Positions 1 through 64,000 of a DNA stretch of 64,000 nucleotides are shown here, in pieces. A program made the position numbers and the translations under genes. The notes under the pieces were generated by a model. It did not search any database, was not told the origin of the DNA, and worked only from the letters and a program-made list of their open reading frames with translations. The stretch is from Branchiostoma lanceolatum. Taxonomy: Eukaryota > Chordata > Leptocardii > Amphioxiformes > Branchiostomatidae. Numbering within the stretch: position 1 is the first letter of the stretch; every line of letters begins with the position of its first letter. The DNA lies in NCBI RefSeq assembly GCF_035083965.1, contig NC_089727.1, positions 687,501 to 751,500 on the forward strand, read 5' to 3'.

Positions 1-2943
1 TCTTCTTCTTTTTCTTGACGACGACCGAGCTCTCTGACGACGAGCTGTCTTCATCACTGCTCGTCTTCTTCTTCTGTTTCTTCTCCTTCTTCTTCTCTTT
101 CTTCTTCTTCTTGATAAGAGCCTCGCTCTCGGACGCCGACCCGTCCTCATCACTGCCCGACTCCCGGTCCCCTCCCTCCTCCTTCTCAGCATCGCCGCTC
201 TTCTGAGGGGCGAAGGACACCGGTCAGACTCTCTATTTAAGATAAGGACATTCGCATGAAAGCTCATCTGTGTTGGTAGAGGAGTACTTACTGGAAAATT
301 TTCAACTTTGATCTAACACCAAAAGTTGAACTCATCATGAATTTTCGGTTGGATCGAACATCTGAGGTCCAACCGAAAATTCAGTTCAACTTTTGGTGTT
401 AGATCAAAGTTGAAAATTTTCCAGTAAGATAAGGACATGTTGAATTGGAAAAAGAAGCACAATAAATAAGTAAGAATTTATCATTAGTATGTAGACTCGA
501 GTAGCTACGTGCTATATTTGACCCATTGTCTGTCCGTCCTTTTGATGTTACATGTACTTGCAAATAGCCATCGGGCAAGACCTTCCAATACAACTTCTAT
601 GTGGATGACATCTGCACGCACTATATTGATATTGCAACAAAATTTTTATATGGATGACATCTGTGCGCGCATAACTTTTCGTCCGTTTCCAAAAACAAAA
701 CGTTTTGTCGTTATGTCGGTATGTCCAGTACCCATAACCTCCAATTCAAACATTTTCCATACGGCGGAAGAATAAGACATCACATCCAGTTTCAAACAGT
801 GCTGACATTTTATTTCCTGATGACGTCATGTGAAAATTTAAGATTTTGACCAAATTTGGGAGTCTATACTCTACACTTTCTCTCACATTTTCCAAGAAAA
901 GAACTTCTAAAAGAGATTGGGTACAACAGACATTGGGTGGATGCCTATATTAGTGACCTTTGCCCTTTTCCCGCTCCGCTTGCACGTGATGAGGATGATG
1001 ATGACCCACAGCAGGGTGATGATGACGCAACTCGCGGCTGACAGGGCCCACACGTTACGCGCGCCCCCTGGCGACCCCTTGTGCTTCAGCCACGACACGA
1101 ACTCCTGGTTCTTGTCTCCCGCGCTCAGCGCGATCTGTGGCGGGGAAAATGTGACCTCCGTTTAACAATATAGATTCCCCAGGGTGGGAGGGAGGGAGAG
1201 AGGGAGGGAAGATGGGGAGAGAGTGTGAAGGAGAGAGAGGCGGAGAGGGAAATAGTGAGGACATTAGAAGGAGAGATCGATGGGGAAGAGATTGAGAGGG
1301 AAAGAGAAAGAGAGAGGGAGTGAAGGGATTTCGTATTTCCCGAGAACCATAGTAGAATGGAACTCGTTGTCATCAAGTACTGTAGGAGCTTCATCACTAA
1401 GTAGCTTTAAAGAACGGTTGCAGTCAGATATGCAAAGACTAGGTGTAACAGACCGTTCGGTGTAATGTGACCAGCTGCTGCCGCGCCGCGTGCCTGCGAA
1501 GCTGGTGTGTTACGCCTGATGGCGGTTATACCGGCTATATAGATACAGATACAGACAGAGAAGGGAGGAGAGAATTGGAGAAAGAAAGCGAGAGGAAAAG
1601 AGAGAGAGAGCCTCGGAGAGAGACGGAGAGAGAGACAGACAGAGAGAAAGAGAGAGGGGAAGTTTACTGTGTACAGCGCCGTTACCTCGCTCGATATGAC
1701 CTCCGTCCCGCCGGGAAAAGCCACCACGCATGCGTACACGCCGGAGTCTTCGGCCTCTAGTGCCTTGATGTGCAGAGTGTGGGTGTCGTCAACACGCATG
1801 CGCGCATCGAATTGCTCTCCCACTTCATTCTTGCCCTTCAACCATCTGGAACGGAGGATGGAAGTCTTGCAGAATTAAGAAGAAAACATCACACCAAATA
1901 GGAAAATAAGCCTCACAGGCCGAGGAAAATAAATATTGTGTTTCCGATCACCATCCTAAAAAGAATCGGTCGGTAGGTAGGGATACTTTCGTTAGATTTC
2001 GACTGAAATGATCCAACAAACACAATGTAGAATTTGACTGCATCATAACACACGTACTCTCATTATCATATTGTAATCATACAGATATACATTTTACATG
2101 CGCAGGGATATCAATAAATCAAACAAAGAAGTTTAATGTTTACTGCACATTTTTATATCAACGGAAAACTGGAAACACAGCTTGTATGCTACCGGACAGG
2201 ATTGCAGTTCTAACTGGAAGCACAGCCTCTTTTCCTAGGCCTAAATCTAAATCTATGTTTCCTCGCCGTACCTGACTGCGGCTGTGGGGACGTACTGCAC
2301 CATCAGGTCGGCGTTACAGCGCAGGGCCACATCCTTCGTCAGCGGGAAATTCGCCACATAGCGGAACCTACAAGTACAGCAGAAACCTGTTAATTGCATG
2401 ACTGATAATCTGGGTAGATTTTATGCAATTACATGTAAGTCACAATGGCAAACTCGTTATCGACACAAACACAAGGCGCAACCTAAGTGAAACAAGTTGG
2501 CACCATCTTACCAAGCCCATCTAGGTAGAACAAATTGAAGTACCGACAGAAATAATGTTTCCCGCGTACTGCCAAAGACTGGAATGACCTCCGCATGGAC
2601 GTCACCGTGTGTTCTACCCTGGACAGTTTTAAGATTCAAATATGACTCACGTAAATTTCCAAGCAGATCTATCGGTGGCAAAGACCTATCCTACTGGCTT
2701 AAGACTCCTTTTGCCATTTGGATACGGTCTTTGCTTGGAGATCAGAATCAAGTATCTGGTGGCAGAACCAGCTTTCTCAGACAGAATACTCCACACATGT
2801 ACAGGGAACAGAATCTTCAGAATACTGAAGGCTGTCGCCTCAAAAGAAATAAGAAGAAGGCACCTGTCCAACTGCTTCAGTTCGCCGGCGGTAAACCGCG
2901 CGATGCAGAGAAGACACAACAGCTCCGTCCAACCCCCGGCCAT
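1..2943 (-). CDS. Single-pass Ig-domain membrane protein, 3' end off the window
   Basis: Five exons can be joined on the minus strand with matching phases: 2864-2943, 2272-2367, 1686-1845, 958-1134 and 202 to beyond base 1. Exon 1 starts MAGGWTELLCLLCIARFTAG, a good signal peptide. Exons 2 and 3 form one Ig fold: LRCNAD carries the B-strand Cys, VRWLKGKN the core Trp (the Arg codon is split across the intron), and EDSGVYACVV the F-strand Asp/Tyr/Cys signature. Exon 4 has a short stalk, a transmembrane helix around CVIITLLWVIIILI, and a basic stop-transfer CKRSGKRAK. Exon 5 would encode a cytoplasmic tail of alternating Lys-rich and Ser/Asp/Glu-rich blocks. All borders are GT/AG. Membership of exon 5 rests on phase and composition only. 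Introns hold a LINE 3' end, GA-rich repeats and a fold-back. It is probably a cell-surface receptor or adhesion protein. I do not recognise the family. Confidence 0.72.
287..428. mobile_element. Fold-back element, 142 bp
   Basis: The two ends are reverse complements: CTTACTGGAAAATTTTCAAC on the left and its complement on the right. A second inner complementary block (GAATTTTCGGTTGGA) surrounds a ~14-nt loop. A 14-bp direct repeat (TAAGATAAGGACAT) lies at 238-251 and 425-438, but the left copy is 35 bp away from the arm, so it is not a clean target-site duplication. The element lies in the last visible intron of the Ig gene. Confidence 0.6.
1187..1330. repeat. GA-rich low-complexity tract
   Basis: Purine-only runs of GAGAGG/GGGA type lie on both sides (1187-1330 and about 1556-1665) of a LINE 3' fragment. 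This suggests that the LINE inserted into, or helped expand, a polypurine tract in the Ig-gene intron. Open frames here on either strand are low-complexity artefacts. Confidence 0.6.
1329..1556 (+). mobile_element. CR1-like LINE 3' fragment
   Basis: The sequence closely matches the last ~220 bp of the longer element at 6.9-8.6 kb. It encodes the end of the reverse transcriptase ([13 protein letters not shown] ... SFKERLQSD ... GVTDRSV stop), followed by the same 3' UTR (CCAGCTGCTGCCGCGCCGCG) and the AGATAC microsatellite tail. It is 5'-truncated, as expected of target-primed insertion. Confidence 0.8.
2558..2645 (+). mobile_element. LINE reverse-transcriptase C-terminal remnant
   Basis: In frame it reads FPRTAKDWNDL ... 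STLDSFKIQI then TGA, the conserved C-terminal signature (FPR-T-x-WN-LP ... SFK) of CR1/Jockey-clade LINE ORF2. Only about 29 codons survive. It sits in intron 1 of the Ig gene. Confidence 0.5.
2655..2743. mobile_element. MITE fragment with CCAAGCAGAT termini
   Basis: The left end (TTTCCAAGCAGATCTA, then GGCAAAGACC) and right end (GGATACGGTCTTTGCTTGGA) are inverted and match the termini of the nested fold-backs at 21.5-21.7 and 26.97-27.25 kb. The left terminal sequence alone also occurs near 14455, 33944 and 35065. Confidence 0.5.
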
Positions 2944-3440
2944 GTTTCCTACACGTAACTAACTAACTGGGTAGACAGGATGAAACATTTGGAGTGACCT
3001 TGTGTGTTCTATAGAACACCATTGTTCTGCGCGTTCTATGGAACGATATTTCTATTGGAAGCGTGCATTCCATGGAAGACGTGTGAGTTCAGTTCAGTTC
3101 ATCCTCTGTGAGGTGACACAGATGACGCCACAGGTCCCTGTCGAGCATGACAGAGCGGAGTTTATCGTCTTGAAGACTCACGTCCTCTTCTATCGCCTTC
3201 ATAGGGATATAGGATAGGCAGGGACAACTTTCCCAGGACAATGAACCTGTGTTTTATTTTGTGTGTGTGCCACATGGTCAGTGGAAGATTATGGAACCAG
3301 AGTTGAACTGTTTCAATATCACTTGCACACCTCGAGGTGCTGGATATGTCCTTGGTTCTGAAAGTTAGATTTTTGCTAGCGCGACCACCATTCTGTGACT
3401 GCTAAATCTGTGTGTTGTTCTGTGTGTGTATGTGTGTGTG

Positions 3441-3475
<35 letters not shown>

Positions 3476-3646
3476 AGCTTATATGTTTATTTATTTACAT
3501 GTAGTTATTTATTTGTTCAGCTGCGTACAATGTACAACAGCCAAGACTGCCCGACTAGCTACTGCTATTACAAGGGGCCAGCCTTGCTGCAAAAGTACAT
3601 GATAAAATACAATAGTTACAGCTTACATGTTCCTATACCGTTCCAG
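2944..3646. other. Non-coding stretch between the Ig gene and SLC23 exons
   Basis: No exon of either flanking gene was found here. The stretch contains a GT dinucleotide microsatellite at about 3410-3475 and the pyrimidine tract that precedes the first visible SLC23 acceptor. A shared upstream region is possible, but no promoter signal was identified. Confidence 0.5.
3408..3475. repeat. (GT)n microsatellite
   Basis: A nearly pure run of GT with a few GC/GA interruptions. Confidence 0.9.
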
Positions 3647-6600
3647 GAGAGTGGGGCGCGCCGACCGCCAGCGCCGCCACCATCCTGGGCCTGCTCGCCG
3701 CCATGATGGTCACCTCCATCGAGTCCGTGGGCGACTACTACGCATGCGCCCGGATCTCACAGATCCCGCCGCCGCCAAACCACGCGATAAACCGCGGGAT
3801 CGGGATCGAGGGTCTGACGACTTTCCTGGCAGCCGCCTGGGGGTCGCCTGTAGGAACCACGTCTTTCAGCCAGAACATCGGAGCCATAGGGATCACTAAG
3901 GTACAGAACATGGGCATCACTAAGGTACAGAACATAGGAGCCATAGGGATCACTAAGGTACAGAACATAGGAGCCATAGGGATCACTAAGGTAACGTTAC
4001 AGAACATCGGAGCCATAGGGATCACTGAGGTAACGTTACAGAACATCGGAGCCATAGGGATCACCCAGGTAACGTTACAGAACATCGGAGCCATAGGGAT
4101 CACTAAGGTACAGACCATGGGCATCACTAAGGTACAGAACATAGGAGCCATAGGCATCACTAAGGTACAGAACATAGGAGCCATAGGGATCACTAAGGTA
4201 ACGTTACAGAACATCGGAGCCATAGGGATCACTGAGGTAACGTTACAGAACATCGGAGCCATAGGGATCACCCAGGTAACGTTACAGAACATCGGAGCCA
4301 TAGGGATCACTAAGGTACAGACCATGGGCATCACTAAGGTACAGAACATAGGAGCCATAGGGATCACTAAGGTACAGAACATAGGAGCCATAGGGATCAC
4401 TAAGGTACAGAACATAGGAGCCATAGGGATCACTAAGGTACAGAACATAGGAGCCATAGGGATCACTAAGGTAACGTTACAGAACATAGGCATCACTACG
4501 GTACAGAACATAGGATCCATAGGCATCACTAAGGTAACGTTACAGAACATAGGAGCCATAGGCATCACTAAGGTAACGTTACAGAACATCGGAGCCATAG
4601 GGATCACTAAGGTACAGAACATAGGCATCACTAAGGTACAGAACATCGGAACCATAGGCATCACTAAGGTACAGAACATAGAACATAACATTATTTTTCT
4701 TCTCTACGGACGTACAATCTACGTGGTGTCTTCACCACTGTAGAAATAGTGTATAGGTTGTTTTGTTTTATTTTCTAATCTGTTTGTCCTGTATGCTTCC
4801 CGTCCCCCGCAGGTCGCGAGCCGGCGCGTCGTGCTGTGGTCGGCGCTCATCATGGTCGTGTCGGGAGTCATCTGCAAGTTCAGCGCCATCTTCACGACCA
4901 TCCCCGACCCCGTGGTGGGAGGCGTGTTCGCGGTCGTGTTCGGTATGGTGTCGGCGGTCGGCATGTCCAGTTTACAGGTAAGGGCACTGCAGCGCGTGTC
5001 TTACGACTAGTTCACGACAAGATCACGACAAGTTCACAACCATTCCCGACCCGGTCGTAGGAGGAGTGTTGGCGGTTGTGTTCGGCATGGTGTCGGCAGT
5101 CGGGATGTCAAGCTTACAGGTAAGGGCACTGTCACGTATGTCGTGCGACTAATTCACGACAACCTCACGACCATTCCCGACCCCGTAGTGTCGACAGTCG
5201 GCATGTCTAGTTAACAGTTAAGGTCACTATAGCCGGAGTCTTTGGACATTCGTGGACATGTGTCGTAAGAAATCTAACATGATGTTGGCAGCTGGTATGT
5301 CAAGCTTACAGGTAAAGCATCTTTAGCCTTTGGTAGGCCCCGTCGCATTGGTCGTAGGCCAGGCAAACGACGGAATATTAAAGACGTTCTCACGGCAGTC
5401 GTGGTAGTGCCGTACAAAATTCAACTGTGTTGTGACGGAACAAGGTTGCCATAGGTCCTTGTCGGCAGTCAGTCTTAGCCTCGCTAAAATCGCAGGACAG
5501 AGAATCGCAAGACATGCATTTGTTGCGGCTTATGGATAAGGAAGAGGGAAGGATAAATGTAAAAAAGGAGCTGTAAAAATACCAGGGCTCGCCCGGGAAT
5601 TGAACCCGGGACCTCTCGCACCCTAAGCGAGAATCATGCCACTAGACCAGCGAGCCAGATGTACGTTTAAGTCGGTTCTTCAGCTTTGAGACCTGATTGG
5701 ACACACTTGACCGCCAGAGCTAAATAGGTAATAACGAAGATAAGAACAAGTGGGCTCCATGTGCTTAAGCTATATGAGTATATTTAGATGCTATGAAAAG
5801 TGAAATTGAATAAAGAAATGAAAGAATGCACAGGATGCAAAATACAACCAAACAGATGTTCTAATGTCAGGACAACGCATTCCCTACAATCTACAGTTAG
5901 CTATGTCAAAGAGGTTAAATATATTTAACCTCCTTGGCTATGTGTATATGAATATAGGGAGAAGAAGGTCTTCCAGAACAAGGCGACCTAAGCACCTCCG
6001 GATGAAAGAATGATAATAAAAGATTTCCCATTATTATACTGTGATCTATAATTTGTCTTTATTCATTCATTCATTCACTCACTCACTCACTCACTCGTTC
6101 ATTCATCAGTCATTCCTTCCTTCCTTCCCTCCCCTCCAGTTCGTAGACCTGAACTCGTCCCGTAACCTGTTGATCCTGGGCTTCTCGCTGTACTGCATCA
6201 TTCATTCATCCATTCATCAACCCATTCACTCACTCACTCACTCACTCGCTCATTCACTCACACTGTCGTTCATTTATCATTCCTTCCTCCCATCCCTCCA
6301 GTTCGTAGACCTGAACTCGTCCCGTAACCTGGTGATCCTGGGCTTCTCGCTGTTCTGCATCATTCATTCATTCATTCATTCATCCATCGACACATTCACT
6401 CACTCATTCCTTCCTTCCTTCCCTCCCCCAGTTCGTAGACCTGAACTCGTCCCGTAACCTGCTGATCCTGGGGTTCTCGCTGTTCCACATCATTCATTCA
6501 TTCATTCATTCATTCATTCATTCATTCATTCATTCATTCATTCATCCATCGACACATTCACTCACTCATTCATTAGTCATTCCTTCCTTCCTTCCCTCCC

Positions 6601-9420
6601 CCAGTTCGTAGACCTGAACTCGTCCCGTAACCTGCTGATCCTGGGCTTCTCGCTGTTCTGCGGCTTGATGATCCCCGGCTGGATGGCGGAGAACCCCGGC
6701 GCCATCAGGACAGGTACGGGACTTACGGTTATTAACCCTGCGGATTCCTTTTACTACAACCCTGTCTATAATTTATTACACCATTTCGTTGGCGTAAGCT
6801 GGCATGCTGCTCCGAAGTCACTCAAGAGAAACTTTTAGAGTTTGTTTATCAAGGTTGGATGAGACTGATTCGTCGTAAACTGTACTACTACGAACAGTCT
6901 ACTACGAACAGACACAACGAACATGCCAACTCTCGGACAGCCTTGTACCCCTCCCATGGAACACATAGAGATTTCCCCTAATGGTGTCGAAAAAATGCTT
7001 CAAGGTCTTAATCCATCTAAAGCATCTGGTCCAGACCAAATACCACCTTGGTTCCTCAAAATGACAGCCACCGAAATAGCACCTGTGCTAACCAATATTT
7101 TCCAACACTCGCTAGACACAGGAGAAATTCCCAAAGACTGGAGGGAAGCAAATATATGTGCCATTTTTAAAAAGGGAGATAGAGCGATCCCCAGCAACTA
7201 CAGACCTGTTTTATTGACCTGTATATCCTGCAAACTACTTGAACACATTATCCACAGCCATGTCATGTAGCACTTAGAAAGTTACAACATTTTGACGGAC
7301 TATCAACATGGATTCAGAGCAAAGCGATCCACAGAAACACAGCTTATATTAACAGTTCACGACATAGCGGGTGCACTGAACAGTAAAAAACAGGTGGATC
7401 TAGCAATACTTGATTTTACTAAAGCCTTCGATAAAGTCCCACATAGTAGACTCATCTCAAAACTGGAGTACTATGGAATTCAAGGCACTACACTAAACTG
7501 GTTAAAGGCTTTCTTGACCGATAGGGAACAGACGGTTGTGGTAGAAGGGAAGGCCTCAGCTCCAGTTAGAGTTGCGTCAGGCGTCCCTCAAGGAACTGTT
7601 TTGGGACCATTACTCTTTCTCTTGTACATAAATGACTTGCCAGACCAGCTTGATTCAAATGTGAGGTTATTTGCCGACGACTGCCTGTTATATATAGAGT
7701 TATCTACACAGAATGATTCACAACTCCTGCAAGCAGATCTGAACGCCCTCGAGGAATGGCAAAGCAAATGGCTTATGCAGTTTAATCCTGAAAAATGCTA
7801 CATCATGCACATAACAAACAAACGGACCCCAGTTGTAACCACCTACCAGTTCTGTGGACAGGCTCTAGCAACAACAAAAAGCCACCCATACCTAGGCGTT
7901 ACATTAACAGCTGGACTGAAGTGGGGTACCCATATTAACAAAGTAACAACTAAGGCTAAGCAGACATTGGGAGTGATCAAACGTAATTTGTGGGCATGCC
8001 CAGCAAAGGTAAAATCACTTGCATACACGTCTCTAGTAAGACCAAACCTTGAATATGCTGCAACAGTATGGGATCCATACACAAAGAAAGACAAGGATAA
8101 ACTGGAGAGGGTGCAGAACCAAGCTGCCAGGTTCTGCATGAACAACTATGACAGGGGTGCTAGTGTCACTAAAATGAAAGCAGATCTACAGTGGAAGTCA
8201 CTTGAAGACAGAAGAAAAATATCCAGGCTTTGCATGATGTACAAAATGACTAATAAACTTGTGGATGTACCGACTGATAATTATCTAATACCAGCCCAGA
8301 AAAGGACAAGAAATAGTCATGCCTTTAAGTACCAGAGTTATAAACCAAGGATTGATGTGTTCAAAAATTCGTTTTTCCCGAGAACCATAGTAGAATGGAA
8401 CTCGTTGTCATCAGATGCTGTAGGAACACCTTCACTAAATAGCTTCAAAGAACGATTGCAGTCAGATGAGCAAAAGTTAGGTGTGACAGGCCGTTCAGTG
8501 TAATATAACCAGCTGCTGCCGCGCCGCGTGCCTGCGAAGCTGGTGTGTTACGCCGAAGGGCGGTTATACCGGCTATACAGATACAGATACTAAACAGGAA
8601 GTTCCGAAGTTGATCCTAACAGGTCAACTTGAGGGCCAGCACACACGTCTGTTGGTGGTTATCTATTTGTTTCGTGTAGCTCAGAAGTTGACCAGATCCT
8701 GACGGTCCTCCTCAGCACACACGTTTGTTGTTGTTTATCTGTTTATTTGTCTGCCGTGCACAGGTAGCTCCGAAGTTGACCAGATCCTAACGGTGATCCT
8801 GAGTACACACATGTTCATCGGAGGTTTTATCGGATTCACGTTGGATAACACCATTCCAGGTAAGGGGGGGGGGGTCTAAAGTAGAGGTACGCGTGCAAAC
8901 AACCCGCCATCAAAAATTTACTATCAAGTACAATGACAATGACGGCTTTGTTGGACGACGTTACAACACGATAAGGTTTGGTACAACTTGCCACAAAATG
9001 CCCGTTTCTACCCTTATCAAATAAGGAAATAAATCTTACATTTACGATGATCCTTTTGCCATTTTTGTTCCTAATAACGGTGATTGCTGAATATTTTTCA
9101 TTTCTAAAAAAATAGTAGGGTTCCACACAAATATAGGTTTTAGTTTGAAACTGCGTCAGTTAATTCGGGCGTGACAATGACCTTCATCCTTCCCGGCAGG
9201 CACCCGGGAGGAGCGCGGGCTGCTCCAGTATGACGTCACCAGCGATACCCCGGATGTTGACCTTCACTACGGGTTTCCGTGCGGGAATGACCTTCTGGAC
9301 AGACTGACCTTCACCAGACACGTGCCCTTCTGTCCGACCTTCAGCCCGACCTTGAACCCCTGCTGTAGAAAACGGAACAACCCGGAAGGTGGCGAAGTAG
9401 AAATGGACGATCGAGTTTAA
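3647..9420 (+). CDS. SLC23: SLC23 nucleobase/ascorbate transporter, 3' half
   Basis: Five exons join with consistent phases and GT/AG borders: 3647-3900, 4813-4977, 6605-6713, 8764-8859 and 9200-9420 (TAA). The protein matches the C-terminal half of SLC23 (NAT/NCS2) permeases: [56 protein letters not shown], then [49 protein letters not shown], a TM helix in [19 protein letters not shown], and a cytoplasmic end with the family-like [16 protein letters not shown] fits the NAT signature (Q/E/P)NxGxxxxT(R/K/G), which contributes to substrate and cation binding in the family. SVCT-type vertebrate members have P at the first position. About 280 residues are visible. The N-terminal half is absent and would lie beyond the left edge (with the minus-strand Ig gene inside an intron), or this is a truncated copy. 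Introns hold border-derived tandem repeats, a tRNA copy and a LINE. Confidence 0.9.
3875..4690 (+). repeat. Tandem array of the NAT motif plus splice donor, ~23 units
   Basis: The array begins at the 3' end of the SLC23 exon ending at 3900 and continues to about 4690. Units are 24, 30, 33 or 39 nt, all divisible by 3, and would encode [19 protein letters not shown] or [12 protein letters not shown](K/E/Q). Each unit ends in AAG, GAG, ACG or CAG followed by GTACAG or GTAACG, so each carries a potential 5' splice site in the same phase as the real one. Units 1-6 and 7-12 form a higher-order repeat. The frame stays open until a TAG at 4741-4743, before the next acceptor (4811-4812). Confidence 0.93.
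4978..5315 (+). repeat. Decaying copies of the 3' end of SLC23 exon 4813-4977
   Basis: After the real donor at 4977/4978, the end of the exon recurs. The copy at about 5031-5119 still reads [20 protein letters not shown] and ends in CAG|GTAAGG. A shorter copy at about 5160-5220 has lost its donor. A remnant at 5283-5311 retains GTCAAGCTTACAG|GTA. Divergence increases with distance from the exon. Confidence 0.85.
5550..5735 (-). repeat. Duplicated block: tRNA-Pro plus exon 2 of the 27.7-30.9 kb gene
   Basis: The block matches 28035-28215 along its length, including the tRNA-Pro and the upstream 17-codon exon. The exon copy (5669-5719) still reads [17 protein letters not shown], but its donor GT is lost. 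It lies antisense in an SLC23 intron and is probably a non-functional exon relic carried with the tRNA. Confidence 0.75.
5585..5656 (-). tRNA. tRNA-Pro (anticodon AGG)
   Basis: On the minus strand this is a 72-nt cloverleaf without CCA. The acceptor arms GGCTCGC/GCGAGCC pair fully, with discriminator C. The anticodon stem CTCGC/GCGAG encloses loop TTAGGGT with anticodon AGG. The T arm has GGTTCAATTCC (B box), and the D arm has the A box TGGTCTAGTGG. It is identical by eye to the copies at 22090 and 28067. Confidence 0.93.
6055..6604 (+). repeat. Three extra acceptor-end copies of SLC23 exon 6605-6713, with (TTCA)n
   Basis: The polypyrimidine tract, AG and first ~55 nt of the exon ([10 protein letters not shown](L/V)ILGFSL(Y/F)) occur at 6140, 6302 and 6432, before the real exon start at 6605. 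Each copy breaks off after GFSL and is followed by ATTC/CACT tetranucleotide repeats that lead to the next acceptor. Copies 1 and 2 are in frame with each other (162 nt apart). Copy 3 is shifted (130 nt), so a transcript spliced at 6140 or 6302 would meet a stop near 6455. Confidence 0.88.
6905..8592 (+). mobile_element. CR1-like LINE, 5'-truncated reverse transcriptase
   Basis: The coding part runs from about 6923 to 8503 in one frame, broken by one TAG at 7268-7270. RT blocks are visible: [77 protein letters not shown] and the catalytic FADDCLLY. The thumb follows ([24 protein letters not shown]) and the C-terminal [13 protein letters not shown]. The endonuclease domain is missing. The 3' UTR ends in CGGCTATACAGATACAGATAC, shared with the fragments at 1329, 23073 and 37893. 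It is inserted in the SLC23 intron, and the stop makes it inactive in RT. Confidence 0.9.
8593..8763 (+). repeat. Two degenerate acceptor-end copies of SLC23 exon 8764-8859
   Basis: The start of the exon (GTAGCTCCGAAGTTGACCAG ... CACACATGTT) has related copies at about 8597-8650 and 8675-8732. The bridging sequence TGTTGTTTATCTGTTTATTTGTCTG is related in each. Copies have indels and no open reading frame. Confidence 0.7.
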
Positions 9421-9700
9421 GAACTTTCAGAAGATTTGGAGTTTGACGTTATTAGAAAACTGTTCAGGATGGAGACTGGAGAGAGAGAGGGGCAAATCAC
9501 TATCATATTTCTTACTCAACGAGTTGAAGCATAAAGGGAAAAAATGTAACAGTTGAGTTTCCGATGACCCGACGGATCCTAGCAAAAACCTGCGAGCCTT
9601 CTTTGGGTCGACCGATGGCAAGGGACGAACATAACATTTTCGGTCTGACGTCTGATACATAAAACAGACTTCCTGTATTTCACTCTCTGTCAAATACTAG

Positions 9701-9706
9701 AATAAA
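9701..9706 (+). terminator. Candidate poly(A) signal of SLC23
   Basis: AATAAA lies about 280 nt downstream of the SLC23 stop codon, with T-rich sequence shortly after. It is the first canonical hexamer on this strand after the stop. Confidence 0.5.
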
Positions 9707-11036
9707 GCTTAGAACAGGTGATGTAAGACTGTGCAGGCAACATTGTACTTCTTTGTTAATAGACTTATGCTTGCAATTGTACTATGCATATCTGTATAAT
9801 TATGATATGATGAAAATATACCAGTGTCGTGATGCAGTTCTTTTTTTTTATTGGCCAACCGCATTTGTTGGATCACTTCAGCCAAAACCTAAAAAAAAGA
9901 GAGAATCCCTACCTACTAGTACAGACAATTATCAGAAACGTTATCAGAAACACAACATCTGTCTTTCTCGGGCTAACATTAGGTAGTAAATTCTAAATCA
10001 CTGTGCAACTTGATAATGTAAGTAATCAAAGAAAAGGTAATCAGTAAGAAAAACAAAATCTTCGATCAGAAATCTACTTCACTGCTATTATCAATCCTAG
10101 AGGACAAGAGAAAAGTAAAATTGAAAACAAACTTGTAAACAATAAGTTTTTGAACCAACCCAACACTATACATGTTGATAATTATTATCACCATAGTATA
10201 GTTTAGTATAGCAACAAGTGTTTATAAACTAATTAAGAAGAACATTTTTATCACTATAGTGTAGTAACAAGTGTTGATAACTAACTACAACATAACTATA
10301 GCATGTAACAACTGTTTATAACTTAAAACTATAACATTATTATCACTATAGTATAGTAAAGCAACAAGTGTTGATAAACTAAGTAGAACATTTTTATCAC
10401 TATAGTGTAGTAAACAAGTGTTGATAACTAGCTACAACACCTCTATTGCTATAGTATCAACAACTGTCTATAACTTAAACTATAGCATTGTTACCACTAT
10501 AGCAACAAGAAACAAAACTAGAAAGATTGATGCTGCATGAGATACAGAATGGACTCTGAATCTTATTCCAACTTCAAGGAAATGTTGAACGAACAAAAAC
10601 AAAGGAAGCCGACTTTGGAGTCCCTTCTTATGTGAGACCATGTACATGTATGATAAGTCTTTCTCTCCATCCAGTCAACTTAACTTCTCTCAGTAAGGTC
10701 AATACAAGTACCTAAAGCTTAAGTAGACTCAATGGTATGCATGGAAGTATGGTCATAACACTTCCTCATAACACTTCCTCTCTACTTTGCACATCTACCA
10801 TATCAAACTACAGAGAACAAACTTAACTTCACCGACATTGTACCTCAAATAGAGAGCGCTTAATGAACCTGAAAAATCTCTGCTGCTTTTCTAAATTGAA
10901 GGTTATCTTATAGTTATACATTTATAAATGTTTCTTCACTCACTCCTAACGACCAGCCTGGAAGATAATTTACTCTTGAGTCAGCATGTGTCATTTTAGA
11001 CTACGTCGCTCACTGAACTGTTTGCTGCACTCCTCA
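9707..11036. other. AT-rich intergenic stretch with a minisatellite
   Basis: No gene was recognised. From about 10170 to 10510 there are 4-5 diverged copies of a unit built from TATCACTATAGTATAGTA, AGCAACAAGTG and TTGATAACTA motifs (period roughly 70-100 bp). The rest has no clear structure. Confidence 0.55.
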
Positions 11037-11041
11037 CATCT

Positions 11042-11867
11042 TTACGGTTTCTCAACAGTGTGAGTCTGCATGTGTCTCTTTAGATGACCCAGCTGACTGA
11101 ACTGTTTACTGCACTCCTCACATCTGTAGGGTTTCTCACCTGTGTGAGTTTGCATGTGTTTGCTAAGGTTACCCAGCTGACTGAACTGCCTGCTGCACTC
11201 ATCACACCTGTAGGGTTTTCCCCTGTATGAGTCCGCATGTGAGACTTCAAATGACCCAGCTGACTGAACTGCCTGCTACACTCCTCACACTTGTAGGGTT
11301 TCTCCCCAGTGTGAGTCCGCATGTGTCTCTTCAGATGACCCAGCTCACTGAACTGCCTGCTGCACTCCTCACATCTGTAGGGTTTCTCACCTGTGTGAGT
11401 CTGCTTGTGCGTTTTCAGATGACCCAGTCGACCGAACTCTTTACCACACTCTTCACACGTGAAGGGTTTTTCCCCTGTATGAGTTTGCATGTGTGTCTTC
11501 AGATGACCCAGCTGACTGAACTGTTTGCCGCACTCATCACACCTGTAGGGTTTCTCGCCAGTGTGAGTTTGCATGTGTGTCTTCAAATGACCCAGCTGAC
11601 TGAACTGCCTGCTGCACTCCTCACACCAGTAGGGCTTCTCACCTGTGTGAGTCCGCATGTGTTTCTTCAGATGACCCAGCTCACTGAACTGCCTGCTGCA
11701 CTCCTCACATCTGTAGGGTTTCTCCCCGGTGTGAGACCGCATGTGAGACTTCAGATGACTCGGTCGACTGAACTGTTTGCTGCACTCCTCACATCGGTAC
11801 GGTTTCTCACCAGGCACTTTGCCTACAACCTTTTCCTCTGCTCTTTCGTAGTCAGTGACTAGTCACC
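11042..11867 (-). CDS. C2H2 zinc-finger protein, frameshifted near the 3' end
   Basis: Seven consecutive TGEKP-linked C2H2 fingers of 28 residues each (Y-x-C-E-E-C-x3-F-x5-L-x2-H-x3-H) lie in one frame from 11817 to about 11225. At 11213-11225 one base is missing from the linker (GGGTTTTCCCC instead of GGGTTTCTCCCC), so two further finger sequences are out of frame. In their own frame the last one meets TAA at 11042-11044. The frame opens after a TGA near 11868 with no ATG, so the N terminus must come from an upstream exon that I did not find. Contact positions are nearly uniform (mostly Q/E/R at -1, H at 3, T/K/S/R at 6). It is a nuclear DNA-binding protein if expressed, and the frameshift may be real or a sequencing error. 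Confidence 0.72.
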
Positions 11868-11869
11868 CC

Positions 11870-14180
11870 GGCTTTTGCCATTCGATGCCATACTTGCACT
11901 AGCTGAAGACACTGCTGCAATAAGGACACGAACAACAAGATATCAGAGATAGCAGACTTCACCCCCTCAGGCAGAACATACAGAGACTGCGGTGCTGAAT
12001 TCACCAGCGTACAGGCAGACAAGACAAAAACGACACTTCACTACATTATGAGAATTATCTATTTTGGCAAGGTTTTTATTACTGGCGCCTACTCTAATGT
12101 AGTAAATGTTTGAAAAAAAAAAGCCACCTCAAAGTTCCAAGTCTGCATGTGATCATGTGATGCGCTGTGGTCTAGGCCAAAGTTCAAGATCCCGCTGATG
12201 CACAATATTAAAGGTCGTCCACGATTCCGCCGAAAACACATGAGCAAGCTCAAAGGTGAAGGCCCCTGACTTGTATGGGTTTGGGAGGTTAGAGATGGCC
12301 ATGGGCTTTCGTGTTGTCGTTTTGGGCTTTCGTACTTCCCAATAACTGCCTTGTTTTCAAATAAGTTAAAATGTGTTCAGCCTCTTGTAAAGATTAAGTG
12401 TACGAGAGCAGAACGTTGCAAAAACGCCTTGAAAAAAATTATGTTACTTCCCCCAAACCCAGATTGAACCCTGGCTTAACCAACGTTACGGCCCGTTACG
12501 TATACATTTCTACAGCAATCTCACGAAAATGGGATCTTCCTTCTACAGCACATATCGTGTTCTTCGGTCAACTTTAACTACGTCTACATTTTTGGCGATT
12601 ACTGAGCCGTAAAGTTCACAAAACCAAACAAACTATGCATCAAATTGGTCCTTATGGTGTCTTTTTCAACCTGCCCAAAGGATGACCAGCCAGATTTTAC
12701 AAATTGTGCACATTTTTTACGAAAGAAAACTTTCTCACCTCTCCGGTCCACTCCGCCACTGCTGAAAATGTCTGCCGTGTCTCGTGGATGATTCCGCCGA
12801 TGATACCCTCACTATCTGTAAGTCACTTTCTGGCAGTTCACTGAAATGGGCGTTGGCTACCCTAGCAACACATAGCAACCACCTTTGACCGCAATTTTCA
12901 CACATTTTCCCAATTGTTCGATAATTACCCCCTCTCCACCTACTGTGAAAACTTTTCAGGTGGGGTGCCGCTGGGCAGGCCAGGCTGCTACCTGGCACCC
13001 TGGGGAGTGTGAATGAGCTTCATATATGGCTGTCTGGAAAACCAAGCTAAGATGTGTATTCTAAGAAATCAACAATGGGTTCAATTTTAAAATGTTTTCC
13101 CGTATCTACAAACTATTTCTAGCCTCTTTAACTTCTCTTGAAGTTGGGTAGATCCACATTATCGATTGTAAAACTGGCACACACGTCAAATGAATTGATA
13201 GATTCACACGGAGAAGTTGTTTTCAACGAATTGAAATACTTGTAGCCAAACATATTAGACATATAAAAGTTGCCAGATTGAACAGGGTTGATTGGCGTTC
13301 AAGAGGAGATGGAAACTGCACTTCCCGTTGTGTAAACCTGTAACGTTACGGTCTTGTACCAAACAGAATTCAAAAGAATCTTCAAAAATCTTCTGACCAT
13401 AATTTTCTTAGCAACCGCATCTGTATGTATGTTGTACTTTAAAACTTTCAGAAAGCATAAAGAGAATGATTGTTTATACGCCACTTATGCTTGAGACCAT
13501 GTTTGTGCATTGTTTTTAAAACCAAGCCATACTGTGTCTGGCAGGTAAGCCACTGCCAGGTAAAGCTGTGAACAAGCGTGAACAAGCCATTGTTCTGCCC
13601 AGGTAGTCTGCTCTCCTACTGTGAGGGTGCTGTGTCAACAACTTGATTGGCCATATTGTTCACAAATCATAACAAAGAGATCACATTTCACATCTGGGGA
13701 TGCCAAAAGTCCTTATTTTGTAGTCTATTTTTTAATCAAGGTGTGCATGTTCAGATTATGTCATTCAAACTTACAAAAAACATGGATGGAAAGAACACAT
13801 GTTGCACAATAATCTCTCGTTGAGACCATTGTTGTGGAGGATTCCAGTGCTTAGCTATGCCTTCATGAATATTTCCAATGGCCTATTTTTGTCAAATTTT
13901 TTAACATATTATGAAAAATATTTGTTCTGATTATAGTAGTAGACATAGCCTCAACAGGATCTTGTAGAGTGGTCTTCGCTGAATACGTACATACCAAATT
14001 TGTCTTAAAAAAGGATGTCTGTGCGATGCACATAGTGTTTAAAGGTAGTTATCTTGTCAAGTGCTTATTATATTAATATTGAGATATGGATGAGGTATAT
14101 GTGAAGTGAATGTGGTCAGATCGTATCTTACTAATATGCACCACCACAACATGTCAGCAATTCCGGAGATAAACCATCAG
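11870..14180. other. Intergenic stretch without a recognised gene
   Basis: Open frames here are short and lack recognisable domains or coherent splice borders. The sequence CAAAGGTGAAGGC at 12252 matches the terminus of the small element at 14707. No clear tandem repeat was seen. Confidence 0.5.
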
Positions 14181-14284
14181 GTAAGACGGTACTAGGCATG
14201 AAAGTCGGAGCAGGAGTTAATTAGGCTGGGGGCTGAAAAGTGACTTACAGTTAGTGAGCCCGAATAACGCCTTATATGGGTCGG

Positions 14285-14452
14285 AAAACCCTCCGGAAAT
14301 GTCCGAATATGGATCGACTAGAGATATCCGAACCGACACGGAAATGTCCGAACGTGGACCGAGTCGAAATCCGACCCGACTCGGAAATGTCCGAATGTGG
14401 ACCAAGTCGAAATCCGACAAGACTCGGAAATGTCCGAATGTGGACCGAACCT
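14285..14452. repeat. Minisatellite, ~43-bp unit, four copies
   Basis: Units share GGAAATGTCCGAA(T/C)(A/G)TGGA and GTCGAAATCCGAC. Both strands stay open, which produces spurious ORFs. The left flank contains GGTCGGAAAACCCTCCGG. Confidence 0.8.
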
Positions 14453-14510
14453 AATCTCCAAGCAGATGTAGAAAACCAAAATCGTAACGTTTCTCAAGAC
14501 AAGCTCTCAC

Positions 14511-14552
14511 CAAGGAGGTTTTTAATATATACATGTACATAAAACCTCCTTG
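14511..14552. mobile_element. Small AAGGAGGTT fold-back
   Basis: CAAGGAGGTTTT and AAAACCTCCTTG are inverted around an AT-rich loop. The same terminal sequence occurs in the four hairpins of the 24.4-26.6 kb array. Confidence 0.55.
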
Positions 14553-14702
14553 CTCTAAACGTGGTAAGCAAGCGATTTTTTCGAGCCAGCGGTTACTATC
14601 CTTGGGAGGATGGTACACAGGCTTCAATATCTGAACATTGGGATAACAAATACGGTTTTGTATTATATTAAAGCGCTTTCGTAGATTCTAATATGCATAT
14701 GC

Positions 14703-14800
14703 ATTGTTAAAGGTGAAGGCTCCTGACGACCATTGTCTGATTTGCATACCAACGCCTACACGGGTTTTGTTTACGTTTCATCGGCCTTCACCTTTGGCAC
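14703..14800. mobile_element. Small TIR element (AAAGGTGAAGGC)
   Basis: AAAGGTGAAGGC at about 14709 and GCCTTCACCTTT at about 14783 are perfect inverted ends of a short non-coding insert. This is a minimal MITE-like structure. Confidence 0.45.
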
Positions 14801-14814
14801 TGTACATGCGTACT

Positions 14815-16590
14815 CGAAAATAGTCGTGGGTGTTTTTTTAGATTGAACAAGGAGGTGGATTGAACATTTAGATTTTGACAGATAGATTATTTTATATTCT
14901 CCGCCTAGATTTCCACACTCCCTGCTGGTTGTAAACTACTGGCTGGCTTATTAGAATTTTTTGACGAGAAACAAGAAATTTCTTTCATAATGGAAACTGG
15001 AAACTCCGCGGAGTAACGAGAAACAACAAACTGCTCCCGCTGCGCCTCACTATGAATTCCAGCTCCGCAGAGCTCATTCTGTAAACCCCCGTGCCCCCCT
15101 CCACAAGGCGTGTTGTGGTGGGAAAGAAAGCGAAGTTTTTCGTGATCTTTCGCTTTCTACGAGACTATTTCGGTTTAGATCATCGGGATCGACCCCTGCA
15201 TACCTCCCAGGTACGTACGAAGAGCTTTTCCACACCATCGATTTTGTTAACGTTTTGTCTCACCAAGGAGGTTTCTCTCACCAAGGACATGGTCTCACGA
15301 AACACCAACGTGTGTGACACTTTGACAAGTTTTGTACGGCACAAAAAACAACGCCGCCTTCTTGTAAACAAGTTTCTTTCTGCAGAAACCTTAGATCGAG
15401 TGTATCTGGAACAACACGCAAACTTTCAACTGTCGTTCTGTTGTGCTGCTTTACGTTGGAAGTGCGTTTGAGAAAAAATAATAAGTAGACTCGGTTCCCC
15501 AAAAAGGAGAGGGTCAATAAGGGGTTACGGAATCTCAGTCAAGTTTTGAAACTAAGGACGACAACAGCAATGTTGAAATGTTAAACACAAAATTAGATTG
15601 CCTTTCTGAAATGGCCGAAGTTGATCGCTACAAAGAAACGAGAATGGAACGTATGAAGTTGTTGAAAAGTAATCTGTAAACCTCTACAGGAGCCTCCCCT
15701 CGTGAGTTTCGCGCCCTCACATCTGGTATCCATCATGGCAGAAACCGGAGTCGAGGGGAGATTCACTAACTGTTCGGGTGTTGATGCTGATGTGGTTTTG
15801 TTGGTGGGAGAGGGTCAAGGGAAGGTTTAAATAGCAGTTAAGGAGCAGTTTTTTGTGAATGAAAAAATGGCTAATGATAGAACAGTATGGAGCGCTTGTA
15901 TAAAGAGGCTGACAATTTACAGGCCATTGGAATAAAGGCATCAGGGTTGGGAGAAGAGAAGAAAGGAGTTGGGGGAGGTTCACAAACCGCTATACATCAA
16001 ATTTTGTGGAATAATTCTGGGTATATTCTGGGTTGGATAACTTTTGATTGAGTTTTTTCATTTCATCAAAAAAATATACATTTTCAGTTTGCTGCCATGA
16101 AATTGTAGCAATAGTGATTGTACATTGTACGAGCTATATATGCATATGCCCGTGCCTTGTAAATTACGTATGGGTGTAGGCATCCCCTTGATCTCCGTCT
16201 GATCTTGTATGTATTATATGCCCTTCCTTGTTAACACTAGAAGTGTCAATCAGCCTCATTATGCGTCTGCCAAGACTGATATGCAAGACAATAGGGCTTG
16301 CTGGAAGACACCATCACACGTACAAGTGTAAGTTTTGCCAACCCCCTTGGTTTTGCCAAGGACTTGGTTTTGCCAAGCTACAATACCTCTTTGGGAATTT
16401 ACAGCTGCATTTCTCTAATTTTCTCCCTTTTGTCCTCATTCATGACTTCATGACAGCCTTGTGTGAAATATGTACTTGCTTCTTCTCAAGTTTTTACAAC
16501 ACTTTGCTGGCATGACAATGCCATTGTCTTTTGGGTGAGGAATTCTGGATTGTCTGGCCAAGATTCATTCCCCAACTTGATCTCTAAGGA
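14815..16590. other. Intergenic stretch without a recognised gene
   Basis: ORFs at 15091-15471 and its antisense have no recognisable domain. The 15280-15420 interval is densely AAACC/TTT-biased. No repeat family was assigned. Confidence 0.4.
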
Positions 16591-16597
16591 GTCAGTA

Positions 16598-16796
16598 ATG
16601 GCGAATTTCGGTGACCAGTTTCTCAAGCATGTTGGCGTTTCAACAAAAGGATTTCTAACACAGCCCAACCTGTTTCCCGACTTCAAGTTTGAGCCAGTAG
16701 ATGATCATGCGGCCGCTCTGTTGGAGCATGTTGGCATTTCTGCTGACATGTTCTGTTCTCAGCCCGACCCGTTCGACGGACAGACCCACTCATCAG
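16598..16796 (+). CDS. Possible first exon of an unrecognised protein
   Basis: ATG at 16598 has a favourable context (G at -3 and G at +4). It opens 66 codons up to CATCAG|GTCGTT, a plausible donor. The peptide MANFGDQFLKHVGVSTKGFL continues into an internal repeat: FLKHVGVSTKGFLTQPNLF resembles LLEHVGISADMFCSQPDPF. Both halves share (F/L)L(K/E)HVG(V/I)S and QP(N/D)xF. No downstream exon was found, so it may be a relic. No family was recognised. Confidence 0.3.
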
Positions 16797-17324
16797 GTCG
16801 TTGTGCTGCGCTGGTGTTATGTTTATGACAACGGTACCGCATTCTTTTATGTAGTTTAGGCTTAGCTACAGATCATAGACACATGACAGGGCTTGGTTGA
16901 AAAGAGTATGCTTTGTTTTCATGTACATGGTATAACCTGCACTGTTTTTTTGTTTTGTTATGAATATGACTTTGCTTTGTTTTCATGCACATTGTATAAC
17001 CTGCAATGGTCTATTGATATGACTGCGATTTGTTTTCATGACATTGCATAACCTGCACAATTTCTTATAAATTTTGTTATGAGAAACGTTTTCATACGTT
17101 TTCTTTTTGATGCAACGATCTTAAATTTGTTTCTTTATTATTCATATTCAAGTTTATTCTCATGTTAGATTTTTGATGCAACAATCCAAAGTTTCGGTCT
17201 TCATTATTCATGTTTCTTTATTATTCATGTTTATTCTTTTGAATAAAGATGTCCAGGAACACTGATTAATTTGCTGTTTTCCCTTTTTGTTAATCTGATA
17301 ATTGCTTTTATTTGCAAGTAAATG

Positions 17325-17430
17325 GTGGGCGTCTCCAACTTAGTCAGTGGGCGTCTCCAACTTAGTCAATTTATTCGTTGGTTAGTGCATGGGCGTCTCC
17401 AACTTAGTCAATTTATTCGTTGGTTAGTCC
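17325..17430. repeat. Short tandem duplication, ~55 bp unit
   Basis: GGGCGTCTCCAACTTAGTCA occurs three times, with TTTATTCGTTGGTTAGT between copies. It lies upstream of the LTR-element fragment. Confidence 0.8.
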
Positions 17431-17936
17431 ACCTCTGGTACCTAAGGGACCTTACTATGTGGATTTAATCACAAGAAATACACGCTCCTGATTGGCTGAG
17501 GAAAGAGGGTCATGTTCTAAGATATTACAAGTCTGGCTAATTAATAATAATAGAATATTCGTAAGCTATTTAGTGAGAGATAAAGAGGCCTTGAGCCTAG
17601 AGTAGTCAGTCAGTCAGAGAACCAAAGCTGTGCGACGTGCCTGTGGAGTATTTCCTGCCTATCAACCTTCCTGTCCATCTACCGAACTTCTTGGTAAGTG
17701 AGTCTGTTAAAAGTACACAACGCAATGTCCGAATGTATGTAATGTGGTAGGAAATTCCCACTGCCGATCGCTGTTCTCGTGACTGTGTAACTTGTACCGT
17801 AGTTTGTGTTTACTATTGTGTATGTCAATAAATACAACTGTCGGGACCAGAATTAGTGTCGAACTGAATTACTTAGTAACTTACCGTAACTTACCACAAG
17901 GTAACGTAGTGAAAGAGAAAGCCTTAGAGTAAACTG

Positions 17937-18112
17937 TTAGCCTCCGTTGCAGGCTCTGAACCGGCTTTTTGGGGGGCTAAATAATACACTTTTTGCAGCC
18001 AACCCGTAACTATCAGCCAACCCTGTAACTATCTGATAGTTACGGGTTGGCTGCAAAAAGTGTATTATTTAGCCCCCCAAAAAGCCGGTTCAGAGCCTGC
18101 AACGGAGGCTAA
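17937..18112. mobile_element. Fold-back element with ~80-bp perfect arms
   Basis: The left arm, starting TTAGCCTCCGTTGCAGGCTC, is the reverse complement of the right arm, around a 16-nt spacer that is itself a degenerate piece of the arm. The direct repeat AAACTGTTA flanks it (17931-17939 and 18112-18120), a likely 8-9-bp target duplication. Joining the flanks gives AAACTGTTACAAATTGGTGCC, which resembles an LTR end followed by a primer-binding site. Confidence 0.75.
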
Positions 18113-18120
18113 AACTGTTA

Positions 18121-19153
18121 CAAATTGGTGCCTATTGACCAGGATTCTGGCACCCCGACAAGTTATATTTGTTGCCATTTCCTTATGTACAATACTACCC
18201 TGGGAGTCCAGGCACCATAATCGGATCCCCGCACGCGCGCCCAAGCTTTCACGGCCCACCCTCCCGCTGCCCCCCGAAGACTGACCCCGCCCCACTCTCC
18301 GCTCAGACCCAAACTCCGCTATCCGATTACTCCGCTATCCGATTACCGTGTATGGCTAGCAGATTTTGGGTTTACAGCGGAGAGTGGGGCGAAGTCGGTC
18401 TTCGGGGGACAGCGGGAGGGTGGGCCGGGAAAGCTTGGGCGTGCGCGCGTTGCTTGGTGGCTAGCCGATATACGGTGCCTGGCCCCCAGGGTACAATACC
18501 TGTATAGTTGTCAATCTATGCCGAGTTGTATATTCGGGTGTTAGTCAAGGGTTGCACGTGTAGGACCACGCTTTAGGAGTATTGATTCTGTGCGCCTTTG
18601 AGACAGAAGGTGACTTGTGAGTTGTCTAGGATAGCCAGGCGTTGATTTGGTATCTTAGAGTCGCGGTCGAGTTGAGCTCCTAGTCTGTTGCATACGTTAG
18701 CAGGGGTAAGATCTTCTGGCGCCGCCATTAGAACCAGCTATTGTCGTGGAAAACCCGGAAGATGAAAATCCAGGAGAGGAAGATCCCGAAGAGATTGATA
18801 ATCAGAACAAGAAGAAAGACCCTCCCGGGGCCTCGGCGCAAGCACCTCGGTCGGTGCCCAAACTGACCGGTAAGTTCTCAGGGGAAGGGTCTGTAGACTG
18901 GGAAGAGTTTGAGGACCAGAACGAAAATGAGAGAACGTATGGGGCCTGGGGGGATGCGCTCACCTTAGCCGTAATTCGTAAGCACCTGACTGGGGGGGCC
19001 TTGCAAACATTGCGAGGGGCTCCTGTAGCAGATGTAAACAGGCCAGAAAAACTGCTCGAATACCTGAGGGGTATCTATGCCCGCCCGGCAGATCCCACAC
19101 ATTACAAGGCACGGACATATGCATATATAGCTCCTACAATGTACAATCACTAA
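18121..19153 (+). mobile_element. LTR retrotransposon fragment with gag-like ORF
   Basis: The 5' part starts CAAATTGGTGCC, resembling a primer-binding site after an LTR end, then a leader that contains a fold-back insertion. The ORF from about 18746 is acidic at the N terminus (ENPEDENPGEEDPEEID), then has a Gag capsid-like stretch: KLTGKFSGEGSVDWEEFEDQ, WGDALTLAVIRKHLTGGALQ, and EKLLEYLRGIYARP. This resembles Ty3/gypsy Gag (the F-G-D-W-F-x-W arrangement followed by L-x-G-A). It ends at 19153 without nucleocapsid, protease or RT. The ORF's first codon is GTG, so the true start is uncertain. It is a truncated, non-autonomous copy. Confidence 0.6.
18186..18503. mobile_element. GC-rich fold-back inside the LTR-element leader
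   Basis: The outer ends GTACAATACTACCCTGGG and CCCCAGGGTACAATACC are related in inverted orientation, and the inner arms CCCACCCTCCCGCTG/CAGCGGGAGGGTGGG and CCCCACTCTCCGCT/AGCGGAGAGTGGGG pair. Arms are roughly 120-150 bp with some mismatches, around a loop containing CGCTATCCGATTACTCCGCT. Confidence 0.65.
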
Positions 19154-20247
19154 TGCTACAAAATAAACTTAATTATTAAGATCAGATGGCTATAGATTAG
19201 AATGGTACTGTCTATCACACCAAGGAGAAATTGATTTTAATCCTTGATCACTGGAGAAAGTGATTGGACAGTATAAGAATGTTTTGGGTGATTTTTTAGA
19301 ACAGTCCCTTTTTGCACCTTATTGAGAGCAAACTTGGCTATTAGGGATGGTACCGACTTCCGACAAACTTTGACCCAGTGTTGACGTCACACATCAAAAA
19401 CATAATGTCTACAGCCCAGCTCTCGGATAGCTGATCAAAACAGAGAGTCTGTTGAAAATTCCAGTGAGTGAATTTTTTTCGAGTAGGAGAACAGTATACT
19501 GTACTTGTATTTCTCATCACATCCTTGTGTTGTTGTTTCCCTTGTAGGACTCTGTTACCGGCCCTGCTGAAGGCTTCATCTGTTTTCCTGTGTCCTGTTC
19601 TGACAGCTGAAGACGGGATTGTTCCAAAGATATCTTGCAGCAGGTAGGTAATTGTAATTGACATTCATTTGAAAGTTCATGATGACATCTGTGTTGGCAG
19701 AAGACATTCTGGAACAAATTTGAACCCTAAAGTCTGACACAAAAAATTGGACGTGCCCAAATTTCCTACTGATCAGCTCCAGTCTTTGTCAAGGAATGAG
19801 CAATCTATTGCTTCTGTGACATCAAGTTGTGCAGATGGAACATGTGACTTGGTAAGCAGTGGATCATTAGTTACAGAAAGTTCATGGCCAGTAGTGCTGC
19901 CAACCCACAAACTATGTTGAGGGGAATTGACATGATAAATTCTTATACGATAGTTGTGACTGTTCAGGCTTCGGGTCATTTCAACTTGCGAAGGATCAGA
20001 GGACTGATCAAAAGCTTTTTAGTAGAAACTTTACTTACTGTACGGAAATAGTGTATAAAAATTGTTACATTCATGAAGACCTGTGATAAGATTTTTCATT
20101 CTTGACATTGGAAATATGTTAATACATGTACCTGTAACTTTCTTTTCTTTTATGCAGATTTTAGGACTGTTTGTCTATTTTTTTTTACTCTAATAACCTG
20201 TAAGGTTTTTATGACCAGCGTGATTTGATCATGTCCAGGATAATCTG

Positions 20248-20520
20248 ATGGTTGCAAAATTTTCATCTTCTTACTCCAGAACTACAGAAACCATGGCAAT
20301 AAACTGGTCAAAAACCTACAGGTGTGAGGAGTGCAAAAAAGAGTTCACTTGGCTGGGTGATCTGAAGAAACACATACAGACTCATATAGGGGAGCTGGGT
20401 AATCTGAAAGCACACACGTGGACTCACACTGGTGACAAACCCAAGGTGTGAGGAATGCAGCATGCAGTTCAGCGAACTAGGTGATTTGAAGAAACACATG
20501 AAATTGATAAACCCCCCAGT
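20248..20520 (+). pseudogene. Decayed C2H2 zinc-finger copy
   Basis: METMAINWSKTYRCEECKKE begins a complete finger (C-x2-C ... H-x3-H, with TWLGDLKKHIQTH). A second finger has lost its cysteines (GELGNLKAHTWTH), and after TGDKP the frame shifts into KV stop. A third finger, CEECSMQFSELGDLKKHMK, continues in another frame. It is the counterpart of the intact gene at 23530, and METMA corresponds to the ATG context there. Confidence 0.65.
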
Positions 20521-21504
20521 TTTGATGAATGAGTAGTGAGCTTTGTCATGTAGAAACCAACTTGCAAACTCAGTCAGGGAAGGAACAGTGGTGTTGTGAG
20601 GAGTGCAACAGACAGCTCAGGCTAGTGGGAGAATGAGAGTTCTGAGAAAAAACACTGACCAAAACCTACCTACCATTGACTTTTAAAGCTGCATGGAAAG
20701 TTTACTTTAGACTTTAGAGTTAGTTTGGTGTCCTTCATAGAAATGTTTTTGTAATGTTGGACTGCACGCAGGAAATCTAGCTTGTACTGTAGCATTCCCT
20801 GGCATGTAAATAACATTAACAGTTTTTGCTGATATAGAAGATAGCGGTGGTTCAGAATAAATGTATTTGAAGTGTTTGCTAACCACATGGTACATGTACA
20901 CAAGTTAAGTTTGTTTTGCTATAGTGTCTAACTTTTGTTGTGTTTTGGTCAGTTGACCATTTTGACGTTTATTTCTCTTATTCTCTGCTGTTAATGTAGA
21001 GGTTTTTAGAAAGTTATTTAGTTTACTTTTTCTTGTTTAGGGATTCTTTTTACCATAGATGATAGAATTAGGGTGGTTGAAAATGGATGGCGAAAGGCAA
21101 GTGTTGTTTGTATTCTACCTGTATCCAACACATTTTGTAGTAGCAGAACCAACATGTACTTGTTATAGACTTAGATTCTAACATTTAATCTTGGAGTCTA
21201 TGTACTAATACTAGGTAGGTAGTGGCTTTTGTAAGCTTTGGTTATGTTAACAACATGCATTCGTTTAAGCTGATTTAGTTCATTGAAATAAAGTTGTTTC
21301 TTTCAATCTTAGAGATATGTTGTCAATGCTGTTCTAGGGTCATACTTGAAAAATAGATACAAAATGTATTGAAACATTATCAATTCATATTAAGAACTTT
21401 ATCTCTGATCACAGTATACCATTGTGATGATCATTTTCCGTTTAAATCACCAAGCCGACGTATGGTGTTTTGACTGACGTCCACGCCTATTGTAGCTCTC
21501 CGCA

Positions 21505-21735
21505 AGTAATCTCCAAGCATATCTAACGGTTGCAAAGACCGTATCCAACCACCCTCATTAAATCAGGACCCCTATCGCTCCACGTTGGCTCTCGCGAAGA
21601 GCGACAGGGGTCCTGATTTAATGATGGTTTTTCCAACTGGCGTTTTTATTGCTACCCAAAGTTGCAATAAAAACACCTTTTGCCAGTTGAATACGGTCTT
21701 TGTAACCGTTAGATCTGCTCGGAGATTTTCCGCAA
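21505..21735. mobile_element. Nested fold-back MITE, left-unit copy
   Basis: The outer arms AATCTCCAAGCAtATCTAAC and its inverse (end near 21735) carry GGTTGCAAAGACCGTATCCA. An inner inverted repeat (ATCAGGACCCCTATCGCTCC against its complement) surrounds a short CG-rich loop, and a third inverted pair (GGCGTTTTTATTGC/GCAATAAAAACACC) lies beyond it. It is shared with 26965-27245. Confidence 0.7.
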
Positions 21736-21929
21736 ATAGGTTTGGGTACCAGGCTAGCTAGGTTTTTTCCAGGTCTCCTTATGACATTGTCACAGCGGGA
21801 CCAACTACACCTTCTCTGGTCAGCAACTCCTTTTGACTTTTCAAATCAACAACTCACCCCATTCGCACAATCACCACTTTCATTAAGTGGCGTTTGGTGG
21901 GCAATAATAAAGCTACGCCAAAAAGCAAT

Positions 21930-21960
21930 TCCGGGGGAAGTCGTGGAGGGACTTGCTCTG
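21930..21960 (-). pseudogene. Remnant of the terminal exon of the 27.7-30.9 kb gene
   Basis: On the minus strand, CAG|AGCAAGTCCCTCCACGACTT followed by CCCCCGG matches the start of the terminal exon at 27932 (SKSLHDFPR). The rest of the exon is missing here, so the left duplication unit carries only its first ~9 codons. Confidence 0.6.
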
Positions 21961-22089
21961 AAAAAGGAGACAAATAAAAAGAAAGAAAACTTATTAGATA
22001 CTAGTATATAAATTCTTTTATGATATCAAATCACCGATTCACCCCATTCTCGTTCAAAGAAGAAGAAAAATTGTGAATGTAAAATGCCA

Positions 22090-22161
22090 GGGCTCGCCCG
22101 GGAATTGAACCCGGGACCTCTCGCACCCTAAGCGAGAATCATGCCACTAGACCAGCGAGCC
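22090..22161 (-). tRNA. tRNA-Pro (anticodon AGG)
   Basis: The same 72-nt cloverleaf as at 5585 and 28067: acceptor GGCTCGC/GCGAGCC, loop TTAGGGT, B box GGTTCAATTCC, all base-paired. It belongs to the left segmental-duplication unit. Confidence 0.93.
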
Positions 22162-23072
22162 GATATACTCACCGATTTTAGCGCACCTTTTCAGTTAACT
22201 TGTCAAGGATTTTTGAAAAAAAATGGTGCAGTTATCCGGCATTGGTGACCATGCGCGGTGCAGATATGCGGAGTCACTAACAATGCAGTGGATGGGAATC
22301 GGTTTGGGATTTTGGGATTCGGTGCAATTAAATGGAAGGTGCGTTTATCCGAGGTGCAATTAAGTGGCTTCGTCTGTATTTTATTTATGTCATGCCCACC
22401 TGAAAAAAAAAAAAAATTTCAATGCAGAAAGCGCCAAAAGTTGAGGGAGTTTTGTGTCCTCGAACACAAAACTGTAACAACATTGATTCCAACCTCCCAA
22501 TCCGGTATTCGAATTTTCGGCGGCGGCACAACTGGTGCGCTCAAAATGCATTTGAATTATTCTATGAAAGCCCGTGTAGTACAACTCCCGAAGCCTATGT
22601 GATACGGGAACACCCCTATCAGGCCCAGGTATGACATCATTCTTATTACATCCTGTTGTTGTTTCCCATAGGACTCTGTAACCGGCCCTGCTGAAGGCTT
22701 CACCTGTGTTTTCTGGCAGCTGAAGACGGGATTGTCCCAAAGATATCTTGAAGGTACATGTAAGTACAACAAGCTGATGAAAACCTCATGTTCGGATGAA
22801 AGTTCATCTGTGACAGTAATTTTCATTGTTAACATTTTTTAAACGATATTTGTGACCATGACATACAGGTCACATGACATAAGCTTCGGGTCATTTCAAC
22901 TTCAGAAGGATCAGAGAACTGATGGAAAGCTTTTTACTAGACGGTTCACTTCGTGTACGGAAATAGTGCGTATAAATCTTTAAACTTACCTGTGACAAGA
23001 TTTCAGATTTCCATCTCAACACTGGAAAAATGTTGAGACCCGTAACCTTCTTTTCCTTCATGCATATGTACC

Positions 23073-23390
23073 CGTATCTATATGGCCGGTATAACCGCCA
23101 TTAGGCGTAACACACCAGCTTCGCAGGCACACCAGCAGCTGGTTATATTACACCGAACGGTCTGTTACACCTAGTTTTTGCATATCTGACTGCAACCGTT
23201 CTTTACAGCTACTTAGTGGGGATGCTCCTACGGTACTTGATGACAACGAGTTCCATTCTACTATGGTCCTCGGAAAATACGAATTTTTGAACACATCAAT
23301 CCTTGGCTGATAACTCTGGTGCTTAAAAGCATGACTATTTCTAGTCCTCTTCTGAGCTGGCATTAGTCTGTTACATATGTAAGCACTTTG
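23073..23390 (-). mobile_element. CR1-like LINE 3' fragment
   Basis: On the minus strand it reads [20 protein letters not shown] ... [17 protein letters not shown] ... GVTDRSV stop, then the shared 3' UTR and AGATAC tail (plus-strand GTATCTATATGGCCGGTATA). The reading frame resembles that of the 6.9-8.6 kb element. It is inserted between the duplication-unit start and the zinc-finger gene. Confidence 0.8.
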
Positions 23391-23529
23391 TTTCTTCTTC
23401 ATCGATCAACTTCTTTTTTTGTACTGTAATAACCAATAAGGTTTTTATGGGAATTGTGATTCCCTATGATCATGTCCTGAATGGTTGCAAAATTAAAGCT
23501 CATCTTCTTACTCCAGAACGGCAGAAACC

Positions 23530-24009
23530 ATGGCAACAAACAGCAGTGGCTCTGGCGACTTGGAGAGAGGATCAGGAGGAGGATTTTCGAACAGGAGAGC
23601 CACAAATCAACCCTACAGGTGTGAGGAGTGTGGCGAAGAGTTCACTACGCTGGGAAACGTGAGGACACACATGCGGGCTCACACCTTGCAAACCCACAGC
23701 CAGTACAGGTGTGAGGAGTGTGGCGGAGAGTTCACTACATTCGAAAACCTGAGGACACACATGCGGGCTCACATCTACAGCCAGTACAGGTGTGAGGAGT
23801 GTGGCGGAGAGTTCGCTACGCCGGGAAACCTGAGGACTCACATGCGGGCTCACCCCTACAGGTGTGAGGAGTGTGGCGAAGGGTTCACGCTGGGAAACCT
23901 GGGGACACACATGGGGGCTCACCCCTACTACAGGTGTGAGGAGTGTGGCGCAGAGTTCACTACGTTCAGAAACCTGAGGACACACATGTGGTGTCACCTA
24001 CAGGTGTGA
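23530..24009 (+). CDS. C2H2 zinc-finger protein, five fingers with short linkers
   Basis: An intact 159-codon ORF. An N-terminal MATNSSGSGDLERGSGGGFS is followed by five C2H2 fingers of the form YRCEECG(E/G/A)EF-x5-L/V-x2-H-M-x-x-H. Linkers are not TGEKP but short or variable (AHTLQTHSQ, AHIYSQ, AHP), which should reduce processive DNA binding. Finger 4 lacks two residues between the second Cys and the helix (GEGFTLGNL), and finger 5 ends H-M-W-C-H. After the stop an out-of-frame fragment still resembles a sixth finger (QFGELGDLKEHMKSHM). ATG context (ACCATGG) is excellent. Probably a nuclear DNA-binding protein, and the sibling of the pseudogene at 20.25 kb. Confidence 0.7.
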   Translation: MATNSSGSGDLERGSGGGFSNRRATNQPYRCEECGEEFTTLGNVRTHMRAHTLQTHSQYRCEECGGEFTTFENLRTHMRAHIYSQYRCEECGGEFATPGNLRTHMRAHPYRCEECGEGFTLGNLGTHMGAHPYYRCEECGAEFTTFRNLRTHMWCHLQV

Positions 24010-24186
24010 GGAGTCGGCAGGCAGTTCGGCGAGCTAGGTGATTTGAAGGAACACATGAAATCTCACATGTACTAAACCATCCAGTTGTGAGCAATGAGTA
24101 GTGAGCTTTGTCATATAAAACTCAACTTGTAAAGCCAGGCTGGGAAGGAACTGTGATGGTGTGAGGAGTGCAGCAGACAGTTCAGT

Positions 24187-24391
24187 AATGCTTTGGTCCC
24201 ATTTCCAATCCGGTGCCCGGCCGGGCAGCTTGTGGGAATGAAAGATATGATATAAAAGACAACAAAAGACACAAAACGTAAAAAAGTACTCCCAAGTATA
24301 TATTGTGTATTTTTTAGTATGCATTTTTTTATTTCTAGTTTTCGCAAACAGCCCGGCCTGGCCCCGGATCGGAAATGGGACCGAAGCATAA
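24187..24391. mobile_element. Fold-back MITE in the zinc-finger 3' flank
   Basis: TTTGGTCCCATTTCCAATCC at the left is inverted relative to GGATCGGAAATGGGACCGAA at the right, and inner CCCGGCCGGGC/GCCCGGCCTGG also pairs. The ~110-bp centre is AT-rich and non-coding. It interrupts sequence that is continuous at the corresponding place near 25590. Confidence 0.7.
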
Positions 24392-24419
24392 ACTGAGTAG
24401 TTGTAAAGACTCTAGTGGG

Positions 24420-26640
24420 ATAGGACTCACAGTTCTGAGAAAAAAACATCAACCAAAAACCACTGTCTGTAGTGACTTTTAAAGCTGTATGCAAAGTTTG
24501 CTTCAGACTTCAGAGTTTAGACTTAGTTTGGTGTCCTTCATGCAAATGTTTGTGTGATGTATGACTGCACGCAGGAAATCTAGCTTGTAGCATTTAGCGT
24601 TAACAGTTTTGCTGATATAGAAGATAGTGAGGGTTCAAAATAGATGTATTTGAAGTGTTTGCTGACCTCATGGTACATGAACACAAGGAGGTTATATAGT
24701 CTGTATAACCTCCTTCATGTTCACATGTAAAGGTTGCTTTGCTATAGTTTAAGGTTTTTGTTGTGTTTTGGTCAGTTGACCAGTTTGATGTTTATTTCTC
24801 GTATTTTGTACTGTTGACCTACAGGTCTTTAGAAAGTTATTTAGTTTACTTTTTTCTTGTAAAGGAATTCTTTTTACCATAGATGATAGAATTAGTTTGG
24901 GTGGTTGAAAATAGTAAAATATCCCCAATGCCACACCCATCCCACACGCCCCAGTTCTGAGAAAAAAATATCGACCAAAAACCACCGTCTGTAGTGACTT
25001 TTAAAGCTGTATGCAAAGTTTGCTTCAGACTTTAGACTTAGTTTAGTGTCCTTCATAGAAATGTTTTGTAATGCTGGACTGCACGCAGGAAATCTAGCTT
25101 GTAGCATTCCCTGGCATGTAACGTTAACAATTCTGCTGATATAGTAGATAGTGATGGTTCAAAATAGATGTATTTGAAGTGTTTGCTGACCTCATAGTAC
25201 ATGTACATAAGGAGGTTATATAGTCTGTATAACCTCCTTTATGTTCACATGTAAAGGTTGTTTTGCTATAGTTTAGGGTTTTTGTTGTGTTTTGGTCAGT
25301 TGACAAGTTTGATGTTTATTTCGCTTACTTTCTACTGTTGACCTACAAAAGTTTTCAGAAAGTTATTTAGTTTACTTTTTCTTGTTTAGGAATTCTTTTT
25401 ACCATAGATGATAAGATTAGTTTGGGTGGTTGAAAATGGATGGAGAAAGGCTTATATTTTGTTGTAACAAGATGAAACACATGAAAACTCACCAGTGATA
25501 AACCCTCCAGATTTGATGAATGAGTAGTGAGCTTAATCACAAAACCCAACTTGCAAAGTAAGACAGGGAAGGAACTCTGTGATGGTGTGAGGAGTAGTTT
25601 TAAGACTCTAGTGGGATAGGACTCACAGTTCTGAGAAAAAAACATTGACCAAAAACCACCGTCTGTAGTGACTTTTAAAGCTGTATGCAAAGTTTACTTC
25701 AGAGTTTAGACTTAGTTTGGTGTCCTTCATACAAATGTTTGTGTGATGTATGACTGCACGCAGGAAATCTAGCTTGTAGCATTTAGCGTTAACAGTTTTG
25801 CTGATATAGTAGATAGTGATGGTTCAAAATAGATGTATTTGAAGTATTTGTTAACCTCATGGTACATGTACACAAGGAGGTTATATAGTCTGTATAACCT
25901 CCTTGTGTACACATGTAAAGGTTACTTTGCTATAGTTTAGGGTTTTTGTTGTGGTTTCGGTCAGTTGACCAGTTTGACGTTTATTTCTGGTATTTTCTAC
26001 TGTTGACCTACAGGTACGTCTTTAGAAAGTTATTTAGTTTACTTTTTTCTTGTTAAGGAATTCATTTTACCATAGATGATAAAATTAGTTTGGGTGGTTG
26101 AAAATAGTAAAATATCCCCAACGCCACACCCATCCCACACGCCCCAGTTCTGAGAAAAAACTATCGACCAAAAACCACCGTCTGTAGTGACTTTTAAAGC
26201 TGTATGCAAAGTTTGCTTCAGAGCTTAGTCTTAGTTTGGTGTCCTTCGTACAAATGTTTGTGTGATGTATGACTGCACGCAGGAAATCTAGCTTGTAGCA
26301 TTTAGCGTTAACAGTTTTGCTGATATAGAAGATAATGATGGTTCAAAATAGATGTATTTGAAGTATTTGTTAACCTCATGGTACATGTACACAAGGAGGT
26401 TATATAGTCTGTATAACCTCCTTCATGTTCACATGTAAAGGTTGCTTTGCTATAGTTTAGGGTTTTTGTTGTGTTTTGGTCAGTTGACCAGTTTGATGTT
26501 TATTTCTCTTATTTTCTACTGTTGACCTACGAGTTTCTAGAAAGTTATTTAGTTTACTTTTTCTTGTTAAGGATTATTTTTACCATAGATGATAAAATTA
26601 GTTAGGTTGGTTGAAAATAGATGGAGAAGGGCTTATACTT
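24420..26640 (+). repeat. Tandem array, four copies of a ~0.45-0.65 kb unit with internal hairpins
   Basis: Copies start at about 24430, 24955, 25620 and 26145. Each has CAGTTCTGAGAAAAAA, TAGTGACTTTTAAAGCTGTA, CTGCACGCAGGAAATCTAGC, a hairpin, GTTGTGTTTTGGTCAGTTGA (or a near variant) and TTACCATAGATGATA. The hairpin has arms AAGGAGGTTATA/TATAACCTCCTT with a 7-nt loop. In the third copy the arms extend to ~19 bp with no mismatch. The single copy in the left unit (20.64-21.06 kb) lacks the hairpin. The array lies downstream of the zinc-finger stop and could be 3' UTR. Confidence 0.85.
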
Positions 26641-26805
26641 TGTAGTAGGAGAACCAACTTGTTATAGACTAAGATTCTAATATTTAATCTTGAAGTTCCT
26701 GTACTAATATTAGGTTAGTAGGTAGGCACTAATAATAAGGTAGGGGCTTTTGTAAGCTTTGGTTATGTTAACATGCATTTGTTTAAGCTGATTTAGTGCA
26801 TTTCA

Positions 26806-26811
26806 AATAAA
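26806..26811 (+). terminator. Candidate poly(A) signal
   Basis: AATAAA followed by GTTGTTTCTTTC, conserved at 21287-21292 in the left duplication unit. It is the retained hexamer downstream of each zinc-finger copy, but 2.8 kb from the stop at 24009. Confidence 0.25.
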
Positions 26812-26964
26812 GTTGTTTCTTTCAATCTTAAAGATATGTTGTCAATGCTGTTCTAGGGTCATACTTGAAAAATATATACAAAATGTATTGAAACATTATC
26901 AATTCATATTAAGAACTTTATCTCTGTTCGAAGTATTCCATCATGATTATCATTTTCCGTATGA

Positions 26965-27245
26965 ATCTCCAAGCAGACGTTTGGTGACCTATTGTGGCTC
27001 TCTGCAAATAATCTCCAAGCAGATCTAATGGTTGCAAAGACCGTATCCAACCACTCTCATTGCATCAGGACCCCTATCGCTCCACGTTGGCTCTCGCGAA
27101 GAGCGATAGGGGTCCTGATTTAATGAGGGTGTATCCAACTGGCCAACGGAGTTTTTCTTGCTACCCAAAGTTCCATAAAAACTCCTTTTGCCAGTTGGAT
27201 ACGGTCTTTGCAACAGTTAGATCTGCTTGGAGATTTTCCGCAAAT
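26965..27245. mobile_element. Nested fold-back MITE, right-unit copy
   Basis: Outer inverted ends CTCCAAGCAGATCTAA and TTAGATCTGCTTGGAG enclose GGTTGCAAAGACCGTATCCA, and inner arms of ATCAGGACCCCTATCGCTCC pair around CACGTTGGCTCTCGCGAA. The same architecture as 21505-21735 but with better-preserved ends. Confidence 0.75.
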
Positions 27246-27749
27246 AGGTTTGGGTACCAGGCTAGCTAGGTTTTTTCCAGGTCTCCTTATGACATTGTCA
27301 CAGCGGGACCAACTACGTCTTCTCTGGTCAGCTGACTCCTCTTGTAAGTCTTGAAGTTTCAAATCAACAACTCAAGCAATTACCACTTTCATTGAGTGGC
27401 GTTTGGTGGGACATCATAAAGCCATGTCGTTATGTGTTAGTAACAGGAGCGGCGAATACAGTAGGTGATGATGATGATGAATACGGTAGGTAGCAACAAC
27501 TGAATTTAATTTCCTTTCGTCACAAAGCATGCATAAAAAAAGACAAAAACTTTAATAACCGTGACGATGAAACTTGCCAGGTTAATAAAGGACAGAGGAA
27601 AAGTTTGATACATGTTTGTGACAAAAATGTAGATGGTAAGATTTCTCAACAAGAACTGAACAAATTGAAGGCGTTGATTATCGATATTGCCAATGGCATT
27701 GATTATTGGAATCCATAGTGACGCTTTGCTAGAGATATTCATCCACTGA

Positions 27750-30700
27750 TCAGGTGGGCTTCTTGTCGGAGAGTCGCCGAAAGTCTTCGGAAGTAGCCGA
27801 CGGCTCACCGACTTCACCCGATGCACCACGATTGTCACCGAACGGTTCCGAAGATCTGTCGATGTTTTCCGACGGTTTCTCGTACCTCTTGGGCCCCGTC
27901 ACTCTCCGAGGGAAGTCGTGGAGGGACTTGCTCTGAAAAAGGAGAGAAAGAAAATGAAAAAAGGAAACTGATTGGATACAGAGTTACAGACATTCATTTA
28001 TGATATCAAATCAGCACTTCACCTCATTCTCTATGCTATAAAGAGATTGTGAATGTAAAAATACCAGGGCTCGCCCGGGAATTGAACCCGGGACCTCTCG
28101 CACCCTAAGCGAGAATCATGCCACTAGACCAGCGAGCCGATGCACTCACCAGCCGGTTCTTCAGGTTTGACAGCTGATTGGACACACTTGACCGCCAGAG
28201 CTGAAAAGTAAAGGAAAAGTTACTGTTACGGCTATGAAATCATGCGCTTGATATAAAAACAACAGCAGAATACTGCTACATATATAGATATCAAATGCGA
28301 CGCTTACACTGACGATGTTGCACTTTGATGATGATGATTTGGTTTATTTCATATCATTAAAAAGTATCACAGTTACGCATTGCACGCGACGTGTGCACTG
28401 AATTGAACTGGGACTACATTATACATTATCATCTTCATAAAATTATTTACAATTGCCTTAACTTATATACGAGGTTTTCAGAACATTAAAATAGGTGTAG
28501 TGACAATATTTTCTTATACAATACGAATATATCCGGTTACATTGTATTAACAATATAGATTCATAAACAGGACATGTTTCAGATACAATACGATTACATT
28601 ACAGAAACCGCATCGGTGCTTAATCTATGAATACAATAAAATAAAATAACACTCAGGTACTGGTGCTTTTCGTTATTATTGACAGCATGTTGCTGTAACA
28701 GGTCTCTTATTTAGTATAATGATAACATGTAACAGGTCTCTTCATGACTTAGTAATGATACCATGTATGGTATCGGGCTATTTCTATGGCGTGCTGTTCT
28801 GGTTTTGATAGTGTTCAACTGTTGACTATTGCGCGTATTCCTGCCGCTAACATCTTGTCGGGTTGGCGGGAGCCAGTCGCAGAAGGTGGTAGAGTGAAGT
28901 AGCTTTCTGGCGAAAGATTCACAGAGGTAGTCGCGTCTTTGCTGCAACGTCGTGAGACCCAGTGTGAGGCACGCGTCCAAGTAGTTTCTATAGTGGGTCC
29001 CTAGGATTGTTCTGACTGCTCTACGTTGTATCCTCTCCAGTTGAAGTCTCTGGGACAGCGTTATACCAGGTTGCCAGACCGGTACTGCGTATTCACAGGT
29101 CGGACGAATAAAACTCGTATAAATGGTGACAAGGTCCTCTCTGGTTACTCCGAATGACTTAAGTCTCCTCTTTAACTAACTAAAGTTTAAGTCGAGCTCG
29201 GAATTATGTATTGCTTGTGTTGGATCAATTTTCTAACTACTGTTATACTACGCTACAAGTATCCATGAAATGTTGATACGCCTGCCCACACGATTGAAGC
29301 GTTAGAGAGATACAGGACAAACTTTGTTAGTTTGACTGTTCAGGACGCAAATGGCAGAACTGCATGCCCAACTAGAATCAAACTAGACTTTGGCTAGGCC
29401 TAGCCATACTGTTACAAAGGCCTAGCCCTATGGCTACTGACAGAAAAAAGACATTACAAATGGAATTGAGGGTTAAGCATGGACAGAATAACAAGCAGTA
29501 AGGAAGTAAGCCGCTGCGTCCTCTCCTCCCCTACATGCATCTATAATTACCTTCGCCAAGAAGGTTATGCAGAGGGTACCGTTTGTATGTATGTATGGAG
29601 GTATGTAGAAGACCAGAATAACTAAAGAACGCCTGGATGGATTGTCTTGATATTTGGTATGTTGGTAGGTCTTGGTGAGACATTTTTTTTTATTTTATTC
29701 TGTCATATTTATCCAGGGTGGCCCTGCTCAGTGGTTACCACTGCTTTTCAGAGGGGCCCTGCCATACATAAAATAACTGATAATACAAACAGAAATATCA
29801 ACATATAGAAATGATAATAATAAAGATAATAATGAAAACAATGAAGGTAATGATAACAATAGTAAATAAATGATAACAATCATAGTACAAATCATAATAC
29901 AAATCATAATACAAGTCAAATCATAATTAAATCCGTTCCTTGTCATTGAGGGGTCAGAGGTCATGCCTGTCCTTGCCAAGTGTTACATTTGTTTTTAAAG
30001 ACAGACATGGATGAAGAAGTCTTCATAGATTGTGGCAGTCGGTTCCACATAATCGCACCTCTATATGAAAACTTGCGCTTTCCACATTCAAGGCGTACTA
30101 GCGGCAGTTTCAAGGATAGATTCAGACATGAAAATTATTAGATTTTGGGCCACCTAGCGGCTTGTTATAAATGTGTCCGGGATTTTTAACGTTTCTCTCC
30201 CTTCACAGAGAAGGAAGAGAAACGTTAAACTTTGAATCCCGGACACTCCTACCGCACTCTACCGAAACCTCGAGCTCTACTCGGAGAATATCCGCTACAA
30301 CATATGACGTATACGCGTAACGTTACCTCTACGGGCTCCCTCCGTTCCTCCCACGGCACCCTACGCGCTCACCCCCGCCCGAGTCTGACCCTATACCCCC
30401 GGCCCCACACACGCACCTCCACGGGTTCCCTCCGCTCTTCCCTCGGCACGTGCACCCTACGCGCTCACCCCCGCCCGAGTCTGACCCTATACCCCCGGGC
30501 CCACACACGCACCTCCACGGGCTCCCTCCGCTCCTCCCTCGGTGCCCTACGCGCCCACCCCCGCCCGAGTCTAACCCGAACCCCCGGCCCCAGGTACGCA
30601 CCTCCACGGGTACCCTCCGCTCCTCCCACGGCACCCCACGCACCCACCCCCGCCCGAGTCTAACGCTAACCCCCGGCCCCACACACGCACCTCCACGGGC

Positions 30701-30952
30701 TCCCTCCGCTCCTCCCTCGGTGCCCTACGCGCCCACCCCCGCCCGAGTCTGACCCTAACCCCGGCCCCACACACGCACCTCCACGGGCTCCCTTCGCTCC
30801 ATGTGCCACTGCTCCACCAGCGACCACTGCTCGGGCAGCACGGTGGGCTGCATCCCGGCGCCGTACGCGCTCACCGCCGCCGACAGCCGCGCGTTCGCCC
30901 CGGTGCCCGCCTCCACGTTCGCCGACCGCGTACTGGCGTCGTTGCTCGCCAT
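27750..30952 (-). CDS. Unrecognised small protein, three exons
   Basis: Three minus-strand exons join in phase 0: 30779-30952 (ATG, 58 codons), 28150-28200 (17 codons) and 27750-27932 (60 codons plus TGA), giving 135 residues. The N terminus MASNDASTRSANVEAGTGAN is Ala/Ser-rich, then comes QPTVLPEQWSLVEQWHMERR. Exon 2 reads [17 protein letters not shown], amphipathic and possibly coiled. The C terminus is charged (SKSLHDFPRRVTGPKRYEKP ... RRLSDKKPT). All borders are GT/AG (GTGCGT, GTGAGT). No signal peptide or membrane helix is evident, and no family was recognised. Exon 2 is conserved in the relocated copy at 5669-5719, which supports it as real sequence. A tRNA-Pro lies 11 bp past the exon 2 donor on the same strand. 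Exon 1's donor end is repeated six times in intron 1. Confidence 0.55.
28067..28138 (-). tRNA. tRNA-Pro (anticodon AGG), intronic
   Basis: The third identical 72-nt tRNA-Pro(AGG). It lies 11 bp downstream of the exon 2 donor of the 27.7-30.9 kb gene, in sense orientation within its last intron. It has its own A and B boxes. Confidence 0.93.
28705..29180 (-). mobile_element. LINE reverse-transcriptase C-terminal fragment
   Basis: On the minus strand: SFGVTREDLVTIYTSFIRPT, then CEYAVPVWQPG, QRLQLERIQRRAVRTILG, and LDACLTLGLTTLQQRRDYLC. This is the thumb/C-terminal part of a LINE RT (RPxxEYAxxVWxPG ... QRRAxRxI ... LxLxxLxxRR). It is a different subfamily from the 6.9 kb element. Upstream RT blocks are missing. 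Confidence 0.65.
29545..29690. mobile_element. Fragment of the CCTTCGCCAAGAAGGTTATG family
   Basis: TACCTTCGCCAAGAAGGTTA followed by TTTGTATGTATGTATGG and TTGATATTTGGTATGTTGGTA is related to each arm of the large palindrome at 57.1-57.9 kb, and its terminal hairpin resembles the one at 48150-48180. Confidence 0.45.
29690..30125 (-). mobile_element. LINE 3' end fragment
   Basis: On the minus strand: LVRLECGKRKFSYRGAIMWN, then RLPQSMKTSSSMSVFKNK and a stop near 29960. This is the conserved RT C-terminal F-xYRGAxxWNxLPxxx-S-SVFK motif. The following 3' UTR contains GCAGTGGTAACCACTGAGCA and ends in GATAAATATGACAG. Confidence 0.6.
30320..30790 (-). repeat. Six copies of an exon-1 donor border, ~90-bp unit
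   Basis: The real exon end (minus strand GGAGCCCGTGGAG|GTGCGTGT at 30779/30778) is followed by five more copies. Their borders on the plus strand are near 30689, 30600, 30511, 30416 and 30325. Each contains about 25 nt of exon end, a GTGCGT, GTACCTG or GTAACG donor, and ~60 nt of intron start (GGCCGGGGGTTAG, ACTCGGGCGGGGGTGGGCGC). Spacings of 89-95 nt are not all multiples of three. Both strands remain open because of GC bias. Confidence 0.88.
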
Positions 30953-30999
30953 CCTGTCCGCTGCAACACACTGCTTTCCTGAACCATCTTGTGACGTAA

Positions 31000-32430
31000 T
31001 AATACGAAAATTCGGTGTTTTAATGCCCTGTTACAAATAAGTTATGACGTTTTCCCTGGCTGTACCGACAAGTTTGAGGATTATTACGTCATAAATATAA
31101 GATTCAGAAAGGACAGCCGGTTGTTGATTTCCCTTGGACCCCTTAGTTTTTATGAAGTATTCTATTAAGATGTACTATTACTGCTCTGCTTGTAAAGACC
31201 GTGTAAGAATGCCCACCTATTATTTGTCACGTCGATGAGGTTAAACAAAGCTAGTTCCCAAATCTTATCCAGTTGCTTGAGTATTTGGCCTTAGCTTGTT
31301 GCGGGTTTCCTTACCTTTTTTTTCGCCACGGAAACCGAACGTTTGGAGGTATACTGTGACGTTGTGTATGCTGTTCTGGAACGGCTACACTCTGAAGGTG
31401 CAGTTGGTGTGATTTTGTCGTCAAGATCGTCAAGAGCTCGGTAACATGCGTCGTGCAACCGTCGCACGATCGCAAACTGAGAGTAATCTTGGGATAGTCG
31501 TGCATGCGCCCTGCAAAGTTCAGCTGTCTTGTGTCATGACGGAAAAGTCTGCCTTAGGTCCTTGCAGTTCTGTCGCAACTCGCATGAGGGCCTAGGACGA
31601 TCGTGAAATACTCCGATCGAGATCTCTACCGGTTTGGTAGAATATGACAAGTACAAATACATGATATATCAGTTCAAATATGAGGATTTTAGATCAGACT
31701 ACATCTGTCCAGTCCGAAATCTTGTGCATCAGGGTGAAACTTCTCTTCCGACAAAGAATGCGTGAATTCCGTATTTCACATAGCCAGGTCCGCATCCGTC
31801 TCTCTGCATTAAAAACACTCTTTTTACGCTAACAAGTGTTTTATTCCACCGCTGTTTCAGTGACCGTCTGTCACCTTCCTCAGGGCATCATTCACATTGC
31901 ACTGCAGCTATAGGTGATGGTCAACGAAACGTCAGTGGAATATGAAAACGCTTGGTTGTGTTCAAAGGGTCTTTTTATTCATTGACTTACCAACCTGATG
32001 GAATTTTCACGGAGGCCCTTCAGTCTGTTTGACAATCTTCCCCAACGGACGATAAAAACGCCGATCTGAATCGAAATCTCGGTAAGTCCGGCCCTTGTGA
32101 GAGCCTGTTTGTAACCAGAGGATCCGTCATGTAACCGTTATCTGCGGACGATACAAACATTGACATGAATCAACGATAAAAGATTCGCTTCATCTGAATA
32201 CCGCTGTGTTTGCGGCTTTGATGATAAATCGAGTTTTTAGAGATGATGACTTGAATGAATGACCGTTCCAAGTGGAGATGCACACTGTCCAGACAGCTGA
32301 AATCAAGAGAAGCCAGACTGATGCACAGCGCAGAAGGAAAGAGCTTTGCAACAGACCTTAGTAAGCTGACAGATGTGAATTTTGTGGCGGAGACTGTCAT
32401 TGTTGTATACCGTTGAACGATATAATGTGT
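31000..32430. other. Intergenic stretch with fold-back fragments
   Basis: No gene recognised. Near 31263 there is TATCCAGTTGCTTGAGTATT, a terminus shared with the fold-back at 59.8 kb. At about 31830-31960, GTTTTATTCCACCGCTGTTT and CGTCAGTGGAATATGAAAAC are roughly inverted and bracket CTATAGGTGATGGTCAACGAAACG, similar in design to the Penelope-like fold-back at 34.8 kb. Confidence 0.4.
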
Positions 32431-32439
32431 ATTGAAACC

Positions 32440-33540
32440 TTCGTGAAAGAAATAAGAATTACTTCATTCAGCTAACGATTCAGCTAATGGAAATCCACGT
32501 AGCATGAATCACATTTTCTGTGGAAAGTTTTGTTCAGCACCAAGGACAGGGCTGTATTGTACTTTATAAACATTAGTATTGATAACTGATTTCATCGGAA
32601 CCTAACTCGTCATGGAAGCGACCTAGAGGTCGTCCTAGAGGTAGATGGGAAGACCAGATCTTCAACACCTCCAGGGGCTGGGGATCACCAGAACCGACTG
32701 GAGGGTCTATGCCGAGAGCAGACCAGCCTGGCGAGCCCTATGCATGTCTGCAGCCGCCATGCATCAGACACTGATGCCTGCGAATGATTGATTGATTGAT
32801 TGATACTTCCTGCAAGCTAGAACAGAGATTGACTTTAAAGGAAATTGACGCGCCATGAAGCGCGCGTTCCGGTGGAATTTGTGTTCAGCAGCAAAGACGG
32901 CAATACAACTGTACATGCAAACATTAGTATTCACGCCTTTGGGCAAGAAATACTTCCTACAAACTGCAACAGGGATTCGGCTGAGAGGAAATAGACATTA
33001 ACAAGAGAGAACTGTGCAACAATTTGCATTCATACCCTTGTGCAAGAAATAAGAATTACTTCGAACCCTGCTTCAAACTACAACAATGATTTAGCTAAAA
33101 GGAAATCCACGTAGCATGACGCGTGGAAAGCTGTGTTCAGAACGAAGAACAGGACTGTACTGTACAAATATATGTGTTCATACCTTTGAGCAAGAAACCG
33201 AAAACTGCTTCATGCAAGCTACAACAGAGATCTGCGCTAAAGGGATATCGACTCGTCATGAAGTACGCGTTCCGGCGAATTACGATTTTCGGTAGAAAGT
33301 TGTGTTCAGCACCAAGGACAGGAGTGTATTACACTGTACTGTACTGTACAAAAACAGCATCTATACTTTCGTGCAAGAAACTGAAAATTACTTCCTACCA
33401 GCTACAACAGAGATTGAGCTAAAGGGAAATCGACGCGGCATGAACTGCGAGGAACAGAGACTACTTCAAACTACAACTGTGCTTAAACTAAAAGGAAGTG
33501 AATAAGTTCCCATTTCGGGGGAAAGTTGCTTTCAGCTGTA
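32440..33540. repeat. Diverged tandem repeat, ~150-bp unit
   Basis: About six copies share TGTTCAGCACCAAGGACAGG, TGCAAGAAA, ACTTCCTGCAAGCTA, CAACAGAGATT and AAAGGAAATCGACGCG-type blocks. The array is interrupted by the RTE-like fragment at 32.6-32.8 kb. Confidence 0.7.
32605..32800 (+). mobile_element. RTE-like LINE 3' end
   Basis: The sequence encodes GRPRGRWEDQIFN and, after a shift, residues like those of the RTE C terminus, with W-x-x-A-Q/R-D-R-x-x-W-R remnants (GTCTATGCCGAGAGCAGACC). It ends in an (ATTG)n tail at 32786-32802, typical of RTE-clade insertions. Confidence 0.5.
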
Positions 33541-33634
33541 AGGACATGACCTTACCACCGCCTAGGGTGATGACGTCAGTCCTACCGTGCCCGCCCGGAG
33601 ATCTTCTGGGTTTCCGGGGGAACCCACGGCTCTC

Positions 33635-33930
33635 CCCGCGGAGTTCTCTTCATTTAATTCCAAATATAGCTTCGCCCTAACGTCTTCACCTGGTGAGGTC
33701 TTCTGTGTGCGCGATGAATCACATACAACTTCCCAGAATATGAAATAGTCTTCATGTACTAAGGATATTGTTATTGCTTGTTATTTTGTCCACGTTAAAC
33801 CCTCAGTTCCATCCGTGATGTCTTTGTGAGCTCTTCCCGGAGAGTTCTTTTCATGCCGCTCTAAAATAGTTTCACATTAACGTCTTCACCTGCTGAGGTC
33901 TTCTGTGTGATGAATCACGCGCTCTTCTCG
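33635..33930. repeat. Two-copy duplication, ~220 bp
   Basis: GGAGTTCTCTTCAT ... TAACGTCTTCACCTGGTGAG and GGTCTTCTGTGTG...GATGAATCAC recur at about 33840-33920 with moderate divergence. Confidence 0.65.
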
Positions 33931-33949
33931 GCATTAACGGGTAATCTCC

Positions 33950-34735
33950 AAGCAGATGTGGGGGTGAAAGATCGTAGCGTTTTCTTTGATACAGTCACTC
34001 GTCCAACTGGATGAGTTACGTATCTATTGACGACTGTACGAAGTACATAACGGAGATGGCCCCAAAGTCGCAACTTTGTTCCTAATCATATTTTTCGAGG
34101 TCAAGAAATGTTACGGGTAAATATACATCATAATCATCGAAATGACCTCAACATTCTCGCTTATCACTTTCTAAAGGGAACCCACAGTGGTGAGTTTAGG
34201 ACCGTCTCCGTTACGCACTTGCTTGCTTAGGGCCCTGTCACACCTGTGCGTATATGCAGGTCAGCATGAGTTGTGTATTAACAAGTTTGTGGTTAAAGTT
34301 AAGTTTGCAGCCGAATAAGTCATTTCTTTGGTTTCCGATAACTAGGCTACACAACGGTGGGTCAAAATAGAAAACAACTTCTTCCCCTCAAACTTTACTT
34401 AAACCCAAGAAATGTTCATGCGCACCTCATACGCACTTGAATATACGCACAAGTATGACAGTACCGTTATAAAGAATCCTAAACATAGAATACAGGACGC
34501 ACAGACGGACACTAAAGACCCCTATTTTTACGTAAATCCTTGGTAGCCCAAAGCTGTGAATGCCCTTATTTTACTACATGAGCAAAGGCCTGTAAGCCAT
34601 CTCGCCATTCTCCCATGATATACATGAGAATCTTTTCAACCGAACGTTGTTTGATGTAACTTCAGAAACGGCCTGGCGGGCAGCTCACAGATTAACAACA
34701 TTCTCCTGAAAAGACCCGCAGTAATATGGAAACAG
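33950..34735. other. Intergenic stretch, nothing recognised
   Basis: A MITE terminus GTAATCTCCAAGCAGATGTG lies at 33942. Inverted GTTACGGGTAAATATACAT-type segments are not convincing. No coding signal was found. Confidence 0.4.
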
Positions 34736-34745
34736 AAGCAGTGGA

Positions 34746-34972
34746 GAGAGTACTGGAGATTCTTTTTACACAACCGGTAATTCTCACCTGCTAACGTTTC
34801 GATGTCTGTCAGACACCTTCAACAGGGCTTCTGACTGGAGTACTGCTTCTCACCGCTATAAGTATTCCAGTCAGAAGCTCTGATGAAGGTGTCTGACAGA
34901 CATCGAAACGTCAGCAGGTGAGAATTACCGGTTGTGTAAAAAGAATCTCCAGTACTCTATGTTCTACCAACC
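34746..34972. mobile_element. Penelope-like fold-back with hammerhead-like arms
   Basis: The left arm AGTACTGGAGATTCTTTTTA ... CACCTGCTAACGTTTCGATG is the reverse complement, with few mismatches, of the right arm ending GAATCTCCAGTACTCT. The central ~35 nt is unpaired. The right arm (plus strand) carries CTGATGA (34880-34886) and GAAAC (34905-34909). Penelope-like elements in many animals end in repeats that carry hammerhead ribozyme motifs. The trailing CTACCAACCTGATGAAATTA recurs near 31990 and 53315. Confidence 0.55.
34873..34925 (+). ncRNA. Candidate hammerhead ribozyme motif
   Basis: The conserved core boxes CTGATGA and GAAAC are separated by 18 nt that can form stem II (GTGTCTG against CAGACAT). 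GTC follows GAAAC directly, so stem III would be minimal, as in the compact hammerheads reported from Penelope-like elements. I cannot verify the fold. In the inverted left arm the first box reads CTGTTGA and is defective. Confidence 0.35.
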
Positions 34973-34974
34973 TG

Positions 34975-37500
34975 ATGAAATTATTTTCGGAAAGAAGCAG
35001 TGGAGAAGTCTGTGGAAAAAGACGCCTTCTGCATTCCAAATAGCTTCAAAGGAGAGTTGATGTACTCTCCAAGCAGAGGTTAGGCTCGGCTGCTTTTCCA
35101 CGTATCTTTATGCGTTTTTGTCGGGCTTGCTGTTTTGCTTTGTTAGCGGACAAAATAGAAAGGTAAAGGTAAAGTAGTCATCCTCATTTGAGGTGAAGCT
35201 TGATGCTTTTTCAAGTAGCTAGTGGTAGTGCAATGTGACTTCACCACGGCTTGCGTTTTTGGCCAAGCACACCGGGTCAGCCCTACTCTTCTCGATAAGT
35301 GTGTTGGGTTCTTTTACGTGCAGAGGTATGACGCAAAAGCCCAACAAAAACGTGTAGAAAGACATAGAAATAACAGCCAGAGCCTAAAGTAACCTCTGTT
35401 TGTAGAGTAGATGTGATGCAACAATAGCTCATATCAAATTTCTGCATCCCAAGTAGCCCTCTTGTGGAAAGTATTTTACTGCATGTCTGCCTGGTTTCGA
35501 GGCTTGATCACCCAGATACATTTACTAGCTATAGCTACAGTAAGTCTAACTGTTTAACCACTAAAGCAGAAGCACACAAGATGCCAACGAGACAAAGTCT
35601 TTGAAAAGGTTTTAATAATGAATTCCGCTGAATCTTTCTCTGTATCTTTTAACAGACCTCAGTTCTATACAAAAAGCACCCATGCAACAAGTGGTCATTT
35701 GGGCACACATCATAATAGAGTCTTGTTGCAACAGGTAGACCAATGGACCAATGATATTTCATTTCTGGAAACAACAAAATAAATGGATAAGCGTGAATCT
35801 GTTGTCCTCTCTATAAATTTCGCCCTGTCCTAGTCTATTAGACACCCCAGTTTATCAGCAGGTGTAACCGAGTCAACAAACAAGGAAGACTAAGAGACAC
35901 ACAAGATGGCAGTGAGAAACAGTGCTTAAAGGGTTTTAATAATGATTTTTTATCTCTTTATCTATGTCTTCATTGCTGTCATTGTTCTTACCTTAGTGTC
36001 CTATAAAAAAGTACCCATCTGGTAATGTAGTAATTTGGACACATGTACGTGATAATAACAGAGTCTATAGCTAGTTGCAACGTGTAGACCAATGGCATTT
36101 CATTTCTGGAAACAACAACAAAATAAATGGATTGGACAGGAATATTTCACCAATGGTTTCCTGTGTACATGTGAACAAATCTCCAAATGTTACAAGCACA
36201 TGGTTTACCAAATTACACCTGAACTTTGATCCAGAACAATGTAACGTTACCGAATGTTGAGCTTTTCTTATGTGCAACAGTTTCAGAAAGGCACCGACAT
36301 GTTTGTGTTGACGTTACATTGAAAAATGTACCCATGTTTACATGACATTGCAGCCAGAGATTTCAACTAGAATATAACGTTACATGGGTCCCAAATGTAC
36401 TTATAGTATGCATATTCATAATGATGCAAGTGTAGAGTTTTTAACTACATTAACATTTTAAGTTCAAAAACAGATAACAGAGAAGTACCACATGCAAACC
36501 ATGGGCCAGTCTTCAACTGCACAAACTAACAAAATACAGTACATAACACGTATTCACATGCCATATCATCATCTATCTACTTACCTGCCTACCTATCTGC
36601 TTCTCTAAAATATACAGATTTCAACATTCAGTTGAACATTTCACAAAAGTTACTGTTCATAATAAAACTTTTTCGTTAAAAATTTGGCACTTTTTTATTA
36701 CGTATAGTGACTCTCAAAGGTGATGTCATGTAAATGTTGGCAGTTGACTCTTGATATGTAAAATTGTTTTTCACTTATGAAATATAGCAAAGTCAGCAGA
36801 TCTGCTTGACATCGAACAGTGTTCAAATCTTAAATTCACCTTCAAGACACCAAATGTGACCAGGTGATATAAAGGTGCACAGCTTCAAGTGTTAACACAT
36901 TCAAACACGTTTCAAGACCATTAAAATGTTTTTGTCGAATATAGAAGTGACAAAAAGGCGACCAGGAAGTTTGAAAGCTACAAAGATTTCCTACTATCAA
37001 CAAGTTAGTACTGTGTATAAAACAAAGTAGAAGTCATTGCCGGGGCTACAGGTATCAAGTTTGACGTACACATGTAGCGTTATACATGTAACAATATGCT
37101 TGTTAACAGTAACATTAACTGTTTCATCAGTCTATCCCTTTTAATGTGTTATTTTCAGGTTATGATGTTCTCTATCAGTACTGCAGCTCATGCCAATCAA
37201 CTGCTTCACCCAAACTTGTAACATCCAAGTTGTAACATAAATAGAACGCAACAAATGCTGAAGTATCCATACGAACCCACAGGTCAAGACAAAAGTCTCC
37301 CTTTGTCCTGCTACAAATGTAGCATACGATTTCATTTCACATGCTCTATAAATAGACCTACACATTTTCATCCTTCCTCTATCAGTAGATCTCTTCCCCT
37401 TCATTTTACTGTGTAACTCTGCTCACCGTCTTCATTCTGAGTCTATACTCTTACATCATCTTACAGTATGCTGTGAATATATAAAAGACTTTGACTTCAT
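34975..37500. other. Intergenic stretch between the fold-back and the 37.7 kb gene
   Basis: No coding exon was recognised. It contains a MITE end near 35065, and at 35575-36130 an ancient two-copy duplication: TTTCATTTCTGGAAACAACA and AAAATAAATGGA recur ~340 bp apart, along with GGTTTTAATAATGA and ACCCAT-type blocks. The part from 36.2 kb on is plain AT-rich sequence. Confidence 0.45.
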
Positions 37501-37503
37501 GGA

Positions 37504-37715
37504 GATCTAATCTCCCTCAGTCAAAGTCGTGCAAGAAGAATCTGTCTATCCTCTTGCTGACGCTCCCCTCCCCCTTTCTCCCTTCCCCACCCCCAGGCTC
37601 TCCACCCCTCAGTCGAAGTCGTGCAGGTAGGGGGTGGAGAAGAATCTGTCTATCCTCTCGCCGACGCTCCCCTCACCCCCGCGCACCCCCCCCCCCAGGC
37701 TGCCCACCCCTCAGT
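37504..37715 (-). repeat. Two extra stop-end copies of the last exon of the 37.7-58.4 kb gene
   Basis: On the minus strand the segment encoding GERIDRFFSTPYLHDFD plus TGA recurs downstream of the real stop. The copy at about 37612-37670 still reads SVGERIDRFFSTPYLHDFD stop. The copy at about 37517-37565 is shortened to KRIDRFFLHDFD stop. The linkers are C/T-rich (plus strand). Confidence 0.85.
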
Positions 37716-40700
37716 CGAAGTCGTGCAGGTAGGGGGTGGAGAAGAATCTGTCTATCCTCTCGCCGACCCTCCCCTCCCCCCCGTCCACGCACCCCTTCCC
37801 CCCGCTGGTGAGCTGCCTCCCCAGCCAGACCTCCACCTTCTGTAGCCACGACTCCAGCACATCTGTAAATACAAATAATATGTCACAACTATGTGACAGG
37901 CTGTTCAGTGTAATATAACCAGCTGCTGCCGCGCCGCGTGCCTACGAAGCTGGTGTGTTACGCCGAATGGCGGTTATACCGGCTATATAGATACAGATAC
38001 AGAAGCTGGGGTATTGCGCCGAAGGGTGGTTATACCTGCTATACAGATACAGAAGCTGGTGTGTTATGCTGAAGGGCGGTTATACCGGCTATACAGATCC
38101 AGATACAACTCTGATACAAAAACAGTCACGTAAATCTTTACATATATGTGGTATATCAACATTTGCAGCCGTGTCTCCAGTAGATCTGTGGCAGGGATAC
38201 AAACATTTGTCACAACTCTGATGTAAAAACAGTCATCAACACTGCAAAACCTGAAATAAATAAACATTCGTCGATGAAGGTGAAACATTCAAGGTAACAT
38301 TTATTAAAGCAGCTGATAAAATGTTTGCAATAAAGCGTTTGAAATTTTATCCAGTTGCTTGAATATCTGTTACCTTGCGTTTACAAAGATTCGGTCACAA
38401 TGTTGATACAAAAACTACTTGACTACTGTAAATCTTGAAATAAGGCCACACCAATCTACCATGGATTTTTTTCAATTTTAGCAAAAATAAAATCATGACA
38501 ACAGAAGGCCGGGGTGAAAACTTGCACCTGACCCTGTTCACTCCCTGATACTGTGTGCACCAAAGTACAAACTTTCTTCTGAGATTCTGTTTTCCTGTTG
38601 ATTTTCCAATCTAGCATTTTTTAAAAAGTCTGTTAAGTAACCAAGAAATTAGAATGGTGTGGCCTAAACGTGGTATATTATAACAGTTGCAGCCACGTCT
38701 CCAGGGCACCTGTGGCAGAAATACAAACATCAGTCACAAGTCAAAATACAAAAGTCAACTGTGTTGGATAACGCAAGATTACAGTATGATTAATCATAAA
38801 GACATTCCTAACTTTTGATCCAATGATGCAAAATGTAAATGCTGCAAACATTGATGAATTTACAGTATTGGCCATAAATGTAATCAGAAACTGCACGGTT
38901 AGACAGAACTTCAGTTGGCAGTGAAACAGTCAAAACATGAGCCATAAACATTAAACTACACATTTCTAAAATAGAAAGAGAGCACACGAGAGCAAATAAC
39001 TGCATGAAACACTGTGGACTTCAGCGCATGTATTCCAGTCGTGTACCACACAGACTTTGTTCGCCAGCCTAGTGCCTATTCACAACATCATTCAGGCTTC
39101 AGCACTAAGGCCAGATCAAACCAGGCTTTCACAGCCTGTTAGACAGAGGGCAACGAACTCTGGGGATCTAGAGTTCAGTGACCCCTCAGATTACTTAGGG
39201 TTCATAGACCCCTCAGGTGATTAAGAGTTCATTGACCCCAGAAGATCAAGTCTTTTGAGACCACTTATGAGAATCAGAGTTAACTGACCCCTCTCTGCCA
39301 GGTCGGGGGCTCAGCTGTTGCCATGGAAACATGCCTAAAAACACTTATCAGGCCATGGCTGCCTGTAACACAGCAATCCACTGGAGACATGACTGTTTCC
39401 TGTACATCAATTAGAAGACAGAAAGAGTTTGAGTTTATCAACTTTTTTCATTACTTTGACCCATTCAATGCGTTGCCAACCCTACCCAACTCGTCCAAAA
39501 GGGAGTGGAAACCCTTCTTAATCGTCATAAACGTCTTCTGCATCTTGTGGACACTTGGAATTACCATCGATGCAACCGGGTTCTGTCTAGAAATGACGGC
39601 AGTGTAAGGTCACCTACAAACCGGCAAGGCCTCCTGGTAAAGTGATGTGTATTTGATTGGTGGACCGTGTCAACAAACAAACTGTGAGTACAGCCCTCCG
39701 AACGTCCCTGAGTATCTGGAGAATTTCCACCTAATGCCTGCAACACTTGTACCATTTCAACATGACAACAACGATCCCGCTATGCTATAAACTCTCAAAC
39801 TGCACCTTGAATCTACAGCCATTCACTGTACTGTTACTAGTGTTAGTCATTCTACCTGTTCATTTCTTAGCATCACCAAGTGGAGTGTATTTAGCCCCAA
39901 AAGTTGGCCAGGAAATGCCCAGCCCGCATACCTCTACATTATCGTCACATGATGAGTCCTCCTGTGTTCCCTGTGGTATTTGTGAAAGGACAGTAGGATG
40001 GAGTGTCCGGGGTATTGAGTGCGAGACCTGTGGAGGATGGTTCCATGCATCGTGTCAGAACATTGGAACCCAGTCTTACTCTGACCTCGGTGCCTCGGAT
40101 GTCAAGTGGTTCTGCGATTTCTGTCATGCACCAAATTACAGCACGGTGGCCTTCGATCTACATGGGGTCGAGGGTGAATCCTTTAACCACGAGTCTAGTA
40201 GTACAAGTACAAGCAGTGAAAACCTCACGTTTTGCTCAGACGACTCCTTTCACCCGATACACAGCTCTACTCCAACTCGTCAAAGACAACAAGATAAGAA
40301 CACAAATCGTCCACTACGTATATTAAACATAAATTTCCAATCTGTTCGTGGTAAAGTGCCGGAACTAGCCAATCTCATCCAAAGTCTTAGACCAGACATA
40401 ATTCTTGGAACAGAAACATGGCTGGAAACGCCGGGAATTAGTTCTAGCGAAATATTCCCCACTGGCTACTCAAAAACTTACAGAAAAGACAGGAACAAGC
40501 ACGGTGGAGGAGTCCTCGTAGCCGTGTCAGACCTCCTGGAGGCTACGATGGAGACCAGCCTTGACAGGAACTGTGAAATTGTGTGGGCCAAGGTCAAGCT
40601 TAAAGGTAAAAGGGACCTATTGATTGGCAGTTACTACCGGCCACATGTAGGACTTGAGGACAGTATGAAAGAAATGGCAGAGTCAGCAAGATTAGCTTGT

Positions 40701-43700
40701 CAATCCAGTAATGCTATTGTCGTCCTTGGAGGCGACTTCAACCTGCCTGACTGGGACTGGAGGGAGAGAACATTGAAGCCGGGTTCTTCTTACCCCAATA
40801 TCCATCGACAGTTCATGGATATCATCAGTGACTTAGGAATGGAACAGATTGTAGAAAAACCCACAAGGGGAGCAAACACATTGGACATCATAGTGACAAA
40901 CCACCCCTCTCTGTTTCCTCGTGTTGAGATTGTACCTGGCTTGTCCGACCATGATATCCCCTATGCTGAACTCCAAATAACAAATGCTCGGGTTCGTCAG
41001 AAAGAACGGCACGTCTTGTGCTTCAAAAAGGCTGACTGGGAAGGCTTACGGAGGGCAACAAAAGAAATGACAAACTCAATCCAACAGAGCCAACAGATCT
41101 CTTGGCTTCATCCGTCGAAATATCAGAATTAACAGCAAAGCCATCAAGGAAGCAGCCTACAATGCCCTTGTGAGATCGACCCTTGAATACGCGAGTACGG
41201 TGTGGGACCCGTATACCGCCAAAGACATTCATGCTGTAGAGAAAGTCCAGCGTAGGGCCGCCAGGTGGGTATGCTGCCGCTACCGCCAGTCGTCAAGTGT
41301 AGGTGACATGTTACAGGACCTTCAATGGGAATCCCTTCAAACAAGAAGGAAGAGAGCTAGACTCGCAACCTTCTACAAGGTGCATCACGGTTTCGCCACA
41401 GTCGACTCACAGTATCTACCCTCGGTCAGCCGACCAAAACGTCAGACAAGACGGCTCCACCCCTTGTCTTACGACATCCCCTTCTGCAGAACGGCCTACA
41501 GACAGTTTTCATTTTTCCCGCGGACAGTTGCAGAGTGGAACTCTTTGCCTTCAGAGATGGTCGCTGCCCCCTCCCTGGCGTCTTTCAGGGACAGGGTGAC
41601 CCACCTCCACTAGACCCAGCTAGTCACCAGACACCTTCACCCCCCCTCACAACCGGTACAGTCAACAGAAAACCTTTCCCAGCACAAGCACTACATTCAA
41701 GAGCAGCAGATTCATCATCAAGTTGATGTTGGCTGCCCAACCTCGAAGAAGAAGAAGAAGACAGGGACTTTCTGGTAGCTTTGAAATATGGCGTCGGCGT
41801 GGCGTAACGGTTAGAGCATTGGACTCAGAACCAATAGGTCCCTGGTTTGATACTCACCATGCCCAGACGTTGTGCCCTTCGGAAAGGCACTTTACATGAC
41901 CTTCCCTGACGGTGGATGGTTTCAACCGAGCCACTTTGGCTAATCTGTTTAGATGTGTGCCAAAAACACACTATGGATCTGGTGCGCCAATATGCGCCAA
42001 TATCTGCACGTTGACATCCACCAAGAGCCGTTAAAATTTAGAAAAAAAATATATGGCTGCTTTATATGCACATTTTTCAGAATTATGGAAAGTGACTCCT
42101 ACTGTTAAAACAAAGCTGGCAATTTCTCCTAGCTGTGATAAATCCATCAACTTTTAGGCATGACAACACAGAGTAAGACAATACGCCACCAGTTTAAGCC
42201 CAGTCCAGTATGATGCTACATTTGTAAACATTACCGATTCACACTCTATAGACTTGTGGACACTGACTCCTACTGGCAAAACAAAGCTCGCCATCCCTCC
42301 TAGCTGTGAGCTGCAAACTTTTGCATTTTGAGGGGTGTGACGACTAGCTGGCTGCTGCCCACCCCTGTGTCAGGGACCCCGGCAGCAGTTTAATTAAATA
42401 CTGGGTACTACTTTAGCACTTCTACTGTTTGAAGACAAGCTGGTGACCCAGTGTGAAGCTGACTGCTGCCCACCCCTGTGTCAGGGACCCCGTATATAGC
42501 AGTGTGATCAAATACTGTATATTGCTACACCTACATCCCTGACTTATGATGGCTTCTGGTTCAGCCATGGAGCTTAGTTGGTGTTTGCAGCAGGAAAGTT
42601 AAGGGTAAATGTAGTCCCATAGTACAGAATTTCCCCTGAGACTCTGTTTCAAGAGTGCCAAGAACTCAGGAAATAAATTGGTGTGGTATATGCTAATTTC
42701 TCTATCCTTTTCTATCCTGTATATTTTGTTTGATCTTTGTTTATTCATGAGACTGAAGCTCAAATCGGCCTGCAGGGCGCTTCCATGAGGGAGTCAATCC
42801 CTTTCTGTGCTCTATAAATGCTGAATCGAATATGTCTGGTCTTTTCTTGGCTAGTTTAGCCGTGCGTCATGTCTGATGGTTTTTGTAGACATAATTGCTG
42901 TGTACGTGAGCATGTCTTCTAGGTAAGGTAGAATTGTTGCATACATAGTCAGCTTAAGATCTATGTCTGTATGTATGCAGTGAGTCCTCTGCTCATTATA
43001 ACTCACAGACATGTAGAGATTTCTTGGTAATCGTAACTGCAAATCAAGTTAGGCCAAACCAATGCGATTGGTTGTTTCTGGGATTTGAGACAAAAGTATT
43101 TTGAGGTGGAAGATCAACATGAAAACAGAGTCTGAGTGGAAAGTCTGCACCATAGTACACACAGTTTCATGGTGAATTTAGTTATATTCAAGTTTTACTC
43201 CTCGCTTTAGGCCAAACCAATTTTATTTGTTGGTTCTCGGATTTTGAAACGACATGCTCAACTGGAAAAACAAAATGAAAACGAAGCATGAAGACTTATG
43301 GTGCACTCAGTTATTGGGAGTGAATACGGTCAGATTCGACTTTTCTCCCTACCCACTTTTTTTAATGATGTCTGCCTTCTATGCATTTCCCTGAAAATAC
43401 CCAATAACCAATAAAGAAATAAATCGGTGTGTCCTTGTCTATAGAGGTCCACAAGTTGTAGAATAAACTTTGTGAACGTCAAATTTTCCTCCATGCCTTC
43501 TGCTTGAATGATGTCTGCCTTCTGTACTTTCCAATTAAAATGCACAAGAACCAATAAAGGGAATAAATTGGTATGGCTTTATCTATGGAGGCTTAGAATA
43601 TACATTGTGAACACGTATGGCCATGCTTATTGGATGCCCACACATATTGGACATTTTTTATTCGGTGTCTTGAAGGCATTTTTAAAGATAAGACGATATC

Positions 43701-46700
43701 ACAACTTACTTAATTACTTCTATATTCAGCTGCTATTTGCAAGTTTCCCACTGGACTAGATTATGCAGAAACAAGTGTCCCTGAATTTAGGTCGAGTAAC
43801 AGCTTTCAATGGGATTATACATTACTCTCTTTAATTATGTAAATGAAGTCCCAATTTGCATACTATACATTTCATTATGTTAATCATCACCTAAGGTACC
43901 TGCGTACCAAAAGCAATAAAGATACACCAAACCCTGCATGAGTTATCCTCCTCCAAAGTATCATACATAAAGGCCCACTGCAGCTCAAAACAAGTCGTCA
44001 AGAGGCCCAAACTGACACCACTTGTTCCCTGCCCCAAGACCCATCCACTATAAAAAAATCATGAACCTGGCGCCTCCAGAAAATTTCACCCCAAACTTTG
44101 AAGCTCCGCTGCAAAACTTTAGATACCTGCTAGAAGGCCCATTATCGAACTTGACCTTCCTTTCTGTAAACCTTACCCACCAGGCACACATGATGACAGT
44201 AGGCAGCATATGACGGAATTGTTCTCGCGAGAACGGCGTATGTCACACGAGATTGCGCGAGAACACACGTGAGCTCTGAGATCAACTGAATCTGGGACTC
44301 AGAGCTTGACACGTATCTGGTTCGAGTCGGACTGCACTGATTTCCGTCCGCTATCTGCCCCTTTTGAGCGCCAGTTTTTCCACCGACGCCCGTACTACTC
44401 CTCTGCCCCTCGCCCAGACATTCTCCCCGAGACCAGCAACTTCCACAACCGCCTTTCCTTCACATTTCAAACATGTACGGGGCAGGTAAACGGAAAACGA
44501 GGCCCCCGGCCCGGTTCGCACTTTCCCCCACCGAAGAATCTGAAGAGGGCGGATGGCACTCCACGCCTGACGCCAGGTTGACTGAGCAGCTGAACAACGA
44601 ACTTTTGGACGTCAGCAGGCGGATAGAACAGATGAAAACCGACTTGGGCATTCAGGAGGCAGAACTTGAGACGGCAAAGACCCCCCTCCCCATATCGCCG
44701 CGGCCACGAGAAGACGACGTCACGGGTCTTCGGTCCATCTTCCCAGGGGGCTTAGCGGCGCCCAGCTCCCAACAAGATGGCCGTCGCCAGCAGAGTGTTC
44801 CCGTTGACGTGCAGAGGCACTTCGCGCCGTCCCACAACAACGTGCCCACCTTGAAGGAGGTGCGGGCCTTTCATTCTTTGCACAGTAACCCGCCACCGCA
44901 CGCGCCAAGACCTTCAATCGGGCAGCTGGCCTTCGGCGGCGCACTCGGAGCCGAGAAACGCCCTCCCCACGCCAACCTGCAGACATCTCCGGACGGCGAG
45001 TCTCTGATCCAAGGTAAAAAACTTTCAAGTGGTTTATCCAGGAAGTCACACGACAGAGTGGTTAGGGAAGTCGCCTGGCCTCATGAATTCGTATTTTCGG
45101 CCACAAAAACAGTCACCCATGATTCCCTAACGTGGGATCAGTTAGTTGCAGGAGAACTGGCCATTATCTTGAGTCCGAACACAAATCCCATGGAGAGCCG
45201 GAACCGGGGCCATATTTTGAGGGGTTTGATGCTCGACATCCCCACATATTCCTTCATCGGCATCAGAAACTTTTATAAGATTTTGTGGATTCACGTTGAA
45301 CATGGTCTCGTTACCATCGATACCAAGACCACCACAGCAGAAGTGCATAAACTCAAAGAAGACCATCTACGTAAAGCCTCAGCTGACTTCGGCGGTGCGA
45401 GCAGTGCGCACGTTATCCAGGGTCAAACAGCCTACATGGACAGAGCTGCCGGGCCAAGAACCACGTGTTGTTACAAATACCAAGGCAACACGTGCTCCTT
45501 CGCTACAGACCATATAGCGGCCTCAGGCGTGTTGCACATCCACGCGTGCAGGGTCTGCTCCAGACATAGACCGGGAGTGGATGCCGGGCATCCGGCAATG
45601 TACTGCCCACACAACAAGGACCAGGGTGGTCAAGGCAACTACGCAGCGGCGCGGGACAACTTCTGACTAGTCCCCGCCCACAACACAGAACTGCCCAACC
45701 TGGAGAAAACATTGACTGGACTCACAACTTCAAGCCAAGTCACCCGCCCCTCATCTCTGCCCTTCCCAACACCGAAGGTTAGCGACCCACGCCCCGCCCC
45801 AAATCCCGCACGCACCGACACAGCGAGTACCAGCCCAGGACCCCTCACACTGACGCCCCCAGCACCCACGTCAGTGAATCCCCGCCCCGACGACTGTGCC
45901 TTCAAGCCCTCATACGTCCAGATGGCAAGCACGTCCCAGCAGCCCCCCGCCCAGAAGTCCGCAGCCACACAGATGGCGAGTCCCTCTCCTGCAGTTGCAA
46001 CCACAGCACCCACGTCAGTGACTCCCCGCCCCGAAGACTGTGCCTTCAAGCCCTCATCCTTCCAGACGGCAAGCACGTTCCAGCAGCTCCCCACCCTGAA
46101 GCCCTCAGCCACACAGATGGCGAGTTCCCTCCCCGCAGTCTCAACCACAGCCCCCACGTCAGTGACTCCCCGCCCCGAAGACTGTGCCTTCAAGCCCTCA
46201 CCTGTCCAGACGGCAAGCACGTTCCAGCAGCTCCCTACCCTGAAGCCCGCAGCCACACAGATGGCGAGTCCCCTCCTTGCAGTTTCAACCACCAGCGCCC
46301 AGCCCAGACAGCTAGTCCCACCACCCTCGTCGGCAGAGCAGTATGCAGCATGTTCATTACATGAAGTCATCCATGCCTCAGACGTAACCACAACACCGCC
46401 AAAAACCTACAGCAAGGCCATAGATCGCTACATCGACAAGGAGACCGGGCATGGAGCCACACAGGGGCCCTTCCAGTTACCGCCGTTCGGAAGCGACTTA
46501 ATCACATCCCCACTCCAGACCGCCCAGAAACGCGCCGAAGGCATCGGATAGTAGTTGTGGATCTCAGTTTTCCCCCAGGGTCCGCGGTCAACGACGGTAC
46601 CGCGACCAAACATTATTTAGGCAACCCCGCACAAAAACAGACAAACTTACCTCTCATCGGAGTCTTCTTGGCGCCTTCGGTCTGGCCGTTGACATCTGTG

Positions 46701-49700
46701 ATGCTTTGAACTCTGTACCATCACTTGCGAACTGATTAAAATGATGTCAAGTGCCAATTCAGACTCCGTCTCTTCGAGTGAGAACAATTAGGCACACATG
46801 ATGACAGTAGGCAGCATATGACGGAATTGTTCTCGCGAGAACGGCGTATGTCACACGAGATTGCGCGAGAACACACGTGAGCTCTGAGATCAACTGAATC
46901 TGGGACTCAGAGCTTGACACGCCACCGCCGTCCCCACATCAGACTCATGTCATGCGAACTTTAAGTATTAAGCATTGTGTATAGTTTCTGTCAGTTAAGC
47001 ACTCTTGTTCTACCGTCTCCGTCGACACATTGTAAGTTACGCACATGTGGTAGTAAGTAGTTTAGTTCACTTAAGTTTGCACCGTCGTCTCGAGCTTAAA
47101 CAGTGTCAGCGACAATCCCTATGGGCTATGTACACAAGACCGAGTCTTGCAGCCATGTATATAGTCAGTGTGAACACTGAAGCTCCCATTTTAGAACCGA
47201 GGCAGATTCGGGCAGAGCCTGAGTTATACTCACCTGCACCTTTTTTCTGTATATATTGTATATGCCGTCTGTTAAATACTGTGTTTGTTGATACCAGTCG
47301 CTCATCAGAGAGAGGAATGAGCTCACACTGTACGTGAAGTTGACTGTTTGTGATTTGGGACAGAATATGTGCACTCGTCCCAGTGCTACCGCACGATTTT
47401 ACCGCGTATCAGCTTTTAACTTCATGCGTTGGCTAGTTACTGCGTTTAATGTTTCCCCAGTTCGGATTTTACACTGGCAGAGCCAGTTACCTCTCCTAGT
47501 TAATGACTGATTTGTATTATAGATTATAGTCTCGTTATAGTCCGTTATATTAAGAGGCACGCTAACTCCATCTTAAGTGGTTACTCAACAGGTATCCCGT
47601 GACCTGTGTAACTTCAGTTACCCGCCTAGTTGCAGTACTAGGCCGTTGACATCTGTGATGCTTTGAACTCTGTACCATCACTTGCGAACTGATTAAAATG
47701 ATGTCAAGTGCCAATTCAGACTCCGTCTCTTCGAGTGAGAACAATTCACTAAGTATCATGCAGAATCATCGACAGCTTCTCGAGTTATGTTGGCGACATA
47801 CAAATACACATACACACAAAACCCGCTGCAGTACCGACGGAAAATGCCAGGGGAACCATTTTTGAACTTGACCGCCGTTTCTACAACATCTACACACCTG
47901 CAAAAAATCATGAAGATCCATCAACGTTTCCGTCACTTTTTTTGCCTACATACAAACACAAAAAAATTCAAAGTCCGCTGCAGTACTGTTGAAAAACGCA
48001 AGGTGAACCATTTTCGAACTTGACCTTCCTTTGCACAACCACTACACACCTACCAAAAATCATAAAGATTCATTGAAGTTTTCTTGAGTTATGCTCCTGA
48101 CATACATACAGACCCACCCAACAGATTTTTCAACCGAAAACATAATCTTCCCGAGTACTAGTACTCGGCGAAGATAATAACGAAGGCAGGCTGATGTTTT
48201 CTGTCACTCTCTAGTACCATCTCCAGTGATCAAAGCTGCAAATGTGAGACTCTGTCTGAGTCTGTAGGCCTCAAGACAACCAGATTTTAGGCCGCTAAAA
48301 ATAATGACTGCAGGCCAACATCTCCAGTCACTATCTAGTACAATCTCCAGTGATCAAAGTTCCAGATATTAAACTCTGTTTGAGTCTGTAAGCCTGAAGA
48401 CACCCAGATTTTGGGTTGGCTGAATTCAGAGTTCAGAGTTCCTGAAAATTAACGAAGGCAGGCTGATGTTTTCTGTCACTCTCTGGTACAATCTCCAGTG
48501 ATCAGAGTTATAAACATGAGACTCTGTCTGAGTCTATGAGCCTGTAGACACCCAGAGGCCAGGCTACACCAAGTTATCCTGTGGAAGACGCAGGGAGAAT
48601 ACGAAAGCGTCCTGAACAAGAAATCACAGGTCTCCCACTGAAAACTTTATAGTTATTGTAATTTTTTTAACGAAATCTACAACCGTGTCAATTTCACACA
48701 TCACATGCTCCACTCTCATTACCTGCATTCCTCTGAAACAAATTTGGACCACAGGAAACTATGGACACACACCATAACAAGCAAACAGACAGACAGGCCG
48801 GAAACAATTCCTCCATTTCATACTATACGCACACTTCATACGCTCATTCTCATTCAAATGTACACATTTTGTACCTTCCGTTACCGTTTGAAGTTGCTGG
48901 CGTTAGGATATGCCACATTTAAGGTGCCAAACTCTCGTTCTTATAAGCCAGAAAAGTTTTAAGTCGTCATAAAAACAAGAGTTTGGCACCTTATATCTGG
49001 CATATCCTAATGTAAGGAACGTCTAACTTCAAACGGTAACGGAAGTTACAACATGTGTACATTTAAATGAGAACGAGCGTATAGCATTACATGATTGCAC
49101 CCTACACATCATAGCCTTTATATGCAGACATTCATGTGTCTTCAGGGAGCAGTCCGCATTGATGAATGAAACGTTTAAAGACTTGTGAAGAGGAGGGCCT
49201 CAAACTGGGTTATCTTATATGCTTTGAAATTCAACATGAAGGAACAACAAGTAGACGTATGGTCAAAGTATCCATTCTGATGGAACAAGAAATGCTTTTC
49301 AAAGGCTATCTTGTACATACATTTGGCCAGACCAATTTAGTATGTCGGCTCTGGGATCTTTGATAAAATGTGAACTGGAAAATCAACATGAAAACACAGT
49401 CTGAGGGGAAGTCTGTACCTTGGTACAAACAATTTCAGTGAAAAAAATTATAATTTTCCTTCCAGCGATCTCTTTTTATAATGACTTCTCCCTAAAAATT
49501 GCACTTTAGGAAATAGTTTGGTGTGAGCTGAGCTCTAACATCTGCAGCTCTGGGATCTCTCCAGCATCCAGGAGTCATTTCTGTGACCCACATCCCTCTG
49601 GTGAAAACAGTGAGAACTTTGGAACCCGACCTTTCCCAGGTAATGGATGCAGCCAGCTAAAGAACAGTCATCATGGATTTAGCACCAGGGACAGGACCTT

Positions 49701-52700
49701 CAGAACCTGCTGACACTGCAGAAATGTCATCCCGACCTGCTTACAGCAAGCCTTTTCCTTCCCTCATGTATCACTGGTGCCATGTTGACCTCAAAAAGCA
49801 TTTAGAGTATCTAGAAGGACCTTAGAAATCTGCTGACACTGCAGAAATGTCATCCTGACCTGCTTACAGCATGCCTTATCCTAACCTGATGGTTCACTGG
49901 TGCCATGTCACCTCAAGAAGCATGTAGACTGTCTTCAAGTGTGTGTTGGGACTATAAGAAGGCAGGAAATGGCCTTTGCGCAGTCATATTGATGAGAATG
50001 TCAGGATGCTACTACTGCTGTTACTACCAGATACCTGTTCTGAGTGGGGTCTTGGCGTAGTGAGTCATTGTTTGATATTGTTAGAACTTTGGTACCTCGA
50101 CCTTTACCAGTTATTGGATGTAGCTAGCTGAACAATAACCATGGATTCAGCACCAGGGACAGGATCTTTACAAACCTGCTGACACTGCAGAAATGTCACC
50201 CTGACCTCCTTACAGCATGTCTTATCTACTCCTCATGGATCACTGGTGCCCTGTCGACCTCAAGAAGCACTTAGAGTGTCTTCAAGTGTGTGTTGGGACC
50301 ATCAAAAAGGCAGGAAATGGCCACTGCGCAGTCATATTGATGAGAATGTCACAATGTTACTGCTATCCTACTAGATAACTGTTCTGGATTTGCATTTGGA
50401 TTCATTGGAATTGCAACAATGCAATACACGTGGGACACAGGCAGCTATTGCTGATGTCGTGACCAACACACATAATGTACCCAATTCTTACACTTGGGTG
50501 GAGTGGGGAAAATCGTGTTAAGTACCTTTTTTCTCAAAGACACAAGATCGGTGGCAGCAGGGGATTCGAACCCGGAACCCCTTGGTTCTGAGTCGGAAAT
50601 CCTGCCGTTACGCCACACGACCCCACTGAGTGGGGACTTGGCGTAGTCATAAGTGAGTCATTGTTTGACATTGTTAGAACTTTTGTACCTCGGCCTTTCC
50701 CAGTTAATGGAATGTAGCTAGCTGAAAAATAATCCTGGATTCAGCACCAGGGACAGGACCTTCACAAACATGCTGACACTGCAGAAATGTCATCCTGACC
50801 TGCTTACAGCATGTCTTAGCCTTCCATCATGGATCACTGGTGCCCTGTCAACCTCAAGAAGCATTTAGAGTATCTAGAAGGACCTTAGAAATCTTAGTTC
50901 TCAAGAAGCACTTAGACTGTCTTCAAGTGTGTGTTGGAACTGTAAAGAAGGTAGCAAATGGCCTTTGCTCAGTCAAATTGATGAGAATGTCAGGATGTGA
51001 TTCCAGTATGATACTTGATACCTGTTCTGAGTGGGGACTTGGCGTAGTGAGTCATAGTTTGATATTGTTAGAACGTTGGAATCTCGACCTTTCCCAGTTA
51101 ATGGATGTAGTCAGCTGAACAATAATCCTGGATTCAGCACCAGGGGCAGGATCTTTACAAACCTGCTGACACTGCAGAAATGTCATCCTGACCTCCTTAT
51201 AGCATGTCTTATCTACTCCTCATGGATCATTGCTGCCATGTCACCTCAAAAAGCATTAAAAGTATCTAGAAGGACCTTAGAAATCTGCTGACACTGCAGA
51301 AATGTCATTCTGACCTGTTTATAGCATGTCTTAGCCTCAAGGATCATTGGTGACCTGTCACCTCAAAAAGCACTTAGAGTGTCTTCAAGTGTACATGTAT
51401 GTTGTAACTATAAGAAGGCAGGAAATGGCCCTTGCGCAGTCATATTGATGAGAATGTCAGGATGTTATTACTGCTATCCTTCCATATACCTGAGTGGGAA
51501 CTCGGAGAAAAGTAAATCACTGTTTGATATGTGCAGATAGAGTCAAAGTTTGTCTGATATCTTCTCTGCCAAATCACCATCTGATCAAACAGATCTTTCC
51601 AGACTTTCCTGGCTCAGAAGTGATGTCATCAGCCCCATGAATTACACCATAACCATTGACTATACCTTATGACTATCGGTTCTTTGAAGTGCATCGTAGT
51701 GGCCGAAATATACCATGTTTGGAAGCACTATCCCTGGTATGATATACTAGGGTTACAACCAGTAAGTCTTTGTGTCTCCACACCGAGTAAACAACTGGGC
51801 AGTAGGAGAGAGGCATACAGGCAACAATAACTTCATTTAGTGTTTCTCTGATTGGGAAAAAAATGCTGAAATGGAAGACCAATGTGAAAACAGAGTCTGA
51901 GGGTCAAGTCTGTACTTTGACATTTTCAGAGAGAGAATGTTAGGTCTGGGATCTCTTTACCATTCAGCAGCAATGCAGAGTATAATATCCCAGCATTCTG
52001 AGACACGACTGAGGAAAATCGCTCCTATCCAGCCATCCGCTGCCTTCTTAATGGTTCCAACAGAGACTTAAAGACATCCCAGGCTTTCTCCGGGTCCACA
52101 GGTCACCAGTGATCCAGGAGGGAAGACTTGCTGTAAGGAGGTCGGGGGTGACATCAGGGTCAGGGTCAGGGTCAGGGGCTGACAAATTGGCGGAAAATGC
52201 CTTGGCAGTTGGAAACATCAACATGACTGGGGCCGATGTTGTCAACATCATCAGGACAAAACGCTTGAATAAGGATAACAAATGTTCCGTCTACTTGGTA
52301 TTATGATGGGTGGTCTTATCTCAGATGGGACATAAAGCCGGAGGTGTAGTGTTTAAGGAGAGCCAGACCTCGGTCACACTAAAGAACCCGCCACACTTAT
52401 TGAAAAGAGTAGTGGCCCATCCTAGTGTGAGTGGATCAAAACATAGTCCGGTCTTGCTCAGCTTGTACTTACTGTAGAAAAACTGCTGTGTTATGCCTAA
52501 AGGCGGTTTACAGTTAAAAGAAACAATAAAATAAAATAAACACTCACCGTCTGCCACGCTGGGAGACTTGAGCACGGAGACCGTCATGCCGGCGATCGCG
52601 AGGAAGAACAGCTGTATCCTGACGAGCGAGTTTCCGGGCGTGAGCCTCACCGTCCGCCAGATGATCTTGATCATGTCCATGAACGTGCTCTCTGCCGTCG

Positions 52701-55700
52701 CCGCGCCCCCCAGGCTGGCAAACTTCTGCACGAGCTTCGCTCCGTCGGGGCCGGTCGCGGTCCTCCGCAGCTCGGAGCGGATGTGGGTGAAGGTTTTCTG
52801 GGCGTCGTCGGTGTCCTCGAAGTCCGTAGCAGCGAAAACCCGGTCCAGCAGCCTGGCCGCCTCCTCTGGAGGGGAGAGAGGAACAAGATGAGGGGATATC
52901 ACAGGGCTCAAGATAATGGATGCATGCGCACCTTTGTGCACCCAAATTTGGAGCTGTGCACCTAATTTTTGACTGTGAGTGCACCAGTGCACCTAGTTAT
53001 TTTTGTACTTCATATAGTAATAATTCTCTTGTACACTAGCATACAGAATATTCTTGAAATGCAAGTATCAGAAAAGCAACATAACCTTTTGTTGTACTTT
53101 ATTTTTATGTATTGCTTGGTTGAAATTTGAAATCTGGGTAGAAATGCAGACTGAAGTTCTTAAGACAGGCAGTAATGCCAAACTTATGTTTTCCTGACAT
53201 TCAACTTTATTTAATGGAGTGCACCTCAAAATTTTTCTGTGCACCTAATTATTTTGGTTGGGTGCACCAAAAATGAATTTCGAGCCCTGCACCATAAATA
53301 ACCTCATCAGGTTGGTAGAACATATATAGGATATTGTAGTTCTCTTTTTACACAACCAGTCACTGAGTCAGCAGGTGAGATTACCAATAACCTGAGGCCA
53401 CACCAATTCTATCTGTTGGTTCTAAGATTTTTTTTTTAATAATGCCAAATTGGACGATGAAGTTTAAAACTTGCAATTGCCTGAAGCAGCAAAAAACCTG
53501 CTTGGCCTCTTAGGAGAGAGGAACAAGACTTCACTCCAAATGTGGCATCGTGTGGCGCGATCGCTAGGATGTTTCACCCGGAACCGAGAGGTCCCAGGCT
53601 CGAAACCCCGATATGCCACGATGTTGTGTCCTTGGGAAAGGCACTTAACACGACTTTCCTCACTCCACCCAGGTGTGAATGGGTACCTGACTTCGGTTGG
53701 GGAAGGTCTTATTGAGGTCACCTGCTTGTGCCGAATGGCAGCCGCCCATCCCTTGCGACAGTTCCACAAGATGCAAGTGTGGAGCAAATATGTATCTGTT
53801 GCCCATATGTATTAGATAATGTGACAACCCATGCATGGTATACATTGGGAAATATATCAAAAAATGTCTAGACGTAAGAAACTCCTCCAATGATTGTAAA
53901 ATCCCATTGTCATCCCATACTACTACACCATATTGTATAAGATAGACTACTTCACCATATTGTATAAGATAGACTACTACATAATATTGTATTAGATAGA
54001 TTGGTTAGCCTAATAGAATGTTATCTGTGTACCAGTGAATGCAATACTTTGTACCTTGTACAATTGTTGTGCAATAAAGTTATTATATCATTGTAAACCC
54101 AGCACCAATTCCGCACCAGAAAGCTGCCATTGCACGGGTCATTTCTGACCAATAAACCATTATTAAAAGAGGAGACGTCTGTGTGGCTCAGTCGTTGTAC
54201 AGCATTCCACCTCCAGACACCAGGAGTAGGATTCAGTCCCAGACTTAATAAATGTTCTGAAGCGCTGAAACTGTCAATTTTACGTCGGTGCACTCAGACA
54301 AGGGCGGCGATGTCATCTGGGACAGGAGCCAAAACATGCGCTTACTAGCAGTAACAGGTCTGCAACAGGTCTGTAATAGCGTCATTAGCCGGGTACGCAT
54401 CTTTTTATACAACTGCTGAGAAACTCAGGTGTAACATAATCTGCCCACTAGAGAGGTATAGTCGTCACAGTTGTCACCCTGAGCACATTTCACCGTGATG
54501 TTCAATTCTTATCATTGAAGCACAACCCTTCCAACTGGCAGGATAAAAGCCGCACAGCCTTGACAGTTTGAATAACTGCAAGTCTGGGATTCAAATACTT
54601 TTATATCATGTCTGGTTTCTGCATGCACTGTAGCTCAGAACACAAAGCCTGTATTCTACTAGCTTGGAAAATTGCAAAATGTCGGTATTTTTTCCTGCAA
54701 TAAGGCCACACCAATTTAATTTCTTGGTTAACGGAATTTAAAAAAAATGCTAGATTGGAAAATCAACAGGAAAACAGAATCTCAGAGGAAAGTTTGTACT
54801 TTGGTGCACACAGTTTCAGGGAGTGAACAGGGTCAGGTGCAAGTTTTCACCCCAGCCTTCTGTTTCAATAACGTCCTCGTGCTAAAATCTAAAAAAAAAA
54901 AATCCGCTTACCAAGAGATTAAATTGGTGCGGCCTAAGGATAATTTTTCTGCAAATTGCAGGTGGGTATTTTGACGGTATTTACACCAGCAGCCGATGTG
55001 TGAAGTAGAACCATTCAGCATTGCCCTGAGAAAGGTGACTGTCACAGAAACGTCGGCTGTTGGAAAAATACCTTGGCTGTAAAAAAACCTTGTTAACCAG
55101 GAGCAAATCATCCCTTCCATTCGTACTACAAAACTAATAAAAAAATAGAAGAACGTACAGTTCATGTACAGCCACGTCTCTACTTAGCTCACTAATCCTC
55201 CTCACAACAGACCAGGTCCTGTCTCTGTCAGTCACCAGTCTGCATATTAACTCTACCCGGGGATTAGCGCTATGATCCATTCTGAGCCTCGACTTGCATT
55301 AAACCAGGGATATTAGAAAGAACTGGGGGATTGCTGGAATATTACTGCTGGGACTAAGTGTGGTGAGGCTGCCAAGTTATTTATTTGTTTTGTCCATGAA
55401 GGTTAGACTACCAGGTAATAAGACGCAAGACTAGAGTCACCGCATTCAGACAGAAACATAGGAGTAATGAAGCATTTTAGCTATCAATATTCAACCACTC
55501 AAGGGACCTTTCTGATGAATTTGGAGGATACCCCTGAATTTACATCAATGTAATAAGACTGAAAAACTGACAGAACTGAACGGTAAGTTGACCATGCAGC
55601 AAAACACTACTCACTAGACTGCAGGGATATTTTTCTCAGGTGAAACATGCTCTATCTTTAACCGCTTGCAAGTATTTTTGCTCATAATTTCCTCCCAGAG

Positions 55701-58433
55701 TAGATTCCGTTCCAAGCGGGTGTCCCTAGCCTCTGATCAGTCCAGCTAACAGGTGTCCACAGTTCCGGGCAGCCGGATGAAAATCACAGCTTTGATATCG
55801 TGGGATGAAAGGTCCAGGAATAGACAGGTAATTTGTAACTTGGTCTGTTCTCACCAGACTCACCTTCTGATGTCTGATCTAATCAGCTGGGAGGACGCAC
55901 CTGGGGCCGAACCAAGTTCATTGGTTGGTTCCCGGATTATTTGAAAATATGCTCAACTGAAAAAAACATAATGAAAATAAAGCCTGAGGACCAGGTTCAT
56001 GCCTTGTTGCACTCAGTTTTATGCTGTGAATTATTACCTAAACCCATGTTCAGGTTCAGCTCCGGATTTGAATCCAGTGGTATTGGCATAATGTGAGCAA
56101 CTCGTTCAAACCACGTTTCCATAGATCGTGAAATTTGCACTGGAAAAAGATGAAAACATTGCTGTTTTTGTGGTTAAGACTGAGCTGTTGTGTTTACTAC
56201 TGACTGTATATAATTTTGCATGCATATTTTTCAAATTGTATGTCAACTTTTGAGTTAGAGTTCCGCATCTAGAGAATGCTGTTAAGTGGCCTCCAAGTGT
56301 CCTAGTCCCTGTTGCCAGGCTGTAAGTCGTGGTTAGGTAAGAGGGATCTACATACTAATTGCCTAGAAGTGGTCGTTATAATTAGGTCCATATCATACTG
56401 TACAGGGTCCCTCTTAGCACTGAGAGTGTCTCCATGAGTAGCTGTTATGCAGAGGTTGCCTGTATGAAGGGCACAGCACCTTAGAGCCCTCAGGCTGAGT
56501 TACAAATGTCAGATTGCAGATTTTTTTGCCTGACAGCCTGTTGTTCCAACAGTCACTGATCTTACACTAGCAATGCTGCCCCTTCAGGGATCTGTGTATC
56601 GCTGTGTTGCAGTTTTCATAAAATAGAATAAAATAACACTAACATAGGGGTTTCGGAACATAGGGGTGTCTCCCGATCAACAAGGGTCTAAGACATTACG
56701 TTTTCAATCGATCACACAACTAAAAATCTTTTGTGCAGCACGTCCCAAAAATGCCTGCATTGTTTAACTGCAGTGAAAAGCTTAAGGAGACCCGGACCTA
56801 TACCAAACTCAGGAACCTCCGTCCTCCCAAGTTCCTTTCTAGCAGACATCAGGTATTATCCTTATATATGAGAAAAGGTCAACTTTATAAAAAGAAATTT
56901 AAGACACCATACCGGGATTGTGAAATGATTTGTACAGCCATGCTGAGCCTCCTTATGGCAGGACGCATGCTGCAGTTATGGTCCTAACTCAGGCCTTTAT
57001 AAGCATAACCTCGGGCTGGGTACCCTAAAATAGCAGGTACAAATGCAGCATGCTTTGCCCCAGCTTTGTCCTTATCATATTGTACTTATGCTTGATATAT
57101 TCTCCAAACATTAGCCACAGTGAGAGAATAAGAAAGCTCAAAAGATTCGTGTACTTTGCATAACAAGGTTTTCCCCTAACCCTAGCTGAGCCATTACTGC
57201 AGAGCTTGGAAAGTAACCAGAAGACTGTGCAGTTGGAATGAGATCTCAAAACCAGAAGTTATGCTGCAGTACCAAGGAAAGTCGCCAGGGGGCCCAAAAT
57301 CTAATCATGTCTTTAATAGGACAGGACCTAACCACATACCAAGTTTCATGACACTCCATTCTTAGCTTCTTAGATATGCTGCCAAACCACAAACATACAT
57401 GTATCCAAACATACATACACCCAAGTGCTATCAAAAACATAACCTTCTTGGCAAAGGTAAAAGAGGCTAGGCCATCCCGTCAAACTCAAATTTTGAGTTT
57501 GACGGGATGGCCTAGCCTCTTTTACCTTTGCCAAGAAGGTTATGTTTTTGATAGCACTTGGGTGTATGTATGTTTGGATACATGTATGTTTGTGGTTTGG
57601 CAGCATATCTAAGAAGCTAAGAATGGAGTGTCATGAAACTTGGTATGTGGTTAGGTCCTGTCCTATTAAAGACATGATTAGATTTTGGGCCCCCTGGCGA
57701 CTTTCCTTGGTACTGCAGCATAACTTCTGGTTTTGAGATCTCATTCCAACTGCACAGTCTTCTGGTTACTTTCCAAGCTCTGCAGTAATGGCTCAGCTAG
57801 GGTTAGGGGAAAACCTTGTTATGCAAAGTACACGAATCTTTTGAGCTTTCTTATTCTCTCACTGTGGCTAATGTTGAAATGAAAACATCAAGTATCTCTT
57901 GACGCACTTGCGCTAGGGTTTGGCCCAACGCGAAAGACATGCCCGCTCTACGCGCTTTACAACCCGAAAACACGGCAACTACGGTACCCTAGTACTTAAC
58001 AATCGTCAGAAATAAAATCGAGTGTTATTGTAAACAGACTTTTAGAATACTGCATGTAAACATTCAAATTATGTTGTCCAAATTTCCAGCGTGTGTACAA
58101 ACATGTGATACACAGAATCTCTAGAAGAGCTGGCGCTAGAGTTTCGGGGAAGGACATATTTATGCTCCCCGAAACATTACCCGCTCTTTTACAACCCCAC
58201 AACACGGCCTGTACCGTACCTAGCACACTGCCCCGGCCCTTCCCCTCGGCCGGTGCGGGCGCGCCGGGCTCCTCCGAGGTCTGCCTGGCCGTGCAGAGCG
58301 GGAGACAAGACGCCATCCTAGGGTTCCTCCGCAGCTTCCGCAGAAGCCTCCTCATCCGTACCGCCGGGCGGAGGTACAGCCGGGCCGAGACGTAAGCACT
58401 AGGCGCAGACTCCGAACCGAACGCTTCTTTCAC
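37711..58433 (-). CDS. Unrecognised ~227-residue protein, three exons
   Basis: Three minus-strand exons join with matching phases: 58220-58433 (ATG, 71 codons + 1), 52548-52865 (318 nt) and 37711-37862 (TGA). Joins give VL-E-EAARLL and SVAD-D-VLESW. The N terminus is basic (RPAVRMRRLLRKLRRNPRMA), then a Gly/Pro/Glu linker. The middle exon reads EAARLLDRVFAATDFEDTDD, then QKTFTHIRSELRR, KIIWRTVRLTPGNSLVRIQL and FFLAIAGMTVSVLKSP, which contains one possible membrane or amphipathic helix. The C terminus is Trp-rich and ends RIDRFFSTPYLHDFD. Borders are AG|GTACGG, ACG|GTGAGT and pyrimidine-AG. The arginine-rich start could suit a mitochondrial presequence, but that is inference. Additional exons in the 5 and 15 kb introns cannot be excluded. 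No family was recognised. Confidence 0.6.
37893..38106 (+). mobile_element. CR1-like LINE 3' UTR, tail tandemly repeated
   Basis: GGCTGTTCAGTGTAATATAA, then CCAGCTGCTGCCGCGCCGCG matches the 3' end of the 6.9 kb LINE. The last ~50 bp (AAGCTGGTGTGTTACGCCGA ... CGGTTATACCGGCTATA(C/T)AGATAC) occurs three times in a row. The insertion lies in the last intron, ~30 bp from the exon 3 acceptor. Confidence 0.75.
38432..38670. mobile_element. MITE of the AGGCCACACCAAT family
   Basis: Ends are AATAAGGCCACACCAAT and ATTGGTGTGGCCT-like (AGAATGGTGTGGCCTAAAC). The interior is the reverse complement of the copy at 54697-54940 (shared TTTCCTGTTGATTTTCCAAT, TGTGCACCAAAGTACAAACT). Confidence 0.75.
39747..41755 (+). 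mobile_element. CR1-like LINE with PHD finger and endonuclease, RT core deleted
   Basis: ORF 39747-41132 has a hydrophobic leader, a PHD-type zinc finger (CGICERTVGWSVRGIECETC, GGWFHASCQN, WFCDFC) and an APE-type endonuclease: LRILNINFQSVRGKVPEL, TETWL, GGDFNLPDWDW, the T-R-G-A-N-T-LD-I-I-V-T-N block and LSDHD. After KADWEGLRRATKEM the sequence jumps at about 41095 into the RT thumb (in a different frame): LVRSTLEYASTVWDPYTAKD, VQRRAARWVCCRY, FFPRTVAEWNSLPSEMVAA. It ends at 41613 with a stop, then a 3' UTR and a (GAA)n tail. The catalytic RT domain is missing, so this copy is inactive. Confidence 0.88.
41785..42040 (+). mobile_element. tRNA-derived SINE
   Basis: The head GTGGCGTAACGGTTAGAGCA is an A-box-like D arm, ACTCAGAACC an anticodon arm and GGTTTGATACTC a B box. 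The body has GTTGTGCCCTTCGGAAAGGC and ACTTTACATGACCTTCC, shared in part with the SINEs at 50.5 and 53.6 kb. Confidence 0.7.
42325..42545. repeat. Two-copy duplication around GCTGCTGCCCACCCCTGTGT
   Basis: GCTGCTGCCCACCCCTGTGT and CAGGGACCCC occur at 42351 and 42464, followed by related AATTAAATACTG / GATCAAATACTG sequence. Confidence 0.75.
43047..43575. repeat. AGGCCA-CACCAAT family fragments, tandem
   Basis: Related sequence occurs at 43047-43200, 43205-43330 and 43370-43575: TTAGGCCAAACCAAT ends, CTCAACTGGAAAAACAAAAT and TTGAATGATGTCTGCCTTCT. Fragments of the same MITE family are also at 42610-42690, 49326-49530, 51840-51920, 53391-53465 and 55905-56030. Confidence 0.55.
44182..44313 (+). 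repeat. Split direct repeat A1
   Basis: 132 bp starting AGGCACACATGATGACAGTA and ending GAGCTTGACACG. It contains inverted TTCTCGCGAGAA. Identical by eye to A2. Confidence 0.9.
44473..45666 (+). CDS. Gag-like ORF1 of the Ngaro/PAT-like element
   Basis: 397 codons, intact. It begins MYGAGKRKTRPPARFALSPT, with a short coiled segment (LTEQLNNELLDVSRRIEQMK). The middle has LSSGLSRKSHDRVVREVAWP, typical of DIRS/Ngaro Gag proteins, then WDQLVAGELAIILS and GLMLDIPTYSFIGIRNFYKI. The C terminus has a Cys/His cluster (CCYKYQGNTC ... HIHACRVC ... YCPH) in place of a CCHC knuckle. It ends at TGA followed directly by CTAG, and the same frame continues open downstream. Confidence 0.75.
   Translation: MYGAGKRKTRPPARFALSPTEESEEGGWHSTPDARLTEQLNNELLDVSRRIEQMKTDLGIQEAELETAKTPLPISPRPREDDVTGLRSIFPGGLAAPSSQQDGRRQQSVPVDVQRHFAPSHNNVPTLKEVRAFHSLHSNPPPHAPRPSIGQLAFGGALGAEKRPPHANLQTSPDGESLIQGKKLSSGLSRKSHDRVVREVAWPHEFVFSATKTVTHDSLTWDQLVAGELAIILSPNTNPMESRNRGHILRGLMLDIPTYSFIGIRNFYKILWIHVEHGLVTIDTKTTTAEVHKLKEDHLRKASADFGGASSAHVIQGQTAYMDRAAGPRTTCCYKYQGNTCSFATDHIAASGVLHIHACRVCSRHRPGVDAGHPAMYCPHNKDQGGQGNYAAARDNF
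45667..46551 (+). CDS. Proline/threonine-rich ORF2, in frame behind a UGA-CUA stop
   Basis: The frame stays open from the ORF1 stop to TAG at 46549-46551. The only in-frame interruption is the TGA at 45664-45666. The product is Pro/Ser/Thr-rich with three ~45-residue repeats built from TSVTPRPEDCAFKPS, FQTASTFQQLPTLKP and ATQMASSLPAVSTTAP. The end is more ordered (YAACSLHEVIHASDV, SKAIDRYIDKETG). No enzyme motif was seen. It is probably made as a read-through extension of the gag-like protein, or from an internal start such as ATG near 45711. The function is unknown. Confidence 0.55.
   Translation, partial: LVPAHNTELPNLEKTLTGLTTSSQVTRPSSLPFPTPKVSDPRPAPNPARTDTASTSPGPLTLTPPAPTSVNPRPDDCAFKPSYVQMASTSQQPPAQKSAATQMASPSPAVATTAPTSVTPRPEDCAFKPSSFQTASTFQQLPTLKPSATQMASSLPAVSTTAPTSVTPRPEDCAFKPSPVQTASTFQQLPTLKPAATQMASPLLAVSTTSAQPRQLVPPPSSAEQYAACSLHEVIHASDVTTTPPKTYSKAIDRYIDKETGHGATQGPFQLPPFGSDLITSPLQTAQKRAEGIG
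46684..46789 (+). repeat. Split direct repeat B1
   Basis: 106 bp starting GGCCGTTGACATCTGTGATG and ending GAGTGAGAACAATT. Identical by eye to B2 and directly joined to A2. Confidence 0.9.
46790..46921 (+). repeat. Split direct repeat A2
   Basis: 132-bp copy of A1, immediately after B1. Confidence 0.9.
47641..47746 (+). repeat. Split direct repeat B2, right end of the element
   Basis: 106-bp copy of B1. Flanking genomic sequence CACTAAGTATCATGCAG resumes the interrupted local repeat. Confidence 0.9.
47820..48090. repeat. Two ~155-bp tandem copies flanking the insertion
   Basis: CCGCTGCAGTAC(C/T)G and GAACTTGACC ... CACACCT(G/A)C(A/C)AAAAATCAT blocks occur at 47826 and 47979. A third, interrupted copy lies at 43970-44181 just left of the element. 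Confidence 0.65.
48140..48182. mobile_element. Short fold-back, GAGTACTAGTACTC
   Basis: ATAATCTTCCCGAGTACTAG and its near-complement ending CGAAGATAAT form a hairpin related to the CCTTCGCCAAGAAGG terminus family. Confidence 0.45.
48185..48560. repeat. Tandem repeat, ~130-bp unit, three copies
   Basis: Each unit has CACTCTCTAGTACCATCTCC or a variant, CAGTGATCAAAG, GAGACTCTGTCTGAGTCTGT and AGACACCCAGATTTT. Confidence 0.8.
48822..49087. mobile_element. Fold-back MITE, ~120-bp arms
   Basis: TTACCGTTTGAAGTTG...GCGTTAGGATATGCCA and AAGGTGCCAAACTCTCGTTC on the left pair with inverted AAGAGTTTGGCACCTT and TGGCATATCCTAA ... CTTCAAACGGTAA on the right. Outer arms (CTCATTCTCATTCAAATGTA against ACATTTAAATGAGAACGAG) also pair. 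Confidence 0.75.
49640..51510. repeat. Large tandem repeat, ~390-470-bp unit, four to five copies
   Basis: Landmarks CAGCACCAGGGACAGGACCT (49682, 50149, 50744, 51136), CTGACACTGCAGAAATGTCA, GTCTTCAAGTGTGTGTTGG and GAGAATGTCA recur. The second unit is expanded by a SINE at 50.44-50.63 kb. ORFs inside are short and inconsistent. Confidence 0.85.
50440..50626 (-). mobile_element. tRNA-derived SINE
   Basis: The minus strand begins with a tRNA-like head (about 50624-50550): GTGTGGCGTAACGGCAGG, anticodon-like ACTCAGAACC and B box GGTTCGAATCC. The acceptor ends do not pair, so it is not a tRNA gene. The body TCTTGTGTCTTTGAG ... GTACTTAACACG ... CCCACTCCACCCA matches the 53.6 kb SINE. Confidence 0.7.
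52146..52178. repeat. (GGGTCA)n hexanucleotide repeat
   Basis: CAGGGTCAGGGTCAGGGTCA, about four units. Confidence 0.7.
52902..53289. mobile_element. hAT-like non-autonomous element, 388 bp
   Basis: Termini CAGGGCTCAAGATAATGG and inverted ATGAATTTCGAGCCCTG give a CAGGGCTCRARAT terminal inverted repeat, typical of hAT elements. Subterminal regions are rich in GTGCACC (either strand). No clear 8-bp target duplication. It lies 37 bp upstream of the exon 2 acceptor of the minus-strand gene. Confidence 0.6.
53540..53765 (+). mobile_element. tRNA-derived SINE
   Basis: Head GTGGCGCGATCGCTAGGATG, then CCCAGGCTCGAAACCC (B-box-like), body GTTGTGTCCTTGGGAAAGGC, ACTTAACACGACTTTCCTC, ACTCCACCCAGGTGTGAATG, GGTACCTGACTTCGG. 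It shares its central domain with the SINEs at 41.8 and 50.5 kb. Confidence 0.7.
54697..54940. mobile_element. MITE of the AGGCCACACCAAT family
   Basis: Ends AAGGCCACACCAATTTAATT and inverted AATTGGTGCGGCCTAA. Interior TTGGAAAATCAACAGGAAAA, TACTTTGGTGCACACAGTTT and GCAAGTTTTCACCCCAGCCT. It is a complete copy, in inverted orientation relative to 38432-38670. Confidence 0.78.
54985..55095 (+). mobile_element. Fragment with CTGAGAAAGGTGAC...GAAACG motif
   Basis: CCTGAGAAAGGTGACTGTCA then CAGAAACGTCGGCTG resembles the CTGATGA...GAAACG pattern at 34.88 kb and may be a degenerate Penelope-type terminus. Confidence 0.35.
55190..57100. other. Intron stretch with few recognisable features
   Basis: Apart from the AGGCC-family fragment at 55905-56030 no repeat or exon was identified in this part of the 52.9-58.2 kb intron. 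Confidence 0.4.
57107..57875. mobile_element. 769-bp near-perfect palindrome
   Basis: The centre is the T at 57491 (CTCAAATTTTGAG). Arms of 384 bp read as reverse complements from AACATTAGCCACAGTGAGAG on the left to its complement on the right. I saw no mismatch by eye, and the 78-codon ORFs on opposite strands (57370-57606 and 57376-57612) differ only at the centre. Each arm is one copy of a repeat with CCTTCTTGGCAAAGG next to the centre and GTATGTATGTTTGGATAC inside, related to 29545-29690. It is in the first intron of the 37.7-58.4 kb gene, 345 bp from exon 1. Confidence 0.85.
57890..58010 (-). repeat. Diverged copy of the exon-1 donor flank
   Basis: CTTGCGCTAG...TTACAACCC(G/C)(A/C)AAACACGGC and TACGGTACC(C)TAG align with 58120-58225, which spans the exon 1 donor and following intron. 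The exon portion is not retained. Confidence 0.45.
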
Positions 58434-58439
58434 TCTCGC

Positions 58440-59790
58440 CGCTTCCTAAAGCTACAGCTGGGATGACGTGCGTAACTATGGCGACGGACTGTAAACTGGC
58501 CTGTTACTATGGCGACGGACCACAAACGGTCTGTACTGATGGCTGGTAGATTACTAACGGTACTTAAAGTTAGAGCCGCACTTTATAATGATTTATATAG
58601 TGGGGTTTGTATAGGGGAGGGGGGCAAAAATGTGGGTTAGTTCGGCGTGTCGGTGGACCATAGGCCGGCCGAAAACGTGGCAGACACACAGATTTGGAAG
58701 AGATGACAAATCAATGACGCGCCAATACGCACCTTGTACGTCAGGATGAGTCATGGTGGCCGGACGGTTATGGAAGCGTCAGAAACGTGGCGTCACGTCA
58801 TCACTGCTGGGTGCAGGTCTGAAATATTCGCGTGGATCGATGATCGTGGGGGGACACACCCCCTCGGGAGGTCATAGGCCACAGGGCCGGGCCACTTACA
58901 AACAGGGGTGTTAGGTTCAAGTTTACTTAATAAAGAAAGTTTTACTTGCTGTGTGGGTAAGGGGCTGAAGTCTGCCATCTCTGATTGGCTTGTTTGTTTT
59001 GTGGTCTTGTAAAAACCCTCTCAAGTGTGTCATGCCTACCAGTTTCTTAGATGTCAAATAGTGTCTTTCAAAGTTTTTCAATGAAAGTTTATTTGCAAGT
59101 TTGTGCCAGAAGGCATAACTTAAACTTAACTGAAAATAAGAAAAATAGAAATTGAAATACCTGTACGTTTAAAACATATTCTCAATTCATAACTAGTTAT
59201 CTAGTTCCTTGGTGATTGATGTTAACTCAAAAACAGAAAAAACACCAAGACACAGAATTTTTTCCTGATGTTCAGAAAACATAATTTTAATAAATCTGTC
59301 AATAGCAGTTGCCATAGTAACCATACATTATACCCTCAGACATGTAAGTTCTATAAAACATTGAGATACTAGCAGGACTGAATGGTAATCTAATCCGAGA
59401 TTCTTTCTGACTCCAATGACTACACATGGTTCCTAATAGTATTACACACAAAATGTGACATAACATATAACATTAACACACTGCTCTAACTTCTCTTGGT
59501 TTGACATCTCCAAATTGACAAAAGCTGCCTCGATGAATCACTAAAATGTGGGGTGGGACTAACAGAGCAGCCTTTCACTGTAGAATTGCACTAAGGACTT
59601 TTTTTGTATTTTTTGAAATTTTGTTACTGTATTTATCATCTGTATATGGATGAAATGTAAGAGAATTTTGCTACATTTAAAAAAAATCCCTACATCACAA
59701 AGTTAAAGTTCTTCAGAAAGCCTGCAGCAACTTTAAGAAAAGAGGAAAATCACAGGTAAAAATTAAAAAGAAAACAAAACATAATACTCC
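58440..59790. other. Stretch upstream of the 58.4 kb start, no gene seen
   Basis: Duplicated ACTATGGCGACGGAC at 58476 and 58507 and a G-rich tract at 58613-58630. This is the likely promoter region of the minus-strand gene, but no core element was identified. The remainder is AT-rich. Confidence 0.4.
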
Positions 59791-59795
59791 AAAAA

Positions 59796-59886
59796 TAATT
59801 ACTCAAGCAACTGGATAAGATTTTGAAACAGTCATGTTTGACTGTTTCAAAATCTTATCCAGTTGCTTGAGTAATTATTTTTGGCG
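59796..59886. mobile_element. Fold-back element, ~40-bp arms
   Basis: ATTACTCAAGCAACTGGATA ... GAAACAGTCA is inverted as TGACTGTTTC ... TATCCAGTTGCTTGAGTAAT around a 4-nt loop. The same terminus occurs at 31263 and 38348. Confidence 0.8.
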
Positions 59887-59889
59887 TAT

Positions 59890-60580
59890 CTTATTACCTA
59901 GATGTCTAACCTTCATCAACGAAACATAATACTGACATAAGCCCATACATAATGAGCTGGAGCTAGTTTATACAAAAACTGGTCTAAACAGACTTTGCAA
60001 CAAGTTCATACCACAATGGTAAACACTGATGATAGAGAGGCTTTATATAATAGAAATCATAATAGGATAATACAACAGTAGGTCACAATTTAAGTACACA
60101 GGCAAAGTTAAATGCAGTGTTTATGCATGATTTGACATAATAGCTAAAAAATACAAATAACAAGTACAAATACATGCAAGCTTCAATACATCAGAATGAG
60201 AAGCTGAATCTTTGGATATTTTTAGTGTAAACTTTGTATAATTACAGTAACATTAGACTAATAATCTAATATGTTTCGAACAACTAAAAGCTACAATGAT
60301 TACAACACATTTTTATTTAAAAGACTGCAGAGAAGTCAACTAAAAACCATCCTGTCAACCAATCATTCAATTCTCGATTGTGACAGATTTTTAAATCATG
60401 GCACTTTTGACCAATTCTTGACTTCTCAGACTCAAGTCCAATGAACTTGAATGACACAAACACGATATCCTACAAAGTCAGTTTGACCTTGACTCAGGAA
60501 TTCGTGACGGAGAGTAGTGAAAATAACACATCATCTACTCGTGACACGTGTCACAAACTGTGGTGGCGTCATGGTGAGTA
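59890..60580. other. AT-rich intergenic stretch
   Basis: No coding or repeat structure recognised apart from the flank of the fold-back. Confidence 0.4.
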
Positions 60581-60582
60581 GT

Positions 60583-61212
60583 CCAGGCTGGGTAAACAAC
60601 ACATGATCATGACATGACATCACCCCCCTCCCCTTCCAGTCTCACATGATCATGACATGACATTACCCCCCTCCCCTACCAGTCTCACATGATCATGACA
60701 TGACATTACCCCCCTCCCCTACCAGTCTCACATGATCATGACATGACATTACCCCCCTCCCCTACCAGTCTCACATGATCATGACATGACATTACCCCCC
60801 TCCCCTACCAGTCTCACATGATCATGACATGACATTACCCCCCTCCCCTACCAGTCTCACATGATCATGACTGACATGACATGACCCCCCTCCCCTACCA
60901 GTCTCACATGATCATGACATGACATTACCCCCCTCCCCTACCAGTCTCACATGATCATGACATGATATCACCCCCTGACCCCTACCAGTCTCACATGATC
61001 ATGACACGACATGACCCCCCTCCCCTACCAGTCTCACATGATCATGACATGATATCACCCCCCTCCCCTACCAGTCTCACATGATCATGACATGACATTA
61101 CCACCCTCCCCTACCAGTCTCACATGATCATGACATGACATTACCACCCTCCCCTACCAGTCTCACATGATCATGACATGACATTACCACCCTCTCCTTC
61201 CAGTCTCACATC
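60583..61212. repeat. Minisatellite, ~43-bp unit, about 14 copies
   Basis: The unit is TCTCACATGATCATGACATG, then ACATTACCCCCCTCCCCTACCAG. Variants carry ATATCACC, an extra CTGACATG, or CACCCTC. Each unit contains TGATCATGA, a palindrome, and a pyrimidine-rich tract ending in CAG. Confidence 0.92.
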
Positions 61213-62630
61213 GCTGACATGCCGGGGGGTCGAAACCGACACGTATCCCTTCCCCTTGACCTTTCACCCCGCCATGATGCTCCTCACGTTTCTGTTCTAG
61301 GTTCTTCCATATCAAATGTCATGCGGGGGTGTACTGTGACTTTTTGAAAGAAGGATTTGGGTGGGGCATCTCAGTAAAAGCATACAGTCATTCACTACCC
61401 CATTTTCCATTAAACGGTTCACAAATGCAAATGTTTGCATCTATGTTGGTAGTGAGAAGTATAACTGTGTCTGATGAACAAGTGACTATATGAAGGATGG
61501 CAGGGATTTCATGGGTAAAATATGGAGAACATCAAAGTTCACACAACAGGGTTTGCCATGCCACAGTCTCACAGAGAAACAGTTATACTTAGCTTTATCT
61601 GTTTTTAACATTTTAGTCAGTTAGTCTTTAGGTCCATATCAACAACAAATACATACATACAAACAATACAACAGTTCAAGTACCACATGCATATCAAGCA
61701 ACGTGATTTTGCTACATAATTTCCTATTCAAATCATTGTAACATTAAGTTATCAAACATCCTAAACGTTTTAAGATACAACTTTTCCATAATTCCTTACT
61801 TCGAAAGACAGATTTCAGAAAATTTCGTAACTACAGTAGATAGCATAATTATTATCATCCTTTACAAGAAGACCCAGTACAAGATTAAGGTACATGATTT
61901 GGTATTTTCCTATTCGGAACACTTTTAGAAAACAGACAGCCTAAAACTTAAAAGCCACAGGTTCTGGCACAGGAACTTCAAGACGGACCTCAGAAAAGAT
62001 TTGGCTTGAAGTCCTAACACCAAGACAGCCAGAGCCTTCTCAACATACATTAACACGATTCTTCACAAGCTAGCAAGTCTTAATGCACACTTCTTCCTCC
62101 CTCTACTTTTATCTGTGAAGGCTCCTTGCAGCATGGAAGTCTAGGTATGCATTGCCAAAGTCAGGGTATGCATTGCTACTGACTTCATCCCTGCATAGGA
62201 TACTTGCCAATGGGGAAATATTCTCTGGGTTCTTTCAGCAATGGTGGCTTCAAAGCAGTACATCATCAGCCATCACTGTGAAAAACAGCATCAATGCAGC
62301 ACTGCAAGTCTGGCATTTCATAACAGACCACTCTGAAAGCACTACTCAGGGTAGAAGGATGCAACAGTACTAGTGCATCATCAGGGAGTATTTCTGAAAC
62401 AGACCAAACTTTGAAGTTCTTGAAGGTCTGTAACGAAATCCTTTACCAAACAAAACTTTTAATTACAATGCAACTTCATGCCACCATTGCTGGAAGCACT
62501 CAGAACATCTTAGCTAGTTTTCCACGGTTCATAGCACAGACATTTTGTACTGGAGCTGTCCTCAGCTAGAAGTTTATTTCCAAATCTAACCTTTCTCAGG
62601 TGGTGTGTCAGAAAACAAGGAATTCCAACT
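61213..62630. other. Downstream region of the kelch gene, no gene seen
   Basis: AT-rich, no recognisable exons. An ORF at 62152-62373 has no domain. Some of this may be 3' UTR or flank of the minus-strand kelch gene. Confidence 0.4.
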
Positions 62631-62649
62631 GCTTGAGCTGGAAGCAACG

Positions 62650-62945
62650 GCTGGTCATTGCCCCACAAACTTGTCTCTCGGGTATGTGTTAGTACGTGGA
62701 CACCAGCACAGCGTCCATTCTTCCTGTGTACAATTTACAGCACATACAATGGACAACAGCAATTTCCAACTAGTAGACGTTAAGTCATCGGACCACACTG
62801 CTATCTCTAGTCTGCCGCGTAAGTACAAGCACGCCCGCACAGTCTCAGATCACAGTCCATGTGTTTCCCTCCATGTTGAAACCCTGACTCTAGCTGCTGA
62901 ACTTCCATGTGTTCCAGTTGAAAACGTTTATCTAGTTGCTCTTAT
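62650..62945 (-). pseudogene. Decayed second copy of the kelch terminal exon
   Basis: GTGTTTCCCTCCATGTTGAA, CTGCTGAACTTCCATGTGTT and CCAGTTGA match the real exon at 63178-63243 (GTGTTTCCCTCCATGTCGTA ...). Flanks GGTCATTGCCCCACAAACTT and CTTGTCTCTCGG also correspond. Stops and substitutions have removed the coding frame. It lies 3' of the gene, partly beyond the poly(A) signal. Confidence 0.6.
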
Positions 62946-62975
62946 GATATAGAATGAATCTGACTACATAGAAAC

Positions 62976-62981
62976 TTTATT
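62976..62981 (-). terminator. Candidate poly(A) signal of the kelch gene
   Basis: AATAAA on the minus strand, 101 nt after the stop codon at 63082. Confidence 0.5.
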
Positions 62982-63081
62982 CAAAGATACAGATGTTGGT
63001 TTTCAAGTTCAACACTTTTTTTTCAAATTCAAGAAGCAAGAAGAAAGGTAGTCAGAGTATTTATCTAGAAGCGACTCCTGG

Positions 63082-63925
63082 TCATCGGACCGCACACTTG
63101 TCCCTCAGCTGCTGTGAAAGCACGAGCACACCTGAACACAGTCCGTCGTAAATGTCGGGTAGATGCCCGACCACCGACCACGTGTTTCCCTCCATGTCGT
63201 AGCCCTGGATCTCGCTGCTGAACTTCCACGTGTTCCAGTTGATCCCCCCGAGGATGTAGATCCTGTCGTGGAACACCGCGATCCCCGCGCCCGTCTGCGG
63301 CGAGAGAACGGGTGCGAGAAACCGCCACGAGTCGTCCACCCGGTCGTACCTAACAGCAGAGGACAGGTAATAGCACAGAACTTTTCAATAACATATAATG
63401 ACATCTTCTTACAATATTGTACAACAAAAACTCTGTGAATTCGTAAACACTTGTTTTAAGAAGAGGGAGGAGACGTGTAAAAAATAATTCAGTGGTAGCA
63501 TCGCCTTATATGATTGACTGTTTTGTGAACGATAGATGTAGTGTTGCATAACTCTCTCCGATTGTTCAGGAACGCTACATGTAATGATTCTTTACCTAAA
63601 AGTTTCATGTGATGTTGAAACTACTAGACACATGTACTGCACTTAGCCCAAGTGGGGAGGAACATGCAAATAAAGATCATGATTCGCACTTCTCCATGGT
63701 GGCGACTGCGCAACCCCCGATGACGTAGATGTCCCCGCGCACGGCGCACATGTTGTGTCCCGACCGGGCGTCGTGCATCGGCTTGAGCTGCTCGCACCCC
63801 TGGTCAGGGTCGTAACGCACCAGGTAGTCATGGTAATGACCTTCGACCCGCCCGCCGGAGATGTAGACCTCGTCCTCGCAGACACATGCCGCATGCCCGT
63901 AAACCTCCACCTCTAACGGTTTTAC
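63082..63925 (-). CDS. Kelch-repeat protein, last two exons
   Basis: Minus-strand exons 63690-63925 and 63082-63349 (TGA) join with phases 2/1 to give ATMEK-YDRVDDSW. Two full kelch blades are visible: GHAACVCEDEVYISGG ... YLVRYDPDQGCEQLKPMHDA and SGHNMCAVRGDIYVIGGCAV ... YDRVDDSWRFLAPVL. A third follows: TGAGIAVFHDRIYILGG ... IQGYDMEGNTWSVVG. The GG doublets and the Tyr/Trp spacing are typical. Upstream exons, presumably further blades and perhaps BTB/BACK domains of a KLHL substrate adaptor for cullin-3, lie beyond the right edge. The short C terminus is SQQLRDKCAVR. The donor at 63689/63688 (AA|GTGCGA) was chosen because it preserves the kelch phase, since the frame otherwise meets TGA 11 nt later. 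Confidence 0.82.
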
Positions 63926-64000
63926 CTGGAATAAAAGAATGAATTGAAAGAATCTTGTTTATGTATACTTTCGGTTACTTATGTTACAATTTGTCGCAAG

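Follow-up and report, generated by a model that had tools for sequence, protein, structure and literature searches.

A mirage-like array of splice-donor copies in an SLC23 transporter gene of amphioxus

Introduction

Which donor is used when the 3' end of an exon, its splice donor included, is followed by many more copies of itself? This question is raised by an SLC23 transporter gene in the window, by which we mean the whole 64,000-nucleotide stretch of Branchiostoma lanceolatum DNA analysed here. The repeated exon end encodes the NAT signature motif, which lies in the transporter core and is conserved. An earlier note on this DNA offered two readings: that any copy could serve as a 5' splice site, giving transporters with 0 to ~23 extra signature motifs, or that the first donor alone is used and the array is an intronic minisatellite.

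The original amphioxus Adh paper is reportedly that of Canestro et al. 2002. Ebner et al. 2010 (PMC3087553) describe minisatellites made of copies of exon-intron boundaries, termed mirages, in B. floridae and B. lanceolatum; we draw here on parts of that paper and of PMC3902484. The cases in those parts are Adh3, in both species, and the globins BflGb6 and BflGb9 (PMC3087553), together with PGBD5 and troponin C (PMC3902484). Adh3 mirages have units of 10–72 bp, AG or GT signals in many units and unstable lengths; length variation is reported for both Adh3 and BflGb6, and the Adh3 data and globin RT-PCR are said to suggest that regular splicing is undisturbed (PMC3087553). For PGBD5, nearly the whole of two repeats becomes an exon in one database model, which lengthens the protein by 57 residues and is set aside by the authors (PMC3902484). 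The portions of a huntingtin paper that we drew on (PMC2206037) mention tandem repeats, and repeated boundaries were not met there. The mirage literature found by searching consists of gene-by-gene reports only. Among the literature matches listed, no title concerns an SLC23 mirage, and those listed for amphioxus/SLC23/ascorbate transporter do not mention amphioxus.

Results and Discussion

An SLC23 gene with ordinary coding exons

Five exons of the gene, here called A to E, were mapped in the window, and their coordinates are shown in Table 1 with those of the associated arrays. Exon A is 100% identical over the 84 queried residues to a B. lanceolatum protein of 615 aa (P0001) and 96% identical to P0003 of B. 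belcheri. Exons B to E likewise match P0001 by tblastn, and the five exons together encode its C-terminal part, about residues 335–615. Residues 1–330 of P0001 gave chance-level matches only in a tblastn search of the 64-kb window, and they are presumably encoded upstream of it. The Xan_ur_permease domain (PF00860) and the NAT signature are both present, the latter taken as (Q/E/P)NxGxxxxT(R/K/G), the pattern as stated in the earlier note; the proposed SLC23 identity is borne out by the Pfam and PDB matches listed in Table 1. Exons A–E encode an ordinary SLC23 C-terminal part of the kind found in SLC23A1 (PDB 8jew, 7ytw) and other SLC23 / NAT (NCS2) transporters, and the locus differs from these in an oddity that is confined to its non-coding surroundings. 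The donor of exon A is AAG/GTACAG (the slash marks the boundary) at 3900/3901, in phase 0.

Table 1. Exons of the SLC23 gene and repeat arrays at its splice boundaries (positions in the window)
Feature	Position	Strand	Evidence and remarks
SLC23 exon A	3647-3900	+	Pfam PF00860 E 7.7e-21; PDB SLC23A1 E 2e-24; NAT signature at 3' end
Tandem array, 24 complete units, one donor-like GT each	3871-4671	+	Direct sequence, TRF
Higher-order repeat, a 207-nt block of six units present twice	3961-4374	+	206/207 identical; TRF period 207
Degenerate partial unit closing the array	4672-4690 (end approximate)	+	Direct sequence
Intron A-B	3901-4812	+	912 nt, of which the array makes up 771 nt (85%)
SLC23 exon B	4813-4977	+	Pfam PF00860 E 3.5e-13; tblastn with P0001; donor CAG/GTAAGG at 4977/4978
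Second boundary array, exon B end and donor	5033-5311	+	TRF period 142; tblastn 5033-5119 96.6% identity, E 4.7e-11
Third boundary array, 3 extra copies of exon C acceptor and exon start	6137-6485	+	tblastn, sequence
SLC23 exon C	6605-6713	+	P0001 mapping (tblastn) and sequence
Fourth, weakest boundary array, 2 diverged copies (near 8594 and 8676) of exon D acceptor and start	8594-8722	+	DNA repeat search, tblastn
SLC23 exon D	8764-8859	+	P0001 mapping (tblastn)
SLC23 exon E, last, with stop codon	9200-9420	+	tblastn: 73/73 residues identical to P0001

Structure of the array at the exon A donor

Each array unit runs from CAG to AAG and continues with GTA or GTAACGTTA, and so consists of the last 30 nt of exon A plus 3 or 9 intron bases. 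The first unit lies inside exon A, with its GTA intronic, and the other 23 are wholly intronic. Ten units are 33 nt long, nine are 39 nt and five are 24 nt. The 24-nt units are without 9 nt between two internal ATAGG-like repeats, which leaves them an exon-derived part of 21 nt, and the 39-nt units carry an additional ACGTTA that creates the palindrome GTAACGTTAC. In all there are 13 distinct unit types, arranged in an ordered pattern. TRF finds the array independently, both at the level of the unit (3909–4681, period 33, score 694) and at that of a larger block (3871–4614, period 207, score 1117); the block at 3961–4167 directly adjoins its duplicate at 4168–4374. Because this block of six units was duplicated, the 24 units do not count as independent. 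A chance origin of the similarity is ruled out by near-identity over 801 nt, and the unit core, searched with up to three mismatches, occurs 19 times in the window, every time within the array.

This agrees in part with the original description of the locus. The tandem repetition of the exon end and its GT does extend to about 4690, and every unit end (24 of 24) reads AAG, CAG, GAG or ACG followed by GTACAG or GTAACG. The unit lengths were given as 24, 30, 33 or 39 nt; three of these occur, all multiples of three, but 30 nt does not (n = 0). An amplification of about 23-fold holds for the exon end and its GT, found in 24 complete units and thus 23 beyond the exon's own, but not for the signature itself, which is kept in 15 of the 24 and lost in the five 24-nt units and in four others that end in GAG or CAG.

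Near-identical units and a block duplicated at 206 of 207 positions are hard to assemble, and the length or copy number of the array could for that reason be an artefact. There is precedent for such difficulty, since the BflGb6 mirage is described as apparently misassembled in a draft genome (PMC3087553) and the copy number of the PGBD5 repeat as differing between two assemblies (PMC3902484). However, re-examined Sanger data and new Illumina data are stated to have upheld the original PGBD5 sequence (PMC3902484), and the ordered succession of 13 unit types also argues against an artefact here, which we consider very improbable. There is little doubt that the array exists, although its exact copy number could be wrong.

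The open reading frame and the protein evidence

All 24 array donors are in phase 0 with exon B, and the phase-0 junction proposed with the exon at 4813 is therefore right. The frame stays open from exon A through the array to a TAG at 4741–4743. These two features speak for a functional reading, in which several array donors are used to yield SLC23 isoforms with 8 to 256 extra signature-like residues, in phase with exon B, as a source of protein variety.

The frame is open by inheritance, since the repeated piece is an exon piece joined to a codon-sized scrap of intron. Seven sites vary in the array, with ten distinct changes that we classed by hand from the table of unit types; three are synonymous (ATC and ATA, GGG and GGC, ACT and ACC) and seven nonsynonymous, and random change would give 2.5–2.6 synonymous changes of ten. 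The probability that ten changes create no stop codon is 0.74 in the case of the 33-nt unit and 0.65 in that of the 39-nt unit, and one frame on the reverse strand of the array is also free of stops. Multiples of three carry little weight because the length changes reduce to about two kinds, namely the 9 nt between the ATAGG-like repeats and the ACGTTA. With so few kinds of length change, such probabilities and a synonymous share as expected, we reject the conserved frame as proof of coding. The open frame is explicable without selection and we see no signal of coding constraint, the independent changes being so few that a weak constraint would be missed.

Protein models point the same way. 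P0001, P0002 (a floridae x belcheri hybrid) and P0003 (B. belcheri), which are predictions, one per species, all read ITKVASRR with no extra unit; in the window, ITK/VASRR is the junction of 3900 to 4813. No array-bearing protein was present among the best 120 of 187 exon A matches listed (proteins of about 275–875 aa). The matches listed include one B. lanceolatum cluster at 100% identity, with P0001 as its single member sequence; the other Branchiostoma entries among them are 64–67% identical and presumably represent paralogs. A query with the array region returned nothing at E<=0.001 among the 7995 scored candidates sharing most words (proteins of about 275–875 residues), in a search where, by our estimate, the overlap with P0001 is too small to pass and a protein carrying the array should pass.

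Functional isoforms are thus opposed by the absence of an array-bearing protein in both of these searches, by substitutions that look neutral, by loss of the signature in nine units, and by the position of the insert, which would hit the very motif that is conserved in the transporter core. We regard them as very unlikely, even though the frame and, as described below, donor strength would permit them.

Donor strength and accessibility

We scored the donor of every unit, as the earlier note had suggested, in bits from a human donor frequency table. By this table the first donor, AAG/GTACAG, scores 4.16 bits and is exceeded by nine of the 24 array donors (6.37–7.41 bits), with CAG/GTAACG at 7.41 bits, which supports the view that the latter lies closer to the donor consensus; the three other donors of the gene, at 8.13–11.48 bits by the same human table, are well above the first array donor. 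That nine inner donors outscore the first is the further point in favour of functional isoforms mentioned above.

The GTAACG donors are located in the palindrome GTAACGTTAC. Folded in silico with a 150-nt span, the nine have a mean unpaired probability of 0.31 over the donor and the 15 GTACAG donors one of 0.53, the ranges overlapping. This is suggestive only, but the stronger donors may be self-paired and on average less accessible, which is a possible reason for their not winning. Folding of the array as a whole gives a z of -8.14 against 20 shuffles, a value to which we give little weight because shuffling destroys the repetition.

A bolder functional proposal combines these elements into a ladder of 24 in-phase donors, adding 0 to 256 residues, in which the self-paired, stronger GTAACGTTAC donors would set the choice and copy number would vary between animals; we find it very improbable. 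A more modest proposal is that splicing noise brings inner donors, especially the CAG/GTAACG copies at 4068 and 4275, into use at a low level, and that the rare extended transcripts so made have no function. The donor scores fit this, as do the many near-identical donors competing within 771 nt and the remark that mirage copies could act as cryptic splice sites (PMC3087553), but the stronger donors are, in the folding model, the less accessible ones, and the Adh and troponin C mirages are reported without aberrant mRNAs (PMC3902484). As a positive account we hold such noise to be doubtful but well within reach. It is compatible with an intronic minisatellite; that inner donors are used at a low level is quite possible, and that such use is functional is unlikely.

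Three further boundary arrays in the same gene

Local copies occur at four of the nine splice boundaries and in three of the four introns of the gene in the window. In the second array, the donor copy at 5119 is intact, that at 5217 is degenerate (CAGTTAAGG), and a third lies at 5311 (CAGGTAAAG); the spacings, counted from 4977, are 142, 98 and 94 nt, none a multiple of three, and the frame read on from exon B is closed by a stop at the 11th codon beyond the exon end. The third array has acceptor CAGs at 6137, 6299 and 6429 ahead of the true one at 6602, with spacings of 162, 130 and 173, of which 162 is a multiple of three. The fourth, with spacings of 78 (a multiple of three) and 88, shows DNA-level similarity over 47 nt at 87% and 20 nt at 90%; tblastn gives E 0.005 for 8678–8725 and E 3.2 for 8594–8665, and one of the two exon D copies is thus backed by DNA alone (the 20 nt at 90%). 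Taken together, six of the eight spacings in these three arrays are not multiples of three, about the chance level. We consider this the strongest internal argument against the view that such arrays are maintained here for their frame.

We asked whether arrays are targeted to splice boundaries, and do not claim that they are. Four of the nine boundaries have a local copy that scores at least 50, a threshold chosen afterwards to equal the score of the weakest of them (the exon D acceptor). Of 2000 random positions outside the gene, 17.2% reach this score (binomial P 0.053); against the 1924 positions left by a complexity filter, P is 0.039. In a whole-window control of 1500 positions, with four boundaries placed one base off, 38 positions equal or beat the A donor, 197 the B donor, 32 the C acceptor and 244 the D acceptor. 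Because tandem repeats abound in the window, targeting is not established.

A probable intronic minisatellite derived from a splice boundary

The exon A array appears to fit the published kind of amphioxus mirage and is best regarded as a probable new example of a known phenomenon. As in the mirages described in the parts of the two papers used here (PMC3087553, PMC3902484), it consists of tandem boundary copies, many with splice signals, of a type found at 5' or 3' boundaries of cephalochordate genes. Its 24 units of exon end and GT span an exon-intron boundary, their lengths of 24–39 nt fall within the 10–72 bp given for Adh3 (PMC3087553), the host is a cephalochordate gene by the complete identity of exon A to P0001, and the 207-nt duplication shows the homogenised blocks of tandem-repeat turnover. 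It differs from them in that all unit lengths are multiples of three with the frame open throughout, in that the repeated exon end is a transporter signature motif, and in size, with 24 units here as against 6 and 3 reported for BflGb6 and up to 7 for PGBD5 (PMC3087553, PMC3902484). There is also a likeness to the Rogers model of intron gain by tandem duplication of AG/GT proto-splice sites, as cited in PMC3087553, since duplicated boundaries provide spare splice signals; unlike in that model, the array here is known without a new intron.

In what we hold to be the best explanation, the exon A donor boundary gave rise to an intronic minisatellite. It would have started when the last 30 nt of exon A and the first intron bases were duplicated in tandem, and slippage and unequal exchange, including duplication of the 207-nt block, which looks recent, would then have produced the 24 units. 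The spliceosome would pick the first donor (3900), removing the other 23 copies with the intron, and the product would be an ordinary SLC23 transporter. We think it very likely that the first donor serves most or all transcripts in this way, because of the mirage precedent, the three sister arrays with their mostly out-of-frame spacings, the lack of any sign of coding constraint, the three clean ITK/VASRR models, and the loss of the signature in nine units. Against it, the first donor is not the best-scoring one, being exceeded by nine of 24 and lying well below the other three donors of the gene; both the GT and a length divisible by three are kept in all 24 units; and the clean junction is read from predicted proteins, one per species. 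Of the two readings put forward originally, it is the minisatellite that emerges better supported. The other was sound as to phase, all 24 donors being in register, but no protein with extra motifs was found among the models and matches described above, and the signature itself, kept in 15 units, is not amplified 23-fold.

The locus adds a large, short-unit example to an amphioxus habit, in a gene with copies near four of its nine mapped boundaries. Such genes are test beds for how the spliceosome chooses among near-identical donors, and for whether boundary duplication feeds intron gain.

Other features of the window

Intron C-D of the gene contains a LINE-like element with a reverse transcriptase domain (RVT_1, E 2.1e-31) at 7271–8500. 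An open frame at 39735–41129, in which a PHD finger is combined with an endonuclease/exonuclease/phosphatase domain, probably belongs to another element of LINE type. At 8545–8577, shortly before the exon D boundary copies, lies GTGTTACGCCGAAGGGCGGTTATACCGGCTATA, which has its sole exact match in the window there; the TRF consensus of an array at 37946–38107 holds a very similar stretch, and this is possibly a mobile-element fragment.

At 60600–61211 a 43-nt unit is present in 14 copies; most of them contain a pyrimidine-rich stretch that closes with CAG and is acceptor-like on the plus strand. This could be either another boundary array or an ordinary minisatellite; we do not claim it as a mirage, as no exon was identified next to it. 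Kelch motifs are found on the minus strand in the 59–64 kb stretch. C2H2 zinc-finger stretches with coding tandem repeats occur at 11008–11862 (period 84) and 23497–24009. Finally, the 64 kb contain three identical tRNA-Pro(AGG) genes, at 5585–5656 (inside SLC23 intron B-C), 22090–22161 and 28067–28138 (minus strand), with partially similar flanks; local duplication or a tRNA-related element is a possible source of these copies.
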